DNA from: Picocystis sp. L7
Lineage: Eukaryota > Chlorophyta > Picocystophyceae > Picocystales > Picocystaceae
Direction of reading: 5' to 3'
Assembly (NCBI GenBank): GCA_020975725.1
Contig: QXJR01000008.1
Location: 434,001 to 498,000, forward strand
DNA: 64,000 nucleotides
The notes beneath the pieces are model-generated. The model had not been told where the DNA came from. It was given only the letters and a program-made list of their open reading frames with translations, and made no database searches. Made by a program: the position numbers and the translations under genes. This document shows positions 1 to 64,000 of the stretch, one piece after another; position 1 is the stretch's first letter, and each line of letters begins with the position of its first letter.

Positions 1-902
1 TGAACATGGTGCATCCCGCTTTGACTAGTACAATTGTATGCTCATTGCGGAGCAATTCGTGAATAACGCGTGGGCCAACTCTCGATTCTTTGTTTCGTAG
101 CTGTCGGTGTCGTAAATAGAACGCTACTATGCATGTTTTTACACCTCTAATGCCTTCTTCGTGATATTTATTGCTACTTTCTTCGCCTTGACACATCCCA
201 AAAGAATTTGTTATAGGTTGGATCCAAAAGCGGCGATTCAAGGCTTTACGCCAGACGTATGAACGGGCAACATGGTGAAGTTGCAAGCACCTTTGGGCGT
301 CGCTTGTGAGCCACTCACAAACTACACGATTACACTCAACTTCTCTAAGGAGTACCCACAGTGCTTTACGACAACTTTGTCAAAGGATGGATTTTCGAAC
401 CATGTCCCAAGTTTATGCCACTCTCCCTTCTTGTCCTCGTCTTCACGACATGCCTATCTTGAAGTAGGACCGCGCCTATCTTGAAGTAGAACCGCGCATA
501 TCAATGTGCCATTCCACGCTTGAATTAAATTTCCCCCGAGAGGCATTTCTGAAGTTGAGAGCGAGGTGTCTGCTGGCACATGCATTTGGCGCCGAGATTG
601 GAATGCGTTCACATCATTGCCCAGCCAGGTGCATCTTGTCCTTCGGGTTACGCACGACCTCGCGAGTGGGCCACCGCGCTAGATCAACCCGGATGTGAAA
701 CGGCGGGAATTTCGATACTCTGCTTCCTTGGCGTGCGCGTGTTGTCATGTTGACTTCTCGGTTGACTTGGTTTGAGGGCCTCGTGTGGGCAGATGAACCA
801 GCTCCTCGATCCATTCGAGTGCGTTGATCGCTAGGTGGAGATGGACCATGATGGAACGATGGGAACACAGGAGACGTCCGTCGATCTCACTACCAGAAAA
901 CG
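1..902. other. Gene-poor stretch, left edge
   Basis: No convincing gene is seen. Open frames are under 85 codons and show no recognisable domain. The only structure noted is a 22-bp near-perfect tandem duplication at 454-497. The first gene to the right ends at 903 on the minus strand. Confidence 0.5.
454..497. repeat. 22-bp tandem duplication
   Basis: Two adjacent 22-bp units (454-475 and 476-497), each beginning CTATCTTGAAGTAG, differ at one base (GGACC versus GAACC). They lie in the gene-poor left edge and no function is apparent. Confidence 0.8.
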
Positions 903-2404
903 TTACGAAGTGGGCGCACCCTGGCGACGGCGCAGCTCAGGAGACGCGTGTGCCAACACCGTCAAGCGATGGAGGATGGAACGGTAGTTCTCCACCTCGC
1001 GATGGGCGTCGCGGTTGTGAGGCTGGAGCTCCAACACACGCTTGAAGTCCCGCTCGGCGCTCTCTGCGTCGCCTAGGCCTTCCTCGGCCCTGGCGCGACG
1101 GTACAAGGCTTTCAAGGTGATGTCGTCTGACCGGCCTGTGCGAAGGATGCGGTTGCAGTCGTGGATGGCCTGCGTCCACATCTTCCGCTTCAACCAACAC
1201 TGCGCACGGTTGCACAAGACCACGCACAAATCGCCGGAAGGATCGGCGTCCTCGTCCTCTTCCTCTCCGAGCGTGAGCATCTCGATGGCACGCGTGTAGG
1301 CCTCACATGCCTCCCGAAACCGACCGTAAGCGTACTCGCGATTGCCACGCTGCTTGTAGAGGGATGCACGTTCACGTATGTCTCTCAAGGTGTCGTCTGC
1401 ACCATCCACGCCTGTTCCCTCCGGAACCGCCGTTCGCTTCCCTTTCTTGGACACGTCCGTCTCGAATTGGTACCTCGCCACGACCGACAGGTCCAGACAT
1501 TTGCTCGTGTACCACCAGTGCTTCGGCACACAAAGGCAGTCTCCAGGTCCCAGCACAACCACGTGTGGTTGGGCTGCACAGGTCCGAGGGAAGCTCGTCA
1601 AGTCCGGCCTGAAAGGATCGTACAAGCTCTGCAAATCGTGGGTCTCGTTGCCGTAAATGGAACTGGCGTCCTCTGGAGCGTACAACACGTACTGCGTCCT
1701 ACCCGCGAGCTGGCAGAAGCAAACCTCTGTCTCTCCGAGGCCGTGCAGCCTCACTTCGCTTCCAGCGGGTCCGACTTCCAGGTACGAGCACTGAGGATCC
1801 ACAAAAGCGGGACCACGTGGAACGTCCAGCGGGCTCCAGCATTTCTTCAACTCTTTTCTGTTGGAGAAGGGACGCCACTCGTGCGCTTGGAAGGGGAGGC
1901 TGCTTTCTCCTTGGAAGGAGGAGATCAAGCTTTCTTCTCCTGCGCAGTAACCCAGAAAGTCTCGTGCACGCAGCTTGAGTTTCTGCGCTCCGCTCCCGTC
2001 GCTTGACCTGTATGGTCTCGTGTTCATGCACACGATTTCCTGCTCGCCGAAGGCTTCTACGAGGCGCTTCAGGTCTCCATTTCCTCGATCGATCCAATCT
2101 TTCGCATACCCGACGATCACTACCGGTTCGTGCTCTTCCGTCCCGATCTCTTCTTTTCCCTCGCCTCCTCCTTCCCATTCGTATCCTGACTTCTTCACCG
2201 GTCTCGCCTGGTTGATCCGCACCGCTTGGTTCTGTCCTTCCCGTTCTTCGCCGTAGAGCCGTGCCTGCACGCGTGTCCTTCGTCAGCGGCGGTCCCGACC
2301 TCGTCCTCGCCTGCACCTCCCTACCTTCTCACCTTTTCCTCCAATTTCTTCCTGCAGAAGTCCGTGCACACGTGGTGCGGGTTCGAAGCGTTGGCGCACG
2401 CCAT
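903..2404 (-). CDS. JmjC-like (cupin_8) domain protein with C-terminal TPR repeats
   Basis: The C-terminal frame 903-2207 has no ATG near its start. Continuity suggests a first exon at 2333-2404 (24 codons, begins MACANASNPHH) and a 125-nt intron (2208-2332, GTGAGA...CAG), giving about 458 residues. Residues ~50-270 look like a cupin_8/JmjC fold of the HSPBAP1/FIH type, with the order PVVIVGYAKDW, YLEVGP, FCQLAGRTQYVLYAPE, LGPGDCLCVPKHWW. Residues ~285-420 form TPR repeats such as KQRGNREYAYGRFREACEAY. The usual HxD...H iron ligands are not evident: LHGLGE replaces LHxD, and WWYTS lacks the distal His. It may therefore be a non-catalytic reader or protein-binding domain. It is head-to-head with the exonuclease gene about 106 bp away. 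The first exon is inferred. Confidence 0.7.
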
Positions 2405-2510
2405 CCGTCCCAGCTGGAAATCGCGTCGGTTTCCATCAGGATCCCCGACGAAGCCGAACCGACGCCGAGACCGCTGTCTTTGCTGTCCTTTCCCGGTCCA
2501 AACGCGGTCC

Positions 2511-4451
2511 ATGAAAGATCGCGAAAAGACAGCGGTCTTCACGGGAATCGACGGTCCTTCGAAGGGAGGGGAGGGGGCTGCACCACGTGTCGAAGGTACG
2601 GTTCGGACCTGGCAGCAAGCACACACCTCCATGCGCGCCACACCAGGTGCCAAGCGAATGCTGCAGATCCACAAGGGACACCTCGTGTGCACGTGGATGC
2701 GAGAGAGAAACCTGGGTGCCGAAGCAGCGAAGGAAGGGAGGCTGCCTGCTTCGGATCTCGTGCGTCCCGCACCAGCCCAGGACGGCAAGCGAGAAACGGA
2801 TCCAGAGAGAAACAAACCACGGAGTGAAAGGAGATCGAGCCCGTCCGAAACGACAGAGGAAGGTCGAAACACCGTGGAAGAGTTCCTGGAAAGGATCTAT
2901 ACCTCCTTCTGCAAGTCAGGAGCGCGTTATCCCGAACTTCGACGAAGGTTCTTGCAACGGCTGGACCAAGTGGAGGAACCGCAGGCTTTCTTGGGTGCAA
3001 GCCTCCGCTGCCTGGCCAACAAGAACCGCATCGTCGATGGGAATACCGATCCTGGAGTTCTGCAAGGGAAGGTGCACACGCTCATCCATCTGGTGCTGGA
3101 TGCCGTTCGGCAGCAGTTCACGAAAGAAGTCGGAAATTCCGAGAAGGATCAGGATCTGAGCCCGCTTACATACACGGGGGGATCCGAGCTGCGAGCAGTC
3201 GCGAAGGACCTCTTCCTAGGAACGCTGAATGGGAAGATTATCCTCGAGCCAAGATTGGTCGCGAAACTAGTTCGATACTTTGACCTGGTGCAGGAAGATG
3301 TGTTGGTGGCCGTTCCCCGGGAGCGAATCAGTGGATATGTGCAAGATTTGCTGGAGAAACAGGCATGCACACCTGCCATTATCTTAGTACGTTGCTTAGA
3401 ATTATCCGAATTTTTGAACATGGAAACACTCAAAGTGCTCGTCGAGTCGTCGTACCAGAACATTGCGCTGGAACTTATCGGCCACACCAAGAAGCAAACA
3501 CAAGTCGAATTTATCCAGAACCTTCTGACACAAGGAAGATATAAGCTGGCTTGGAAATGCGTCAAAATGTTGCAGTTGGAGGAGGACTTTCCGGATGTAT
3601 TTCGGCTGTACAATATATCATGCATCCGCAGGTATTCCGGGAAAGGGTACTGGGAAGGGGCCGTTTTGGTTGCTGGGGAAGACGAAGGTCTGCAGGAATT
3701 GGTCATCGATGAAATGATCGCGGTCGGGGAGTTGGCGCTTGCCAAGGAGCATTGTGATTTGTTTGGAATTGAAGACAAGATTCCGGGTGATGTGGATTTA
3801 GCGGCCATGCAAGCTAAGCAAAGGGCAAAGTACCTGCATGTTGACGACTTTAGGGTAGCAGTGAGTTTTGTTGACAATCTTTCTGGTGTGAGAGAAGCAG
3901 TTGAAGTACTGAGCAATGCAGATATTGTTGGATTGGACGTTGAATGGAAAGCGGAGGTGGACAAGCAGGATGAAAGAGGTGCTAGCTTGCTGCAGCTGTC
4001 AACGGAAAGTCATGCCTTTGTGCTTGATGCAGCAATGCTTTGCCGCGAAGAGTCCAGATCATGGATGGAAATAAATGATTTGTTGACCCCATTGTTTGCA
4101 ACTTCGCCGTGCATGCTTCTTGGATTTGATCTTGCCACCGACCTGAAAGTGCTTGCAAGGTCGTTTCCCCAGATGGATTGCTTTAAGAGAGTGTGTGGTT
4201 CTCTGGATTTGCAGAAAGTGTGGAAGCGCCTAGGTCCAGGCAATGAACTAAGCAGTTTGAGCAAGCTTTGTGAGTTGCACCTTGGGAAACCTCTGGACAA
4301 GCGTGTCAGAATGTCCAACTGGGAGCGGCGCCCTTTGAGTAACTCGCAGCTCCATTATGCTGCCTTAGATGCTCAATGTTTGATACCCTTGTACAGAAGT
4401 TTAAAGGGACTACCTAATTTCGAGGTGGTGGCGCGCGAAATTTATCGGTGA
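2511..4451 (+). CDS. DEDDy-family 3'-5' exonuclease domain protein (EXD/mut-7-like)
   Basis: The protein has about 646 residues if the ATG at 2511 is used; ATGs at 2630 and 2659 are alternatives. Residues ~460-630 are a DnaQ-like 3'-5' exonuclease (WRN/EXD type). GLDVEWK supplies the first acidic pair (D476, E478), GFDLATDL the second motif, and HYAALDAQ gives the Tyr/Asp of the DEDDy class. The long helical N-terminal region (~100-440) resembles the N-terminal part of mut-7/EXD3 proteins, which act in small-RNA or RNA 3'-end processing; the substrate here is unknown. The extreme N-terminus is basic and low in complexity. An AATAAA lies at 4516-4521. The gene is tail-to-tail with the selenoprotein candidate. 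Confidence 0.85.
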   Translation: MKDREKTAVFTGIDGPSKGGEGAAPRVEGTVRTWQQAHTSMRATPGAKRMLQIHKGHLVCTWMRERNLGAEAAKEGRLPASDLVRPAPAQDGKRETDPERNKPRSERRSSPSETTEEGRNTVEEFLERIYTSFCKSGARYPELRRRFLQRLDQVEEPQAFLGASLRCLANKNRIVDGNTDPGVLQGKVHTLIHLVLDAVRQQFTKEVGNSEKDQDLSPLTYTGGSELRAVAKDLFLGTLNGKIILEPRLVAKLVRYFDLVQEDVLVAVPRERISGYVQDLLEKQACTPAIILVRCLELSEFLNMETLKVLVESSYQNIALELIGHTKKQTQVEFIQNLLTQGRYKLAWKCVKMLQLEEDFPDVFRLYNISCIRRYSGKGYWEGAVLVAGEDEGLQELVIDEMIAVGELALAKEHCDLFGIEDKIPGDVDLAAMQAKQRAKYLHVDDFRVAVSFVDNLSGVREAVEVLSNADIVGLDVEWKAEVDKQDERGASLLQLSTESHAFVLDAAMLCREESRSWMEINDLLTPLFATSPCMLLGFDLATDLKVLARSFPQMDCFKRVCGSLDLQKVWKRLGPGNELSSLSKLCELHLGKPLDKRVRMSNWERRPLSNSQLHYAALDAQCLIPLYRSLKGLPNFEVVAREIYR

Positions 4452-4593
4452 CATAGACAACAAAAATAAGTTCTATTGACTACTGTATGCTTCCTCGGTT
4501 GATTGCACAAGAACAAATAAACGTAACTCTTTTGGTATTTTCTCTACACTTGACCACGAGAGCATCACAATCCCCTCACCCACAGCAGGATAT

Positions 4594-4642
4594 TCGGAAC
4601 CACCCCATGCGTTATGTACGTATTTTCAGGATGGATCGTCAT
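4594..4642 (-). promoter_or_regulatory. Candidate form-2 SECIS element (core)
   Basis: Read on the minus strand, 57 nt past the TAA of the upstream-lying gene. The 5' side has ATGA (4642-4639). A ~10-bp helix follows, pairing GATCCATCC with GGTGGTTC and neighbouring Gs, with one U-U mismatch and one G-U pair. Next come an unpaired AAAA (4626-4623), a mini-stem CGT/ACG with loop ACATA, the return strand, and CGA closing the non-Watson-Crick quartet (GA at 4595-4594). Flanking GCAGC/GCTGT can form helix I. Twelve nt separate ATGA from the AAAA, within the known eukaryotic SECIS range. Folding was done by eye. Confidence 0.7.
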
Positions 4643-4698
4643 GGCTGCATGCAAGTATGTAGGACATCCGTTGCTCCGAACAAAGAGGTTGATCCCCT

Positions 4699-5319
4699 TT
4701 AACCTACGGGTAGGACACAGAAGATCGCTGTGATGGCCATGCCAATCACAAAGACCCTTCCGTTGAGTTTGTTCACCTTATCCAAGATAGCTTTGGCAAC
4801 GGATTCGTCCTCGATCTCCTGTAGCCCGGTCCCGTCCACGTCCCAGATGCCCGCCTGGGCTATGTTTCATAAACCAGTCCTTCCCGAGTCGATGAATCCC
4901 AGTGATAGGGAAAGCGGAAAGTAGATCGCTGCTCTCCAATAATTGGGGACACCGGTGACGAGCAGCGCGGCTGCCAACACAACGGTCGAGGCAAGTCCCA
5001 CTTGTCCGACCTTCATCCGCCGTCCACGTTCGTCCAGGTCGATGTTCGTGAGCTCCTGGGTCGCTTTTTCGATTCTCTTTCGTCTTTCGTCCTCGTCTGG
5101 CACATTGCTTGCATCCACGTCTTGCTGGAACACGCCGTACACGATTTTCTTGTTGGATCCTGGTGAAAACATCTCCTTGAACTTGGTCGCGAATTCGGTC
5201 TCTTTCCAGCTCGGTTTCGGATCAGGAGGGCCACCTTGTCCGGTGGCTCGCACCTTGACCTCTTTCCTCCTCGCCTGTGCGGCTTTGGGCCGTGCAAGCG
5301 ACACGCAGCCGGTGCGCAT
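4699..5319 (-). CDS. Probable plastid membrane selenoprotein (UGA recoded as Sec)
   Basis: From the ATG at 5319 the frame runs 150 codons to a UGA (4869-4867). It continues open in the same frame for 55 more codons to TAA (4701-4699), giving 206 residues with Sec at 151. Residues 1-28 look like a chloroplast transit peptide. Residues 104-123 and ~128-145 are hydrophobic segments. After the UGA comes NIAQAGIWDVDGTGLQEIED, then a third membrane segment (~186-204, NGRVFVIGMAITAIFCVLP). The part after the UGA is too protein-like, including a membrane helix, to be 3' UTR. A SECIS-like stem-loop follows at 4642-4594. I cannot name the family; algal membrane selenoproteins (MSP) are known as a class, but identity is not claimed. 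An intron removing the UGA is unlikely because there is no splice-site pair around it. It is head-to-head with the CtpA gene. Confidence 0.78.
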
Positions 5320-5610
5320 CGCAGGTGTCGGTCTGAGGACGTGGACACGTCTCACGTGGGTGTGAGCATCGATCCACCCCTTCCTATCGAAAGGGACGGT
5401 CCTTTCAAAGCCTTCCATACAGACCCAGAAGGGATCCCAACAGACCGGATGTACGTCCAGGGAGACCCGACGGGCAGGTGGACGAGCCACCCCTGAAGAA
5501 CGAGACCTTGGGAAAGGAACCGTCGTCTCCTTTTGGAAAGGGATCCTGTCCGTTTGTAGAAGGGAGGATCACCTGGGACACGTCCTTCCTTCAGCGCAGG
5601 GACGTTCGTG

Positions 5611-7326
5611 ATGACAGCTTGGAAGGCGACGCGCCACGCGCGCGGAAAGGAAAGCAACGCATCCCGAAAGAAGGAATGGTGGAGGTGGGATGGGGAAACG
5701 TTCGATGGAGGGCGTCTTCACAAGCGAGACAAGCTGGGAAGACGAGGAACGAGAGAAGCGGTGCGTCGAGTCGTGCACCAACAGGCGAGGAAGTGGGGAG
5801 AAGCTCCCAGACGCCTGATGTGTGCAGCGGTCGCTACTTGTGCGCTTTGGACAGTGCCCATGGACCTCGCACCTCCCTCGGATGCTTCCATGGATACAGA
5901 GATGATGGACCAAATGCTGGATGTGGTCCTCAGACAGAGGGAGAACCTGTACACCCCCGATGCAACCCAGGCCCTGCAGTATCTCAAGGAGTACGAAAAA
6001 ATTGTGGAGAAAAACGAAACAGTGGAAGAAACGTGCGAGGATTGCGAAGATCATCGTAGATTTGTGGAGCGAGCATGGCAAGTGGTTAGCAACGAGTTCT
6101 TTTCTCCCCGAGCAGAATTCAAACAGTCAGAATGGGCACGTCTGCTGGTTGAAGTCATCCGCAGCAAACAGGTCATCAAAAGCAGGGCAGAAGCCTATGC
6201 TACTGTTTCTAGCATGGTGGAATCTCTTGGGGATGGCTACAGTCAGTTTTTACCTCCAGCTGAGTATCGAAGGGTGACTCGGAGGTCACGTCCAGAGGAA
6301 CGATCATACTTGTCTGCAATGCTCGTAGGTGTGGGCATTGAAGTTGGAAGCAGAAACAACGAAGGATACCTGCAAGTGGTTGCTCCACTTGCTTCGTCGC
6401 CCGCTGAGGAGGCAGGCATTCAACCGGGGGATTTGCTACTGTCTGTTGACGACTTTCCGACCACTGCACTCTCGAAGGACGAAGTCCTGGCAGTTTTGCG
6501 TGGCCCGTCCGGTTCCATCATCAAGGCAGACGTGAGAGATGTACAGGGTATCACACGCACAGTGGAGTTGGAAAGAAGACGGCTACCCCAACCCCCATTA
6601 GATCTGCACTTCCTTGATGCAGAAAGAGGCCGGGAAATCGCATATATAAGGCTGAGATATTTCTCCTCCAGTGCTAGTAAGGAACTGGAGAAGGCGCTGA
6701 AAGAAAGTGAGTATCGTGGGGTTGATGCTCTTGTGGTGGATTTGAGGAACAATCCTGGCGGCACATTTGAGGAGGCCATTGCTGATGCAGCTCTGTTCTT
6801 GGAGAACAAATACAGCATTGTGAGCACAGTCCGAAACTACGCAGACAACGAACCGCTCAGAAAAAATCCACATGCCATTTCAAATTTGAGCGTGTCTAGG
6901 AGGCTAAATGTCAAGGATAATGAGTACTATGTAGGTGCCCAGAAGATTTCCAATCTTACACAGGTGCCGATCGCTCTGATTCTGAACAAAGGAAGTGCCA
7001 GTGGAAGCGAGGTGCTGGCTGGCGCTTTGCATGACCACCATCGAGCCAAAATCATCGGTGAAAAGTCTTTCGGTAAGGGAGTTATCCAGTACTTCTTCCC
7101 ATTGGGAGACGGCAGCGGGCTGAAGTTAACTGTCGCAAAATATGTAACTCCAGCCGGGCATGATATCTCTTTGGAGGGTGGGCTCGAACCGGATTTTTCC
7201 TGCAAAGACTATCCACACAAGCTTCCTGAGGAAAAGTTCATACGGTTGGATAGGACAGAAAGCAGGCCAAAGAACAAGCCGATACTGGACAAATGTGTTT
7301 TGTTGGCATCTACTTTGGCGAGGTAA
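5611..7326 (+). CDS. ctpA: Carboxyl-terminal processing peptidase of photosystem II D1 (CtpA type)
   Basis: About 571 residues. It is an S41 peptidase that cleaves the C-terminal extension of precursor D1 in the thylakoid lumen, which is needed for assembly of the manganese cluster. Residues 1-67 are basic like a plastid transit peptide. RRLMCAAVATCALWTVPMDL (68-86) resembles a lumenal targeting segment ending near APPSDA. A PDZ domain spans ~237-325 (VGIEV...AGIQPGDLLLSVD). The Ser/Lys dyad is recognisable: S464 in NKGSASGSE and K489 in GEKSFGKG, 25 residues apart as in the Scenedesmus D1 protease. The region between targeting signal and PDZ matches the usual helical A domain. The start was chosen at the first ATG (5611), the only one giving a full bipartite leader. 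Confidence 0.93.
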   Translation: MTAWKATRHARGKESNASRKKEWWRWDGETFDGGRLHKRDKLGRRGTREAVRRVVHQQARKWGEAPRRLMCAAVATCALWTVPMDLAPPSDASMDTEMMDQMLDVVLRQRENLYTPDATQALQYLKEYEKIVEKNETVEETCEDCEDHRRFVERAWQVVSNEFFSPRAEFKQSEWARLLVEVIRSKQVIKSRAEAYATVSSMVESLGDGYSQFLPPAEYRRVTRRSRPEERSYLSAMLVGVGIEVGSRNNEGYLQVVAPLASSPAEEAGIQPGDLLLSVDDFPTTALSKDEVLAVLRGPSGSIIKADVRDVQGITRTVELERRRLPQPPLDLHFLDAERGREIAYIRLRYFSSSASKELEKALKESEYRGVDALVVDLRNNPGGTFEEAIADAALFLENKYSIVSTVRNYADNEPLRKNPHAISNLSVSRRLNVKDNEYYVGAQKISNLTQVPIALILNKGSASGSEVLAGALHDHHRAKIIGEKSFGKGVIQYFFPLGDGSGLKLTVAKYVTPAGHDISLEGGLEPDFSCKDYPHKLPEEKFIRLDRTESRPKNKPILDKCVLLASTLAR

Positions 7327-7421
7327 CTTCGGATATCAGTGCTGCACTCTGAGAATCATCTGTGTTAAGGCGTCAAATCAACACAATGGCCACGTGAAGT
7401 GTGCAATTCATCCAAAGGCCT

Positions 7422-8276
7422 TCAGCTGAAATGAGGGGTCTTGGCATTAGAAGAGAAGGTTTTCACCAACCATGCCTTCAGTAGTTCCCGAGTTGTCTTC
7501 TGCTCTCCGTGGTATTTTTCTGCAATACTTCGTAGCTGCACAGGGGATGGTCGGTGTCGTTGCTGCAAGGCACATTCCCATGTACCTTCGTTCGGTTGTG
7601 CGAAAACTGACCAGCCTTCGCCAAACCGTTTCAGTAGAACAAGTCCCACACCCAAATTCAACAGAAGCTCTAGGAATGTGGTAGGAATGGTCACTTTCTG
7701 TTGCACATAAGCATATGCTTCGTCCTGTTCAAACTTCTTTGCATATCTTTCCCACTGGTCTGGCTTTCCCTTCGCCAGTGGACCAGCAAAATCTGTAGTG
7801 GACAGGAGAGGGTTCAACATCACCAGCATTTCACTAGGGCTCACCGTATTTTCTACCCTTTCAACGAAATCCATCTCTTTTGCTTGCGGGAAGGCAACAA
7901 TGACAGCCCGAAAGCGGCCTTCTTTCACCTTCTTGATTTCGCGGTCCATGTCTTGTTTGGTCTTGAACATGCGTTGTTTGCCCAGTGGCAACGAAAGATA
8001 GACGGCGTCTCGTCCAAACCTCTCCCTTAGAGGTCTTGCAAAAGCTTCTGCTGCATCGTGCGCGGCAGCAATCACTTCATCGTTGCTTCCACTTGCTTCT
8101 GCTTCGAGAGGCAAGACCACAGTCATGCGATATCGACCCACTCCCGACAGCGAGAGGGCCGACTTTGAGGCTTCCTCCACTCCAGTTCGAAGTCCCAGCG
8201 GAGGATTGTGCGTTCCAGAAGATCGAGACGCTGCTTGTACGCGCGTGGAACATCGTGTCGCGTGGATGGCGCGCAT
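7422..8276 (-). CDS. DUF1995 domain protein, plastid-directed
   Basis: About 284 residues from the ATG at 8276, which starts a typical transit-like leader (MRAIHATRCSTRVQAASRSS). A further in-frame ATG at 8366 is possible. The body (~45-270) matches the DUF1995 family, which includes LPA3, a plant factor for photosystem II core assembly. Visible features are VVLPLEAEASGSNDEVIAA near the start, a central FEQDEAYAYVQQKV, and WSVFAQPNEGTWECALQQ near the end. No catalytic motif is known for the family. The gene is tail-to-tail with ctpA (95 bp). Whether it is LPA3 itself or a paralogue cannot be decided by eye. Confidence 0.75.
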   Translation of the reverse strand: MRAIHATRCSTRVQAASRSSGTHNPPLGLRTGVEEASKSALSLSGVGRYRMTVVLPLEAEASGSNDEVIAAAHDAAEAFARPLRERFGRDAVYLSLPLGKQRMFKTKQDMDREIKKVKEGRFRAVIVAFPQAKEMDFVERVENTVSPSEMLVMLNPLLSTTDFAGPLAKGKPDQWERYAKKFEQDEAYAYVQQKVTIPTTFLELLLNLGVGLVLLKRFGEGWSVFAQPNEGTWECALQQRHRPSPVQLRSIAEKYHGEQKTTRELLKAWLVKTFSSNAKTPHFS

Positions 8277-9648
8277 CGCGAAGCACTCGTGCTTGAGCGA
8301 CGTGTCGGAAATTGTCCATGGAAAGGCATCCCAACCGCTTCCTCGGACGGTCGAACGATTCGCCATCCGCGCAGAGGAAGGAACAAGCAGGAATTAGCAG
8401 TCCTCGGCGGGCATCGAAGGAACATGTGCACATGGGGTAGGGTGCCCAGTTGCCGACGAGGAATCGGCATGAAATACCTTGGATACTCCTCTGCGGGAAC
8501 CCGAGGGTTCTCCGATAGACCCCCTCGGTTCGGCGAGAGAATCCACCCCAACGTCCCACATTGTTCCAAGCAAGCGAGGTTACCACGCAATTGTAAGACG
8601 TTACCCAGCGAAGGACTTTCAAAGGTTCCAAGCAGGGCTCACGGGATCGCCTCCCATGCTCGACATAGAGATGTTGTTGCATGATATCATGTTGACGGAT
8701 GCAAGCTTTGACGTGGAGATATTGGAGCCGATGATGACTCCTATGAGTGTCCCGATTCCCACAGTAAACAAGGGAACAAAACTTACAACATTTTCATGGT
8801 CGTTCCCGATGGATTCTCATCAACTCGTTCCCGGGGAACACGGAACCCCTATGCCGACCTCCTTGTCGCTTGATTGCATCGGACAAACGTTCGAGCTCGC
8901 TCTGCGTGCGGGGGATGGTGAACATAACGCAAGGAAGCTCAAAGGCATTGCAGTACGACCACACCACTTCGTGGATTTGCCGTTCGTGCATAAGTGGACC
9001 TTGGATTTAACCTTGTTTACAACCGCAAGGCGAGGGTCGGTCTCAAAACTTCAAGTGGTTGCAACAAGTGTCGAATTCTAACAATTGTTGCTACAAACAC
9101 GGCATTGTAAAAACGGTCCACAATTCTCATCGATGCAATGGTCTTCGCTACCGTGGCTACAATGTGTCATTCATATCACGGGCAAGTTGTCTGCTTAATG
9201 CTACACCGTCCAAGTGGATCTTGCCCACTTGTGCTATTTGCCATACTATCAAGGCCTTGCGAATTTTCGTGGCGGTTGCGGTATTCATCTACTTCTTGTC
9301 CCAACCAATGCGGTTGCTTGTGAGGCAAGTCTTCATCAACATCGCATGCGCTTTACGAACGTGCCGTTGCCTTCACCCATGAGCAAGGTTGCACGCTCGG
9401 ACGCCACGTGTCGAGGACGGCCACGCGATTCCTACCACTTGCTTCCCCATTGTGATCGGTGTCAACTTATCAAGCGGCTCCCGTGTGCTCATGCACCTCT
9501 ACTCACGCGGTGTTCATGGACCATTACGTTTGTCTTGTTCATCTTTACGGTTGGGTTCACGTCCATAGTTGGATCTCCCCCAAAGTGTCGGTCTTTTTTC
9601 CCTTGGGATTCCACGTCTCTCGACCATTCCTTGGTGTCCTTCACAACG
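8277..9648. other. Gene-poor intergenic region with possible decayed transposon piece
   Basis: This region lies between the starts of two divergent genes and is 1.37 kb long. A frame at 8479-9081 (+) is open, but its protein has no recognisable domain and is not called. A minus-strand segment at ~8797-8991 resembles part of a PIF/Harbinger transposase (listed separately). The rest shows no feature I can support. Confidence 0.45.
8797..8991 (-). mobile_element. Possible PIF/Harbinger-type transposase remnant
   Basis: An isolated 65-codon stretch reads HEVVWSYCNAFELPCVMF, then ELERLSDAIKRQGGRH, GSVFPGNELM, RIHRERP. The pattern of a helical segment with Trp/Tyr, a GR..GSV..G loop and a basic RIHRERP end resembles the region around the first catalytic Asp of PIF/Harbinger DDE transposases. 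The expected Asp in G(A/C)xDG is replaced (PGNE), and no neighbouring conserved block could be placed. It could be chance. Confidence 0.25.
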
Positions 9649-11601
9649 ATGGAAGCGCTCTCCGTCGACAAAGATCCCGAAGAGAGCGAAGCGATGGTGC
9701 AGCGAGGCGGTGGTGGTGGCTTCTCGTCGGAGTTCCGAAGCAACAGATGGAGGACAAGCATGGCGAGGCACCGCCGGATGCGGTGGCTGGCCTTCGCGTT
9801 CTTGGTGTTGGCGTCGGTGTTGGCTGGGATGTTCATCTGCTCCGCGACGCATCGCTTGGACACAGATGATGGTGTGCAAAACAAGCGCAAGTGGGGGACA
9901 CAGTTCGACCACCAGGGAAGACCGCGGCTTTCTATCTCCACACGTGGTGCAGCAGCGGCAGACACCGGGACATGCAGCGAAATCGCACGAGACGTCATGA
10001 AAGGAGGTGGGAACGCAGTAGACGCGGCCGTCGCAGGTGCCTTCTGCCAAGGAGTCGTGAATCCGCACTCCAGTGGTGTAGGAGGTGGGACCATCATGGT
10101 GATCAGGATGGCGGACGGAAGGGCGCAAGTGATCGATGCACGGGAGGTGGCTCCAGAGAACGCCTATGAAACGATGTTTCCATCTACCAATCACGATGAC
10201 CGGCCTTCTGTCAATGGGGGCCTCGCCATCGCAGTTCCCCTAGAGATGTTGGGTCTTCGGGAAGCCTGGAAACAGTATGGAAGCCTGGAATGGAAGAGAT
10301 TGGTTTTGCCTGCGGCTGAACTAGCCACCGGATTCAAGGTCCATCCACTCCTTTCGGAAATGATCAAACTATCTCTCCCCATGCTTGAGCGGTTTCCCAC
10401 CCTCATGAAGATCTATGCACCCAAAGGTAAAGCACCGGAACCTGGGGAGAAGTGCTGCAGACGCCCCGAATTCGCACGGTTCCTCAGAAGGGTGGCAGAG
10501 GAAGGCCCTGAATTCATGTACCAAGAGAAGATGGCCACGACCCTGGTCGAAGAGATCAATGCGGCGGGGGGAAACTTTACCAAAGAAGATTTCTTGCAAG
10601 CTAAGCCAACCATGCGTCCACCGCTTCGGACCACCATCAACGGGCTTGAATTTTTGGGTGCCCCTCCGCCATCAGCAGGGGTGGCCGTCCTCTCTGCTCT
10701 CCATTTGCTCAGCTATTTGAAGCAGCCACCGATTAGTTTAGGGCTCCAGTTTTATCACTATTTGGTGGAGAGTATGCGTCATGTGTTTGCCATGCGTTTG
10801 ACGCTAGGTGATCCAGCATTTGTACCAGATGCCAACGAGATAGCCATGAAAATGGTGGATGAGCGATTCATGAAGGACCTGTACAATACAATCAAGCCCA
10901 ATGCTACTCTCCCCCTCACCGATTATGGCGGAGAATATAACCCAATCAAATTGAATGGGAATGGCGGATACGTGCCGGATGACCAAGGCACGTCACACAT
11001 GTCGATTCTCGACGCCGACGGAAATGCTGTGGCGCTAACTACCACCGTGAACACCGGCTTTGGTTCAAAGGTGGTTTCTCCTTCAACGGGAATCATCTTC
11101 AACTCCCAGATGGATGACTTTTCAATTCCAGGAAAGTCTAACGTGTACGAATTGGCGCCGTCAAAGCCGAACTTTATCAGGCCAGGAAAGAAACCCTTGT
11201 CTTCGATGTCGCCCACTGTTGTTGTCAATCCACGCACTGGCAAGGTGCGCGCGGTTGTAGGAGCGAGTGGAGGGCCAAGAATCATCACAGCAGTACTACA
11301 AGCTCTGTCACGGCACTTTCTGTTGGGAAAATCGGTAATGGATTCTGTTTTTGAGCCTCGGCTGCACGATCAGCTGCTGCCAAACCGCTTGGGTATTGAA
11401 GACTGGGGTCTTCCATGGTCGAACACTCAACTGAATGTGTCCGAGCCCATGCGCAACTATTTGGCAAGTTTGGGGCACAAGCTGATGCCTCTTGGTTTTG
11501 AAAGCTTCTCTGTATGCCAGATGATTGCTGTTGTTCCAGAGACGGGACTTGTAGAGGCAGTTAGCGACCTCCGCAAAGACGGAGCTCCTAGCGGCTACTG
11601 A
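9649..11601 (+). CDS. Gamma-glutamyltransferase (glutathione hydrolase), type II membrane protein
   Basis: About 650 residues from the ATG at 9649; the open frame extends upstream to 9214 but that part is non-coding in character. The enzyme removes the gamma-glutamyl group of glutathione and its conjugates. A short basic cytosolic tail precedes a membrane anchor at ~45-64 (LAFAFLVLASVLAGMF). The large subunit follows, with ADTGTCSEIARDVMKGGGNA, PHSSGVGGG and a DAREVAPENAY block. The nucleophile Thr that starts the small subunit is T448 in DDQGTSHMS, followed by LDADGNAVALTTTVNTGFGS as in the family. The anchor suggests vacuolar or plasma-membrane location. The gene is tail-to-tail with the GNAT gene (64 bp). 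Confidence 0.93.
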   Translation: MEALSVDKDPEESEAMVQRGGGGGFSSEFRSNRWRTSMARHRRMRWLAFAFLVLASVLAGMFICSATHRLDTDDGVQNKRKWGTQFDHQGRPRLSISTRGAAAADTGTCSEIARDVMKGGGNAVDAAVAGAFCQGVVNPHSSGVGGGTIMVIRMADGRAQVIDAREVAPENAYETMFPSTNHDDRPSVNGGLAIAVPLEMLGLREAWKQYGSLEWKRLVLPAAELATGFKVHPLLSEMIKLSLPMLERFPTLMKIYAPKGKAPEPGEKCCRRPEFARFLRRVAEEGPEFMYQEKMATTLVEEINAAGGNFTKEDFLQAKPTMRPPLRTTINGLEFLGAPPPSAGVAVLSALHLLSYLKQPPISLGLQFYHYLVESMRHVFAMRLTLGDPAFVPDANEIAMKMVDERFMKDLYNTIKPNATLPLTDYGGEYNPIKLNGNGGYVPDDQGTSHMSILDADGNAVALTTTVNTGFGSKVVSPSTGIIFNSQMDDFSIPGKSNVYELAPSKPNFIRPGKKPLSSMSPTVVVNPRTGKVRAVVGASGGPRIITAVLQALSRHFLLGKSVMDSVFEPRLHDQLLPNRLGIEDWGLPWSNTQLNVSEPMRNYLASLGHKLMPLGFESFSVCQMIAVVPETGLVEAVSDLRKDGAPSGY

Positions 11602-11665
11602 ATGTCCTGCTCGGCCTCTTGCCATGCTTACCAAGGGAATAATACAAGTATGAGTGAGAGTTTCT

Positions 11666-12277
11666 TCATAAATCTGCCTCTTCGAATTCCTTCTTTACAG
11701 CTGCATCCTTCAAAGGTAGCATTGCCTCTAGAAGGAACACTCGTCCGATTGGGCTGTCTTTCCTCTTTCCTTCGCTGATTTTTCGAAATCCAATTCTGGT
11801 ATAGAGCGTCGTTGCCGCAGTATTATCACTGTCTACATGTGCATGCATGGATCGAGCTTCCCATTCATCCTGCGCGTACTGGGCTGCAATGCACATCAGT
11901 TTTTGGCCAACGCCACGCCTACGGGCAGTGGGAGAGACACATAGGTTGCACACATAGGCTTCCAGATTCTCGCCTGCCTCTTTTCCATGCTTGGAGACAT
12001 CCACTGATCCCAGTATGATTTCCTCTGCCCCTAAATCTGCCAGAAACGTGGCTTTTTCCTGTCTACGATCTATGTGCATGGTTTCCAACCTTCGTTGTTC
12101 CTGTTCTTCGAACATCTTCTTGTAGCTGGCCGTGAACCTCCCTTTGGACCGCGTCTCGTAGTAGCACTCCGCCCTCAGGCGTGCCACTCGCTTCCAATCT
12201 TTCTCTCCTTTGGCCACACGCACCGAAACCTGCTCCCATTCGCGACCCATCGCCATCGCCGTCCTCGTCGACGCCAT
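11666..12277 (-). CDS. GNAT-family N-acetyltransferase
   Basis: About 203 residues from the ATG at 12277. The GNAT fold is visible: VSVRVAKGEKDWKRVARLRA as beta1-alpha1, EEIILGSVDVSK in the middle, LEAYVCNLCVSPTARRRGVG with the R-x-x-G-x-G acetyl-CoA loop (ARRRGVGQKL), then a helix, SDNTAATTLYTRIGFRK and a short tail. The layout resembles the plastid GNAT proteins of plants, which acetylate N-termini and lysines. The leader here is short (MASTRTAMAMGREWEQ), so plastid location is only possible. No substrate can be assigned. It is head-to-head with the CGL160-like gene across about 400 bp. Confidence 0.78.
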   Translation of the reverse strand: MASTRTAMAMGREWEQVSVRVAKGEKDWKRVARLRAECYYETRSKGRFTASYKKMFEEQEQRRLETMHIDRRQEKATFLADLGAEEIILGSVDVSKHGKEAGENLEAYVCNLCVSPTARRRGVGQKLMCIAAQYAQDEWEARSMHAHVDSDNTAATTLYTRIGFRKISEGKRKDSPIGRVFLLEAMLPLKDAAVKKEFEEADL

Positions 12278-12685
12278 CGCCAACCACGTCTTGCGAACTG
12301 CCACATCCGTGTGGGAAATTTCTTATCCGAACCGAAACGGACGACATCCGGTTCTGGATGGAGAAGATTCTCCCAGGTGGGTTCCTGGGTCCCATGGAAC
12401 CGGACACGAAGTTCTGGCGTGGTCGAATTCCGCTCCTTGGCGGAGGTGCGAGTGGCGTGTCCATCGGAGGAGATGGGAACGGAACCGCTTGTGTGCCTGC
12501 CTGACTGCCATGCATCTGGGATCCGCGGCGCGTCGCTGCTGGCCGTGCAAATCCGCGTCGCTCGGAGGTTCCTTTGAAGGCACGGGTGACCGGGGTAGTC
12601 GGATTCGATCCAAAGGGAACGACCGAAGATCGAAAGGGAAGGGTTTCCCGTTGTAAAAACCGTTGCCTATCGAGAGTATGGGTGC
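12278..12685. promoter_or_regulatory. Divergent intergenic region (GNAT / CGL160-like)
   Basis: This 408-bp region between two head-to-head starts presumably carries both promoters. It contains GGATTCGATCC-like and AACCGGAC-like short inverted motifs near 12350-12400 and 12590-12600, related to the TTCGAA motif seen in other head-to-head regions. No TATA box stands out. Confidence 0.4.
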
Positions 12686-13594
12686 ATGGCCTGTGGTCGA
12701 CACCAAACGGACGTGATGCGCACCGTGGCAAGGTCCACGCTGCGCGTGCGCACTCGCGCGACGCACAAGTCGAAGTTTTTCAGCGAGGAGGATCCCAATG
12801 CACCCATTCCCAGCGTGCGGAGGTTTCCAAGCTTGGAAGAGAAGGATTTCGTGAAGGAACGCGACGAGTTGATCTGGAACACGCCGTGGCAAGAACAGTT
12901 GGAATACAAGGCGAACGCACAGAAGCGTATCGTCGAGCAAGACCAAGGGAGCAGGGACATGGGAGGAAGCGAGGAAGAGAAAGGCGTGGTGCGACTCGCG
13001 AGTAGAGCCGCTCTGGACGACCTCGCCGGCGAGTTGGTGTACGCGCCGACGAAGCAACCGTCACCACCACCACCAACTGGCAGCGCATTCGCGAGAGCGT
13101 CGACCGCACAGACCTTCGAACCGATCAAAGGAGACGCCATTGGTTCCGTGGTTCCTCCTTCTCCACGCGTGTCGTCGGATTCGACGAGCAACTCGAATTC
13201 GGTGCCATACGAGCAGCTCAAGCTGGAGCTCACCGTCGGCACGCCGCTGCTCGGCGCGTTGCTCTCCGTCGGCTGCGGCTGGACCTACGGTTTGGACGTC
13301 GGCGCCAGCGTGGGTGCGGGTGCACTGGCGAGCGTCGTGTACGTGCGCATGTTGGCAACGTCTGTGGACTCGAGTGCAGGCGTCGGTGCTGCCTTCTCGC
13401 AGCCCAGGCTGCTCGTGCCTGCCATCTTGGTGGCAGGAATCAATCGTTGGAACGCGCTCGCTGCGGACCAGTACGGCGTGGAGCTGCTGCTGTTGCCTGC
13501 ATTGGCTGGATTCTTCGTGTACAAAGCCGTGGCCATCGGACAGCTGCTACGCGACATCCTGGTCTTGTCCAAAGGAAGCCAGACGTCCGGCTGA
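12686..13594 (+). CDS. CGL160-like plastid membrane protein (ATP-synthase assembly, Atp1/UncI-type domain)
   Basis: About 302 residues; an alternative start is the ATG at 12716 (MRTVARSTLRVRTRA), a good transit-peptide start. The N-terminal soluble part contains RDELIWNTPWQEQLEYKA, a conserved-looking block in a 'green-lineage only' style, then a Ser/Pro-rich linker. The C-terminal ~115 residues hold about four hydrophobic helices (LELTVGTPLLGALLSVGCG, VGAGALASVVYVRML, PRLLVPAILVAGINRW, LLLLPALAGFFVYKAVAIGQ), the size and arrangement of the UncI/Atp1 domain of CGL160. CGL160 assists assembly of the chloroplast ATP synthase membrane ring. The assignment rests on layout and partial motif memory, so it is moderate. 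Confidence 0.6.
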   Translation: MACGRHQTDVMRTVARSTLRVRTRATHKSKFFSEEDPNAPIPSVRRFPSLEEKDFVKERDELIWNTPWQEQLEYKANAQKRIVEQDQGSRDMGGSEEEKGVVRLASRAALDDLAGELVYAPTKQPSPPPPTGSAFARASTAQTFEPIKGDAIGSVVPPSPRVSSDSTSNSNSVPYEQLKLELTVGTPLLGALLSVGCGWTYGLDVGASVGAGALASVVYVRMLATSVDSSAGVGAAFSQPRLLVPAILVAGINRWNALAADQYGVELLLLPALAGFFVYKAVAIGQLLRDILVLSKGSQTSG

Positions 13595-13834
13595 GGAACC
13601 AAGCCTCCCCTCCAAGCGACGCCTCCGGATCAACTCTCGACAATAAAGGAAGCGAACGACGCGTTCTTGGTCCTTCTAGCTCTTTCATGCGCCGTTCGCC
13701 TTCCTCGTGAAGACGTTTGTGTCTCTCCGCCATGGGATCCAATCCCAACAAACACTGGCGAAACGTGAGAAGCGACCGACGCTTGTCCGGTGCGCGGTGT
13801 CGAGCGGCGTCGGAACCCGCTCGAAGACGTGGAA

Positions 13835-14968
13835 ATGCGCGCCATGCGATCGCTGCGAGGCCGTGCGATGGCACTGGCGGCGTTCGGAGGGGGATGCGCG
13901 TACGCAGGTGCCGCGTACGCGCGTTCCGAAGCGCCTTTCGCGCTCGCGGAGCCGACGAAGGAACAGGACCCGTCCGCCTGGTCGATGCGAAACGCTTGCC
14001 TTGGGCCGCATTTCATCACCGACGCAGCAGAAGCGTGTGCACCCGCGGTAGTGAACTTGACCGTGTCCATGACGGCTTTTGGAGGTGCGCTGGTGGGACG
14101 CAGCAGCGGCTCTGGATTCATCTTGGACAAGGACGGACTCATCTTGACCAACCTACATGTCGTGGCAGAAGCGATTGGACGCAGGAAAAATGGTGGGGTC
14201 ACCGTAGCATTGCAAGACGGACGGACTTTTGAAGGAAGAGTGCTATCCTACGACAGCGCCAGCGATCTAGCTGTGGTCAAAGTTGACACGAAATCGCCGC
14301 TGCCGACCCTCAAGCTTGGTAACAGCCGCGCTCTTCGCGTGGGTGAATGGGTGGTGGCTTTGGGTAGCCCCCTCCACCTGCAAAACAGCGTGACCGCGGG
14401 TATCGTGAGCTGCGTGGAGCGCAAGGGAACAGAAATTGGATTGCAAGGGTCTACGAGAATGGACTACATTCAGACGGACGCTGCCATCAACCAGGGCAAT
14501 TCGGGTGGGCCGCTGGTCAATCTCTCGGGCGAAGTCATCGGTATTAACAACATGAAAGCGCTTGCTGCTGATGGAGTTAGCTTCGCCATACCTATTGATA
14601 CGGCCAAGAAGGTGGTAAACCAGCTTCTCAAGAAAGGCCGGGTCAGTAGGCCATACATTGGTATGAAAATGCTGGAGCTGAACGAAGGGATCGCTTCCCA
14701 GTTGCTGGAGAGAGATCCCACGTTTCCACCGGTGACGACTGGAATTCTAGTCCCCCAAGTACTGCCAGGCTCCCCAGCCGAACGCGGAGGTTTGCGAGCC
14801 GGGGATGTTATTGTTGAATTTGGTGGGCAAAAGGTTACCTCCATTCGTCAAATACTGGATACCCTGGGCGATGAGGCAGGGCAAGTCTACAACATTAAGG
14901 TGGTGCGTGCCAAGGGTCAAGTCGTCACGCTGAAGGTCCAGAGCGAAGAAGCGTCGCCGAGCATGTAG
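13835..14968 (+). CDS. Deg/HtrA serine protease with one PDZ domain (HtrA2/Deg14-like)
   Basis: About 377 residues from the ATG at 13835. The N-terminus (MRAMRSLRGRAMALAAFGGG) resembles an organelle presequence plus a hydrophobic segment, as in mitochondrial HtrA2/Omi. The trypsin-like domain shows GSGFILDKDGLILTNLHVVA (His108), SASDLAVVKV (Asp144) and INQGNSGGPLVNL (Ser223), a complete catalytic triad. One PDZ domain follows (~265-370; GILVPQVLPGSPAERGGLRA, GDVIVEFGG). A single PDZ and the HtrA2-like core favour the Deg14 group of plants; thylakoid-lumen location cannot be excluded. It is on the same strand as the CGL160-like and SecY genes, each with its own spacer of 240-360 bp. Confidence 0.9.
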   Translation: MRAMRSLRGRAMALAAFGGGCAYAGAAYARSEAPFALAEPTKEQDPSAWSMRNACLGPHFITDAAEACAPAVVNLTVSMTAFGGALVGRSSGSGFILDKDGLILTNLHVVAEAIGRRKNGGVTVALQDGRTFEGRVLSYDSASDLAVVKVDTKSPLPTLKLGNSRALRVGEWVVALGSPLHLQNSVTAGIVSCVERKGTEIGLQGSTRMDYIQTDAAINQGNSGGPLVNLSGEVIGINNMKALAADGVSFAIPIDTAKKVVNQLLKKGRVSRPYIGMKMLELNEGIASQLLERDPTFPPVTTGILVPQVLPGSPAERGGLRAGDVIVEFGGQKVTSIRQILDTLGDEAGQVYNIKVVRAKGQVVTLKVQSEEASPSM

Positions 14969-15331
14969 TTTTCATCACAACATTGCACAGTTTGCTTTTT
15001 CTTCCTAACTTTGCTTTTCTTGCGAGGTTTCCGCATCCGGAGAAACACGAATACGTGGTTCCGGTATCTCTCTGCTTCGCAACGCCACTTCACTTCACGT
15101 CTCGATTCCTTCCCTGTGATGGCGACGCTGTCCTTCCCTTGTTCCATCTCAGACCGAGTGGCTTGGTCATCCTGTTCCTCGTTCACACCAATCCTTTCGC
15201 TTACCCCTTTCCCGGTCTTCCCCGGTACGGTCGGGGTCAACCGTTTCTTCGACCCCGAGGTCTTCCCTTTCAACCGCACGTCAGAAGGGGCGCCATTGGA
15301 TCCTTTCGAAAGTACGTTATCCACCGACGCG
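14969..15331 (+). other. Spacer and 5' leader before secY
   Basis: This 363-bp region follows the Deg stop. The secY frame is open upstream from 15011, but the residues are unlike a transit peptide and several ATGs precede the chosen start. It is probably 3' UTR, promoter and 5' UTR. No other feature is seen. Confidence 0.45.
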
Positions 15332-16741
15332 ATGGCGACGATGTCGACGTTGCCGCTGCAGATGCGCGCGTCAAGGGCGACACGGAGACCTTCTCGTGCC
15401 GTCTTGCGCACAAGGAAGACGTCCAGACGCGTGCCACCGGTGGTTCTTCGCAGCTCGCGTGGCGGAGGGAGTGGCGCGTCGGTCGACGATTTCTTCTCGG
15501 GCTCTTTGCCTGGGAAACTTGGTACGTTGGCGCTGCTGCTGCTGGTTAGCCGCGTGGGCGTGTACATCCCGCTGTCCGGAGTAGATCGGGAAGCTTTCGC
15601 CCAGACTCTCCAGCAGGGATCCCTCCTGGGGTACGTGGATACGCTGGCCGGCGGAAGCATCTCCAAAGTGGGACTCTTCTCTCTCGGCATCGTACCTTAC
15701 ATCAACTCGAGCATCATCTTCCAACTCCTGGCAAGCGTGTTCGATGGACTCAAAAAGCTCCAGAAGGAAGAAGGGGAAGCCGGACGGAGAAAGTTCCAGC
15801 AGTATCAACGCTATGGTGCACTCGGATTCGCCGTGATCCAAGCCGTGGGACAGTGTACCTACTTGCGTCCTTACGTCGAAAACTTCGATCTAGCATGGCT
15901 TGCTTCCTCCTCAGTCGCATTGACCGCAGGTGCAATGATACTGATGTACATTGGAGAGCAAATCTCGGAATTGAAGTTAGGCAACGGGACGTCCCTTCTC
16001 ATCTTTGCCAATATCTGCTCCTCCTTGCCGACGAGCCTGGGTCAAACTTTCGAGCAGGCCCAAACTCAAGGAGAAGCTAGTATTTTTGGTTTCGTGGCTG
16101 CATTCGTCATCTCCACGCTAGGTATCGTCTATGTACAAGAGGCCGAGAGGAAGATACCGATCAATTATGCGTCGCGATACAAGGCAGGTGGCTTGAACAA
16201 GACAAGCTACCTCCCCTTCAAGGTCAATTCCACGGGTGTGATGCCAATCATTTTCTCTTCTTCTTTGATGTCAGCACCGGCAGCCTTAGCCAGATTCACA
16301 AACGCAGATGCACTAAAGTCAGTTGCGCAGGTATTGTACCCCGGAGGACCCTTGTACCTTCCTGTGTCCATCGGTCTCATTGCCTTCTTCAACTATTTCT
16401 ACACATTTCTACAATTGGACCCAAAAGATGTGGCTGAGCAGTTGAAGCGTCAAGGAGCCTCCATCCCAGGCATTCGTCCAGGACGTTCAACAGAGGTCTA
16501 TCTAGGGGACACGCTGGAACGCATGTCGGTGTTGGGCAGTATATTCTTGGCATCTTTGGCTGCAGCGCCGGCTATTGTGGAGAACATCACGAAACTATCA
16601 AGTTTCCGCGGATTTGCAGGTACGTCGCTGTTGATCATGGTGGGCGTGGCTACCGACACGGCACGCAGGGTGAGGTCAGAACTGTTGATGCAGCAGTACG
16701 ACAGGATCGACAACCTGTACGATGAAAACAATAAGTTTTGA
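15332..16741 (+). CDS. SCY1: Plastid protein translocase subunit SecY (SCY1)
   Basis: About 469 residues. It is the channel of the thylakoid Sec translocase, which integrates and exports plastid proteins such as cytochrome f and OE33 in the SecA-dependent pathway. Residues 1-55 are a Ser/Arg-rich transit peptide (MATMSTLPLQMRASRATRR...). Ten membrane segments follow in SecY order: GTLALLLLVSRVGVYIPL (TM1), the plug region DTLAGGSISKVGLFSLGIVPYINSSI (TM2), IQAVGQCTYL, LTAGAMILMYIGEQI, and the cytoplasmic loop NKTSYLPFKVNSTGVMPIIF before TM7. The C-terminal loop RRQGASIPGIRPGRSTEVYL-like block (LKRQGASIPGIRPGRSTE) is diagnostic of bacterial/plastid SecY. The start was chosen at 15332 because it begins the transit peptide. 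It is tail-to-tail with the next gene (31 bp). Confidence 0.95.
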   Translation: MATMSTLPLQMRASRATRRPSRAVLRTRKTSRRVPPVVLRSSRGGGSGASVDDFFSGSLPGKLGTLALLLLVSRVGVYIPLSGVDREAFAQTLQQGSLLGYVDTLAGGSISKVGLFSLGIVPYINSSIIFQLLASVFDGLKKLQKEEGEAGRRKFQQYQRYGALGFAVIQAVGQCTYLRPYVENFDLAWLASSSVALTAGAMILMYIGEQISELKLGNGTSLLIFANICSSLPTSLGQTFEQAQTQGEASIFGFVAAFVISTLGIVYVQEAERKIPINYASRYKAGGLNKTSYLPFKVNSTGVMPIIFSSSLMSAPAALARFTNADALKSVAQVLYPGGPLYLPVSIGLIAFFNYFYTFLQLDPKDVAEQLKRQGASIPGIRPGRSTEVYLGDTLERMSVLGSIFLASLAAAPAIVENITKLSSFRGFAGTSLLIMVGVATDTARRVRSELLMQQYDRIDNLYDENNKF

Positions 16742-16772
16742 ATGCATTTGTTGAATCACAGCAGGGAACGCC

Positions 16773-17705
16773 TCAAGCATTCGCGAGGGCGTACTCTTTT
16801 TCCAAGTAGTCCACAATCTCAGCGCTCTCGTACATCTTCACTCCAGTGTTGGGATCTTCCAGGTAGGGAGCTTGAAAGGTTCCCGTGAGGTCATACAGTT
16901 GCTGGCGTTTAGCACTGCCTCTAGGCACGCTCTTGATGAGATGAGGGATGGCGAGCTCGTTCAGCTTGGCCCGCACGATCTTGCAGAAGGGCGATCCTTC
17001 GTAGGACCAGAGTACGAGGTTCTGCTCAGCCTTTTTGGCCGGTTTGTAGCTCCCTCCCGCCCCTCCCTGTGCGAGGGAGGCCAGTCCACACGTGAGTGCA
17101 GTGAAGAACCCCATGCGCAGCATCAGTGGCGGCGTACTTCCTCCTCCGTATTTCTCGTAGAGGTACTGGATGATATCATCGGATTCGTACATCACTTTTC
17201 CGGTGTTGGGATCTCTCATCATGGGGAACCTTGGCCTTCCTTGTAGTCCGGCTTCATCTGCGATTTTCTTGGCCATGGTTCGGAATGTTTCCGGCGTACC
17301 GCTTCGATCAGTGACTGGATAGTAGATGGCATCGAGGTCCAGCAGGGTCACGGCTTCCCTTGCTTTGCGGCAGAACGGACAGGATTCGAACTCCCAGAAC
17401 TCCAACGGTTGTTCTGGTCGAGCCCACGTTCCTTTCTTGGTTTCTTCCTGCACCCTGTATCCCGCCACGCGTGCGACGGAGTACGTCTTTTCTTCCGTCG
17501 ACGGTTCTTTGACGAAGGAGACGCGGTATCCGTCCACGAGTGCTCCCGTTCCCAATCGCAGTAGCGTGCCCAAGGCCGCTCCGAGCACCTTTCCCGTCTG
17601 ATCGGGTCTCACGTAGAACTTCCTTGGTTTGGGTGTCGACGGCGGTGCCGATGGCGTTCCACTGGCTTTCACGCACATCCCACGTCGCAGCACGGCCTTC
17701 TTCAT
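16773..17705 (-). CDS. Plastid protein with two GST-N/glutaredoxin-like thioredoxin folds
   Basis: About 310 residues from the ATG at 17705. It resembles plant chloroplast 'thioredoxin family' proteins of the At5g03880/At4g10000 type. Residues 1-30 look like a transit peptide. The first thioredoxin-fold unit (~100-190) has WEFESCPFCRKAREAV with CPFC (109-112) and a cis-Pro block FPMMRDPNTGKVMYESDDI. The second (~208-305) has WSYEGSPFCKIVRAKL with SPFC (Cys221) and APYLEDPNTGVKMYESAEIV. The first unit thus keeps a dithiol and the second a single Cys. A hydrophobic patch (MGFFTALTCGLASLAQGG) separates them. The frame continues upstream to 18845, but that part is a CT-rich low-complexity promoter and is not included. 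Confidence 0.82.
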   Translation of the reverse strand: MKKAVLRRGMCVKASGTPSAPPSTPKPRKFYVRPDQTGKVLGAALGTLLRLGTGALVDGYRVSFVKEPSTEEKTYSVARVAGYRVQEETKKGTWARPEQPLEFWEFESCPFCRKAREAVTLLDLDAIYYPVTDRSGTPETFRTMAKKIADEAGLQGRPRFPMMRDPNTGKVMYESDDIIQYLYEKYGGGSTPPLMLRMGFFTALTCGLASLAQGGAGGSYKPAKKAEQNLVLWSYEGSPFCKIVRAKLNELAIPHLIKSVPRGSAKRQQLYDLTGTFQAPYLEDPNTGVKMYESAEIVDYLEKEYALANA

Positions 17706-18264
17706 GCCTCGATCGAGTGGGTCCCTTGAAGCACACGTCCACACCGTCGTGGTGGTGCAATTTCGCTTCGTGAAAAACGCCTCGCTCGGTTCCCTTCTCC
17801 TTCCCTCCGGTTCCTCACCACTTCGTATGTGGAGACACGTCTCCTTCGGTCTGTCCCGATCGGGGGATCCGACTCCCTTTCCGACCCCCCCTTTGGGGCT
17901 CGGGTCAACCCCCCCCCCCCATGGCGGGATCGATGGGGGAAGGGGGGAGCACCACATCCGGATCGGACACCCAGGCTCCCTCCCCGGGATCCAGACAGAG
18001 AGACAAGGGGAGAGACGGAAGTGGACCGGGGACGAGAGAGATGGAGACAGAGGAGGAGAGAGAGGCAGGGAGGGAGAGGAAAGGAGAGAGAGGCACTGAG
18101 GGACAGAGGAGGAGAGGCAGAGTGTGGATGAGGGAGAGTGTGGATGAGGGAGAGGCAGTGAGGGAGAGACAGAGTGAGAGAGGCAGAGTGTGGATGAGGG
18201 AGAGGCAGTGAGGGAGAGACAGAGTGAGAGAGGCAGTGAGGGAGAGGGAAGGAGAGAGAGCACG
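17706..18264. promoter_or_regulatory. Divergent intergenic region with GA/CT-rich repeat
   Basis: This 559-bp region lies between two head-to-head starts. It holds a C-run at 17909-17920 and a strongly purine-rich tract from about 17995 to 18264 on the plus strand that includes a 50-bp tandem repeat (separate entry). The frames through it on both strands are simple-sequence artefacts. Confidence 0.6.
18050..18264. repeat. GA-rich tandem repeat, 50-bp period
   Basis: Plus-strand purine tract built from GAGGGAGAG, GGCAGTGAGG and AGTGTGGATGAG blocks. Two adjacent 50-bp units (about 18137-18186 and 18187-18236) are essentially identical, with partial copies on both sides. It ends right at the ATG of the small lumenal-protein gene, so it forms that gene's 5' UTR or core promoter. 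Confidence 0.85.
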
Positions 18265-18726
18265 ATGGCGGTGCGCATGCGTGCCAGGACCGTGCCGACG
18301 AAGGACGCGGCAGCGGGGCCAGAGAAGAGAACAAAGGCCAAGAGACGCGCGGTGATCGGTGCAGGAACGGCAATCGTGCTGGGAAGAACGGTGCCGGCCA
18401 CGTGGGCCTTCGGACTGGGTGGAAAACAAGCGCAGAACTCGTCGGCATCCGAATACGAACGGATGATGGAACAAATGAAAAGCAACGGCACCGAAAGCGA
18501 ATCCGAAGGACTCAGCGCAGAAAGCATGTACAGCCCATGCCCGGAAGGATACCAACTCAAAATGAGAAAAAGCGTGTCCTCGGCGCAATGCCTCAAGTAC
18601 GACGACGACGGAGAGGAAGATAACGCGTCGAAAGCGGAAGAAAAAGCACCCGAAACCAACCAGGAAGGAGATCCCGAAGATGGATACATCGTCAACGGAG
18701 TGCGCATCACGTTTGCGACGGAGTAA
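18265..18726 (+). CDS. Small plastid protein with Tat-like lumenal signal, unknown function
   Basis: About 153 residues. Residues 1-28 are basic (transit-like). RRAVIGAGTAIVLGRTVPATW is a twin-arginine-type hydrophobic segment ending in ATWAFG, a plausible thylakoid processing site. The mature part has SSASEYERMMEQMKSNG, then SMYSPCPEGYQLKMRKSVSS and AQCLKYDDDGEE, with two Cys that could pair in the lumen, and a short acidic C-terminus ending YIVNGVRITFATE. No family is recognised. The start at 18265 is fixed by the purine repeat upstream. A small soluble lumenal protein, perhaps photosystem-associated, is the natural guess. Confidence 0.7.
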   Translation: MAVRMRARTVPTKDAAAGPEKRTKAKRRAVIGAGTAIVLGRTVPATWAFGLGGKQAQNSSASEYERMMEQMKSNGTESESEGLSAESMYSPCPEGYQLKMRKSVSSAQCLKYDDDGEEDNASKAEEKAPETNQEGDPEDGYIVNGVRITFATE

Positions 18727-18887
18727 TGCATGTCCACGAGGGTCGGAGCGGTAGTGCTTTTCCTTTCCCACGCCCAAACGTCCCTCCAACTTGCTCTCGC
18801 TCGTCGGATCCACAAGGCAGGTGACGCAGGCCGACGCGCAGACAAGAGATCGAGAGCTACGTACCTAACGCCGTTTATTTCGACAAA

Positions 18888-20609
18888 TTACACCTTGGCT
18901 CGCACGAATCGCAAGAGCTGCCCAAATCCCTTGTCCAACGCCTCGAAAGTAGGCTCCAAACCAAGGTCCACTGCAACTCTGTGGCCACAGGCAAAGCCCG
19001 AGAAAGCAACCGCATTGACTCCTTGGCCTGGAAAGGTCGAATCCCCCACGCAGTACAAGCCTTTGATCGAAGTGGTGTTGAATGGCATACCCAAAAGTCC
19101 CGCCGGCTTGCGAGAAGGTATGGGCCCATACGTGCCGTCTTCCCTATTCAGGAAGCGACGATGCGTCCGCGGAGTGCCGACTTCCCTGAACTTGATAGCA
19201 TTGCATAGCCCTGGCAATGGGAGAGCCTTCTCCAACCTCTGAAACACAGCGTCGGCAGCTGCTTGCTTTTTTTGCTCATAGGCAGAGGGATCCAGGCCGC
19301 TGTAAGCATCCACCCACTCCGGTGTGAACGCATGAAAGACGTGCTGCCCATCTGGTGCAAGTGAAGGATCCAAAAGGGTGGGAATGGACACAAACAGCGT
19401 TCCATTCGGAGCCTCCAAGTCCTTCCAGTCCTCCAAAACAATGTGGTGGCAATGAAAGCCTGCGGGGAAGATACCGGCATCCACGCCTGTGTGGACGCTC
19501 AGGAACGAAGGGGCCTTACGGTAGCGGCCTCGGAACTCTTGCTCGTCCTGTGGAGTGTCTTTTTCCTCCACAAGGTTGCCAAAAGTGTCCCACCTGGTTG
19601 CATTGCTAATCACAGATCTTGCTCTAATGATGGTACCATCTGCCAGCTCGACACCTGCCGCACGTCCGTCCTCCAAGATGATACGCTTGACGTTCTTGCG
19701 GTACTCAACCTTTCCTCCCTTTTCCTCGATGCCACTTGCCATGGCTCTGGGTATCTCACCCACCCCACCACGAGGATAATTGATCCCCCCATAGTGCCGA
19801 TCGCAAAAGACCATGCCTGCATTGATCATCGGAGTATCATCAGCAGGGACCGTAGACCAGCAAAAGCATTCCATGTCGATGAACTTCAGGAGCTCTTCAT
19901 CTTTGATATACGAACGGGCCACAGCACCAGCATTCACTGCGAGGTAGCGTGCCAATGTCAAACAGTGGATAGGATGCCGCACAAATTGCGCAAGTAGGTA
20001 TCTGGGTTCTTCCAGGCTTCTTAGTTCCAGGGCATTCAACGCGTTGAACACCTTCCAGCAATCATCGTAGAACTTGCGGATCCCTTCTCTCTCATGGGGA
20101 AACTGTGCGGTCAGTTCCTCGATGAACTGCTCATAATCTCTCCAAACGCGCACCTGAAGACCTTCGGGATGCGCAGTTGACTTTGGGAGGTGGTAGTGTA
20201 TCTGCGTAGGATCCGGTACGGTCTGAAGCTTCTTTCCCACGTCTTCCAATGCTTTGGTGAGCAGGTTGGTGGTCCCTTTTTCTCCGAATCCGAACATCAT
20301 GCTGCTCCCCACGTCGAACACGTATCCTTCCCTGCTGTAGGACGCAGCGCTTCCGCCGGGAATGATGTATTTTTCCAGCACGAGCACGCGTCCTCCGGCC
20401 TTGGCGAGCTGCCCTGCAGCGGTGAGTCCACCCATCCCACTTCCAACCACCACGGCATCCCAGGTCTCGGGTGCGCCTGCGTCCTTCGAGGCTCTCGTTT
20501 TCCCGCACGTCTCCCTCCCACGACTTCCACCCTTCCTTCTGCTCTCTCTTCCTCCCTGCGTTCGCGGCATCTTCGCCCTTGCTGACGTCGCCATGCCGCC
20601 GACGGTCAT
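18888..20609 (-). CDS. CRTISO: Prolycopene (carotenoid) isomerase CRTISO
   Basis: About 573 residues from the ATG at 20609; ATG 20594 is an alternative. The enzyme converts poly-cis prolycopene to all-trans lycopene in the plastid. Residues 1-48 are an Arg/Ser/Thr-rich transit peptide. The FAD-binding Rossmann motif follows (WDAVVVGSGMGGLTAAGQLA, then RVLVLEKYIIPGGSAASY). Also visible are the CRTISO-type FDVGSSMMFGFG, an acidic pocket region, and the C-terminal FAD motif LYCVGDSTFPGQGVNAVAFS with GFACGHRVAVDLG. The length suits CRTISO rather than the related desaturases. An AATAAA occurs on the minus strand at 18879-18874, just past the stop. It is head-to-head with the TMEM184-like gene. Confidence 0.95.
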   Translation of the reverse strand: MTVGGMATSARAKMPRTQGGRESRRKGGSRGRETCGKTRASKDAGAPETWDAVVVGSGMGGLTAAGQLAKAGGRVLVLEKYIIPGGSAASYSREGYVFDVGSSMMFGFGEKGTTNLLTKALEDVGKKLQTVPDPTQIHYHLPKSTAHPEGLQVRVWRDYEQFIEELTAQFPHEREGIRKFYDDCWKVFNALNALELRSLEEPRYLLAQFVRHPIHCLTLARYLAVNAGAVARSYIKDEELLKFIDMECFCWSTVPADDTPMINAGMVFCDRHYGGINYPRGGVGEIPRAMASGIEEKGGKVEYRKNVKRIILEDGRAAGVELADGTIIRARSVISNATRWDTFGNLVEEKDTPQDEQEFRGRYRKAPSFLSVHTGVDAGIFPAGFHCHHIVLEDWKDLEAPNGTLFVSIPTLLDPSLAPDGQHVFHAFTPEWVDAYSGLDPSAYEQKKQAAADAVFQRLEKALPLPGLCNAIKFREVGTPRTHRRFLNREDGTYGPIPSRKPAGLLGMPFNTTSIKGLYCVGDSTFPGQGVNAVAFSGFACGHRVAVDLGLEPTFEALDKGFGQLLRFVRAKV

Positions 20610-20898
20610 CGCCTCGGCCACGTCGGTGTCGATCCACTCGGATGAGGTGGCAGGGGCCCATCCCCTCCACCCCCCCCCCGAGGGAGAATCTTCTCTCCTC
20701 CGAGTCCCCACCCCGACGATTCGCATCGAGGCAGGCCGGCATCGAACAAGATATCGGTATTTTGGGGGAAGATAGCGATGGGAACGGAGAGGTATCGATC
20801 GAGGGAAGGGGGGAAGGGAGGAGACTCGCCGACGGGAGGCGCGAACAGGAAGCATCCAACTCCGAAGGACGTGGCGGGCGCGCGGCACGAAGAACGAC

Positions 20899-22143
20899 AT
20901 GGGAGGATTGGGATTCCTCGAAGAAGCCTCAGGCGTTGTGCCGGCGGGCTTGTGCAGCCTCGCCACCCAATGCGTCGCCGGGTACAACATCCATCGTCAC
21001 CTGTCGAACTACACGGAACCAAGGATCCAAAGGTACATGATAAGGATCATCCTGATGGTGCCGCTGTATTCCATGTCGTCGTTCTTCTCGCTGGCGTTTC
21101 CTTCTATCGCATTCTACCTCACGACCATACGAAGCTGCTACGAAGCATACGGTAAGCAAAGAGGAAGGAATGGGGGAGCGACAAGGCAACGTGTTTGTTC
21201 GGTGTCTGACGCTCACCTGTTCCGCGTCTGTTTCCCTTCTCAATCACATCTGGTCGCGCTTGAAGTGCTGTACAACTTCATGTCTCTTTGCTTGTACTAC
21301 GTTGGTGGACCTAACGATCTTGTGATGCACTGGGAGACCGACGACGCTCAAGTACCGCTGAGCTACCTCTGGTGCACCTGCTGCCTGGTCAACCAGAAAC
21401 TGAACGGGGTGTTTCTGCGGCGCATTGTGCAAGGGGTGCTGCAGTTCGTCATCGTCAAACTGGTCTTGACAGTTGCGGCTCTGATCCTGGAGCTCGTCGG
21501 CGGGTACAAGGATGGGTCCTGGTCGTTCACTCATGGTTACCTGTACGTCACAATATTCTACAACATTTCCATCGGTGTTGCTCTGTACGCACTTGTTGTG
21601 TTCTACCTGGCGGCAGAGCCGTATTTGAGGCCTCAGCGCCCTCTCCTGAAGTTTGTCATGGTCAAGTCTGTTATCTTTGTGACGTACTGGCAGTCACTCC
21701 TCCTAAGTTTACTCTTCTTCACAGGTGCAGTGCAGCCCCTGCCTGGGAGAAGCGAAGTAGAGACTTCAGGGATGTTGCAGAATTTCCTCATTTGTTTCGA
21801 GTGTCTTCCTGGGGCGTTCCTCAGCTTGCGAGGCTTTCCTCCTCGTGCCCGTGCCATGCCAGAAGAAAAAGGCATGAGGCAGACATTGCGCAACCTCCAG
21901 CATGCCTTAAGTGTACACGATGTGGTCCAGGATACCGAGCACGCCTTCGATCGCAAGTACGGCCAGTTTGTGATGATGACTTCCCCAAGGGACGGTCATG
22001 CCTCGCAGTTTTCGTCCGCGGTATCCGCTCCATCTTCATCCAGAACAGCCAAGTCCGCTCCAATGGGTTTGTCAGATGTCCATGTCGATGTTTTGCTGTA
22101 TTCTGGTGCAGGGTCCCCACCTGGCGAGGAAGCTCTGATCTGA
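20899..22143 (+). CDS. TMEM184/LAZ1 (organic solute transporter Ost-alpha) family membrane protein, one intron
   Basis: Two exons, 20899-21151 and 21266-22143, give about 376 residues. The 114-nt intron (GTAAGC...GAAG, CTGAC branch-like motif) is a multiple of three and has no stop, so the frame stays open across it. Removing it restores the family sequence SCYEAYVLYNFMSLCLYYVG. Seven hydrophobic helices are visible. Family landmarks are RHLSNYTEPRIQRYMIRI, MVPLYSMSSFFSL, the LVNQKLNGVFLRRIVQG block and FVMVKSVIFVTYWQSLLLSL. Plant LAZ1 proteins sit in the tonoplast and affect brassinosteroid signalling and vacuole integrity; the function in algae is unknown. The C-terminal 80 residues are Ser-rich and poorly conserved. 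Confidence 0.88.
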   Translation: MGGLGFLEEASGVVPAGLCSLATQCVAGYNIHRHLSNYTEPRIQRYMIRIILMVPLYSMSSFFSLAFPSIAFYLTTIRSCYEAYGKQRGRNGGATRQRVCSVSDAHLFRVCFPSQSHLVALEVLYNFMSLCLYYVGGPNDLVMHWETDDAQVPLSYLWCTCCLVNQKLNGVFLRRIVQGVLQFVIVKLVLTVAALILELVGGYKDGSWSFTHGYLYVTIFYNISIGVALYALVVFYLAAEPYLRPQRPLLKFVMVKSVIFVTYWQSLLLSLLFFTGAVQPLPGRSEVETSGMLQNFLICFECLPGAFLSLRGFPPRARAMPEEKGMRQTLRNLQHALSVHDVVQDTEHAFDRKYGQFVMMTSPRDGHASQFSSAVSAPSSSRTAKSAPMGLSDVHVDVLLYSGAGSPPGEEALI

Positions 22144-22234
22144 ACCGACCCATGTCGGGCACGTGTCAGGGTCCACTGATTGACAGGGCAAGGGTGAACA
22201 CTCGAGTCGGTTCGAGAACCGACAGTACGCCGCC

Positions 22235-23260
22235 ATGGCGTCGGTCGAAGGAGACGTGGAGCTGCAGGAACTGGTGGATTTCTTGGACCACAAGAGGGAA
22301 GACGTCCGGCAGATGGCTGCACAGCACGTGGAAGCACTGTCGGGGAGCGTGGACGGAGCGGCGCGGTTGGGGAAAGCGGCGACGAAGCTTTATCCCAGCT
22401 TGCTCCGTGGCATGGCCAATGACGTGCATCGAGCCACGGCACTTGTGAACATGTCACAGGATGAGGTGCAAGCCAAAAACATCGTGGAATGCGGTGCAGT
22501 GGAGAGGTGTATGGATATGCTGCGTGACGAGGATTGCGCCCACAAGCACCTTGCCACGATGTTACTCGTCAACCTCACCCAGGTAGAGAGCTGCGCAGAA
22601 CGCGTCCTCCGATTGGACAACGAGAAACTCAAAGGTGTGCATGCGGTGTTTCTGTTGCAGAGGATCACAAAGACACCGCCTGAAGAGTTGCATGATCCTT
22701 TCGAACATGCCGCAGACGTTCTCACGAATCTGACCCGTCTGGAGGCAGGACGAACAGTTTTCACGGACCAAGACCTTGCAGCTGCATCAGTGCTGGTGGA
22801 GCAGCTCGATTCGAGCAGCGTCATTAGGAGAAGGGGAGCAGCTGCCTGTCTCAAGAATCTCTGTATGGACGAGGACTTGGTGAGAAGCGTACTGCACCAG
22901 CTAGGTGAACCACGCAAGGTTGAAGCCGAACCGCAGGAAGGGGATGAAAGCTCAGGGTATACACTCTGGGAGAAGCTCCTGCAGCCTGTGAGCGGGAAGA
23001 TGCCAAAAGAGCACGATGGACAGGTCCGGACACTGGTGGCAGAGACCATCCTTTGCATTGCGAGCTACGATTCTGGTCGCAAAGCACTTTGGAAGGCCAA
23101 TGCTCCTGAAGTGCTCCGGAAAGGCTACGAATTTGAGGAAGATCCGGCCGTGTGCAATGCAATGGAGCAGACTGCAGAGTTCTTTATTTCAACCGCAGAA
23201 GGGGCAGAGGGGACGCCCATTTTGCCCACCGTCGAGGGTCATTCCGACGAGAAAGAATAA
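22235..23260 (+). CDS. HGH1: HGH1-like armadillo protein (eEF2 folding co-chaperone)
   Basis: About 341 residues. The N-terminus ELQELVDFLDHKREDVRQMA and the following helical repeats match HGH1/FAM203, an ARM-repeat protein that works with Hsp90/TRiC in folding elongation factor 2. Family landmarks include RATALVNMSQDE, MLLVNLTQVESCAERVL and DPFEHAADVLTNLTRLEAGR, followed by RRRGAAACLKNLC and a short acidic end. The ATG at 22235 is 91 bp after the preceding stop, on the same strand. The stop codon lies inside an AATAAA (23256-23261), so the poly(A) signal and stop overlap. Confidence 0.88.
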   Translation: MASVEGDVELQELVDFLDHKREDVRQMAAQHVEALSGSVDGAARLGKAATKLYPSLLRGMANDVHRATALVNMSQDEVQAKNIVECGAVERCMDMLRDEDCAHKHLATMLLVNLTQVESCAERVLRLDNEKLKGVHAVFLLQRITKTPPEELHDPFEHAADVLTNLTRLEAGRTVFTDQDLAAASVLVEQLDSSSVIRRRGAAACLKNLCMDEDLVRSVLHQLGEPRKVEAEPQEGDESSGYTLWEKLLQPVSGKMPKEHDGQVRTLVAETILCIASYDSGRKALWKANAPEVLRKGYEFEEDPAVCNAMEQTAEFFISTAEGAEGTPILPTVEGHSDEKE

Positions 23261-23316
23261 ACTGCCCTTTTCGGGTTTCGACCCAGAGCAATGAATGAAG
23301 ATTCCCAATGAAAAGG

Positions 23317-24669
23317 TCACCCGCTTTTTCGTTTCCTTTTCGCGCTCTTCATATCCCTGCCATACATCATCCCATTGTGAGCTGCCATCTTTCGAACAGC
23401 GACCTCCAAGTTTTCCTGCCGTCTTCCATTTCCCACAGCCTGCACACCCACTTTCTGCTTCTGGGGACGTCCACAATAATCTGTGCCAATCACCCCTGGA
23501 AGGTTCTTAAATGCAAGATTGGCATCTTCTGCGCTCTTGAAAATAGCAAATGCGGAATTCTGCCGACATCTCTGGAAGTTTGCTGGCACAGGACCAGGAG
23601 TGCCGCGAAACAATTGGTGGAGAAGCTGCAGGTCGAATCCAGTAGGCAGAGAGTGTACGAGCAATTTCTTCAAGTCTTCCTTCTCAACTTTTATTTCTGG
23701 AGCTTTAAGGGGTGGGGGAGGTCTTCCATTTCGTTCCACTTCCAAGAGAACCAGCTCAATAGTGGCTTTGGCATCGTCCGTACTGTTGTGTTTCTTGTCC
23801 GTGCGCAGTTGTCTCTGCAGCAGTCTGGAAGATAGAACCTCAAGAGAAGGTAGGGCCATGCTGAGTCCTTCGTATTGGTAGATTAGTGACGTATCAATCA
23901 CTGGTCTATAGTCTATTCGCAATGCCTGCAAATCATGATTAAGAGAGTGGCCAATCAAAACCGTTCCTTCCTGCAGGTATTTCCGCACACGGCGCGAGGC
24001 TTCCGCTCGGCTAACCTTTACATTCACCATATCTTCCTCCCCAATTCCTGTGAGTTCAGTCCTATAGTCGATCACTTTTGCTTTGGGTTTCACCAGGGTG
24101 CTGTAAAGTAGAGTGCCCTCCTCGTCCACAAGAGAGACACTGAGGAGTGCCTTGTTGCTTTTTGCCGTTTCGCACATCTCGCAATCCATGGCCAGAAGCT
24201 TCGGTCTCGCCGGGAGACTTTCGGGATCTTTCCAATCCGTTTTCCAACCTTTGGCATACGCTGGAAACTTGTACTTGCTCTGGAAGGAAGGATGAGCTTC
24301 CGTCCTTCGGACCAGTTCCCACACGACACCGGAAGGGTAGCATCTTCGCGAGTGAGAATCCGGCACCCCGTGCGTCGATTTTCCCAAGCGTTCCACGTAT
24401 TTCTGGTGCCTGTTGATGCAGACGACGGCCCTATCGTCGTTCAATGTCTCTAGGAAGCTATTGAGCACGTCCCACGAGTATTTCCTCGGGTCTGTCCTTG
24501 TTCCGACTGCGTGTCCGGTCTTCTGCAGGAACTCGGCGAAGTCTCCATGCTTTCCCGCGAATTTCCTGGCCTGGGCCTCCTTCACGATGCGCACGAGCGT
24601 CTCGTGGTCTTCCTCGACGAACGGACGGCGCCATCGCGAAGAAGGCGGCGTGCTTCGAGGCGCTCCCAT
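23317..24669 (-). CDS. SDN/REX-type 3'-5' RNA exonuclease with C-terminal RRM-like domain
   Basis: About 450 residues from the ATG at 24669; the frame is open further upstream. The DEDDh exonuclease domain is clear: LLAMDCEMCET (D152, E154), VLIGHSLNHDLQALRI, and HNSTDDAKATIEL giving the His/Asp of the last motif. Plant SDN (small RNA degrading nuclease) proteins of this class trim methylated miRNAs; REX1/REXO1-type members trim rRNA and other small RNAs. The C-terminal segment (~365-430; LLVHSLPTGFDLQLLHQLF, AFAIFKSAEDANLAFKNLPG) looks like an RRM, as found in SDN3-type proteins. The N-terminal ~140 residues resemble the SDN leader (FLQKTG...YSWDVLNSFLE). It is tail-to-tail with HGH1 (56 bp). 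Confidence 0.87.
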   Translation of the reverse strand: MGAPRSTPPSSRWRRPFVEEDHETLVRIVKEAQARKFAGKHGDFAEFLQKTGHAVGTRTDPRKYSWDVLNSFLETLNDDRAVVCINRHQKYVERLGKSTHGVPDSHSRRCYPSGVVWELVRRTEAHPSFQSKYKFPAYAKGWKTDWKDPESLPARPKLLAMDCEMCETAKSNKALLSVSLVDEEGTLLYSTLVKPKAKVIDYRTELTGIGEEDMVNVKVSRAEASRRVRKYLQEGTVLIGHSLNHDLQALRIDYRPVIDTSLIYQYEGLSMALPSLEVLSSRLLQRQLRTDKKHNSTDDAKATIELVLLEVERNGRPPPPLKAPEIKVEKEDLKKLLVHSLPTGFDLQLLHQLFRGTPGPVPANFQRCRQNSAFAIFKSAEDANLAFKNLPGVIGTDYCGRPQKQKVGVQAVGNGRRQENLEVAVRKMAAHNGMMYGRDMKSAKRKRKSG

Positions 24670-25013
24670 CGCCTCTCTCTGTTTCGCTGACGAATGGCCA
24701 TTCGTCGACTCGTGACTCGGCGGCCCCCTCCATCCCTGGTCCCACCGTCCTCCACGGCTCCTGTCCCCATGGCCTTGACCGTACCCCACGGGGGTGCCGA
24801 CGAGCGTCCCTCGCGAAGCAGGGGGCGACGAGGCCTCTGCGCCCCACGTCCGAATCGAGGATGAGCGGTGAGGCGTGGACGGGACGAGGCCCCCTCGTGG
24901 ATCCATGAACCGCAGAAACCGTTTCGGGCTGTATCGCGCGCGACGGTCCGTTTGAGTCCGAAGAAGACGAGGACGTGTGTGAGGCCGAGGGAGGTCTCCG
25001 GTGCACGTGAAAG
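24670..25013. promoter_or_regulatory. Divergent intergenic region (exonuclease / acidic unknown)
   Basis: This 344-bp GC-rich stretch lies between two head-to-head ATGs. The exonuclease frame extends through it without an upstream match to known proteins. No specific element is seen beyond the general GC richness. Confidence 0.35.
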
Positions 25014-25778
25014 ATGGGCGAGAGCAGCGCACGTGCGGAGCTAGGAGGGGGAGCCGAAGGCACCGAAGGCAGGCAGGACGAGGTGCAGACGGAAGAAGAG
25101 GAAGAGAGCGGTGCGTTCTACACGCCGACCGGTGGCACCGAGGGAGACGGGGACGACAGTGCCAGTGGAGAAGAGGTCGACAGTGGCACGTGCAGCAGCC
25201 TCTCGATCCACGAAGAGACCTCCTCCGGGGACGAAAGAATCCAGCGTTGTTCCTACTCGGCCAGATCAGGGCATCGAGGAAGCTTCATGCCGAGGCTGTC
25301 GGCCTTCTTCGATTGTTTGAGCTCGTCCAAACCAAGGAGCAGCCGTGCGATCACCCCTCGAGACAGGAACAAATACTCGACGCTCTCCAAGACTGAGAGC
25401 ACCGAGTCGAGCCTCACACCGGAAGAGAGAAGAAGGAGAAGCACGGATGCGTCTCACTCCGGTGGTTACAGACCAGAAGCTGGGCGTATCCTCAGGAGAT
25501 TGGACAACAACTCGCAATGTATCCTCGTCCAGCCTTCTCCGAACGTGGAAAAGCGTTTTCCAGTGCATCAAGCGGCAGATCCCATTCAGACAATCCCAAC
25601 GTGCTCCAAAGATGTTGTGCTCAATCTGCTGGCATCCAAAAGATTGAATCGTGCAGGTTCCGGACATCACTGCGGGACGAGACGAGCACAACATCCCGTG
25701 AAAAGTTCGGATGCCCAAGAAGAGGAGAGCGGGCCCGTAGATCTGAGCAAGAGGATGGACGAAATGACCCTCGTTTGA
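25014..25778 (+). CDS. Acidic, Ser-rich protein of unknown function
   Basis: 254 residues, not recognised. Residues 1-80 are rich in Glu, Gly, Ser and Thr (EEEEESGAFYTPTGGTEG, DDSASGEEVDSG). The middle (~90-160) is basic and Ser/Arg-rich with several R-x-x-S sites (RSSRAITPRDRNKYS, RRRRSTDASHSG), and the end is charged (SDAQEEESGPVDLSKRMDEM). Only a short segment (ILRRLDNNSQCILVQPSPNV) looks ordered. The ATG at 25014 follows the head-to-head spacer, and the frame stays open to 25778, close to the convergent L1 gene. It looks like a disordered regulatory or phosphoprotein, but it could also be a spliced gene read only in part. Confidence 0.5.
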   Translation: MGESSARAELGGGAEGTEGRQDEVQTEEEEESGAFYTPTGGTEGDGDDSASGEEVDSGTCSSLSIHEETSSGDERIQRCSYSARSGHRGSFMPRLSAFFDCLSSSKPRSSRAITPRDRNKYSTLSKTESTESSLTPEERRRRSTDASHSGGYRPEAGRILRRLDNNSQCILVQPSPNVEKRFPVHQAADPIQTIPTCSKDVVLNLLASKRLNRAGSGHHCGTRRAQHPVKSSDAQEEESGPVDLSKRMDEMTLV

Positions 25779-25896
25779 AACAGGAGTGGTCTCTAGATCG
25801 CAGGTCGGTCTGGTGTGCTGACATGAACATGGACAGGGAAACGGAGTTGCTCGAATGTTTGAGGAAGGGCATTGGTGCCGTATTTATACTAGACAT

Positions 25897-26992
25897 CTAC
25901 ACCTTCATGTCACGTAGTGTACTGACATTGAGGCGTACAGCGGGTCCCATAGAGCTGCAGATGTAAGCCGTCTTCCAGTACACTCCCTTTGCTCCACTCG
26001 GCTTGTTCGTATCAATAGAGCTTGCCACTGCCTTAAGGTTCTCCAACAGCTGGCTTTCGGTGAAACTAATTTTCCCGAACCGTACATGAACGATGCCTGA
26101 TTTGTCAGCACGGTACTCCACCTTGCCTCCCTTTAGTTCCTTGATTGCCGTGGCGACATCTACGGTGACGGTGCCCGTCTTGGGGTTCGGCATCAACCCC
26201 CTGGGACCCAGCAGACGCCCCAGCTTGGCCACCTTTGGCATCATGTCTGGTGTCGCGACCAGTTTATCAAAATCCATCAGGCCTCCCTGAATCTCTTCAA
26301 TCAGATCTTCTCCCCCGACATACTCTGCACCTGCAGCCTTAGCTTCCGCTTCCTTGTCGCCTTGAGCAAGGACAGCCACCCTGACCTTTTGTCCGGTTCC
26401 GGCTGGCAAGGACACCGTGGCACGCAGTTGCTGATCCGTGTACTTCGGGTCGATGTTTAACCTAATGTGCACCTCTGCTGTTTCGTCGAATTTGGCCGTG
26501 GCGCAGTCCTTCATCGTTCTGATTGCCTCTTGGGTATCAAGCTCGACCTTGCGTCCCGGTGACTTGGGGAACACTTCCTTGTATCGACGCGAGCGGTTCT
26601 GATCATCGCGACAGACGCCGTCCGTCAGCTCTTCGGTCCTGAATCACGACTTGTTCCTACCACTACGGTCGTTCGCTTCGCCACGTCGTCCCCCGTTCCT
26701 GAGCACCGCATCCGACGGTTTCTCGTCGGAAGCGACGTCTCCGTTCTTCCTGATTTCGAATTCGACGAGCTTCCACCCTCTTCCTGCGTCACGTCGCGTC
26801 TTTCTTTCCCACTGCATCGGATCGTACGACACGCACCTTGAGCGATGCCGGGACGGCGGCAGGCGCCTCCACGGCGGCTGCGACACGCACGACGAGGCGC
26901 CTGGGCGCGGCTCTGGCGCATGGCATGCGCACATGGACCTTTCTTTCGCATCCCAGGGGCACGGGACGCGAAGCGGTCGTCGTGAAGGCCAT
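25897..26992 (-). CDS. rpl1: Plastid ribosomal protein L1 (uL1c), one intron
   Basis: Exon 1 is 26992-26793 and exon 2 is 26638-25897, about 313 residues. The 154-nt intron is GTGACG...TTCAG; splicing in phase 2 joins KKDAT to TEELTDGVC and then [18 protein letters not shown], the conserved L1 start. Exon 2 alone has no ATG. Residues 1-55 are a transit peptide ([18 protein letters not shown]...). The L1 body shows [49 protein letters not shown] and [17 protein letters not shown], diagnostic of bacterial/plastid L1. L1 forms the mobile stalk near the ribosomal exit site. It is convergent with the acidic unknown. Confidence 0.93.
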
Positions 26993-27405
26993 GGTTGCGC
27001 TCGAGGTCTGGATCCTGTGTGGCGCACTGGAGAGTTTCCCACACGTTCGTCCAATCCGAAAGGGTGAAGGCGGCGCCTGGGTGGACCCGAACCTGCTTCC
27101 CCTGCATCCACATGGAGCGCAGAGGAGATAGCAGGGGTAGGGGAGACTCTGCGGGAGTTGGGACGGACGGGGGGTGGCGGGGGGAGGGGGCTGGTTCCGC
27201 GTCCGTCGAGGAAGGGAAACGGTACCGAGGGGCGTCCTGTGCGGGTCATGGAAGAGGAAGGTCCGAAATGGTTCCGCGTGGTTTTCGGACGAGACGAGCA
27301 CGGACAGCCAAGTCCATCCGAACGAAAACTTGATTTATGTGGAAACACGAGGACCGTGATTCAACCGTGTCCGTTCGTCCGCCGTGCTGGAACACAAGGG
27401 TGGTT
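26993..27405. other. Spacer between L1 start and Era end
   Basis: This 413-bp region is upstream of rpl1 and downstream of the Era gene (both minus strand). It is GC-rich, with several GGGG tracts near 27140-27200 on the plus strand. It presumably holds the rpl1 promoter. No gene is seen. Confidence 0.4.
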
Positions 27406-28556
27406 TTATTTCTTGTCGGAACGCAATACCACGTTCAATATGAGGTGAACCTTCTGCCCCAAGTTTACCTGAAGGTCCTTCCGTGCGGCAATCCCAATCT
27501 GTCCTATTTTGGCACCCTTGCGCCCCACCACGATCTGACGCTGAGACCGATGCTTGACAACAATCTCCTGCTCGATCCTAACAGAACCATCGGCGAAATA
27601 ACGGATGGAAACAGGGCGAAGTTCGATCCTGTACGGCATCTCTTTGTGCAAGTGCTTGTATAGGTGCCCACGGACGATCTCCAAAGCCCGCACAGGTACT
27701 TTGCTGGTCGTCTTCTTCCCTGGAGGCACCATCCATTGTCCAGGCTTGGCCCTGTCCATTAGGTACTGCATGATTGGATCCGTGCCCCTGCGTTTCAGTG
27801 CCGATACCAAAAACACCTCGTCAAACGATTTCTCCTGCTGAAATTTCTCGACGAGGGGCAGCACCAGCTTCCGCTCCTCGACCGGGAAGAGATCCATTTT
27901 ATTGAGTACCAGCACAGACGGAGGTCGAGGACGATCTGGCAGGCCCATTTCTTGCGAAGGAAAGAGTGAGATGAGCTCGTCCACGCGATGGTCTGGTCTG
28001 TACACCTGCCGCTCGGCATCCACCAACAGCAGGAGCAGGTCGCAGAAGCTCGCCGTTGCCCAGGCGGATTTGACCTTTCTCTCGTGTTCCGGATTGTGGT
28101 AGTGTTCGGGTCCCACGACACCCGGCGTGTCGTAGAACAGGATTTGCGTGTCGTCTTTCGTCAACACGCCAATGACTTCCCCGCGCGTCGTGTTCGTTTT
28201 CGTGGACACAGCCGTCACCTGCAGCGTTGGCGTCGGCAGGAGAACCGTCAGCATCCACCTGCCGCACTTGGAAGGATGGATTCTTCCGCGACGATTCCCG
28301 TCTTCTCTTCTCTCACCTTTCCTCCCACGAAGTGATTGATCAACGTCGATTTCCCGGCGTTGGGCACACCCAAGACGCCCACACGCAGCAGCTTCCGTTC
28401 CGCGCCAACCTTGGCGGCCGTTTCTTCCACCGCCGTCTGCAGCGTCGACGCTTCCGACGCCTCTGCACCGACCCTTCTCACCGTCGTCCCGCCCATCGAC
28501 GGCATCATCGGTCGCGACGCGACGCATCCCCGCAGCGCTCGCCACCATCCGCGCAT
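27406..28556 (-). CDS. era: Era-type GTPase with KH domain, organellar, one intron
   Basis: Exon 1 28556-28317 (80 codons) and exon 2 28218-27406 give about 350 residues. The 98-nt intron GTGAGA...TGCAG joins TLINHFVGGK to VTAVSTKTNTTRGEV, exactly the G1-G2 order of Era. Motifs: GVLGVPNAGKST (P-loop, 62-71), TTRGE (G2), DTPGVVGPEH (G3), LVLNKMDL (G4), LVSALKRRGTD (G5), and a C-terminal KH domain with IVVGRKGAKIGQIGIAAR. Era helps 16S/12S-type rRNA maturation and small-subunit assembly; the N-terminal ~50 residues look like an organelle leader. The TAA stop is part of an AATAAA (minus strand 27410-27405). Confidence 0.93.
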
Positions 28557-28876
28557 CGCGTGTCCCGACGCGGTGGTCGACCGACGCTCCAATTCTGTCG
28601 CACGTGTTGCTCCTCTCCCTGGTTCAATCGATTCCCATTCGTGCAAAACCTCGCCTATTCCCCTCCACCGTGGTGTGCAACACTCGATGGACGAAGGATT
28701 CCCGCAGACAGACGCGAAGGACGAGGAGCGGTATGGTCGAAGCGCGTGGACGGTGTTATGGGACGAGGGACGGTGCGGCGAGGAGGCACCGTCGGAAAGG
28801 TGCGTCGAGGACGTCGTGGCAGGTGGTCTCCCGTGGAACAGAACGGCTGTGCGAAAGGAGGTGTATTGCGAAACCC
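28557..28876. other. Spacer between Era start and TMA7 end
   Basis: This 320-bp region is upstream of the Era gene and downstream of the TMA7 gene, both on the minus strand. It contains short frames only. It presumably includes the Era promoter and the TMA7 3' UTR. Confidence 0.4.
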
Positions 28877-29238
28877 CTACTTCTTCTTCCCAGCTCCGGA
28901 TTTCTTCAAACCTGCGCCACCCATCGGTCCTTTGCCAGCGGCTTTCTCCTTGAGATCCTTCAAGGCGGCGGCTTCGGCCTTCTTCTTGGCCAGGAACTCC
29001 AAGTCTTGCTGCGATTTCGCGGCGTGAGGAGGGATGGAGGAACGTCGAACGCGTCAGATACGCGTCCTACGCAAAGAACGGCTCGCTCTCCACAAGCGCG
29101 TCTGCGCCGTGCTCCCAGCGTCGCCAGCTCCCACCAACCTTTCGTCTAGGAGGACCGCTCGCTCACCTCGTCGTACTCCTTCGCACCCTTCTTGGACTGC
29201 TTCAGTGGCTTGAGTTTCCCACCGTCCTTTCCCACCAT
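28877..29238 (-). CDS. TMA7: TMA7 (translation machinery-associated protein 7), one intron
   Basis: Exon 1 29238-29167 (24 codons) and exon 2 29008-28877 (44 codons) give 67 residues. The 158-nt intron is GTGAGC...TCGCAG. The spliced protein starts MVGKDGGKLKPLKQSKKGAK, continues YDEQDLEFLAKKKAEAAALK and ends GKGPMGGAGLKKSGAGKKK, the full TMA7/CCDC72 pattern (human 64 residues). TMA7 is a small basic ribosome-associated protein with an unclear role in translation. Neither exon would be noticed alone, since both are shorter than typical cut-offs. Confidence 0.9.
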
Positions 29239-29561
29239 CCTTCCTGTGCTATGGGCCTGTCTTGACGCGTGCGGTGTGGACGAAAGGCGCGCCTCGACGT
29301 GCGCAAAGTGAACGTCGACGTCGGGGAAGGAGGAAGCACGACTCCATCCTCGTCCCGAGATCTCGATAGAAGATCGCGATGAAACGACGGAATTTATCGA
29401 GATCTACCCATCCTCGCTGGGAGGGTGCCCCGTCCGGTTCGACTTCGGGCTGGAAAGGGATCGGAGGATGGGTCGAAAGGGACATCGAAAGGAGGAGAAT
29501 GGGAACAGACCGAAGGCGAAAGGGGACGATCGAACACTCGTGCATCCACTTCCGAGGAGAC
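29239..29561. promoter_or_regulatory. Divergent intergenic region (TMA7 / NDUFA6)
   Basis: This 323-bp region lies between head-to-head starts. It contains CCGGTTCGACTTCGGG-type sequence near 29435-29450 and several TCGAAAGG and ATCGAAAGG copies at 29470-29490, related to motifs in other head-to-head regions of the window. Confidence 0.45.
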
Positions 29562-30218
29562 ATGGCTTCCTTGCGACAGGCGGCTCGTGCTGCCAACTCG
29601 GCCACCCTCGAAGAAGCGAGGAGCTACGTGCTGGAGTTCTACCGCATGGTGCGTGGCTGAAGCGGAAGATCTGCCGCGAAACGCACCGTGGCCGTTCCGA
29701 CGCCTGCGCAAGAAACCGTTGGACTCTGGACGCGGACGCCGAATCGAGCCCACGCCGACCTAAATCCGTCCACGAGAAAAGGGCTCGGTGATTCTAGGCC
29801 CGATCGATTGAACTGACGGTGACGGTTTTTACGTCGGTGCCTGCGGAAAAGGTCTGTCGCGAAATCCCGTACGTTGTGAAACAGTACAGCTTGCAAGAGC
29901 TGGTGACCGTGCAGCAGCTAAGGAGCAACATCGGCGAGATGTTCCGAAAGAACGCGCGAGTGACCGACCCAAAGGTACGTGCCAAGCTGCTTGGAGTCAT
30001 GCAAGGGCTCTCCGGTCTTCTGGTGCGAGTGGCGACTGACCAAGCACTGGGAACAGGCGATAGATATATTGGTGTGGAAAGCAAGAGAAGAACTGCAGAT
30101 GGCGTTGCTCCATCACAAGCAAAGGCACCACTTGGTAACCCAATATGTTTCTGGAGCAGGATCGACATACCCGACCAAGCCCACCACCTTCCTTGAATCT
30201 TTCTACGCTAGCAATTGA
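29562..30218 (+). CDS. NDUFA6: Complex I subunit B14 (NDUFA6), LYR protein, two introns
   Basis: Exons 29562-29648, 29852-29974 and 30057-30218 give 123 residues, the usual size. Introns are 203 nt (GTGCGT...AAAG) and 82 nt (GTACGT...ACAG). The protein begins MASLRQAARAANSATLEEAR with an LYR-type motif as FYR (26-28), continues CREIPYVVKQYSLQELVTVQ and EMFRKNARVTDPK, and ends AIDILVWKAREEL...HHKQRHHLVTQYV with FLESFYASN, as in plant B14. It is an accessory subunit on the matrix arm of mitochondrial NADH dehydrogenase that binds acyl carrier protein. An AATAAA follows at 30230-30235. Confidence 0.9.
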
Positions 30219-30330
30219 ATCCTTAGCAGAAAAATAAAGAGAAACGAATGTTCCAATGACTACTTTTTGTACGCAAGAAAACTCATTTCTATGGGAACAC
30301 TAGCGTAATAGAACGTTAATCATTTACAGA

Positions 30331-31095
30331 CTACTGGATGTTTTCCTTGTCACTGAGGCGGTGGAGCCTTCGCAGGGGACTTCGAGTTCGGGCTAAGAGA
30401 GCTTTCCTATCCTTCGGGGTCTCAAACTCAGAGGCATTGGCAAAAGCTCCTCGTTCAATCTCTTGGATGGAGAATCGAAGGAGGGCTGCCTCTTTCCTCA
30501 AGGCCTCAAGGCCTTCCTCCCACTCTTCGGGGTCAGGGGAACCAGCGGTGGCAACTTCATGGGAAACGCGACGAGTGTTCAGCTTGGCCTCAAAATCGAT
30601 GGAGAGTTGAATGTCTGGCTCGTCTATTTTTCTCCTGATTTGCTCCATTTCGCGTTTTAAGGCGAACATTTCGTCTTGGGTATCCTTCAACTTCCTCATC
30701 CACCTTTTGCTGTCCGTTTCTGCCACGCGCTTCGCTTCAACTGCATCTAACCAGAGCCCCCACAGTCGATGGTATCCTTCTGCGATTTCTTCGTTGACTC
30801 TTCGCAGTTCCTCCACTGGCGCGTTCAACACAAGGGGCCGAAGATTCGTCAGATAACTGTTGCTCGTTCCACCTCTTTCGCAAACGTTTCCCACTCGAAC
30901 ATAGTCTGGGTCAAAAGTAGGCTTTCACGCACCTTGCACGTGAAGGGGTATTTCTCCTTCACCTTTCCCATTCTTGCGCATCGTTTTCCATGCCCTTTGC
31001 AAGACTGATCCCAGGGCCACAGCCACGGCCGCTATGACTATCGTCGGTGCATTCCTGGCTCTACCATCGTTCCTACCTTCCGGATCGCCCGGCAT
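30331..31095 (-). CDS. Coiled-coil protein with N-terminal membrane segment, unknown function
   Basis: Exon 1 31095-30963 and exon 2 30905-30331 give about 226 residues with a 57-nt intron (GTGAAG...CCCAG, phase 1). A shorter 27-nt intron (GTGCGT...CCCAG, 30932-30906) is also frame-compatible. Without splicing, the frame is interrupted by one UGA. The N-terminus has a hydrophobic segment APTIVIAAVAVALGSVLQ followed by RAWKTMRKNGK. The rest is mainly helical and charged (VEELRRVNEEIAEGYHRLWG, EMFALKREMEQIRRKIDEP), with a basic Ser/Pro tail (ARTRSPLRRLHRLSDKENIQ) that could be a cyclin-kinase target. No family is recognised. It is tail-to-tail with NDUFA6 (112 bp). Confidence 0.6.
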
Positions 31096-31494
31096 GATCC
31101 TTTTCCCTCTTTCGCGCCTCCACCCCTCGACCCTTCTGGCACCACTTCTTTCTTCCCTACGACGCGCACGAAAGGCGCGCCTGCCGAACGCGACGTGCGA
31201 CGCAACTCGCGCGCGTGTCCTCGACTTTCGTGTCGATTCAAACCACCCTTCTCACCGCCCCGTGGATGGGTTCCGAATCCGGGCAAGGAAAGGGAGGGAT
31301 TCGAACCGACCCCAAGGAGTAGAAGGGGGGTGAAGGCCCGGTTGACTGGGAACGTCGGATCCGAAAAGGGTGGGAAGGGGAATGCGACGGGGGATCCACG
31401 AACGGTCGAACGAAACGAAAAAACAACATGGCTGAGATGGAAAGTCCGCATATCCTTGCATGCATCCGAACCTATCGAAGAATACATGGGTGGT
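31096..31494. other. Spacer upstream of the coiled-coil gene
   Basis: This 399-bp region is upstream of the coiled-coil gene and downstream of the bZIP gene (both minus). It contains GATTCGAACC at 31299-31308 and GGATCCGAAAAGGG near 31350, matching the recurrent TTCGAA-type motifs. No gene is seen. Confidence 0.4.
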
Positions 31495-32513
31495 TTAGTA
31501 TTTGAGGCTGTTCGTCCTGCGAAGTGGAAGACCCCGCGAAGTACCACCTCCATTCGCTTTGGACCGATTCATATGGGCCTCGTACTTCTGTCGCATTGCC
31601 TCAAGCTCCATCTTTAGCTGCGCGACTTCCAATTCCAACTCTTCCGTGTAAAGCTTGCGACGTTGCCTCGATCTTGCCGCACTTTCCCTGTTTCTCACTA
31701 ATCTTTTATCAGTCAGGAGACCTTCCTCTTCTGTGTTTGCCCTCTGTTCCCTCCTTTCCTTGCGTTTCTTCATGCGAGCAGCCCTGGCAGTGGCTGCAGC
31801 TGCTCTGTCTGGTCCAGACAAATCAGCAGGCTTGGGAAGGGGTGTCATAGCGGGGCTCACTTGTGATGGCAGGTTCGCTGTAGGTGCTACGCCTGCAGAA
31901 ACTAGAGGATGGGCAAAAGTCACACTTTCTGGTGCACGAGCCCGCTCCATGCGGTGCATTCCCCCTTTTCCAGACGTGCTGGATGGACCAGCTGCTTGTG
32001 CGCCCGCCACGTTCAGGAATTCTCCCAACCTGATACTCCCATAGTTTGGACTGCGTATGTTATTCTGCCCATCTATTAGCCTCCACACTTCCTCAACAGT
32101 TTTGTTCCTGCATGCGCGGCAGAAAGGTCAGCACCAAGCGCTAGAGATGGGTTGCCTCAATGAGCCACCATGTCAAGGCAACAGTCTCCATTCACTCACC
32201 CCGTATCATGTGGAAAGTTCCAGCTGTCTTGCTGCAGGGCTGCCGCCAAGGAGTTCTGCCTCGTCATGCGCGGAAGCATGCGTACATGGTTGTTCGGACC
32301 AGGTGGAGCATCTCCAATAGACTCCAGGCGCGAACGAACTTCGTTTGATTGAAAGATGCTCTGCAGCAATTCGTCCATGTTCATGCTTCCCAGCTTTTGA
32401 GGCGGCTCTTTGAACAGATCTTGGAGCCTCACATCGCAAATGCTTCCGAGCTGCTCCACTAGCGACGGTTGCCTCTGCAAGTTCCAGTCCCCGTTTCTCG
32501 CATCGGTCGGCAT
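31495..32513 (-). CDS. AREB/ABF-like (group A) bZIP transcription factor, one intron
   Basis: Exon 1 32513-32200 and exon 2 32107-31495 give about 308 residues; the 92-nt intron is GTGAGT...TGCAG. The protein carries group-A landmarks outside the bZIP: SMNMDELLQSIF (C1-like), TRQNSLAAALQQ with an RxxS site, NKTVEEVWRLIDG (the KTVDEVW motif), and a C-terminal PLRRTNSLKY resembling the C4 motif. The bZIP has basic region KRLVRNRESAARSRQRR (N-x7-R) and a leucine zipper LELEVAQLKMELEAM. In land plants these factors bind ABRE (ACGTG) sites and are activated by SnRK2 phosphorylation in ABA and osmotic signalling. R-x-x-S sites (LQRQPS, TRQNS) are kept here; the input signal in an alga is unknown. 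Confidence 0.85.
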
Positions 32514-34625
32514 GGTTCCCCGTTTTCCTCGCGAGCACTGCCTATCGGCCACGTTTTACAGGTCCCCTCCCTCGTTCTCCTCGCCGGCTTTGGCTCCCCT
32601 TCTCGTTCGACGCAACGTCAGGTGCGCGCGTCTGCTCCACCGTCCTGGTCGAATGAGGACCGGAAAGTGGCTGCATGCGATTCCTCTCCCCGTCGAGGCT
32701 GGTCCAGAGCAACCCGAGACGAATCCAAACCGTCCTCTGCGAGCCTCGTCCCTCGAGGACTGGTAGGTTCTCGCCGTTCGTCTCAGCTGGGTTGAGGACC
32801 CGTCGATCCGAAACCAGGGTTCGAGAAGGAAAGAAAAGGAAACGAGATGGATTGGACCTTCCTTTGGGAAACAGAACCGACGTGCAAGTCGAGGAGAAGG
32901 GAAGGGAAAAAAACGTGCACGGTGGGGGACGCCGAGGTCAGGCGCGCCGCGACGCACTCGAGTGCGGCACGAAGCGGACAGGGATGGCGGCTACCGGAGG
33001 GTTGTGTACGGCACTCCTTCGTACAACAATGGACCCGTTCGTTTAGTCGTTGAAGTCCGTACGTCCTGTGCATCAGAGAACTGGGCCAGGGTCCGTTCTC
33101 GTGGTGAACTTCGCCCCACTCGCCCCGGATTGTGGGGACTCCGGATCGTTTCGCCCCGATGCGAGACCAACAACTCCCCTGTCACGTGCGTATCACCGGT
33201 TGTGTGCAAGGGCTCGGAGCAGAGCTGTAGCAGCCGTAGGAGTCGAACGGTAGAAACCAAAGCTTCGATGGAAGTTGGCAGGGAACGAGCGTTCGAAAGA
33301 TCCACGTCCGTGTAACCGTCCACAGTTCGGCCGATCTCTCTATCCTCTCCCCTGCCTCTGTTCAAGGCACACACACAGACGCAGAAACGTTGAACGGAAG
33401 CCTTTCGCGGGCCCGAAAAAATGCCGGCTCTTTTTTCGTGAAGAAATCGGGACCCGTTCCCCCCAGCAATAAATCGGATTGGACGGATGCCAGTATTTTT
33501 GTTATTGCGAGTGGCAATTCAGTGGTGGAGCTCGTCCGAAGGGTCATGCCGACCCTCGGGGCGCCCCAAACCCCAACGTTCGCCCCGGGGCGACCCTTCA
33601 AAAGGACTCATTTCGATGGGGGAAAGTGGCACGTGTTGGCAGTTGATTGAAAAAAAGCACAGACGTGTAGCAGCCACAGCCATGGAATGGTGGCCGTGAG
33701 GAAAGAAGGAGTCAAGTGAGGAAACACGAACCCGTGTGGACCACCCTCCACGCCCGCGTAGGGATGAGCATGCGAACAAAAGGATGGAACCGAAAACGGT
33801 GCTGAGCATCGATGGACAAACGGGATCGTGATTGACACGATATTGTCGCATGCATTTTCGTCAGAGCTTTACAGCAGAGCCTTACCTGCAACAATGGGTC
33901 TCAACTGAAGTTCTCGACGCACCAAGCGCTAATAAAATCCAATGGTCCGTTGTGGTCGTTGACAGGTTTCAAGCCCGACCGCTTGCACTACAGTAGGTAG
34001 GTTTGCCTACCGATTGAGAGTGCGCAGTATTCCTTTTTCGGCTTCTGTTGCACGGTCTTGACAAGTGCTGTTCCGCCAACGTCGTTGATGTTTATGTTCG
34101 TGTGTCTGCAGAATCTGCATTCGGAACAGACGTGAAGAGTTGCTGCTGTACATCACTTTCATTGGACCAGGATAAGTCACGCACGTTGACTCAGGAGGTC
34201 ACTGTGGAATATTCGAGAAACAAGGATGTGTTTGGCAGTTAGATACTCAGCGATGAATTGTTATTGGGCTGTAGCGTTTTTTCCCATTCTGCAAGAGTTG
34301 AAGTGGGACAACATACTTACCACGCAGGAAGAAACTCTGTGCAGGGTGTAAATGTCCAAGAGAGGCAAGGTGTTAGCATGCAGAGCAAGAGTAGAAACTG
34401 TAGGACCATTTGTGGCAAGAAGGAAGTGCAGACTGTTGAGGGGAGATTCAGCGAGTCCGAGCGATCCCCTCTGGAAGATGTGCTTGGAGTGAAATTCGTG
34501 CAATCGGCGTGAATCCTTCCTTCAGTGACCTGTTTTCTTTTCTGAATCGATGCCATACGGTGTAGAATCTGAAAGAGAAAATCTATTAAACTTGTTATAA
34601 TCGCCTTCCTGTACAGCAGGGAATC
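32514..34625. other. Gene-poor stretch between bZIP start and ABC transporter end
   Basis: This 2.1-kb region has short frames in all directions, none with a recognisable domain. The left 0.5 kb is GC-rich and presumably the bZIP promoter. A perfect 8-bp-stem hairpin with A- and T-runs lies at 33414-33438, and a GC-rich inverted repeat (CGGGGCG/CGCCCCG) at about 33557-33594. The right part is AT-richer. A non-coding RNA is possible but not supported. Confidence 0.45.
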
Positions 34626-36635
34626 CTAGGGATGGACTTGCTCATTCTTTGCCTCAGGAACGTCTTCCATCCCCCAAGGTGCACCAGTGCCTTGCGATTT
34701 TTCAGCAGAAAATCGCAACAGCCTCTTATGGTACTTCTTCAGACTCGATCTATGCCCTATACTTATGTATGTTATCCCAGAATGAGCCAGCACGTTGTAA
34801 AGTTGCATCTCGTTCTCCTCATCCATGGCGGATGTGCACTCATCCATGAGTGCAAGGGAGGGGCGAGCAAGGAGAAGACGAGCAAAAGCAAGTCGTTGTT
34901 GCTCTCCGAGGGAAAGCATTGCAGACCAGTCTGCCCGCTCATCCAAACCTCCTAGCCTGTCTAACAGGTATCCAAGCTGGACCCTGTGCATTGCCTCAAC
35001 AAGATATTCATCGGCGGGAAAATTCGTGCTGGGTTTGCTGACCTCATCTTCATCCTCCGTGATCCATGTGGGATACAAAAGCTGCTCTCGCAAGGTTCCC
35101 AACACCATGTAAGGACGCTGAGGCAAGAAGAATGTTCCAGTGTAGGATGAAGCTGTGCATGCAGCATGTGAAAATGCAAAATTGCATACTTCTCCATCTC
35201 CCGAGTCCCAAAGTCCAGCAAGGACACGGAGCAGGGAAGTTTTTCCACTACCACTGGGTCCCATAATCAAGAGAGATTCCCCCACCGCAATGGAAAAGTC
35301 AAGTTCGCAGAAAAGCGTCTGCAGATAATCTGGTGTCTTTAGGGTCAGCTTTTTAACCTGAAGCAGTGTTTCCTCTCCCACGGGTACTTCAGGGGCTGAG
35401 AATTTTATTCGTCGTGTTCCATCTCCACTGAGCTCGTCGGGTGTGGATTCTAAAACATCCACAAACTCACCCAGCCGGTCAACCACAGCAGAGAGTCCAG
35501 CGATTGTTTCAATCTGATAGACAACTAAAGACACATCGGAAAGGATGTGGTTGAAGGCAGACGAAGACTGGTTTACCACACCAAGCTCAATCGCCCCCTT
35601 GAAGTACTGAGGAGCAACGACCGCCAGGGGCACGAGCTGAATCAGAAGCCGGTAGAACGACGTGAAGAAGTTAAGATTTCTGGACGTTGTCACAAGTTCC
35701 TGGAAGTTATCCAGCACCGAAGAAAATCTGTCAAATAGGATCTTTTTCTCATTCTTCTCGCCTTTGTAGAAGGCGATAGACTCGGCATTCTCTCGGATTC
35801 TAACCAGCGAATACCGAAAGTCGGCTTCTCTCTGCTCCTGCATGAAGTTCAGGACCACAAGGTTGCGTCCAAGCCACAGAGAAATTGCAGTACCCCCAAG
35901 TGCATACACTAGCAGGGCCAAAAATAGAGGAGGATAAATGGAGAACATGATCGCCGAGAACGAGATCAAATCCAAGATAGAGTTGAAGATCGTGAGGAAA
36001 AACCCAAGTGCAGTGTCTGTGAAGACCCTTATATCATCATTGATACGCTGGTCCGGGTTATCAACCAGCTGCTTGGACTGAATGTCATAGTACTTGCGAT
36101 TGGCAAAGTACTTTTCAAGGTACTTGTCGGTCGTCCACTCCCTCCATTTCAGAGCCAGTATGCTCTGGAAGTAATCTCGAAAGACAAACACCGGAATGCC
36201 CACCACGAACGCCCCCAAATAGACGCTGAGTTGCGTCCAGAACCTCGACACGTCTTTCTCCGCCAGTGCGTTGTAGAAGTCTCTTCCCAGGAAGTTGAAC
36301 CACACACTGATTCCTGTAGTGGCCACGGTGATTCCGATCAGCAAGCCTGCTCGCATGAGAGCTTCGCCACGCACTTCTGGATCCGTCCAGTAGGGCGCAG
36401 CGATCCTCCAGAACCTCCCAAGCACGAGCTTGATGTCGGTGGACGCTCCTTCCGGTGCTCGTTCCACCAGCTTGGGCTTCTTGGTCCGCTCCCCCTCTCC
36501 ATTGGACTCCTCGGGGCTTCCGTTCCCCTCTCTTTTGCTCGCCTGGGTTTTTCTCGCCCTTCCCTTCGTCCTTCTGCGCATCCCATTCGCCATCTTTGGG
36601 CGATTCGTCCACGCCTGCGACAGCTGGACGCGCAT
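34626..36635 (-). CDS. ABC transporter of the D subfamily / SbmA-BacA type (half transporter)
   Basis: About 669 residues from the ATG at 36635. The N-terminal ~65 residues are basic and Ser/Gly-rich, possibly a plastid leader. The membrane domain (~70-390) has FWRIAAPYWTDPEVRGEALM, SVWFNFLGRDFYNALAEKD and the EAA-like block NPDQRINDDIRVFTDTALG, typical of ABCD and bacterial YddA/SbmA proteins. The nucleotide-binding domain has Walker A GPSGSGKTSLLR (~457), signature LSLGEQQRLAFARLLL and Walker B LALMDECTSAMD, then ITYISIGHR. The protein must dimerise to work. Peroxisomal ABCD proteins carry acyl-CoA; plastid ABCD2-like and BacA-type members have unclear or broad substrates. The substrate is not assigned. 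It is head-to-head with the flippase gene. Confidence 0.88.
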   Translation of the reverse strand: MRVQLSQAWTNRPKMANGMRRRTKGRARKTQASKREGNGSPEESNGEGERTKKPKLVERAPEGASTDIKLVLGRFWRIAAPYWTDPEVRGEALMRAGLLIGITVATTGISVWFNFLGRDFYNALAEKDVSRFWTQLSVYLGAFVVGIPVFVFRDYFQSILALKWREWTTDKYLEKYFANRKYYDIQSKQLVDNPDQRINDDIRVFTDTALGFFLTIFNSILDLISFSAIMFSIYPPLFLALLVYALGGTAISLWLGRNLVVLNFMQEQREADFRYSLVRIRENAESIAFYKGEKNEKKILFDRFSSVLDNFQELVTTSRNLNFFTSFYRLLIQLVPLAVVAPQYFKGAIELGVVNQSSSAFNHILSDVSLVVYQIETIAGLSAVVDRLGEFVDVLESTPDELSGDGTRRIKFSAPEVPVGEETLLQVKKLTLKTPDYLQTLFCELDFSIAVGESLLIMGPSGSGKTSLLRVLAGLWDSGDGEVCNFAFSHAACTASSYTGTFFLPQRPYMVLGTLREQLLYPTWITEDEDEVSKPSTNFPADEYLVEAMHRVQLGYLLDRLGGLDERADWSAMLSLGEQQRLAFARLLLARPSLALMDECTSAMDEENEMQLYNVLAHSGITYISIGHRSSLKKYHKRLLRFSAEKSQGTGAPWGMEDVPEAKNEQVHP

Positions 36636-37514
36636 TGGTGGTGCGTAGGTGCGTCCCACGTCCCAATTGCACGGTTTCCGTCCCTTTCCATCCCCGATCG
36701 ATTGGAGGGAATTTCGGGTTCGAACCGGGTCTGAATCGGGTTCGTTGGGGACAAGAAAGGGAAAGAGATGGGGAAGAGGCTGGGACGGACCGACGGCGTC
36801 GGGACCGGCGATGGCGGAAAAGACGGTCGATGAAGGCCATCTCGCGGATGTTTCGAGAGGAAAGATGCAGGAAACAAGGTTCGGACGTGAAGGGATGGAT
36901 CGAACGGACGGAAGGACCTCTCGGTGGAAAGGCGGTGGATGTCGACACCTACGCCTGCGAACCGTCGGCGGTGCATGTTTCTTCGAGCATCCTTTCTTGT
37001 CCTGCGGTTCCCCATCCGTGCCTTTCCACCAGCAAGAGGAAGGGACGCGTCCTTTCGTGGGAGAGGAGGAGCTAGGACGTAGGCGATGGCCCATCCGCTG
37101 CTCGAGTTGCGCTTCCAGCATCGACGAGTGGTGGCGCAGAACCAGTCAAACGGGATTCACCTTTCGATCCTGCACGAACCCAACAGTTCCACCGTCCGAA
37201 AGCAACATGCCCGTGGAGGACCCATATCTGCTTCTCTTATCCTCGACGGTAGATGTCATAGAAACGCGGGCGGTCCGCGCGAGTTTCCTCCGTGACCCGT
37301 CGAGGGGGGTCCTCCCGAGCCTCAGAACCCCCTTCCACATCGCCTCCGTCCTCGTCGGTCGACGTTCCCGGTCGCCCTTCGTCGCACGGGGTCGACGATG
37401 GGGCCTCGCCAGGCGTTGAACCTTCGAGTTAAGTCCGTGTTTACGAAGCGAGGAGCTCGACACTTCTTACGAGAGCGCTCACGAACGCGCGCGTGCTGCA
37501 CTTGCACGACGGCG
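36636..37514. promoter_or_regulatory. Divergent intergenic region (ABC transporter / P4-ATPase)
   Basis: This 0.88-kb region lies between head-to-head starts. It contains a 10-bp perfect palindrome GGTTCGAACC at 36717-36726 within TTTCGGGTTCGAACCGGG, followed by a second half-site (ATCGGGTTCG, 36735-36744). The P4-ATPase frame is open from 37398, so the upstream ATG there could also be used. Confidence 0.5.
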
Positions 37515-40500
37515 ATGGGGGAGGAAAGGGAGCAGGAAGAGGACCAGGCCGAGTCCAGCAGTCCCAACCGTGCGCAAGTATGGCTCCGACGCATGGCCAA
37601 AGGGCCGTGGACGAAAGATGGACGCAGGAAACGTCGACAAGGGTCCATGGAAGACGAAAGGCTAGCTCGGCTCAGGACCAGCGTGGATCCGCTCCAAAGA
37701 GCAGCCACCGTCGCGAGAGAAACCTCCCAGATCATGCAGGACAAAAACAAACCGCTGCCGGGGGTGCCCGAGTACCTGGCCGAAGTAGAAACCGAGCGAA
37801 GGAAGGTCAGAGTGGGAGAGGGAGAGAGACGCATTCACGTGGGAACGTTTCAACCGGAAGAAGGCTACTGCTCCAACCGCGTGGTGACGGCCAAGTACAA
37901 TCTCATCACTTTTTTTCCACGCTTCCTGTTCGAAATGTTCACGAGAGCAGCATACCTCTACTTTCTTATACAGGCAGTGCTTTCATGGATCTCTGTGATT
38001 TCTCCCTTCAGTGGGGTTGGGTCAACATTTGCGCTGGTATTTGTGCTCCTTGTTGCAGCAATCAAGGCGGTGGTAGAAGATAGCAAGAGGCACGAGGAGG
38101 ATCGCACCCTCAACAACAGCGTAGCTCACGTGGTAGGCGAAGCCGGGAAGGTCACAGACAAAAAATGGGAGGATGTGAAGGTGGGAGAAATCTTGCAGGT
38201 TCATGACGAGGAGAGTTTCCCGGCAGATCTATTATGCATCTACTCTGACCTTCCGGACGATGTCTGTTTCATCAAAACAGCCAATTTAGATGGGGAGACC
38301 AACTTGAAAATCCGGCGACCGGCACGATTTGCTGTTGACATGATCCAACGTCCAGAAGATCTTCTTTGCCTCAAAGCTGAACTTGTTTGTGAAGCACCCA
38401 ATGCTAATTTGCACGTCTTCCATGGCATACTCCAAGGAGAATCCCAGCAGGAACTCGCAAGCAGTACTTTGCCTATCACCATGAATGAAGTACTTTTGCG
38501 AGGTTGTACTCTAAAGAATTCTAGATTCATCTATGGAGTGGTTATCTACACAGGGGGAGATTCAAGAATCATGCGGAACCAGGCGATTACGCCCACGAAA
38601 GTGGGTGTGTTTGACAAGTTTCTAAATGTGCAGATCGTGATTCTCTTGGTTGTACAGTTCATTTTGTGTCTTGCATGTTCAATCACAAGCTACATATGGT
38701 CGCAGGAAGAAGGTTTGAATAACTACTACCTTGCACTTGATACATTTGTGCAGGGAAACTTCGAGAATGGTTTCGTGTACATAGTTGTCTTCTTTTTCAC
38801 TTTCTGGATTTTATTTTCGTACCTTGTACCCATCAGTCTGTTTGTCTCGATGGAGATAGTGAAGTTTTGGCAAGGCTTGTACATTCTAATGGATGAAGAA
38901 ATGAAAGACTTTGATACAGGGGAGCCGGCAAAGGCACGTAACTCTGCCTTGAATGAGGACCTAGGGCAGGTGGAGTACATCTTTAGTGACAAAACTGGAA
39001 CCCTAACCACCAATGACATGAGGCTGAGGGAAATCTCTATTAGAACAGACTCTTACGGTCACAAAGAATTCCAGCTGGAGAAGTTCTGTGGGAACAAGAG
39101 GGAGAATATGGGGATGCCAGCGCTGGAAGCTTTCGACGAGAGGCTGCATGCAAGATTGTATTCTACGTTAAAGAACATCGGTGATGCTGAAGCACCTGCG
39201 AAACTTCCTGACAATGATGATATATTTGAGTTCTTCATTTGCATTTGCTTGTGCCACGGTCTAATCGTGGAGCAGGATCCCAGCAACCCAGAAGTGGGTA
39301 TCTACCAAGGTGCATCCCCGGATGAAGTTGCATTGGTACAGGCGGCTCGTGACATTGGTTTCGAATTTGTGCAAAGAAGCTCTTCTTCGGTTACCCTCTC
39401 CCTCCACGGAGCGCTACACACCTTTGAAGTCCTGTCAATGCTTGATTTTAGTAGTGAGAGGCAACGCATGTCTGTCATTATCAGGTGGCCAGATGGCAAG
39501 GTAAAATTGTACTGTAAGGGATCGGATGCCATTATGCTGGGTCTGCTCTCTACAGACGAAGAGCCACTGCTTCCCACAATAGATCATCAGCTCTTGCATT
39601 ACTCCACAGCTGGTCTGAGAACACTAGTCTTTGGATACAGGGAGATGGACTTGGAGGAGTGGGAGGAGTGGGATGACTGGTACCAAAACGCTGCACTGGA
39701 AGGCGACTTTGAAGCCAGGGATAAGGAAATGACTGAATGTGCGAAGATGCTTGAGCAAGACCTACACTTCCTTGGAGTGAGCGCCATTGAGGACAAGCTT
39801 CAGGATGGAGTTCCTGAGGCTATCGAGTGCCTAAAACAGGCAGGCATGAAAGTATGGATGATTACAGGAGACAAGAAAGAAACAGCCATCAACATTGCCA
39901 TTTCCTGTAGGTTGATTCAAGACAGGGAGAAACTGCTCATGTGCCTTGCAGACCGCAAGGAACTTACAGAAGAAGTTCTTGGCAGTCTTCTCAAAAGGCG
40001 GGCATCGGACGCATCTGGCAGAGACTTTGCTGGAATACGGCAAGAACTTTTGGTTGATGGGAAGACTCTTACGTTTATAATTGGTGATAGAGCTCTTGAG
40101 ATGACCTTGGCTAGAATAGCAGATGGATGCAATGGGGTCGTTGTTTGCAGGTCTTCTCCCAAACAAAAGGCAGCCATTGTGCACATCATGTCAGAGTATC
40201 GGCAGCAGATGGCTGCAGAAGGTTCCAGGACAAGAATTCAGGCATATTGGAGGAAACTTTTCTGCCGTCTTAACACTCTCTCGCTGGCCATCGGGGATGG
40301 GGCAAATGACGTTGCCATGCTTCAGGCTGCTAACATTGGCGTGGGCATTGCTGGGAAAGAAGGACGGCAAGCAGTAAACAATGCAGATTATGCCTTTACG
40401 CAGTTTCGTTTCTTGGTGAGGCTCCTGCTGGTGCATGGACAGCTGTCACAGTACAGAATCGCTCGGTTGATCAAATATTCTTTTTACAAAAACGTAGCCT

Positions 40501-41333
40501 TTGGCTGCACCTTATTCATCGCTCAGTTTTTCAGCGGTTTCTCGGGACAGGCCCTGATTGATTCAATATCTGCCGCTTTTTACAATGTTGTGTTCACAGC
40601 TGTTCCTGTCTTGCTTTTTGCAGTGCTGGATATGCCACTCACATTTGAAACCCTCATGCACTGTCCGCAGATATATAATAGGATAAAATCTCTGAGCACC
40701 TTTACCTTTTGGAAGTCTATTTTGGACGGGGTACTGCACGGTGGCGTGGACTTCCTGATTCCGTACTACGGTCTTCGGAACCTGGGGGTCGGTCGGAACT
40801 CCCTCAATGGCCTCTATGCTGTTGGTCGCACGTCTTTTGTTGCTCTGACGGGCTCTGTAAACCTGGAGATTGCTTTAGTGGCCAGGCACTGGACGTGGCT
40901 TTTTGGAATATTCACGGTTCTGAGTTTTGTGCTGGTATTCCCCTTCTTTGTCATCCTGGAAGGCCTTTACCGTGCATTTGATATTCCCGATCCTGCACAG
41001 TGGGGCGTGACACAAAGACTGTATGCGTCTCCGGCCTTTTGGCTCCTTGTGTGCGTAAGCATTTCAGTGACGTTTGGTCACCGTTTTTGCTGGTTATCGA
41101 CCAAACGCATCTTTTTCCCTGGAGATCAGACCAAGCTGGCTGTGATGGAACAAGCAGGAGTTTTGGACAAGACGGCAGTATCCAGAAGGCTAAGCACACT
41201 CAGTCCTCGAAATGGGCATGAAAGTATTGATTCAGCTAGCATCGACGAGGCAACTCGGTCAGTAGGGGACAACTTGGTAGAATTGAGCAGGAGCCTGCCA
41301 CACAAGATTGCACACGATCAAAATGTAGTGTGA
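37515..41333 (+). CDS. P4-type ATPase, aminophospholipid flippase (ALA/DRS2 type)
   Basis: About 1272 residues; an in-frame ATG at 37398 would add 39 residues. It moves phospholipids from the exoplasmic to the cytosolic leaflet, normally with a CDC50 beta subunit. Landmarks in order: YCSNRVVTAKYNLITFFPRF before TM1, the actuator motif TANLDGETNLK (DGET), PISLF in TM4, the phosphorylation site IFSDKTGTLTTND, KGSDAIML, the hinge WMITGDKKETAINIA, and IGDGANDVAMLQAANIGVGI. Ten membrane segments fit. PISLFVSMEIVKFWQ and the DGET loop are P4-specific. The C-terminal tail is short and Ser-rich. No intron is needed. It is tail-to-tail with GlnRS (125 bp). Confidence 0.95.
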   Translation: MGEEREQEEDQAESSSPNRAQVWLRRMAKGPWTKDGRRKRRQGSMEDERLARLRTSVDPLQRAATVARETSQIMQDKNKPLPGVPEYLAEVETERRKVRVGEGERRIHVGTFQPEEGYCSNRVVTAKYNLITFFPRFLFEMFTRAAYLYFLIQAVLSWISVISPFSGVGSTFALVFVLLVAAIKAVVEDSKRHEEDRTLNNSVAHVVGEAGKVTDKKWEDVKVGEILQVHDEESFPADLLCIYSDLPDDVCFIKTANLDGETNLKIRRPARFAVDMIQRPEDLLCLKAELVCEAPNANLHVFHGILQGESQQELASSTLPITMNEVLLRGCTLKNSRFIYGVVIYTGGDSRIMRNQAITPTKVGVFDKFLNVQIVILLVVQFILCLACSITSYIWSQEEGLNNYYLALDTFVQGNFENGFVYIVVFFFTFWILFSYLVPISLFVSMEIVKFWQGLYILMDEEMKDFDTGEPAKARNSALNEDLGQVEYIFSDKTGTLTTNDMRLREISIRTDSYGHKEFQLEKFCGNKRENMGMPALEAFDERLHARLYSTLKNIGDAEAPAKLPDNDDIFEFFICICLCHGLIVEQDPSNPEVGIYQGASPDEVALVQAARDIGFEFVQRSSSSVTLSLHGALHTFEVLSMLDFSSERQRMSVIIRWPDGKVKLYCKGSDAIMLGLLSTDEEPLLPTIDHQLLHYSTAGLRTLVFGYREMDLEEWEEWDDWYQNAALEGDFEARDKEMTECAKMLEQDLHFLGVSAIEDKLQDGVPEAIECLKQAGMKVWMITGDKKETAINIAISCRLIQDREKLLMCLADRKELTEEVLGSLLKRRASDASGRDFAGIRQELLVDGKTLTFIIGDRALEMTLARIADGCNGVVVCRSSPKQKAAIVHIMSEYRQQMAAEGSRTRIQAYWRKLFCRLNTLSLAIGDGANDVAMLQAANIGVGIAGKEGRQAVNNADYAFTQFRFLVRLLLVHGQLSQYRIARLIKYSFYKNVAFGCTLFIAQFFSGFSGQALIDSISAAFYNVVFTAVPVLLFAVLDMPLTFETLMHCPQIYNRIKSLSTFTFWKSILDGVLHGGVDFLIPYYGLRNLGVGRNSLNGLYAVGRTSFVALTGSVNLEIALVARHWTWLFGIFTVLSFVLVFPFFVILEGLYRAFDIPDPAQWGVTQRLYASPAFWLLVCVSISVTFGHRFCWLSTKRIFFPGDQTKLAVMEQAGVLDKTAVSRRLSTLSPRNGHESIDSASIDEATRSVGDNLVELSRSLPHKIAHDQNVV

Positions 41334-41458
41334 TGTTATTTCCGTGGGACAATGGGGTGAAAACTCGTGATGGCATGTTGACAGTTTGAGACCAGAAGGT
41401 TCGAAAAGATTGGCTACCCAAGTATTACAGCTTCGCTTGTTTTGTTTGGAGTGCTGGT

Positions 41459-43996
41459 TCATCGTGACTTTAATCCTTTCACCTCACGCGACTCTCTCAG
41501 GGTAACAACGCGGTTCATCACCAGCGAACCATCCTTGCTGTGTGCATCCATGAAAAAGTATCCAACACGTTCAAACTGGAAATTGACTCCACGTGCGTCC
41601 GCAAGACTACGCATCAGTGGTTCGTTTGTCATGCACCCTTCCACCTTTCTACGAGATTCTGGGTTGAGGTCCTCGACCCAATCCCCCTTCTCTCCAGGCA
41701 CTTCTGCCAAGAACAATGGTTCGTAGAGATAAGCATCAAACATCTGAGGCTTTTGACCAGGTGATGGCTCCGCCACCCAATGAATCACTCCCTTGGGGGG
41801 CTTCGGCGGCTTCTCTGGGTTGTAGCTGCAAACCACTTCTTTAATCCTACCATCGCTGTCCTTTACAATGCTTCTGCAGGTAATCACATAGGCGTAACGC
41901 AGCATTACACTCTTCCCAGGTGCTAGGCCATAGTAGCCCTTTGAATCCTCTTCTCGGATGTCTGCAGCCTCGATATACAGAGTTTTCGAAAGAGGGAGGT
42001 TGTACACGTCGCCAGATTCACCAGGCATCCGCCGAGCTGTGACCTCCTCCACGACATTGTCAGGAAAGTTTTCTAACACAATTTTGACTGGCTCCAGAAC
42101 TGCCATGGCACGCTGTGCACATTCGTTGAGGTCAGCTCTCACGTGGTGCTCCAATCTATGCAGATGAACCATGTTGTCATTCCTCGTAACACCAAGTTCG
42201 GCGCAGAAATTGTTGATGGCTTGCGGTCTTACTCCACGTCTACGCAGGCCGGCAAGCGTTAGCAAACGAGGATCGTCCCATCCATCCACATAACCCTCCT
42301 TGACCAATGTCTGCAACTTTCTCTTGGAGAGAACATTGTGCGTTATATTTAAGCGAGCATACTCCCAAACGTATGGTTTGTAGACTCCAATAGCATCCAG
42401 TAACCAGTAATACGAAGCACGCCGTGTTTCAAATTCCAACGTGCACAGTGAATGAGTGATATCTTCAAGGGCATCAACAATGCAGTGTGTGTAATCGTAA
42501 GATGGATATATGCACCATTTATCCCCAATATGAGGGTGTGGGACAAATTTTACGCGGTAGGCAATGAGGTCGAACATATTGAAGTTCTCGTTTCTAGGGT
42601 CCATCTTCAGGCGCAAAGTCGCTTCCCCTTCGCACATCATCCCTCTCCTCATGTCTTCAAAGAGCTTGAGGGACTCTTCAACTGGTCTGTCTCGCCATGG
42701 ACTACCCAGCTTCTGTTCGCGATAAGACTTGATCTCGTCTGCTTTCTGATGGCATACGTATGCCTTATCCTTCTTGATCAACTGCACCGCAAAGGCATGA
42801 AGCTGCTCAAAGTAATCACTAGAGTACGTGACTTTCCAAGGTCTCCAGCCCAACCAACTGACAATATCTTCAATGTGATCGATGAACTCCAGTTTTTCAG
42901 CTTCTGGATTGGTGTCATCAAAGCGGAGGTAACACGCCCCTTCTCGGTCTTCTGCCATTCCAAAATCAACAAAGCATGCTTTGGCGTGTCCTATGTGGAG
43001 GTATCCATTAGGCTCAGGTGGAAACCTCGTTTGAACCCTTCCTCCGGTACGCTTTAAGTGGGCCTCAAGTTCTTCCCTTGTATTTGCTATGTGCATGACT
43101 TCGCCCCAGCTCAGGTGCACCTCCGTGTGCACATAGTTGTTCTCTTCGGGACTTGGGAAGTGTGCATATGGATTCTTGGCCTGGGGCACCTCCATGTCCT
43201 GCTTGGATTCTTTCGCAGCAGGTTTCTCCCGCTTGACCTTGCTTTTCTTTTGTTCCTGTGCCTGTTTTTCGTCCTCCTCCGTCTTCGGACCGATCAGGTT
43301 GCGGATCTGTCTGTCTAGTTCCTGCTTCATTGATTTTCCATCAGCCCACTTCAGCCTACTCCTTAGCTTTCCAAGCAGGGGTCCAGGATTAAACATGTAC
43401 CTCTCTTGCGTGATCTCTTCTTTATGCTCAAGAACGAGTTCACTTGCGCATTGCTCGACGTCTTGCGCTGTCACCACTACTCCTACGCCTGCCGCCTCCT
43501 CCAGACCAGGGGTATCCAGCTCTCCGCTTCCCACTTTTTTCAGGAACTCGTGTGCGCCATCCAGCTGTTCGTTCCTCTGAACATTTCATATCGATTCACG
43601 TCTGTCAGCGACGGCATTGATAGGCGTTGTTCGTGTTTGGTGCGTCCCGCTCACCTTGACTTTTCCCTGAGCCACATATTGCGCGAGTACTTTCCGATGG
43701 CGATTGGCGTTGGTGGGAAACTTGGTCGCCATGTAATACAGCAGATTTCCCACCGATCTTTCGCATCCTTCGGCCACTTCGGCTTCTTGGATGCAATCTT
43801 CCAGGACTCGTCCCACTTTGGCGTTGCTGGCCACGTTCCTGCGTGCGTCCAGGCGTCAGTGCGCGGCTCCTTCGATCCAGGACCGTCTCGTCTTCGCCTG
43901 TTTTGGTTGCAACACGCACTTGGCCGTCTTGGGTTCGATCCCGACCTTCGTGAAGATCCTTTCGCGCCGTGCTGCGTCTTCCATCGCGTCGGTCAT
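41459..43996 (-). CDS. GLNS: Glutaminyl-tRNA synthetase (cytosolic, class I), two introns
   Basis: Exons 43996-43920, 43838-43655 and 43576-41459 give 792 residues, the usual size of eukaryotic GlnRS with its N-terminal domain. The 81-nt (GTGCGT...CGCAG) and 78-nt (GTGAGC...TTCAG) introns were placed because splicing restores the N-terminal domain without gaps: KVGIEPKTAKNVASNAKVGR, then VAEGCERSVGNLLYYMATKFP cut as in the family, then QGKVKRNEQLDGAHEFLKK. The catalytic core has FPPEPNGYLHIGHAKA (HIGH, ~282), FDDTNPEAEKLEFI, and VLSKRKL for KMSKS, followed by the anticodon-binding beta barrels. It charges tRNA-Gln in the cytosol. The first exon is only 77 nt. Confidence 0.94.
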
Positions 43997-45260
43997 TCGC
44001 GAACTTCTCAATTTGGGTTTCGATCGTGGGATCGGATCCAAAGGTCCCTCCAGTCGGGTTCCTCCCCTTTCGGACACCGGATCGAACCCGGACAGACCTG
44101 GGTGAAATCCCCTTCTGCAAGGGGAGGATCGGACGTCGAAAGGGGGAAAGACCGATGGGATCCCCTGGACCCGTCTCGCTGGGGCGAGAGGTGGAGGCAC
44201 GTGATCGGATCCACCAATGAGAAGGGAGGAAGAGAGACACACCGGCACATGGACTGGAAGGTGGTGGACACAGATGGAAACGAAACAGACGAAAAGGGTC
44301 GATGGGAAGGCCTAGGTGCCTCAAGGGGTGGGCGTGGGAAATGCAAAACCAAGCCAACCAAGACCGGAGGTCCGTCGGGCCAAGAGAGAGAGAGAGAGAG
44401 AACTGCACCGTTGTGTCATGGCCAATGCTGCAGTAAACAATGCCCAAGGGATGATCTCAACTTGTACTCGTAGTAAGCGAAAGGACGCTATCATTGGGAA
44501 GAGAAGACGTGATACTGTGTGAGCGCTGCCCGTCGCCGTTCTCCATGTATGCGGGACGAACGTCAGATAGGGTCCGGTGCCTTCCGAGCCCACAAACGCA
44601 TTCTTGCTAGTACGCACTTGCAATGAACTAGACAACAAAGTGCCTCCTCATGGCCCGTGGACATGGATTGGATGATAGCACATGCCTCTTCGCGACTTGG
44701 AATCAGAGCCGCCGTAGAGGAAGCATCGCTTCGCTCTCCCACAAGAGAAACGGGGGTCAGGCATCAATCCCACCAGGTGAAGGTGCGGCTCATTGCCTGC
44801 GGCGTCAGCTGGTAGCAAGCACATCTACAAAGTGAAGTTAAAGAGACACAGAATTCCTCAACCTTACTTGCCAATCAAAATAGGCACAGGTTCCATGCCA
44901 GACAGCGCACGGGAGGTCGTTCGCGTCAAACAAGGGTCGCAGGACACACAATTTCGACAAAAAATCCTTTGGCTGTCTCCGGAAAATAACACCTCTGCTT
45001 ACTGGCTATGACACAAGTTTGTGACTGTGGCTTTCTTGCCTGGTTGTGAAATGAGGAATGGGTATTGCGGACGTAAACAAAGCATGGTTTCCACAATCTA
45101 GGCACCTACCCGTGAATGAGTGGAAACGATACAAACAATGCATCAACCAGTGCAGAGGTTTGATAAAAAATTGCCTGTGTCCTAGGGCAATGCTGAAGAC
45201 TCGGCAGCATGTTTTCTGACGAAGCACGATGTGGTGGGCTGCAATCCTACCGCGTGTGTA
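43997..45260. other. Gene-poor stretch upstream of GlnRS
   Basis: This 1.26-kb region is upstream of GlnRS and downstream of the isomerase-like gene (both minus). Near 44079-44091 is GGATCGAACCCGG, related to the recurrent promoter motif. A (GA)n run sits at about 44384-44402. Plus-strand frames at 44418-44520 and 44793-45011 are open and one ends near a GTAAGC donor-like site, but no protein family is recognised and no gene is called. Confidence 0.4.
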
Positions 45261-46139
45261 TCAGAAATCCCCCAATATGTTCTTCTGCACAGACTTGTCC
45301 ACATTCTTCAGGTAAGGTACCAGTTCCCTCACTTCGTTGCCTTGCACTGCATATGCTGTATCAATACAGTCTAGCAGAAGTCCGTGCCCCAGCACACCTG
45401 GTACTCCCTCGATCATCTCTGCTAGCTCGAACGGGGTGCATTGGATGCATTCTTCAAAACATACGTCCACCACGGTGTAGCCTGCTTCGTTCACGTACGG
45501 ATGCGGCCCTCCTCTCGGATCGGACGTTCCCTTGGACGGATGCCTCCGTATCTCTGCGATTCCCAAGAAGAGGTCGTCCAGCTCCTCGGCCACGTCTTCC
45601 CAATTCTGCAGTGGGATGACCACGGGCACGTTTCCTCCGAGCCTTTCAACGACGTGTTCCGCTTCCACCAGCACTACGTGTTTCTTGGACGCCATGGCAA
45701 CGCTTTTTTCCCCGAGGATATCCACGTGAATCTCGCCATGAAACCTCCCACAGATGGCGGGCAGGCTACCTTCCACTTGGTCGATTTCGTCCACCATGGC
45801 AAAGGAGACGTCTGGTGGCGGATGATCGACGGCTTTTCCGACCCTCAGTCCGTGGAAGGCAGCTTCAGCTGCGGCTCTGGCCGAGGTCGGGATCACGACG
45901 ACGTTCCCTTCCGTTTCTTCTGCGATGCACTGCACGAGCGCAGCTGGGAGGTTCCCTTGTCCCAACCCGAGCACTTGGGTGGTTTTTCCATCGCCAAGGT
46001 ACTTCTTCGCCACCTGTTTCGTCCACGTGGAACCTCGTCCCTCCGCCTTTCCCGCCTCGCACCTCGTCCTCGCACTTCTGCACCTTCCCAACGTCCACTT
46101 CATCGCGTTCCACCCGTGCACGCCTCTGCACGTCGCCAT
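45261..46139 (-). CDS. Divergent ribose-5-phosphate isomerase A homologue (plant RPI4-like)
   Basis: 292 residues from the ATG at 46139. The fold order matches RpiA: QVLGLGQGNLPAALVQCI where active RpiA has GLGTGST, VVVIPTSARAAAEAA, FAMVDEIDQVE at the DGADEVD position, and GEKSVAMASKKHVVLVEAEH at the REKIVA...K.D.SK position, then VPVVIPLQNWE. Compared with active enzymes, the TGST phosphate loop is changed, the first Asp of DGAD is replaced, and the KGGGG loop with the catalytic Lys is absent; the second Asp and the Glu of REK remain. Plant plastid 'RPI4' proteins show the same kind of drift. It is likely not an ordinary isomerase. The N-terminal ~45 residues may be a plastid leader. Confidence 0.75.
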   Translation of the reverse strand: MATCRGVHGWNAMKWTLGRCRSARTRCEAGKAEGRGSTWTKQVAKKYLGDGKTTQVLGLGQGNLPAALVQCIAEETEGNVVVIPTSARAAAEAAFHGLRVGKAVDHPPPDVSFAMVDEIDQVEGSLPAICGRFHGEIHVDILGEKSVAMASKKHVVLVEAEHVVERLGGNVPVVIPLQNWEDVAEELDDLFLGIAEIRRHPSKGTSDPRGGPHPYVNEAGYTVVDVCFEECIQCTPFELAEMIEGVPGVLGHGLLLDCIDTAYAVQGNEVRELVPYLKNVDKSVQKNILGDF

Positions 46140-46372
46140 GCCGGCTTCACCCCGGTTCCTTTCCCCTTTCTTCCCTTTCGAACGGTCGGGTTCGAACCCG
46201 ACCGATCGACCCGACCGTCCCGGGGGGCTGGGACCCCACCCTGGATCCTCCCCTCGTTTCGGCCTCGTCCGAGGCCCCCGTCCGAGGGGAGGTTTCCTTG
46301 GATTCCGATCTTTCCCCCCGGGAGCGTGCTTTCGGAAAGCACGACGAAAAAGACGTGTGGAAAAGACACACG
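46140..46372. promoter_or_regulatory. Divergent promoter region with 22-bp TTCGAA palindrome
   Basis: This region lies between the isomerase-like and paladin-like genes. A perfect 22-bp palindrome spans 46183-46204 (left arm CGGTCGGGTTC). It is followed within 10 bp by a further half-site (CGACCCGACCG, 46207-46217). A GGGG/CCCC inverted pair lies at 46221-46240. This is the longest example of the recurrent motif in the window. Confidence 0.6.
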
Positions 46373-49300
46373 ATGCTGGCGAGCGACGACGAAGACCTCT
46401 TCGGAGGCGTCATGGTGAGGGAACGTGGACCTGAACGAAAAAAGGAGGTCGAGAAGGAAGGCAACGGATCGGAACTGACCCGAAAGACGTGGGAACGCGT
46501 AGCTGCCGCCCGCAACCCAAGGAAGGAGGCGGACCAAAGGGGATGGGAATGCAGGAGGATTGGAACCTGATCACGTGGTCAACGGAAGGACGGGTGATGT
46601 GCTGGGAAAGAACACCATCATGAAATCGGACCATTTCCCAGGATGTCAGAACAAACTGCTCGTGCCCGCCATCGAAGGATCGCCGAACTTCCGAAAAGTG
46701 GATGGACTGCCAGTCTATGGCGTGGCCATCCCTACGCTCGATGGACTCAAAAGGCTGCTGCGGTACCTCGGTGCGGACAAAGGAAAAAGGATCGTGTGGC
46801 ACAACCTCAGGGAAGAACCAGTGCTATACATCAATGGCAGGCCGTTCGTGCTGCGCGAAGCCGATCGACCTTTCTCCAATATCGAATACACCGGAATCAA
46901 TCGAGAAAGAGTGGAAGGAATGGAAGAACGGCTCAAGTCGGACGTGCTAGCAGAAGCATACTACTACGGAGGATCGTTCCTGCTGGCAGACGAGACCAGC
47001 GACGGACGTGTTGTGGATGTGTGGGAGACCATCGAGGAAGGGGGCGTCCTCACCTCCAAGGAAGTGTACCAACACTGTGCCGTGGAAGGGCTGCGAGTGG
47101 ACTATCTGAGGGTGCCGATTACGGATGAGAAAGCACCGGTGGAAAGAGACATCGATACTCTCACTCGGAGGGCTTCGCAATTCAGCAACGACTCTTGCTT
47201 TGTTTTTAACTGTCAGATGGGAAGGGGGCGGACCACGACCGGGATGGTGATTGCATGCCTGGTGCAAGCACGGGAGATGAGAGATGCAGGGATGGTCCTT
47301 CCCTTTCATGCCACATCTGTTGCTGAAGTTCGCACGGAAATGGAAGCATTAAAGGCAGGGGAATTCGGTGTTGTGAGGAGCCTTCTACGCGTGCTGGACA
47401 GCGGGAATGAAGGGAAGCTGATGTTGGATGCCGTGATTGATGCGTGCGATGCAATGCAAAACTTGAGAGAGTCAATTTTAAATTATAGATCCTCCATATT
47501 GACTGCCAGAGGCGAGGACAGACGCAATCTGGCACTTGGACGTACTTTGGAGTACTTGCAGAGGTATTACGTGTTGGTTGCCTTTTCTTCGTACGTGCTC
47601 AGTTCTCAATACAAGAAGCTCTCCTTTGAGGAGTGGATGCAGTCGAGACCCGAGCTGTACTCGGTTCTACAGCGTATGCTTCGAAGAAATCCTAGTGCTG
47701 CACTGTCTCTGCATGAAGTTTCGACAACAACTGTTGAGCAGTCTTCACCAGATATGGGTCACGAGATGATGGAAGATGGGATGGATGGAACAGACACTGC
47801 CCGCACTGGAGCGGTCCTTGGTCCCGGGACCATTCTCAAAGAAGATCACTTTCCAGGCTGCCAAACTTGGAGGCTGGAGCAGCACATTGCTGGTGCACCG
47901 AACTTTAGGCACATACAAGTGGCAGATGCAACTATTTGCGGTGTGGGTATACCCAGCTTGGAAGGTGCAAGATCTGTCCTCCGTTCCATTGGTATAATTC
48001 CCGTTGAGAAACATGAGAACATCGCAGTTGTGACTGATGGCCCAGCTGAGCAAGGAAATGGGAAAGAGAAGGCGATTTGGCATAACATGCGTGAAGAACC
48101 AGTTGTTTACATAAAGGGCGGGCCGTATGTGTTGCGCGAAGAGTCACGCCCCTTCAAAAACCTCCAAGAGTATAGTGGTATAGAAGTAGGGCGTTTGGAA
48201 AGAATGGAAGAAAGACTGAAAGCAGATGTTTTGAGTGAAGCCCAGCGCAGAGGGGGGTTCGTGAGCGTGGAACGGGAGCTTGAAGGCGGTGAATTGCAGA
48301 CCATCCCCATCAGTGTGAAGCCTGAAGATGTGCTCACCGCCAAGGAAGTATTCGGCCAGCTTGCGGTGGAGGGGTTTCCTGTAGACTACATCAGGATACC
48401 TGTGACCGACGGTCATCCGCCAAAGCCCAAAGACTTCGACGCACTTCTCATGGGGGTGTCGCTTACTGATCCCAGCACAGCACTGATATTTAGTTGTCAA
48501 ATGGGTTATGGACGAACTACAACTGGCATGGTGATTGGATCCCTGTTGAAGTTAAGGCAAAAAGGGATGCTTGCTCAGAATCTACGGGATGTCCAACGCC
48601 AAGGAGAGGAAACCGTATCGCGGAAGAAAAAGCTCAGGCACACAGTTGCCAGAACGCCAGAAATAAAAAACAACATGGTCCTGGACGAGGAAAGCTCCTC
48701 AGACCACTATATGTCCGATGACAGTGATGCAGCTGAGACGTCAGACAAAGAGAACGTGCGTGAGCTGGTCGCCCTCCGCAATGGTGATTATGCTGCCATA
48801 CGACGTCTCGTTCGATTATTTGTTGCTGGTCTGAAGATGAAGGAAGTGGTGGATGCTGTCATCAATCATTGTGCCGCTATCACCAACTTGAGGGAGGCCA
48901 TTCTGGCCTATCGCAGACCGCGCCGGCACTGGGGGCCTTCATGGACGAGTCCTTCAGCCGCTGCTGCGGCTGTGGCTAAAAAAGATCATAGAAGCAGTTC
49001 TACTCCCTCCAGGCAAGTTGCACGAGAAGCCGAGGACGAATTTCGCCGGGCAGCAGCGTTCACGAGAGGTACCTTGGCCCTCCAGCGCTATGCTCTCATC
49101 ATAGCGTTTGCTGCATTCTTGGACTCTTCTTCTTACGCCGGTGGCGTCGGTTCGTTCAAGACATGGATCCACGAGCGCCCTGAGATCAGAGAAGTGATGC
49201 GCTCTATTCACAAGCAGCCTGCAGCTGCCCTGGCAGCTCCACCAAAGGCAGGGCTTGCCTTGTCGCTACCACCTTCAAGACGGAGGCGACAGGATGCTTC

Positions 49301-50669
49301 ACCCTCCATTGGACAAGCATGCTCGAGCCAGGATGCCCTTGCTCTACTGGCCTCCCGGCAAGGAGCAATCTTGGCAGCCGGTTCCATTCTTAAACACTAT
49401 GGACTTCCTCTCGGCTCTTTGCAGATGAGAAGCATAACATCTTCCACCTTAAAGCAGCAGAATATGTGCCCAAGCATTCCACAGCAAGCATTGGAAACCA
49501 GACCCTGCGGTCTGTCACTTGCAGGTGGCCAGCTTCCCATTGGAAGTGCAATGACCTGTGCTGTTCCCGAAATGCGAGCCATGCTGAGTATGCTTGGTGC
49601 ATCCCCTCCGCTAAAGCTGAGGATCAGAGTAGCAGATTTGAGGGAAGAACTGGTGGTTTACTGTGGGGGACAGAGCCATGTGCTTCGAGAAGCAGATGCT
49701 CCTGTGAGCTCACTTCGACCTGCAGGTATCCAGCCTAACCAGATTGCCTCCATGGAGCGTCTATTACAAGCAGATGTGCTGGGGGAAGCTGCAAGGGGTC
49801 AAAGCAGAGTATTGCTACATAGGGAGATCGAGCTCAAGAGGAGAAGGATCTCTTTCAGTGACGGACACGAAGATGTTACTAGCCATTTCGATGCGAAGCC
49901 TAGTGCAACTGTCGTTCCGTATTGGTTCTATGTCTCGCCTCGAAATCTCTCCGCAGAAGAAGGGATTGCGACCCCAGTGGATGTTTTCTCTTCACTTGCT
50001 TCAGAAGGTTATGCGGTAGATTATTCTAGATTACCACTTTCCAGGGAGAGAATGGTGAGTGCTGACGACATTGACAAATTGCACACTCTCTTAGAGAGTG
50101 TTGCTCATGCTTGGACCAAGCCTGATGGGTTCAAGGAGATGGTGTTGTTCATTTCTCACACGGGGCGAGGCTCGAGCATCCGCTTCTCAATGGCAACTGC
50201 TTGTGTTGCATTGCCAATGATGGGAGTTCCAGAGTCAGAGCTTTCGCCTGCGCTCACCATGTCAACCTCACCATCAGACCACAAGATGGCTGAAGGGGAT
50301 GAGGAACTTCTGAGGGGTGAATATAGGGTCATCAATGCACTGGTGCGTGTGCTTGCAGCAGGTCCAGCGACAAAGGCTGCAGTAGATCTAGCAATCAATC
50401 GATGTTCTGAAGTGGGCAATATCCGTCAAGACATTTTCAGGTGCCGTCAAACTGTGGCAACAGCCCAAACTCTCAAGTATGATGGCTTCCAAGATGATGT
50501 CGCCACTGCACAACAAATTGGTTCACACTATCTTGAACGCTATTTCCACTTAATTTGCTACCGTGCATATTTAGGTGACGGGGCAAATCAACAGGGCATA
50601 TCATATTCTGATTGGTTTGAAGCACGACCTGAGCTCGAGCATCTTCTCAGCAACTTGGAACTGGAGTAA
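46373..50669 (+). CDS. Paladin-like protein with three tandem phosphatase-type repeats
   Basis: The main exon is open from after a stop at 46500-46502 to 50669 (about 1,390 codons) but has no ATG before the first repeat, so a 5' exon is needed. The best candidate is 46373-46414 (MLASDDEDLFGGVM) with an 88-nt intron (GTGAGG...GTAG), giving about 1402 residues; this exon is tentative. Each of three repeats has DHFPGCQ-type start, APNFR, VWHNLREEPVLYINGRPFVL, and a CX5R-like loop. The first two loops are intact (FNCQMGRGRTTTGM at 47211, FSCQMGYGRTTTGM at 48495). The third reads FISHTGRGSS, with Cys and Arg replaced. Animal paladin has this build and acts as a phosphoinositide (PI(4,5)P2) phosphatase or pseudophosphatase; the algal role is unknown. 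Confidence 0.85.
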
Positions 50670-53143
50670 TATGCCTATTTTTTTGCTATGCGGAATTGAT
50701 GAGCACATCGTTGCTGTCAGGATGAAATGAGTGAACAATGGGAAAGTCCGCTTTATCTATCATAGACTTGATACGCATCTATCCAGCGAATAGAAGGAAG
50801 TTTGCTCGGCTTATGTACTCCCAGGTTACTGGCACTGGAAAAGTCACTCTTCTGTCATGCGTAAGTTCATCCCCTGTACATTGCTGCATTCAGTGTCGCA
50901 AGAGAAGCCGCACGCACTGTTTTGCAAATCCGAATTTGATTCGAATACCGAAACGGTATCAATGCTCGTTTCTAACAAACAGTTCTTGTCTATACGACAG
51001 GTACCATCCACGATCCAACAAACGATCCGCATCCTGATTCCCACGAACTTCTTGAGACGGTCACGAAAAATATGGGTGGACGAAAAGGAAAGCTTAACTC
51101 TTTTTAGCCCACCGCATCATCTCAATACACTCGAAATGTTTTTGCATAGACGGGAAGAGTTGTTGAAAGAAGGGTAGCTCTCGTATTTTTGGGTGACAAT
51201 TTCGTTTGATGGAAACGGGCAAAACGTGAGAGGATACGCCCCTTTGAAAAGACATTATTGGTACAAAAGAAAAATCCGGTGGTGAACACACGGTCCTCGC
51301 TCATGGTAGTGTCGTCCAACCATATCGTTCAACACAAAACGCTTGCGTTCAAGGAGGGATCATGAGATGAGGCACGAAGAGGACGGCCCGAGGCCTTCAA
51401 TGATGCCATCCCATCAACAAAATGCGCTAAGAGTTCATCATCAAGGACCACCAAATCGCGTCGACATGTTGAATTGCATGCTTCGAAAATGACCCAATAG
51501 ATTGTGTCGTTCGAATGTGGAAACGGAGTAGATGTTGGATATCCAGCAAAAACGAATGTTGTGGGATCGGGAACAAAAGCAAGAGGTCTTTCTAGATGGG
51601 AAGTCCACGATTTAAGAATGCCGTAAATATGGCATGCAGATTGTAGTTAGCACTCGTGCATTTTTTCGTCATTCCACACACGATTGGTTAGGGAAGGCGT
51701 CCCATTCATACCTCGGCCGAGTGTAGGATGATATTTGCTATCTCTAGTGAATCGCATACGTGATGTTGTTCCTATAAATTCATTTTGCTATGTTGGGGGA
51801 CACCACCGAAGCATTTTACTTGGCTTCATGGGATGTCTTGGCATGGACCACTACCATTCGTGCACATCCCTAGTATTGGTCACGCCTCATGATTCACACA
51901 TGTTTGGTGAACACTCCTGCTAGAAGCTAGAAGTTGTATCGATGGGTGCCGATGATTTATCGTTCACAACCGAGCCTCACACTTGTTTCAACCATCGTTT
52001 CACTTCTCGAAGCTCACAACAATCTAGAGCATTGCGCAGATTCAAAACCTTTTCAACCATGCATGTCCAATTGTGCCCAAAGCTACCATGCCGTTCTTCG
52101 TCGCATATTTAAAGCCGTCCCTTGTTGGCGGACGGCTTGGTGGCCGATAGCTCTTCCATAGACAACACTACACTGCAAAGCCGGCTTTTTTTCCTTTGAT
52201 AAAAACGCAAGATCATGTGGAAAAGGGCTTCTCAAGCATGTATGGCGTCTAAGGCAGCAAGGTCCACTCTCCACTTCCTTTCAATGCCAAGGTAGCATAC
52301 TTAAGGTTACAACCGCGACGGTAGTGGCATTCGAGGTGGTGGCCAAAGTGCTTGAGATGGTGGCTTGGGAGTCGAGGGCTTCATTGTGGCTCCGCTCTAA
52401 GTCCTCTTCGACAATGCCTACATAGCGTTGGACAGGAGTCATTACATCTCTTGCAAGGTTCTATGCTGAATCGGGTTGGTCCGCATTTCCTTGGTCTTTC
52501 CTAAGCAGGCATTGGTCTTGATACTGCCCAACAAGAGTGTGGAGAATCTTTCGGCCCCATGGCTCCCCTCGATTCCAAATGCAATCGTGTAGCTTCACCA
52601 AGACTGCTACTTCTGGCAAAACTCCGTACTTACCAAGTCGATTAGGGGGCAATCAAGTTCGTTTCATCATTGGAAGGCTGCAAGTCTCCCGTTGCACTTC
52701 CCCCGGAAATTGTAGTTGCAGATTATGAACAGAGAGTTATGACGAGCGGTCTGCGCTCAATCTGTTTTTTGTACTCGTCCTATCTACTCATGCGGCGCTG
52801 CTTGCCATAGTCTTGGACGGTATGATCTATGGGTCCCAATGACATGGAGCGATCCCATTTTGAAATCCACCCATCAACTTTGGCGACGATGTCAGAATCA
52901 AGAGCAAAGAGGGTCCTCCTGAGGCGGCGATTTCGTTCCACGGCGAATGGCACTACAGGAAGGGATGGCAACGATGGCTAAAAAAACTTGCCACCAGTGT
53001 TTCGCTGGGCCGAGCCAGGAATGTGGATCTTGCCCCAAGATAAGATCTCCCGAAAGCATACCCCAGGGCATCTGCTGTGGGAGTTGCACAGCTATCAATC
53101 ATTGCTTGCAGACATATAAAACAAATGATTCGAAAGAGTTTAT
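50670..53143. other. Gene-poor, AT-richer stretch
   Basis: This 2.47-kb region lies between two convergent genes. Frames are short (up to ~106 codons) in all directions. The base composition is visibly lower in GC than in the gene blocks. A few minus-strand pieces at 52300-52660 read like protein (for example RDVMTPVQRYVGIVEEDLER in one frame), but they are broken up and match no family I know. It may hold a decayed mobile element or a non-coding RNA; neither is supported. Confidence 0.45.
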
Positions 53144-54460
53144 TCACGAGTCCACGTTTTCCAATGTTTGTCTCAAAAATTGTCCAACAGGCATGCTTTG
53201 TATACCGTAGAGCATAGCCTTGACCTGGAGCGCCTTGTCAGCCGTGAGGAGGACAACATGTGATCCTCTCATTCCTAAAAAGAGGGACACTTCGATCAGA
53301 GCATTGTCCGGTTGCTCGTGTCCTTCTGAAGTGTACCAAGGCGAGGTTGCTGTCTGGTGGTGCCATTTCTTGGATGCTTTATGTCCTCTTCTTAGCTTAT
53401 TGGGGACGTAGCTCAGGCTTCGCAATCCCTGCGGCCCTGCTTCACCTGGCACTTTCTGTACCATCAAGCGAAGCTCCTTCTCTTCTTGTCCCCTCAGCCA
53501 CTTCCCACCTTCCGCAAGGACCCTGGAGAGGTACCGCAGCGCTTTTCGTGCTTGAAAAGCGGTGCTGGACTCAGTGGAGTTTTGCAACCCATCCAGTTCC
53601 GTGATCACGACTGTGGGCACCACGACTTGTGCATCCGTGAACTTAAGCCTTCTCACTGCTCCAAGGTCGGTAAGGTAACAGTTGGTATCCGGGACGACTA
53701 ATTTCTCCTGATGATCCTGTGGTTGCGGGTGTAGGTCTTCCTCCAAGTGTCCGTTTCCTTTCTTTTTGGCTTTGTCATTGAGCCTCAGGGTGGCTGCAAG
53801 CAGCGACGCTTCGCTCTCCTTCAGTTCCTGTTGCAGCTGCACCATTTTGGCCCCTGCTTCGACCACTCCTTGTTCCATCAGCTCTTGGAGTGAGGACTGC
53901 AGCTGTCGCACCCTGGCTTCGCTCTTCCTCCACTGCTCTTCGGCGGTCCTTTGCATGGCTTCCACTTCGTATCTCTGTTCTTCCGACTGCCTCAGCCTCT
54001 CTTCGGCTATTTTCCTCAGCCCTTCCAAGTCTTCGAGCGCTCTCCTCCTCTCATAGAGGATCAATCCTGTCCAGAGTCCGGTTCCCAACGTTCCGAAGAT
54101 GCCCAACACTTCCCACACGAACTCGGTCGGCGTGTTGGGAATGAGCAGCTTCCGGAACGCATCTGCACCCAAGTCGATCCCTTTCGTTCCCCTCCGTTCG
54201 TCTCTCAGGTATCCTTCCGCCGCTCCTGCGCGCGTGCATCCTTGCAGGATCGCGGCGATGCCTTGCGCCAGTCCGCCCAACCGCACCACTTCGTTCCTCT
54301 TCACGCGTCCGTTCCTCCCTTCCGTCCCTCTGTTTCCACGCCTGGACGCGCTGCATCGTACCACCTGTCCTCTGCCACCCTTCCAGGTCCTCCTTCGTCC
54401 CGCAAGAGGACCAGGAACGCGCTCCAAACGGCCTGGACGCACCGCCATCGCCACCTCCAT
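53144..54460 (-). CDS. PIN-domain protein with membrane segment and coiled coil
   Basis: About 438 residues from the ATG at 54460. Residues 1-60 are Arg/Gly-rich like an organelle leader. A hydrophobic segment follows (VWEVLGIFGTLGTGLWTGLIL), then a coiled coil of ~110 residues (ALEDLEGLRKIAEERLRQ, EQRYEVEAMQRTAEEQWRKS). The C-terminal PIN domain (~265-430) has VVPDTNCYLTDL with the first Asp, TVVITELDGLQ with the second acidic, FQARKALRYL, and the late acidic cluster PDNALIEVSLFL, then VVLLTADKALQVKAMLYGI. PIN domains of this (SMG6/Nob1-like) type are metal-dependent RNA nucleases. A membrane-tethered PIN nuclease in the plastid is the likely reading. The RNA target is unknown. Confidence 0.78.
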   Translation of the reverse strand: MEVAMAVRPGRLERVPGPLAGRRRTWKGGRGQVVRCSASRRGNRGTEGRNGRVKRNEVVRLGGLAQGIAAILQGCTRAGAAEGYLRDERRGTKGIDLGADAFRKLLIPNTPTEFVWEVLGIFGTLGTGLWTGLILYERRRALEDLEGLRKIAEERLRQSEEQRYEVEAMQRTAEEQWRKSEARVRQLQSSLQELMEQGVVEAGAKMVQLQQELKESEASLLAATLRLNDKAKKKGNGHLEEDLHPQPQDHQEKLVVPDTNCYLTDLGAVRRLKFTDAQVVVPTVVITELDGLQNSTESSTAFQARKALRYLSRVLAEGGKWLRGQEEKELRLMVQKVPGEAGPQGLRSLSYVPNKLRRGHKASKKWHHQTATSPWYTSEGHEQPDNALIEVSLFLGMRGSHVVLLTADKALQVKAMLYGIQSMPVGQFLRQTLENVDS

Positions 54461-54896
54461 GTCGCACCACGTGGACTGGAGACCCACCTGATCCACGTGG
54501 TGGTCGCGTGGGCGCTCCCATCGATACCTTGGACGGCATTCTCGGCCGAGATTGCGATCCCCACCGGTCCATGGTATCGATATCTCGTGTCCCCGGGATC
54601 GAACCCGGGTTCAGAAGGGGAGGGGGGCGGGTTCAGAAGGGGAGGAAGGCCACCGATCGAACCCGGGTGGATGGGTTCGATCCATCCCCCCCCCTTCCCC
54701 GACACCGTACGGGTGCCTCCTCCCTCCTTCCACGCATCGATATCTCGGTCCTTTCGATCGAGATTTTCGTGGAAAGATCCTGAGGAAGGCAGGGGGAGGG
54801 ATCGAGGAGGACGGGATCCATCGAGGGATGTCCATCGCGGCGAAAGCGCACCGCAAGTGGGAGGAAGACGCGTAGCAAGTGGGACAGGAAGGATCG
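54461..54896. promoter_or_regulatory. Divergent intergenic region (PIN / PPR) with repeated TTCGAA motifs
   Basis: This 436-bp region contains the 12-bp palindrome GAACCCGGGTTC (54601-54612), an 18-bp direct repeat CGGGTTCAGAAGGGGAGG (54606-54623 and 54628-54645, 22-bp spacing), a second GATCGAACCCGGG (54655-54667), and a hairpin GGATGG/CCATCC around GTTCGAT (54669-54687). It is the densest cluster of the recurrent motif. Confidence 0.6.
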
Positions 54897-56231
54897 ATGA
54901 GGGCACAGGCGAGGTTACACGGAGGATGGGAACGTCCGTGCTCCTCGGGAAGGATCGAACGCGTCCATGGGAACCGCAAAGCGCGCTGGAAGACCATGGT
55001 GGCGACACCATCCACCTCGTCGACGAAAAGAAGACTCGAAGCAGAACTGGACGACGAACACGTGGAAGATCGATTGCACGAGAAGAGAAGAGACGCGGAG
55101 GACAAGGAAGACCTGGTGGAAAAGTACGCCCGAAGCATGCGCAGGAACGGACAGAGGCGCAAAACGGACGCCGTGGTGCGGGACCTACGCACCCTCCAGT
55201 CCCTCGGCGTCCCGCTCGAGAGGGAACAATTCAACGTCGCCCTGGAAGCCTTCGCGAATGCGAAGGACGTGGAAAAGTGCGAAGGGCTGTTTCGTATCAT
55301 GCTGCAGAATGAAAGGGTCGGAGTGGACGAAAGGTCCTGCAGCACCGTCATCCGCTGCCTGGGAAAAGCCGGCAACTTGAATGGTGCCTTCGAACTGGTG
55401 GACGAACTCGAGCACAAACGAGTCTACGAGTACCCCAAGAGCTTCCAAAAACCGCACATCGTGGGATCCATGGGCCTCGTGTCGCCCAGAGCCGTCCTCG
55501 ATGCGCTCCTGGACGCGTGTGCAGAGCAGGGAGAGCTCATGCGAGCTCGAGCAGTCATGAGGAGGATGCGCTCTCGGATGCTAGGTGGGTTCCACGGCTG
55601 GAAACGCAAGGAATTCAACCTTCTTATCAAAGCTGCGGCTAGATCACGGGACCCTAGCGCCGCTTTCTTGGCTGCAGGAGAAATGAGGACCCATGGCATT
55701 TCTCCGGATGCATGCACGTACAACACGTTGCTGTATGCGGTGTCCAAGGGTGCTGGCGGCTACCGGGAAGGAAGAGCATTGTTGGTAGAGATGCGCTCAC
55801 GGGCTGTCCTGGCAAAGAACCACAGGCTATTACCAAATGCGTTGTCTTACACGTGCCTGCTTGGGTGTCTGACGAGTGACGAATCGATGGAGGATCGATT
55901 TGAAACCCTCGTGCAGTTGGAAGAGGAGATGTGTGAGGATGCCGACTTGCGATTGGATGCTGTCGCCAGAGCTGCAGTAATTGATGCCTGCTTGGCGCTG
56001 GGGAGGATGGATGCGGGGCTAAGCTATCTGAACAAGTACGTGGGGTGGGGTCGGGGTGTTCGCGGGCATGCATACATGGCCCTCATGAGGAGCTTTGCCG
56101 CGAATAAGGATGTTGTGAAGGTTCGTGGCTTGAAAGAACGCATGCTGAGGGAGGCACAGGGCAGAGTTCACAAGTCCCAAATCAAGGAAGCGGAAAAGCT
56201 CTTAGAAGGGGCAGCTGCCTCCATGGATTGA
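54897..56231 (+). CDS. Pentatricopeptide repeat (PPR) protein
   Basis: About 444 residues from the ATG at 54897; ATG 54996 is an alternative. PPR proteins bind organelle RNA in sequence-specific fashion. The N-terminal ~35 residues suit an organelle leader. Helical pairs of ~35 residues run from ~80 on: REQFNVALEAFANAKDVEKC, RSCSTVIRCLGKAGNLNGAF, KEFNLLIKAAARSRDPSAAF and DACTYNTLLYAVSKGAGGYR, then NALSYTCLLGCLTSDES. The repeats are of the P class with gaps between them, and there is no E or DYW domain, so a role in RNA stability, splicing or translation is more likely than editing. The gene is tail-to-tail with the pseudouridine synthase (70 bp). Confidence 0.85.
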   Translation: MRAQARLHGGWERPCSSGRIERVHGNRKARWKTMVATPSTSSTKRRLEAELDDEHVEDRLHEKRRDAEDKEDLVEKYARSMRRNGQRRKTDAVVRDLRTLQSLGVPLEREQFNVALEAFANAKDVEKCEGLFRIMLQNERVGVDERSCSTVIRCLGKAGNLNGAFELVDELEHKRVYEYPKSFQKPHIVGSMGLVSPRAVLDALLDACAEQGELMRARAVMRRMRSRMLGGFHGWKRKEFNLLIKAAARSRDPSAAFLAAGEMRTHGISPDACTYNTLLYAVSKGAGGYREGRALLVEMRSRAVLAKNHRLLPNALSYTCLLGCLTSDESMEDRFETLVQLEEEMCEDADLRLDAVARAAVIDACLALGRMDAGLSYLNKYVGWGRGVRGHAYMALMRSFAANKDVVKVRGLKERMLREAQGRVHKSQIKEAEKLLEGAAASMD

Positions 56232-56301
56232 AATAATCAACAAATGCATTGACGCTTTATTGCTCATGTGAAACATCCTTTGTCTGAACACGGCTCTTCT
56301 G

Positions 56302-57195
56302 TCACTCTGGCAGGGACTGCAGCCTTTTGTCCAGGACCATTGCCTTTTCCTTCGAGTTCAAGCTCATCACTTGACCCACCTTCAGCGTCCTGGGCATCCT
56401 AAACCCACCGACGCGCACGCGTTTCAAATTCTTGAGATTGATTCCAGCACTTTCGACGAGAATGCGCACCTCATGGTACTTTCCTTCATTCACCACGATG
56501 CGCATTTTTTCCGCACCATCCGACACAGGGGCTACTGCCACGGGTCGGATGTGCGTGCCGTCAAAGTCCGTTCCTTCTGCGACCTTGTTGAACTGTGCTT
56601 TGGTGATTTTGTGCTCTGCAGTGATGACGTATTCCTTTGTGAGACCGTTGGATGGATGAGAGACCTTCTGTGCCCACTGTCCATCGTTGGTGACCAGCAG
56701 CAGTCCTGTGGTGGCAACGTCTAACCTTCCCACGGTGAAGAGCCTCGGTGTCGCACTCTTGCTGTCTCCTCCTTTCTTCTTCTGTTCCTCGTCCTTTCGC
56801 AAGCGTTCGTCGAAGAGGTCCAGCACCAGCTTCCCGCTGCCGGTGTCGGACTTGCTCGAGCACAGGTAACCTTTCGGCTTGTTCAAGGCGTAGTACACGG
56901 ATCGCGGTGGTGCAGATGCGAGTGTTTTCCCTCGAACGCGGATCTTGTCTTTACGAGGGTCCACTCGCGTCTGCGGTGTCGTCACCACTTGGCCATTCAC
57001 CGTCACCATGCCGTCGAAAATCAGCGCTTCCGAAGCACGTCGAGAAGCCACGCCCATCGCTGCCAAGACTTTGCTCAGTCGGTTCGCTTCCGACGGCGCC
57101 TCGCGAGCAGGACCGCGGCTGGAGGTCCCTCGAGACGACGCACACGTGCAGCACAGCGTGCGAGCGCGCACGGACGCCATGCGCAGCGTCGCCAT
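56302..57195 (-). CDS. RsuA/RluB-family pseudouridine synthase, organellar (SVR1-like)
   Basis: About 297 residues from the ATG at 57195. An organelle leader (~1-35) precedes an S4 RNA-binding domain (RLSKVLAAMGVASRRASEAL, VNGQVVTTPQTRVDP). The catalytic domain has YYALNKPKGYLCSS, then GRLDVATTGLLLVTNDG with the catalytic Asp, LTKEYVITAEHK, and the C-terminal NEGKYHEVRILVESAG and LKRVRVGGFRM blocks. This is the RsuA/RluB/E/F group. Arabidopsis SVR1 is the plastid member and affects rRNA processing and translation. An AATAAA lies on the minus strand at 56261-56256, shortly past the stop. Confidence 0.9.
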   Translation of the reverse strand: MATLRMASVRARTLCCTCASSRGTSSRGPAREAPSEANRLSKVLAAMGVASRRASEALIFDGMVTVNGQVVTTPQTRVDPRKDKIRVRGKTLASAPPRSVYYALNKPKGYLCSSKSDTGSGKLVLDLFDERLRKDEEQKKKGGDSKSATPRLFTVGRLDVATTGLLLVTNDGQWAQKVSHPSNGLTKEYVITAEHKITKAQFNKVAEGTDFDGTHIRPVAVAPVSDGAEKMRIVVNEGKYHEVRILVESAGINLKNLKRVRVGGFRMPRTLKVGQVMSLNSKEKAMVLDKRLQSLPE

Positions 57196-57601
57196 CGCCG
57201 CCGCCGACACTTCCTTTCGTGATCGCGTTCAGGAATGGACCTGGAAGTCGGGGTCCTGTGGAACTCCACCAGGCATGGCCATGACCAGCTCCACGCATAC
57301 CCACTTCCAAGGGCATAAAACAAGCCACAGGCTCAAATGCACAACCTAGGATCCAATGCAATGGCGCGATGGGCTTGTCCACAGGGTAGAGAACACCAGC
57401 GCGGAACACAAGCACGAGTGCGCGTCCCCATCCCAGTTGGACCAGTGCCCGTGCGGGCAAAAGGATGCATCGGCGAGAAACCACGCCGCCAAAACCAAAG
57501 CGGGCAAGGACATCAAAACAGAGCTTCAAACAACGATCCACACGCCGGCAAGTGGCAGATTGTCCTTGGTACGGCTTTTCATCCAGCACTGCAGCAACAT
57601 T

Positions 57602-58498
57602 TCACGCCGCCCTCGTCGCCCGTTCGAGCTTCTCCTCCAAGTGGCCGATTCGAGCATTGAACCCTTCCAATGCGCCATACACCACCTTCTCTAAGGAAGC
57701 TATCCGCTTTTCCAAGAGTCGAAAGCCGCTCGTACATCCATCTGCACGATGGACTGGTGCATGGTCTACTTTACTTTCCCGGCGCTCAGGCACGTCACGT
57801 GTAGGGATGGATTCTTCTTCTTTCCGACCCTCGGCGTGGGGCGTGGACTCTTCCACGAGAAGTCTCTTGGAAGCTGGTGCATTATCTACCTTCTCTCCGC
57901 TCGCATTCATTCGGTTCATTGCAGACAGCATGAGGGCCATTGGATTCCCTGACATCAATCCATTGGTCAACCCTTTGGCCTGTTCTTCTTCTGCTTGTCT
58001 CTTTTTCTCCTCCAGGAAGGTCCTCACGTCACCCATTTGCGAGTCCACGATCCTCCTTGCCTCTTGTCCTTCTTTTCTTCGGCTCTGTTCGACTTCTTGT
58101 GCGTCCCTCTCTTCCTTCACGAACTGCACCTTTCGTATGGTGATGGTGTCCGGGGTCGTTTTCGAGGGCCGCAGTTTCAGCAGCAATTCTTCCCATTGGT
58201 GTCCAGGCCTGGGTCTTGCTGTCATTTTTCCCATCCCACGTTCATCCGTTGCGCCATTCGTCCAGGTTTCTGCGTAGGAGAACTCCACCTCGCCCACACA
58301 CCTCACGTGCATTTCGCAGGTCCTGGCGTCGGTTTCCACACGGGCTTGTTCCCAGCCATGGCCTTGTCTCGGACACTTGACGTGGACTTGGCATGCACCT
58401 GCCTTTCCTCCCTCTCTCTCCAACACCACTGCTTCGCCTTCCTCTCCTTCCTCCCATCCTCCGATCCGCGCGACGTCTCCATGCACCGCTTTCCACAT
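57602..58498 (-). CDS. PAAT-like (C10orf88 family) protein, tentative
   Basis: About 298 residues from the ATG at 58498 (MWKAVHGDVARIGGWEEG). The N-terminal half has beta-rich sequence: ACQVHVKCPRQGHGWEQARV, DARTCEMHVRCVGEVEFSYA and PDTITIRKVQFVKEE, which resembles the order in PAAT proteins (ATPase partners of mitochondrial ABC transporters). The middle is a charged helix (VDSQMGDVRTFLEEKKRQAE), then a Met/Asn-rich stretch (GNPMALMLSAMNRMN). The C-terminus is a short coiled coil (FRLLEKRIASLEKVVYG, FNARIGHLEEKLERAT). The family call is from memory of the pattern. The neighbour mTERF gene is head-to-head 149 bp away. Confidence 0.5.
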   Translation of the reverse strand: MWKAVHGDVARIGGWEEGEEGEAVVLEREGGKAGACQVHVKCPRQGHGWEQARVETDARTCEMHVRCVGEVEFSYAETWTNGATDERGMGKMTARPRPGHQWEELLLKLRPSKTTPDTITIRKVQFVKEERDAQEVEQSRRKEGQEARRIVDSQMGDVRTFLEEKKRQAEEEQAKGLTNGLMSGNPMALMLSAMNRMNASGEKVDNAPASKRLLVEESTPHAEGRKEEESIPTRDVPERRESKVDHAPVHRADGCTSGFRLLEKRIASLEKVVYGALEGFNARIGHLEEKLERATRAA

Positions 58499-58647
58499 CG
58501 TCCACAGTCGCAGCTGCGTCCATCCGTCCCGAACCTCGCCTTGCACCGCAGAGGATTCGAGGTTAACTCGGCTGGGGTTTATCGAAGGGGGGGACCGGTT
58601 CGGCGGGGGATCCAAGTGTCGCGGAGGGTGTGTTCCATCGAAAGGCG

Positions 58648-59556
58648 ATGCACGCACGTGGAGCAGGACAGCACGTGGTGTGGACGACGAAGATCCGTTT
58701 CCAGCCGCCCGTGTTCCCGAACAAGGCCCACCGAAGGCTGCCCAAATGGAAGCGAGACGAGCAAGACGAACTGCTCGCGTTCTGGAAGAAGAACGGACTC
58801 AGCGCCACCAACGCCACGCGACTCACGCAGAAAGGACACGGCCTCAGCCGCTTCCGAGACATCGACAAGATAAGAGAGAAGCTGGAAGAACTGCAGGAAC
58901 TGTTCCCAAGAAACAACGTGCCGCGAATGGTGGGCAGGTCGCCAGCACTCCTGCTGATGCCGGCCGACAACTTGAGGAAGAAGATAGAGAAGATACAGGA
59001 ACTGCTTCCCGACGCAGATGTGCATACTATACTAAACAAACAACCCACCATACTCAACCTGGACGTGGATGCCTTCCTTCCCTCGCAAATCCTAATGCTG
59101 GAAGAACTCCTGCCAGGAGTGGACATGATCAAGCTGGTGGAGAGAAGACCCCCTTTGCTTTATCTCAACATCAAAGAAAACGTTGCACAAAATTTGGATA
59201 CCCTGTGTCAAATACTGCCAGACGGTGTAGATGTCAACGCGATGATCCTGTCACAGCCGTCGCTACTGTGGATGGATGTAGGCGGAACCGTGAATGGGAA
59301 ACTGGAACGTCTGAAAGACATCTACACGCAGGAACAATTCGAGGACATGTCCCTGAAACCTGCTTCGCTCGCGCGGGCAATCCTTTCCTCCCACAAGGCC
59401 ATCGATAGACTGGCGTACATCAAGTCCACACTTGCGGCAGAAGAATTCGAGAAGATCAGTCCGTTGACGTTTCTTGTCATGAGCCAGGAAAGGTTCTCAA
59501 GAGACTATCCCTCGTTTGATTCTTGGCGGAGGCAGAAGGACTACAAGCTCCGATGA
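58648..59556 (+). CDS. mTERF-domain protein, organellar
   Basis: About 302 residues from the ATG at 58648. mTERF proteins bind organelle nucleic acids and act in transcription, splicing or ribosome biogenesis. The repeats of ~35 residues with a Pro-containing turn are visible: LQELFPRNNVPRMVGRSPAL, IQELLPDADVHTILNKQPTI, LEELLPGVDMIKLVERRPPL and CQILPDGVDVNAMILSQPSL, each followed by a Leu/Trp-rich strand. The short N-terminus (MHARGAGQHVVWTTKIRF) may be part of a leader. The last ~60 residues (KPASLARAILSS, YPSFDSWRRQKDYKLR) close the domain. About five repeats make it a small member. No intron is needed. Confidence 0.85.
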   Translation: MHARGAGQHVVWTTKIRFQPPVFPNKAHRRLPKWKRDEQDELLAFWKKNGLSATNATRLTQKGHGLSRFRDIDKIREKLEELQELFPRNNVPRMVGRSPALLLMPADNLRKKIEKIQELLPDADVHTILNKQPTILNLDVDAFLPSQILMLEELLPGVDMIKLVERRPPLLYLNIKENVAQNLDTLCQILPDGVDVNAMILSQPSLLWMDVGGTVNGKLERLKDIYTQEQFEDMSLKPASLARAILSSHKAIDRLAYIKSTLAAEEFEKISPLTFLVMSQERFSRDYPSFDSWRRQKDYKLR

Positions 59557-59733
59557 GACGCGTGTGATATCATGGATAGTGTTAGACGCAGTATCACCTG
59601 AAGATTTATTAGTTGTTACGGAATAACATGGCCTTAGGGGCGGCCACGAATTGGTCCAGAACTCGAAGTTCGAGTGGGGTGCCGCCACATGCTGCCAATT
59701 GCAACTCCAGCTCCCTCTCTTTATTTGAAGAAC

Positions 59734-60461
59734 CTATTGAGCTACACCTCCGGTCGGGGGTGCTTTCTCCCCGGCTGCCTTCTTCTCTGCCTCGATCTCC
59801 TTCTTCAAGGCTTCTAACCTGGTCCTTTCATCTTCCAGGAGCAGCTTCTCTACCAGGAGCCTTTCGTCTAAGCTCAAGCCCAGTGCAGGGTCCATCTTAC
59901 GTTCCATCGCTTGCAACCGTTTCGCTTGTCCGTCTAGGTTCTTGGTGAACTCGTTCACTTTCCTAATGCAAGTATTTTTCCAAGCCTGGCGTCGCGGCAC
60001 AACCAGGTACGCGTTGGTGTATCCCTCCGTCTCGTCGTAGTCCGCTTCCTCCGGTTCTTCCGACAGGAACACCTGTTGGGCGGTCCGGAGAGGATCGTCA
60101 GCCTTCGCGTTCGCACCCTTCCTTTTGGGTCCAGGTCTCGCACGTCCTCGTCTTCGTCGTGGCTCACGTGGAAGGGAAGAAGCCGCTCGCACGCGTCTTC
60201 CAGGTCGACGAAAGGTTTGCTGACGTCCGGTTGGGTGGCTTTCCTGCAGTCTTCCACGGCCTGTTCTCGTATGCCTACGACCAGATTCCTTTCGGGCACG
60301 TATTGGGCCTTCCACACCTCCTGTTCGCCTTGTTGCTGCGTTCTGTGCGGTCGGACGCGATCCGTCGGTCCGGTCAGTCCCTTTCTTCCCTTCCCCACCA
60401 CGTCTTCCCACCCTTCCTCCCTTCCTTTGGGGCTCCCTTTCGCGCACCTTGCGACCGGCAT
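59734..60461 (-). CDS. GLTSCR1/BICRA-domain protein (BRIP-like SWI/SNF subunit), one intron
   Basis: Exon 1 60461-60168 and exon 2 60072-59734 give about 210 residues; the 95-nt intron is GTGAGC...CAACAG. Splicing joins KPFVDLEDACERLLPFH to VFLSEEPEEADYDE, matching the GLTSCR1 domain core (LEDAxxRLLPYHVFQ). The C-terminal half is helical (NAYLVVPRRQAWKNTCIRKV, SLDERLLVEKLLLEDERTRL) as in the domain, and ends in an Ala/Lys tail. In plants the BRIP proteins with this domain are core subunits of BRAHMA-class SWI/SNF complexes. The N-terminal ~50 residues are basic and unmatched. An AATAAA lies on the minus strand at 59725-59720, just past the stop. Confidence 0.8.
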
Positions 60462-62291
60462 GACGTGCCACGTGCGCGCCTGCCTGCACGTCCACCCTTC
60501 CCTTCGCACCGTGTCGCCTCGGGGTGCCCAGGACGCCCCTTACAAACCCGGTTCGAAAGGGAAACGCGTTCCCAATCGATCCCCCGATGATCGGAACGAT
60601 CGAAAGGGAGGTGGTCCTTCGAACCGTCCCTCACCCTGGCGTTGTTGCTGTTGTTGTTGGACGAGAGAGATGGATGGTGCTCCCCCGCCATTCGTTGCTT
60701 GGGTAGACCCTTCCAAACGCACGTGCAGGCGAGTCCCAAAACACCAGGTTCCCATGGCGAGTGCATGGGTGCCACAGGTTGCCGCGCTCATCCGATTCCC
60801 TCGTTGGCCCACCCGCGGTGCCAACACGGCAGCACCGAGCGTCCACCCTTGTCTCTCCCACTCACCTCGGACATGCCAATGGATCCCCTCCATCGGGGTG
60901 TGGCAGTGCTGCCGTGTTCCATGCAATCCACGTTCCCTATGATCTCCATGCTGCTGCACAGGGATGACCCACTCGGATCCCATCCGAGAGTCGGACCCTC
61001 CTCGCTGCAGATGGGAGTATCTTCTCCACCCTGGGGGGACCCGAGTGCACCACCCCGGATGAGACCGAGGGTACGACCCATGGACCGTCCAATCGAACCC
61101 AAGGAACCCGGGTCAAGGGTTCCTTCTGGAAGAGAAGGGAGGAGACCGAGGCAACCCCACGAACCAGAGGTGTCGCCATGCATCTCGACGACATGGACGC
61201 GGTCTAGCGTCTCGTGACTCCGGATCGAACGACAGCAAGGCCACAAGACGGGATCCGAAGCGGAGGACGGGAGGTTCCCATCCGTGGACGGACGAGATCC
61301 ACGAGCGTTCGCCACGGAAGATCGTCGAGACGTACGTCCACGCCACGTTCGAGAACGGTTCCGAACCACGAGGCTCTCCGTCCTGCTGGTGAATGCGGAA
61401 AGTGGATGCGTGCCATGCGCCATGCACCGACAGACCCGTGGCGCTCGCACACGGACGACGTCTCAAATTGGAATGGTGTGGCGTCGGGAACAGGTTGGCG
61501 TGGACTTTCGTTCGCCAACCCAACAAAGCACGCTTCGGATTTCAACTGCACGTGCCACCTCTGCCTTCGAGAGATGGCCATCGAGCTCCGAAGATCGCCA
61601 TTCGTTGCGCCGCGACCTTCCTGCTGGACCCTCGTTCGTGCTCAGGAGCGTATGGAAGGGGACGAGGCGCACCGTTCCGGCGGAAAGCTTCGAACTTGGC
61701 TTGCAAGCGCGCACACGTCCACGAAATCGCATGGGAAACGCCACGAATGGGACATTCGCCACGAAGCCTGAGACGAAGGCCGACGCACGTACAGTAGCCT
61801 CCAGTGCGTCCCACGCTTCACCTCGAACCGTCGCTCCTCCGGTTCCTCTTCGAGACCGCCCATCTCTCATGGACGTTCGGCCGTCCACACGAAAGCTCGC
61901 CTGCCGCAGGAACCTGCACGGAAGGAGCTGCGAAGCGCACCAGTCGGAAGCGCACCGTCGACGATGGCCGTTGCCGCACCTCGTGCCACCCATCCGTCCC
62001 CTCCTTCGTCGGTGCCCGCAGAGGATCCTAGGGTCCGGACCGGGGAACCTCGTCGGGGATCGGCGTCGGTCGGGAGGGAATCTCGACCGACACTCGTGGA
62101 CGTTTTCGACGACGCTGGTCGCTTGTACGCGCGGCTTCCAATCGAAAGGAATCGACTTGGGCGTCGAAACCGAAGCCATCCGGTGGATGGAAACGCACTG
62201 TCCACTCGTGCATCGCGTCGAAAGGGTGGAAGATCGATCGAGGTGAAGCGAAGGCAGGAGCGAAGCCGCTTCCAGCATCGCCCACCCCGCC
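60462..62291. other. GC-rich stretch without a supported gene
   Basis: This 1.83-kb region lies between head-to-head starts. Long overlapping frames exist on both strands (for example 61284-62246 plus and 61463-62374 minus), but all are Arg/Ser/Pro-rich with no recognisable domain, as expected from GC-rich non-coding DNA. Near 60546-60626 are two TTCGAA-type motifs (CCCGGTTCGAAAGGG and CCTTCGAACC). A short gene cannot be excluded. Confidence 0.4.
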
Positions 62292-63737
62292 ATGAAGGCG
62301 CGACGAGGAAGGAAGGACGATGGCAGCACGGAACTTCCGTCCGCGGAAAACGGTAAGGAAGAGGTTCTCACCATGAAACTGAAAGCTCAAAGGAGCTGGA
62401 CGGACGTATCCAAGCCAACCAACGCTGGACCATGGGGACTCGAAGGATGCCTCGCTGGAGCCTTGTACGATGTCGGGGTGATCCTGATCATGGTCATGAC
62501 TCCAATCATTAGCTTTCTGATCTGGTACACCATCTTTCACCAAGATGGTTCGGTGGGAAACTTGTGCGGGCTTCTGCGAAGGAAAGGCGGGGTCGACATG
62601 ATTTGGAAAGCGTGCCCTTCCCCACTCAACGGGAAAGCATGGCAGATCATCGCTACCTTCTCCCTCCTACAGGTGTTCTTTCAAGTGTTTCTGCCCGGCA
62701 AAACAGTTGAAGGCCCCGTCACTCCGAAAGGGAACATACCCAAATATGTGGATAATGGATTCTTGAGCTACGTTCTCACCAACGCACTCCTGCTCTCTAC
62801 GTGGAAGCTCGGCGTGTTCTGTCCTTCCTCTGTGTACGACCTGATGGGTGAAATCATTGCAGCGCTGTGTTTGGGCGGTTTTGCCCTCTGCATTCTGTTG
62901 AACTTGAAAGGAAGATACATGCCTTCAAGCAGTGACCATGGGAGCACAGGCAGTTTCATTTTGGATTTCTACTGGGGGTTGGAGTTGTATCCACGCCTTG
63001 GAGCCCTGGACATCAAGCAGTTTACCAACTGCAGGTTTGGAATGATGAGCTGGGAAGTCCTCATCTTGTGCTATGCCATCAAGCAGTACGAATTTTATGG
63101 CTTCCTCAGCGATTCAATGATTGTGAGCACAACGTTGATGACAATATACAACACGAAATTCTTTCTGTGGGAATCTGGATATTGGAGGTCCATGGACATT
63201 ATGCACGATCGTGCAGGGTATTACCTTTGCTGGGGGTGTATAACCTGGATACCTGCATTCTACACGTCTCCTGTGATGTACTTGGTTCATCATCCGGTGC
63301 ATCTTGGTGGATACCTTGCATCCTTGTACCTCCTGCTTGGCTGCATATGCATTTTTGTGAACTTCCAAGCAGATATGCAACGTCACAATTTCCGTGCCAC
63401 GCATGGGCAGACCAAGATTTGGGGTCGCACGCCCAGGAAAATTGTGGCTTCCTACAAGACAGAGGACGGGGAAAGGAAGAGGACGTTGCTATTGGCTTCA
63501 GGTTGGTGGGGCGTTGCTCGTCACTTTCACTACGTCCCTGAGGTCTTGGGTGCATTTTTTTGGTCTGCACCGGCGTTGTGGACCCACTTGACTCCTTATT
63601 TGTACGTATTGTACTTGGCTTTGGTTTTGTTGGATCGTGCTCATCGTGACGACCGCCGTTGCTCTTCCAAGTATGGCAAGCATTGGGGGCAGTACTGTCG
63701 TTTGGTGCCATGGAAGATGTTGCCAGGGGTGTGGTGA
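62292..63737 (+). CDS. DWF5: Sterol delta-7 reductase (DWF5/DHCR7)
   Basis: 481 residues, slightly longer than plant DWF5 (~430). The enzyme reduces the C7-C8 double bond of sterol intermediates (7-dehydrocholesterol type) in the ER using NADPH. About nine membrane helices are visible. Family landmarks: FILDFYWGLELYPRLGALDI with KQFTNCRFGMMSWEVL, the GYYLCWGCITWIPAFYTSPV helix, the NADPH-side QADMQRHNFRATHGQTKIWG, LLLASGWWGVARHFHYVPE, and the C-terminal RAHRDDRRCSSKYGKHWGQY followed by CRLVPWKMLPGVW. The last block is diagnostic of the DHCR7/LBR reductases. The N-terminal ~45 residues are basic and hydrophilic, probably cytosolic. The ATG at 62292 is the first in frame after upstream stops. 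Confidence 0.95.
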   Translation: MKARRGRKDDGSTELPSAENGKEEVLTMKLKAQRSWTDVSKPTNAGPWGLEGCLAGALYDVGVILIMVMTPIISFLIWYTIFHQDGSVGNLCGLLRRKGGVDMIWKACPSPLNGKAWQIIATFSLLQVFFQVFLPGKTVEGPVTPKGNIPKYVDNGFLSYVLTNALLLSTWKLGVFCPSSVYDLMGEIIAALCLGGFALCILLNLKGRYMPSSSDHGSTGSFILDFYWGLELYPRLGALDIKQFTNCRFGMMSWEVLILCYAIKQYEFYGFLSDSMIVSTTLMTIYNTKFFLWESGYWRSMDIMHDRAGYYLCWGCITWIPAFYTSPVMYLVHHPVHLGGYLASLYLLLGCICIFVNFQADMQRHNFRATHGQTKIWGRTPRKIVASYKTEDGERKRTLLLASGWWGVARHFHYVPEVLGAFFWSAPALWTHLTPYLYVLYLALVLLDRAHRDDRRCSSKYGKHWGQYCRLVPWKMLPGVW

Positions 63738-64000
63738 ACCGCCTGCATCCATGGCAACCGGTGCTCCTCGCGACTTGGGAACGTCTCGAACGCCGACCTT
63801 GGGAAAGTCCGAAGCTATCGATGTAATCATCGATACGTGTTTTGCGTCGTATCGATCCGATTTCCCGTTTCCATCGACATCTCCAGCTTCGGTGGTCTCC
63901 CTCCTCCACGCTCCGTGTCGCCTCCTTCCCGAGTCTGAAGTCTCGAGTCCAGTCTTCGCCGCGGTTCTCTCGGCATCGACCGTCGAGGACCGTGCTGCGG
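63738..64000. other. 3' flank of the sterol reductase, right edge
   Basis: 263 bp without a frame of interest. It contains an imperfect inverted repeat of ATCGATG/CATCGAT type (63815-63834) and further GTATCGAT copies. It is presumably the 3' UTR and start of the next intergenic region; the window ends here. Confidence 0.35.

Follow-up and report, generated by a model that had tools for sequence, protein, structure and literature searches.

The window, the whole 64,000-nucleotide stretch of Picocystis sp. L7 DNA that was analysed, in all likelihood encodes a 206-residue membrane selenoprotein, probably of the plastid, in which the UGA at 4869-4867 is decoded as selenocysteine via a SECIS candidate at 4651-4579 and a single Sec/Cys would form the redox-active site. 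In the proposed mechanism this 3′ UTR element, together with the tRNA-Sec, SepSecS and eEFSec that the genome encodes, would allow the UGA to be read as Sec. Import would most likely be into the plastid, and about three helices would hold the protein in the membrane. Sec151 would sit where the second of these ends; the short helix and the WDVDGxG loop that come next would make up the family's conserved core. The single Sec/Cys would act as a redox-active selenol or thiol at the membrane edge and would need an external partner, which may be glutathione, thioredoxin or a second subunit.

Reading frame, relatives and the in-frame UGA

The features of the locus, in positions of the window, are as follows.

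4699..5319, minus strand: coding frame of 206 residues with Sec at 151, from ATG 5319-5317 to TAA 4701-4699
5245..5319, minus strand: likely plastid transit peptide, the first ~25 residues, basic and ending VKVRAT
4954..5037, minus strand: first membrane helix, predicted at 95-122, overlapping the hydrophobic stretch 107-125
4876..4923, minus strand: second membrane helix, predicted at 133-148, ending just before Sec151
4867..4869, minus strand: in-frame UGA (4869-4867), codon 151 and the sole UGA in the frame, candidate selenocysteine
4702..4866, minus strand: 55 sense codons past the UGA, with the conserved block NIAQAG-WDVDG-G and a C-terminal membrane stretch
4714..4806, minus strand: third membrane helix, predicted as a long helix at 172-202, overlapping the hydrophobic stretch 187-206
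4579..4651, minus strand: SECIS candidate of form 2, with helix I, ATGA 4642-4639, helix II, apical GAAA 4627-4624, a mini-stem and CGA 4596-4594

An earlier, sequence-only reading had described a frame from the ATG at 5319 to the TAA at 4699 that is split by the UGA, with 55 codons past it encoding a conserved-looking block and a membrane helix. Both the coordinates and the codon count are correct, and the codons past the UGA align with relatives of the protein. Two further in-frame starts lie upstream on the minus strand (ATG 5418 and GTG 5490); the ATG at 5319 is preferred because the alignment with P0003, the closest relative, starts close to this methionine. The gene is presumably nuclear. 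Its GC3 is 0.71 past the UGA and 0.64 before it, versus 0.39 in the 3′ flank (99 triplets). The divergent neighbour (window 5608-7326, plus strand) resembles by eye a C-terminal processing peptidase with a PDZ domain.

A search with the whole 206-residue protein (P0001) retrieved the window's own shortened gene model (P0002) and P0003, which aligns to 73% of the query with 83% identity. Both end in ...GRTGL, one residue before the UGA. When residues 138-206 were used as the query, P0004 (58%) and P0005 (51%) were found, both running through the site. A profile made of P0001, P0004 and trimmed P0005 (alignment A2) gave at least 28 relatives at E≤0.1 among the best 8000 candidates scored. Nine of the 28 relatives listed have Cys at column 151 (P0005, P0009-P0015 and P0029), in agreement with the earlier suggestion that relatives may carry Cys there. 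Another 13 end exactly before this column (P0002, P0003, P0017 and P0019-P0028), five have Trp (P0004, P0007, P0008, P0016 and P0018, all with JGI as their source) and one, the nr gene model P0006 from Pavlovales sp. CCMP2436, is devoid of eight residues at the site. For further comparison an alignment of 25 rows (A3) was used, comprising P0001 and 24 of the 28 relatives; P0002, as the window's own model, and the near-copies P0021, P0023 and P0024 were omitted.

The residues past the site contain the motif (C/U)NIAQxGxWDVDGxG, the longest near-invariant stretch observed. In A3, tabulated over positions 141-189, N152, A154, Q155 and G157 are present in all 15 covering rows, and WDVDG (159-163) and G165 in all 16, and I169, A175, L179, V182, N183 and N186 are likewise invariant wherever they are covered (15 or 16 of the 25 rows). 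The same invariance is seen in the three-row alignment A2. Apart from the Sec/Cys site, the near-invariant columns hold no Cys.

This conservation bears directly on the reading of the UGA as a genuine stop codon, according to which translation would yield 150 residues and the homology further on would be a read-through tail or a remnant in decay. Such a reading would account for the 13 relatives whose database models halt at this position, but it is very improbable, as the longest near-invariant stretch lies in the tail and is intact and in frame in the Cys relatives, the GC3 of the tail is coding-like, and a SECIS candidate follows the tail in a genome that contains tRNA-Sec, SepSecS and eEFSec. 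Since the block past the UGA is the longest near-invariant stretch, the gene models ending at the site very probably represent shortened selenoproteins, from which this conserved stretch has been lost. Relatives that end at the UGA or fail to align past it had been named beforehand as evidence against selenocysteine. The former do occur, and are best explained by truncation at the UGA; alignment past the UGA is found in 15 of the 25 rows of A3, P0001 included.

The five Trp residues could be taken to mean that the UGA is read by programmed read-through as another residue, Trp or Arg, instead of Sec. JGI pipelines are able to call genes with translation table 4, in which UGA encodes Trp, and all five Trp rows are JGI calls. 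One of these, P0007, shares 175 of the 183 residues that precede the site with P0026, which ends there; because of this near-copy, the Trp in P0007 is best read as a UGA translated under table 4. With the JGI Trp rows set aside, all nine listed relatives that have a residue at the column have Cys, and a SECIS candidate is present, which leaves insertion of a residue other than Sec highly improbable. The simplest reading of these protein models is that the relatives that end or show Trp at the site have a UGA there.

An assembly error, or an intron spanning the UGA, appears to be similarly improbable. The gene model P0006, without the eight residues at the site, is what an intron would produce, but models from different branches of the tree are interrupted at one and the same point, the residues that would be lost to such an intron are retained in the Cys relatives, and the window has at the site a GT...AG stretch of 20 nt, a length that would disrupt the frame. 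The gap in P0006 probably stems from a spurious intron that was introduced to bypass the UGA.

In a tree of 22 members, built on the core region including the columns around the site and with P0014 as a long branch, Cys (8) and non-Cys (14) rows are interleaved such that five changes are needed, compared to 6.7 on average for shuffled labels. The starred branches force at least two changes at the Sec/Cys column. The interleaved Sec and Cys members provide natural pairs for testing what Sec adds to the protein.

SECIS candidate and selenocysteine-decoding machinery

The order of elements noticed earlier past the TAA, corresponding to a form-2 SECIS, is present as ATGA, GAAA, mini-stem and CGA, with 11 nt between ATGA and GAAA. 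A cmscan of positions 4300-4900 matches Rfam SECIS_1 to 4651-4579 on the minus strand with 25.0 bits (E 0.016), a score below the curated Rfam cut-off of 35 bits. Folding of the isolated 81-nt element yields helix I, an internal loop with ATGA and CGA, helix II and an apical mini-stem. The folding energy is not unusual relative to shuffled sequences (z 0.01), which is also the case for the SECIS of thioredoxin reductase (TrxR; z -0.49). The stem has an energy of -11.1 kcal/mol, compared to -10.8 to -20.8 kcal/mol for the hits beside other selenoprotein genes, one of which is weaker. The stop codon of the convergent neighbour (window 2226-4451, plus strand), which by eye resembles a 3′-5′ exonuclease-domain protein, lies about 130 bases beyond the SECIS.

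A scan of both strands of the window for the pattern ATGA-N11-[GCA]AAA followed by a stem and NGA, drawn up after the candidate had been seen, gave four matches, among which the candidate alone has at least nine stem pairs. In 20 Markov control sequences of 64 kb the same scan gave 39 matches, two of them with at least nine stem pairs. The spacing in the pattern is shared by the SECIS elements of the TrxR, GPx, SelT-like, SelW-like and MSP-like genes.

These elements were located by a whole-genome search with SECIS_1 (E≤10) and a cmscan of 12 loci. The genome search, in which 133 of 230 first-look candidates were scored, gave at least four matches, of 32.9, 25.8, 25.5 and 25.0 bits, the candidate being the lowest listed. 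At least two further hits are known outside this list, which is therefore incomplete and leaves the rarity of SECIS_1 in the genome unproven. The three higher matches lie 3′ of a TrxR gene ending in GC-UGA-G (...GCUG; 32.9 bits), of a SelT-like frame with CTSU (Rdx match L054; 25.8 bits) and of an MSP-like membrane protein with two UGA codons (L009; 25.5 bits). The cmscan added a hit of 30.1 bits after a Sec-GPx gene and one of 26.1 bits after a SelW-like gene. Four further loci among the 12 scanned, with GPx or SelW-like matches that contain a UGA, had no SECIS_1 hit downstream. Each of the six distinct hits adjoins a gene with an in-frame UGA, all six score below the cut-off, and all share ATGA, 11 nt and then GAAA or CAAA.

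The machinery for decoding is found in the same genome, as the sequence-only reading had proposed to check. A tRNA-Sec, the absence of which would have spoken against selenocysteine, is present on the same contig as the window (76.2 bits, cut-off 47). SepSecS matches with 377.5 bits, and eEFSec is represented by a 587-residue frame, whose two PDB hits at E≤1e-50 both belong to eEFSec (421 and 420 bits). The genome comprises 20.5 Mb in 30 contigs and contains 18 chlorophyll a/b-binding matches; for the one tested, the best hits are the LHCI-2 and LHCI-11 chains of PDB entry 9vfj, followed by chlorophyll a-b binding proteins. These matches point to an alga that harvests light in the green-type manner.

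UGA codons also occur in other selenoprotein-type genes of this genome. Four of the six GPx matches have an in-frame UGA, with the site ASEUGLT in the three examined, and two of the three Rdx matches have a UGA, the third being part of the SelT-like gene. A cluster of GPx genes (G000:C15:307697-313359; L046, L047, L048 and L050) has an in-frame UGA at the catalytic position in three members and Cys in the fourth, forming natural Sec/Cys pairs. In the MSP-like L009 (G000:C24, ~185268-185335), the two in-frame UGA codons are found at GSUCWP and, near the C-terminus, at NLUV.

Predicted membrane topology and possible function

The AlphaFold2 model of P0001, built on A3, has a mean pLDDT of 78.9 and a pTM of 0.64, and is continuous through the site, with pLDDT values of 80-97 for the blocks in 71-206. 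Helices are predicted at 95-122, 133-148, 152-156 and 172-202, with Sec151 located between the second and the third of these. The earlier placement of Sec151 just past a membrane helix is matched by the predicted helix 133-148, for which the hydropathy of P0001 is below threshold. Among the four members tested, the hydropathy of the stretch near 133-148 exceeds the threshold in P0004, P0009 and P0014, and falls under it in P0001. In P0009 the threshold is passed at two places, neither of them at the C-terminus.

The first 70 residues of the model have low pLDDT values (44-67), as would be expected for a transit peptide and linker. Several relatives open with a hydrophobic stretch followed by A-F (by eye: GIGAF in P0007, GIAAF in P0008 and ISAF in P0012), a pattern similar to the motif for plastid import in algae whose plastids are secondary. 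Because of the transit-peptide-like N-terminus and the A-F motifs in relatives, a plastid location is considered most likely.

With respect to function, an outside partner is proposed because no second Cys is found in the near-invariant columns. The sequences suggest either that a thiol from outside, or another subunit, resolves the selenol, or that the site carries sulfur or selenium, as might be suspected around YgaP. The chances of a thiol-redox or peroxide role are put at about even, and a role in sulfur or selenium handling is a distinctly less probable option. A more elaborate proposal, which is speculative and rather unlikely as a whole, is that these proteins are algal plastid membrane selenoproteins descended from a YgaP-type domain, in which the Cys at the end of helix 2 was replaced by Sec, with more than one Sec/Cys switch, and which would handle reactive sulfur or selenium, or peroxide, at the plastid membrane beside the metal-binding-like WDVDGxG loop. 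A selenol at the probable plastid membrane edge would, if confirmed, present a concrete target for explaining why many algae need selenium.

Comparison with known families

No Pfam or NCBIfam family scores above its cut-off for P0001 or the relatives searched, and a structure comparison of the model gave no match above the common range. Family PF11127 (YgaP-like_TM, DUF2892) does not match P0001; its best match to a member, P0015, scores 13.0 bits (cut-off 25.3, E 0.12). The same genome carries a PF11127 gene at 38.7 bits, which indicates that the model works here and that the Sec151 protein is not a plain member of this family. A small YgaP-like (DUF2892) membrane protein with a TGICPP motif was observed (L055, 1492-1758). 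Upon alignment with hhalign of 20 family cores to seven YgaP-type domains, the Cys of the latter falls on the Sec/Cys column (P 0.037, probability 1.4%), and nine of 300 column shuffles score as high. In both groups a Cys of the membrane domain lies close to where helix 2 ends, but the match between them is not significant, and the Sec151 family differs by the additional WDVDG block and a further helix. As a lead, a connection between the Sec/Cys site and the Cys in the membrane domain of bacterial YgaP is weak. For YgaP, an export of thiocyanate has been hypothesized, according to the available text of PMC4730233.

MSP, described in the available text of PMC2375036 as an algal membrane selenoprotein with two Sec residues, resembles the Sec151 protein in being an algal membrane selenoprotein, with a function that is likewise unassigned. 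Identity with MSP is not supported: one UGA is present here versus two Sec in MSP, and the best BLASTP match to the MSP-like L009 of the same genome has an E-value of 0.27. L009 is called MSP-like solely on account of its two UGA codons, following the two-Sec statement in the same text.

According to that text, the four new selenoproteins of O. tauri are MSP and three hypothetical proteins, the latter named there without description. The available text of PMC7539508 lists 42 families of algal eukaryotic selenoproteins; it describes none as a plastid membrane protein with UNIAQxGxWDVDG, and names one family 'Hypo' without description. The part of PMC6627142 that was available does not mention the Sec151 family, and a literature search of accessible article texts, which included plastid selenoproteins, retrieved no paper describing it. 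The Sec151 family may be the same as one of the undescribed 'hypothetical' families of the earlier algal lists. It is rated here as a new selenoprotein family with a known decoding mechanism. With the algal selenoproteins in the available text of PMC7539508 it shares the in-frame UGA, the SECIS, the tRNA-Sec machinery and the occurrence of Cys homologues.
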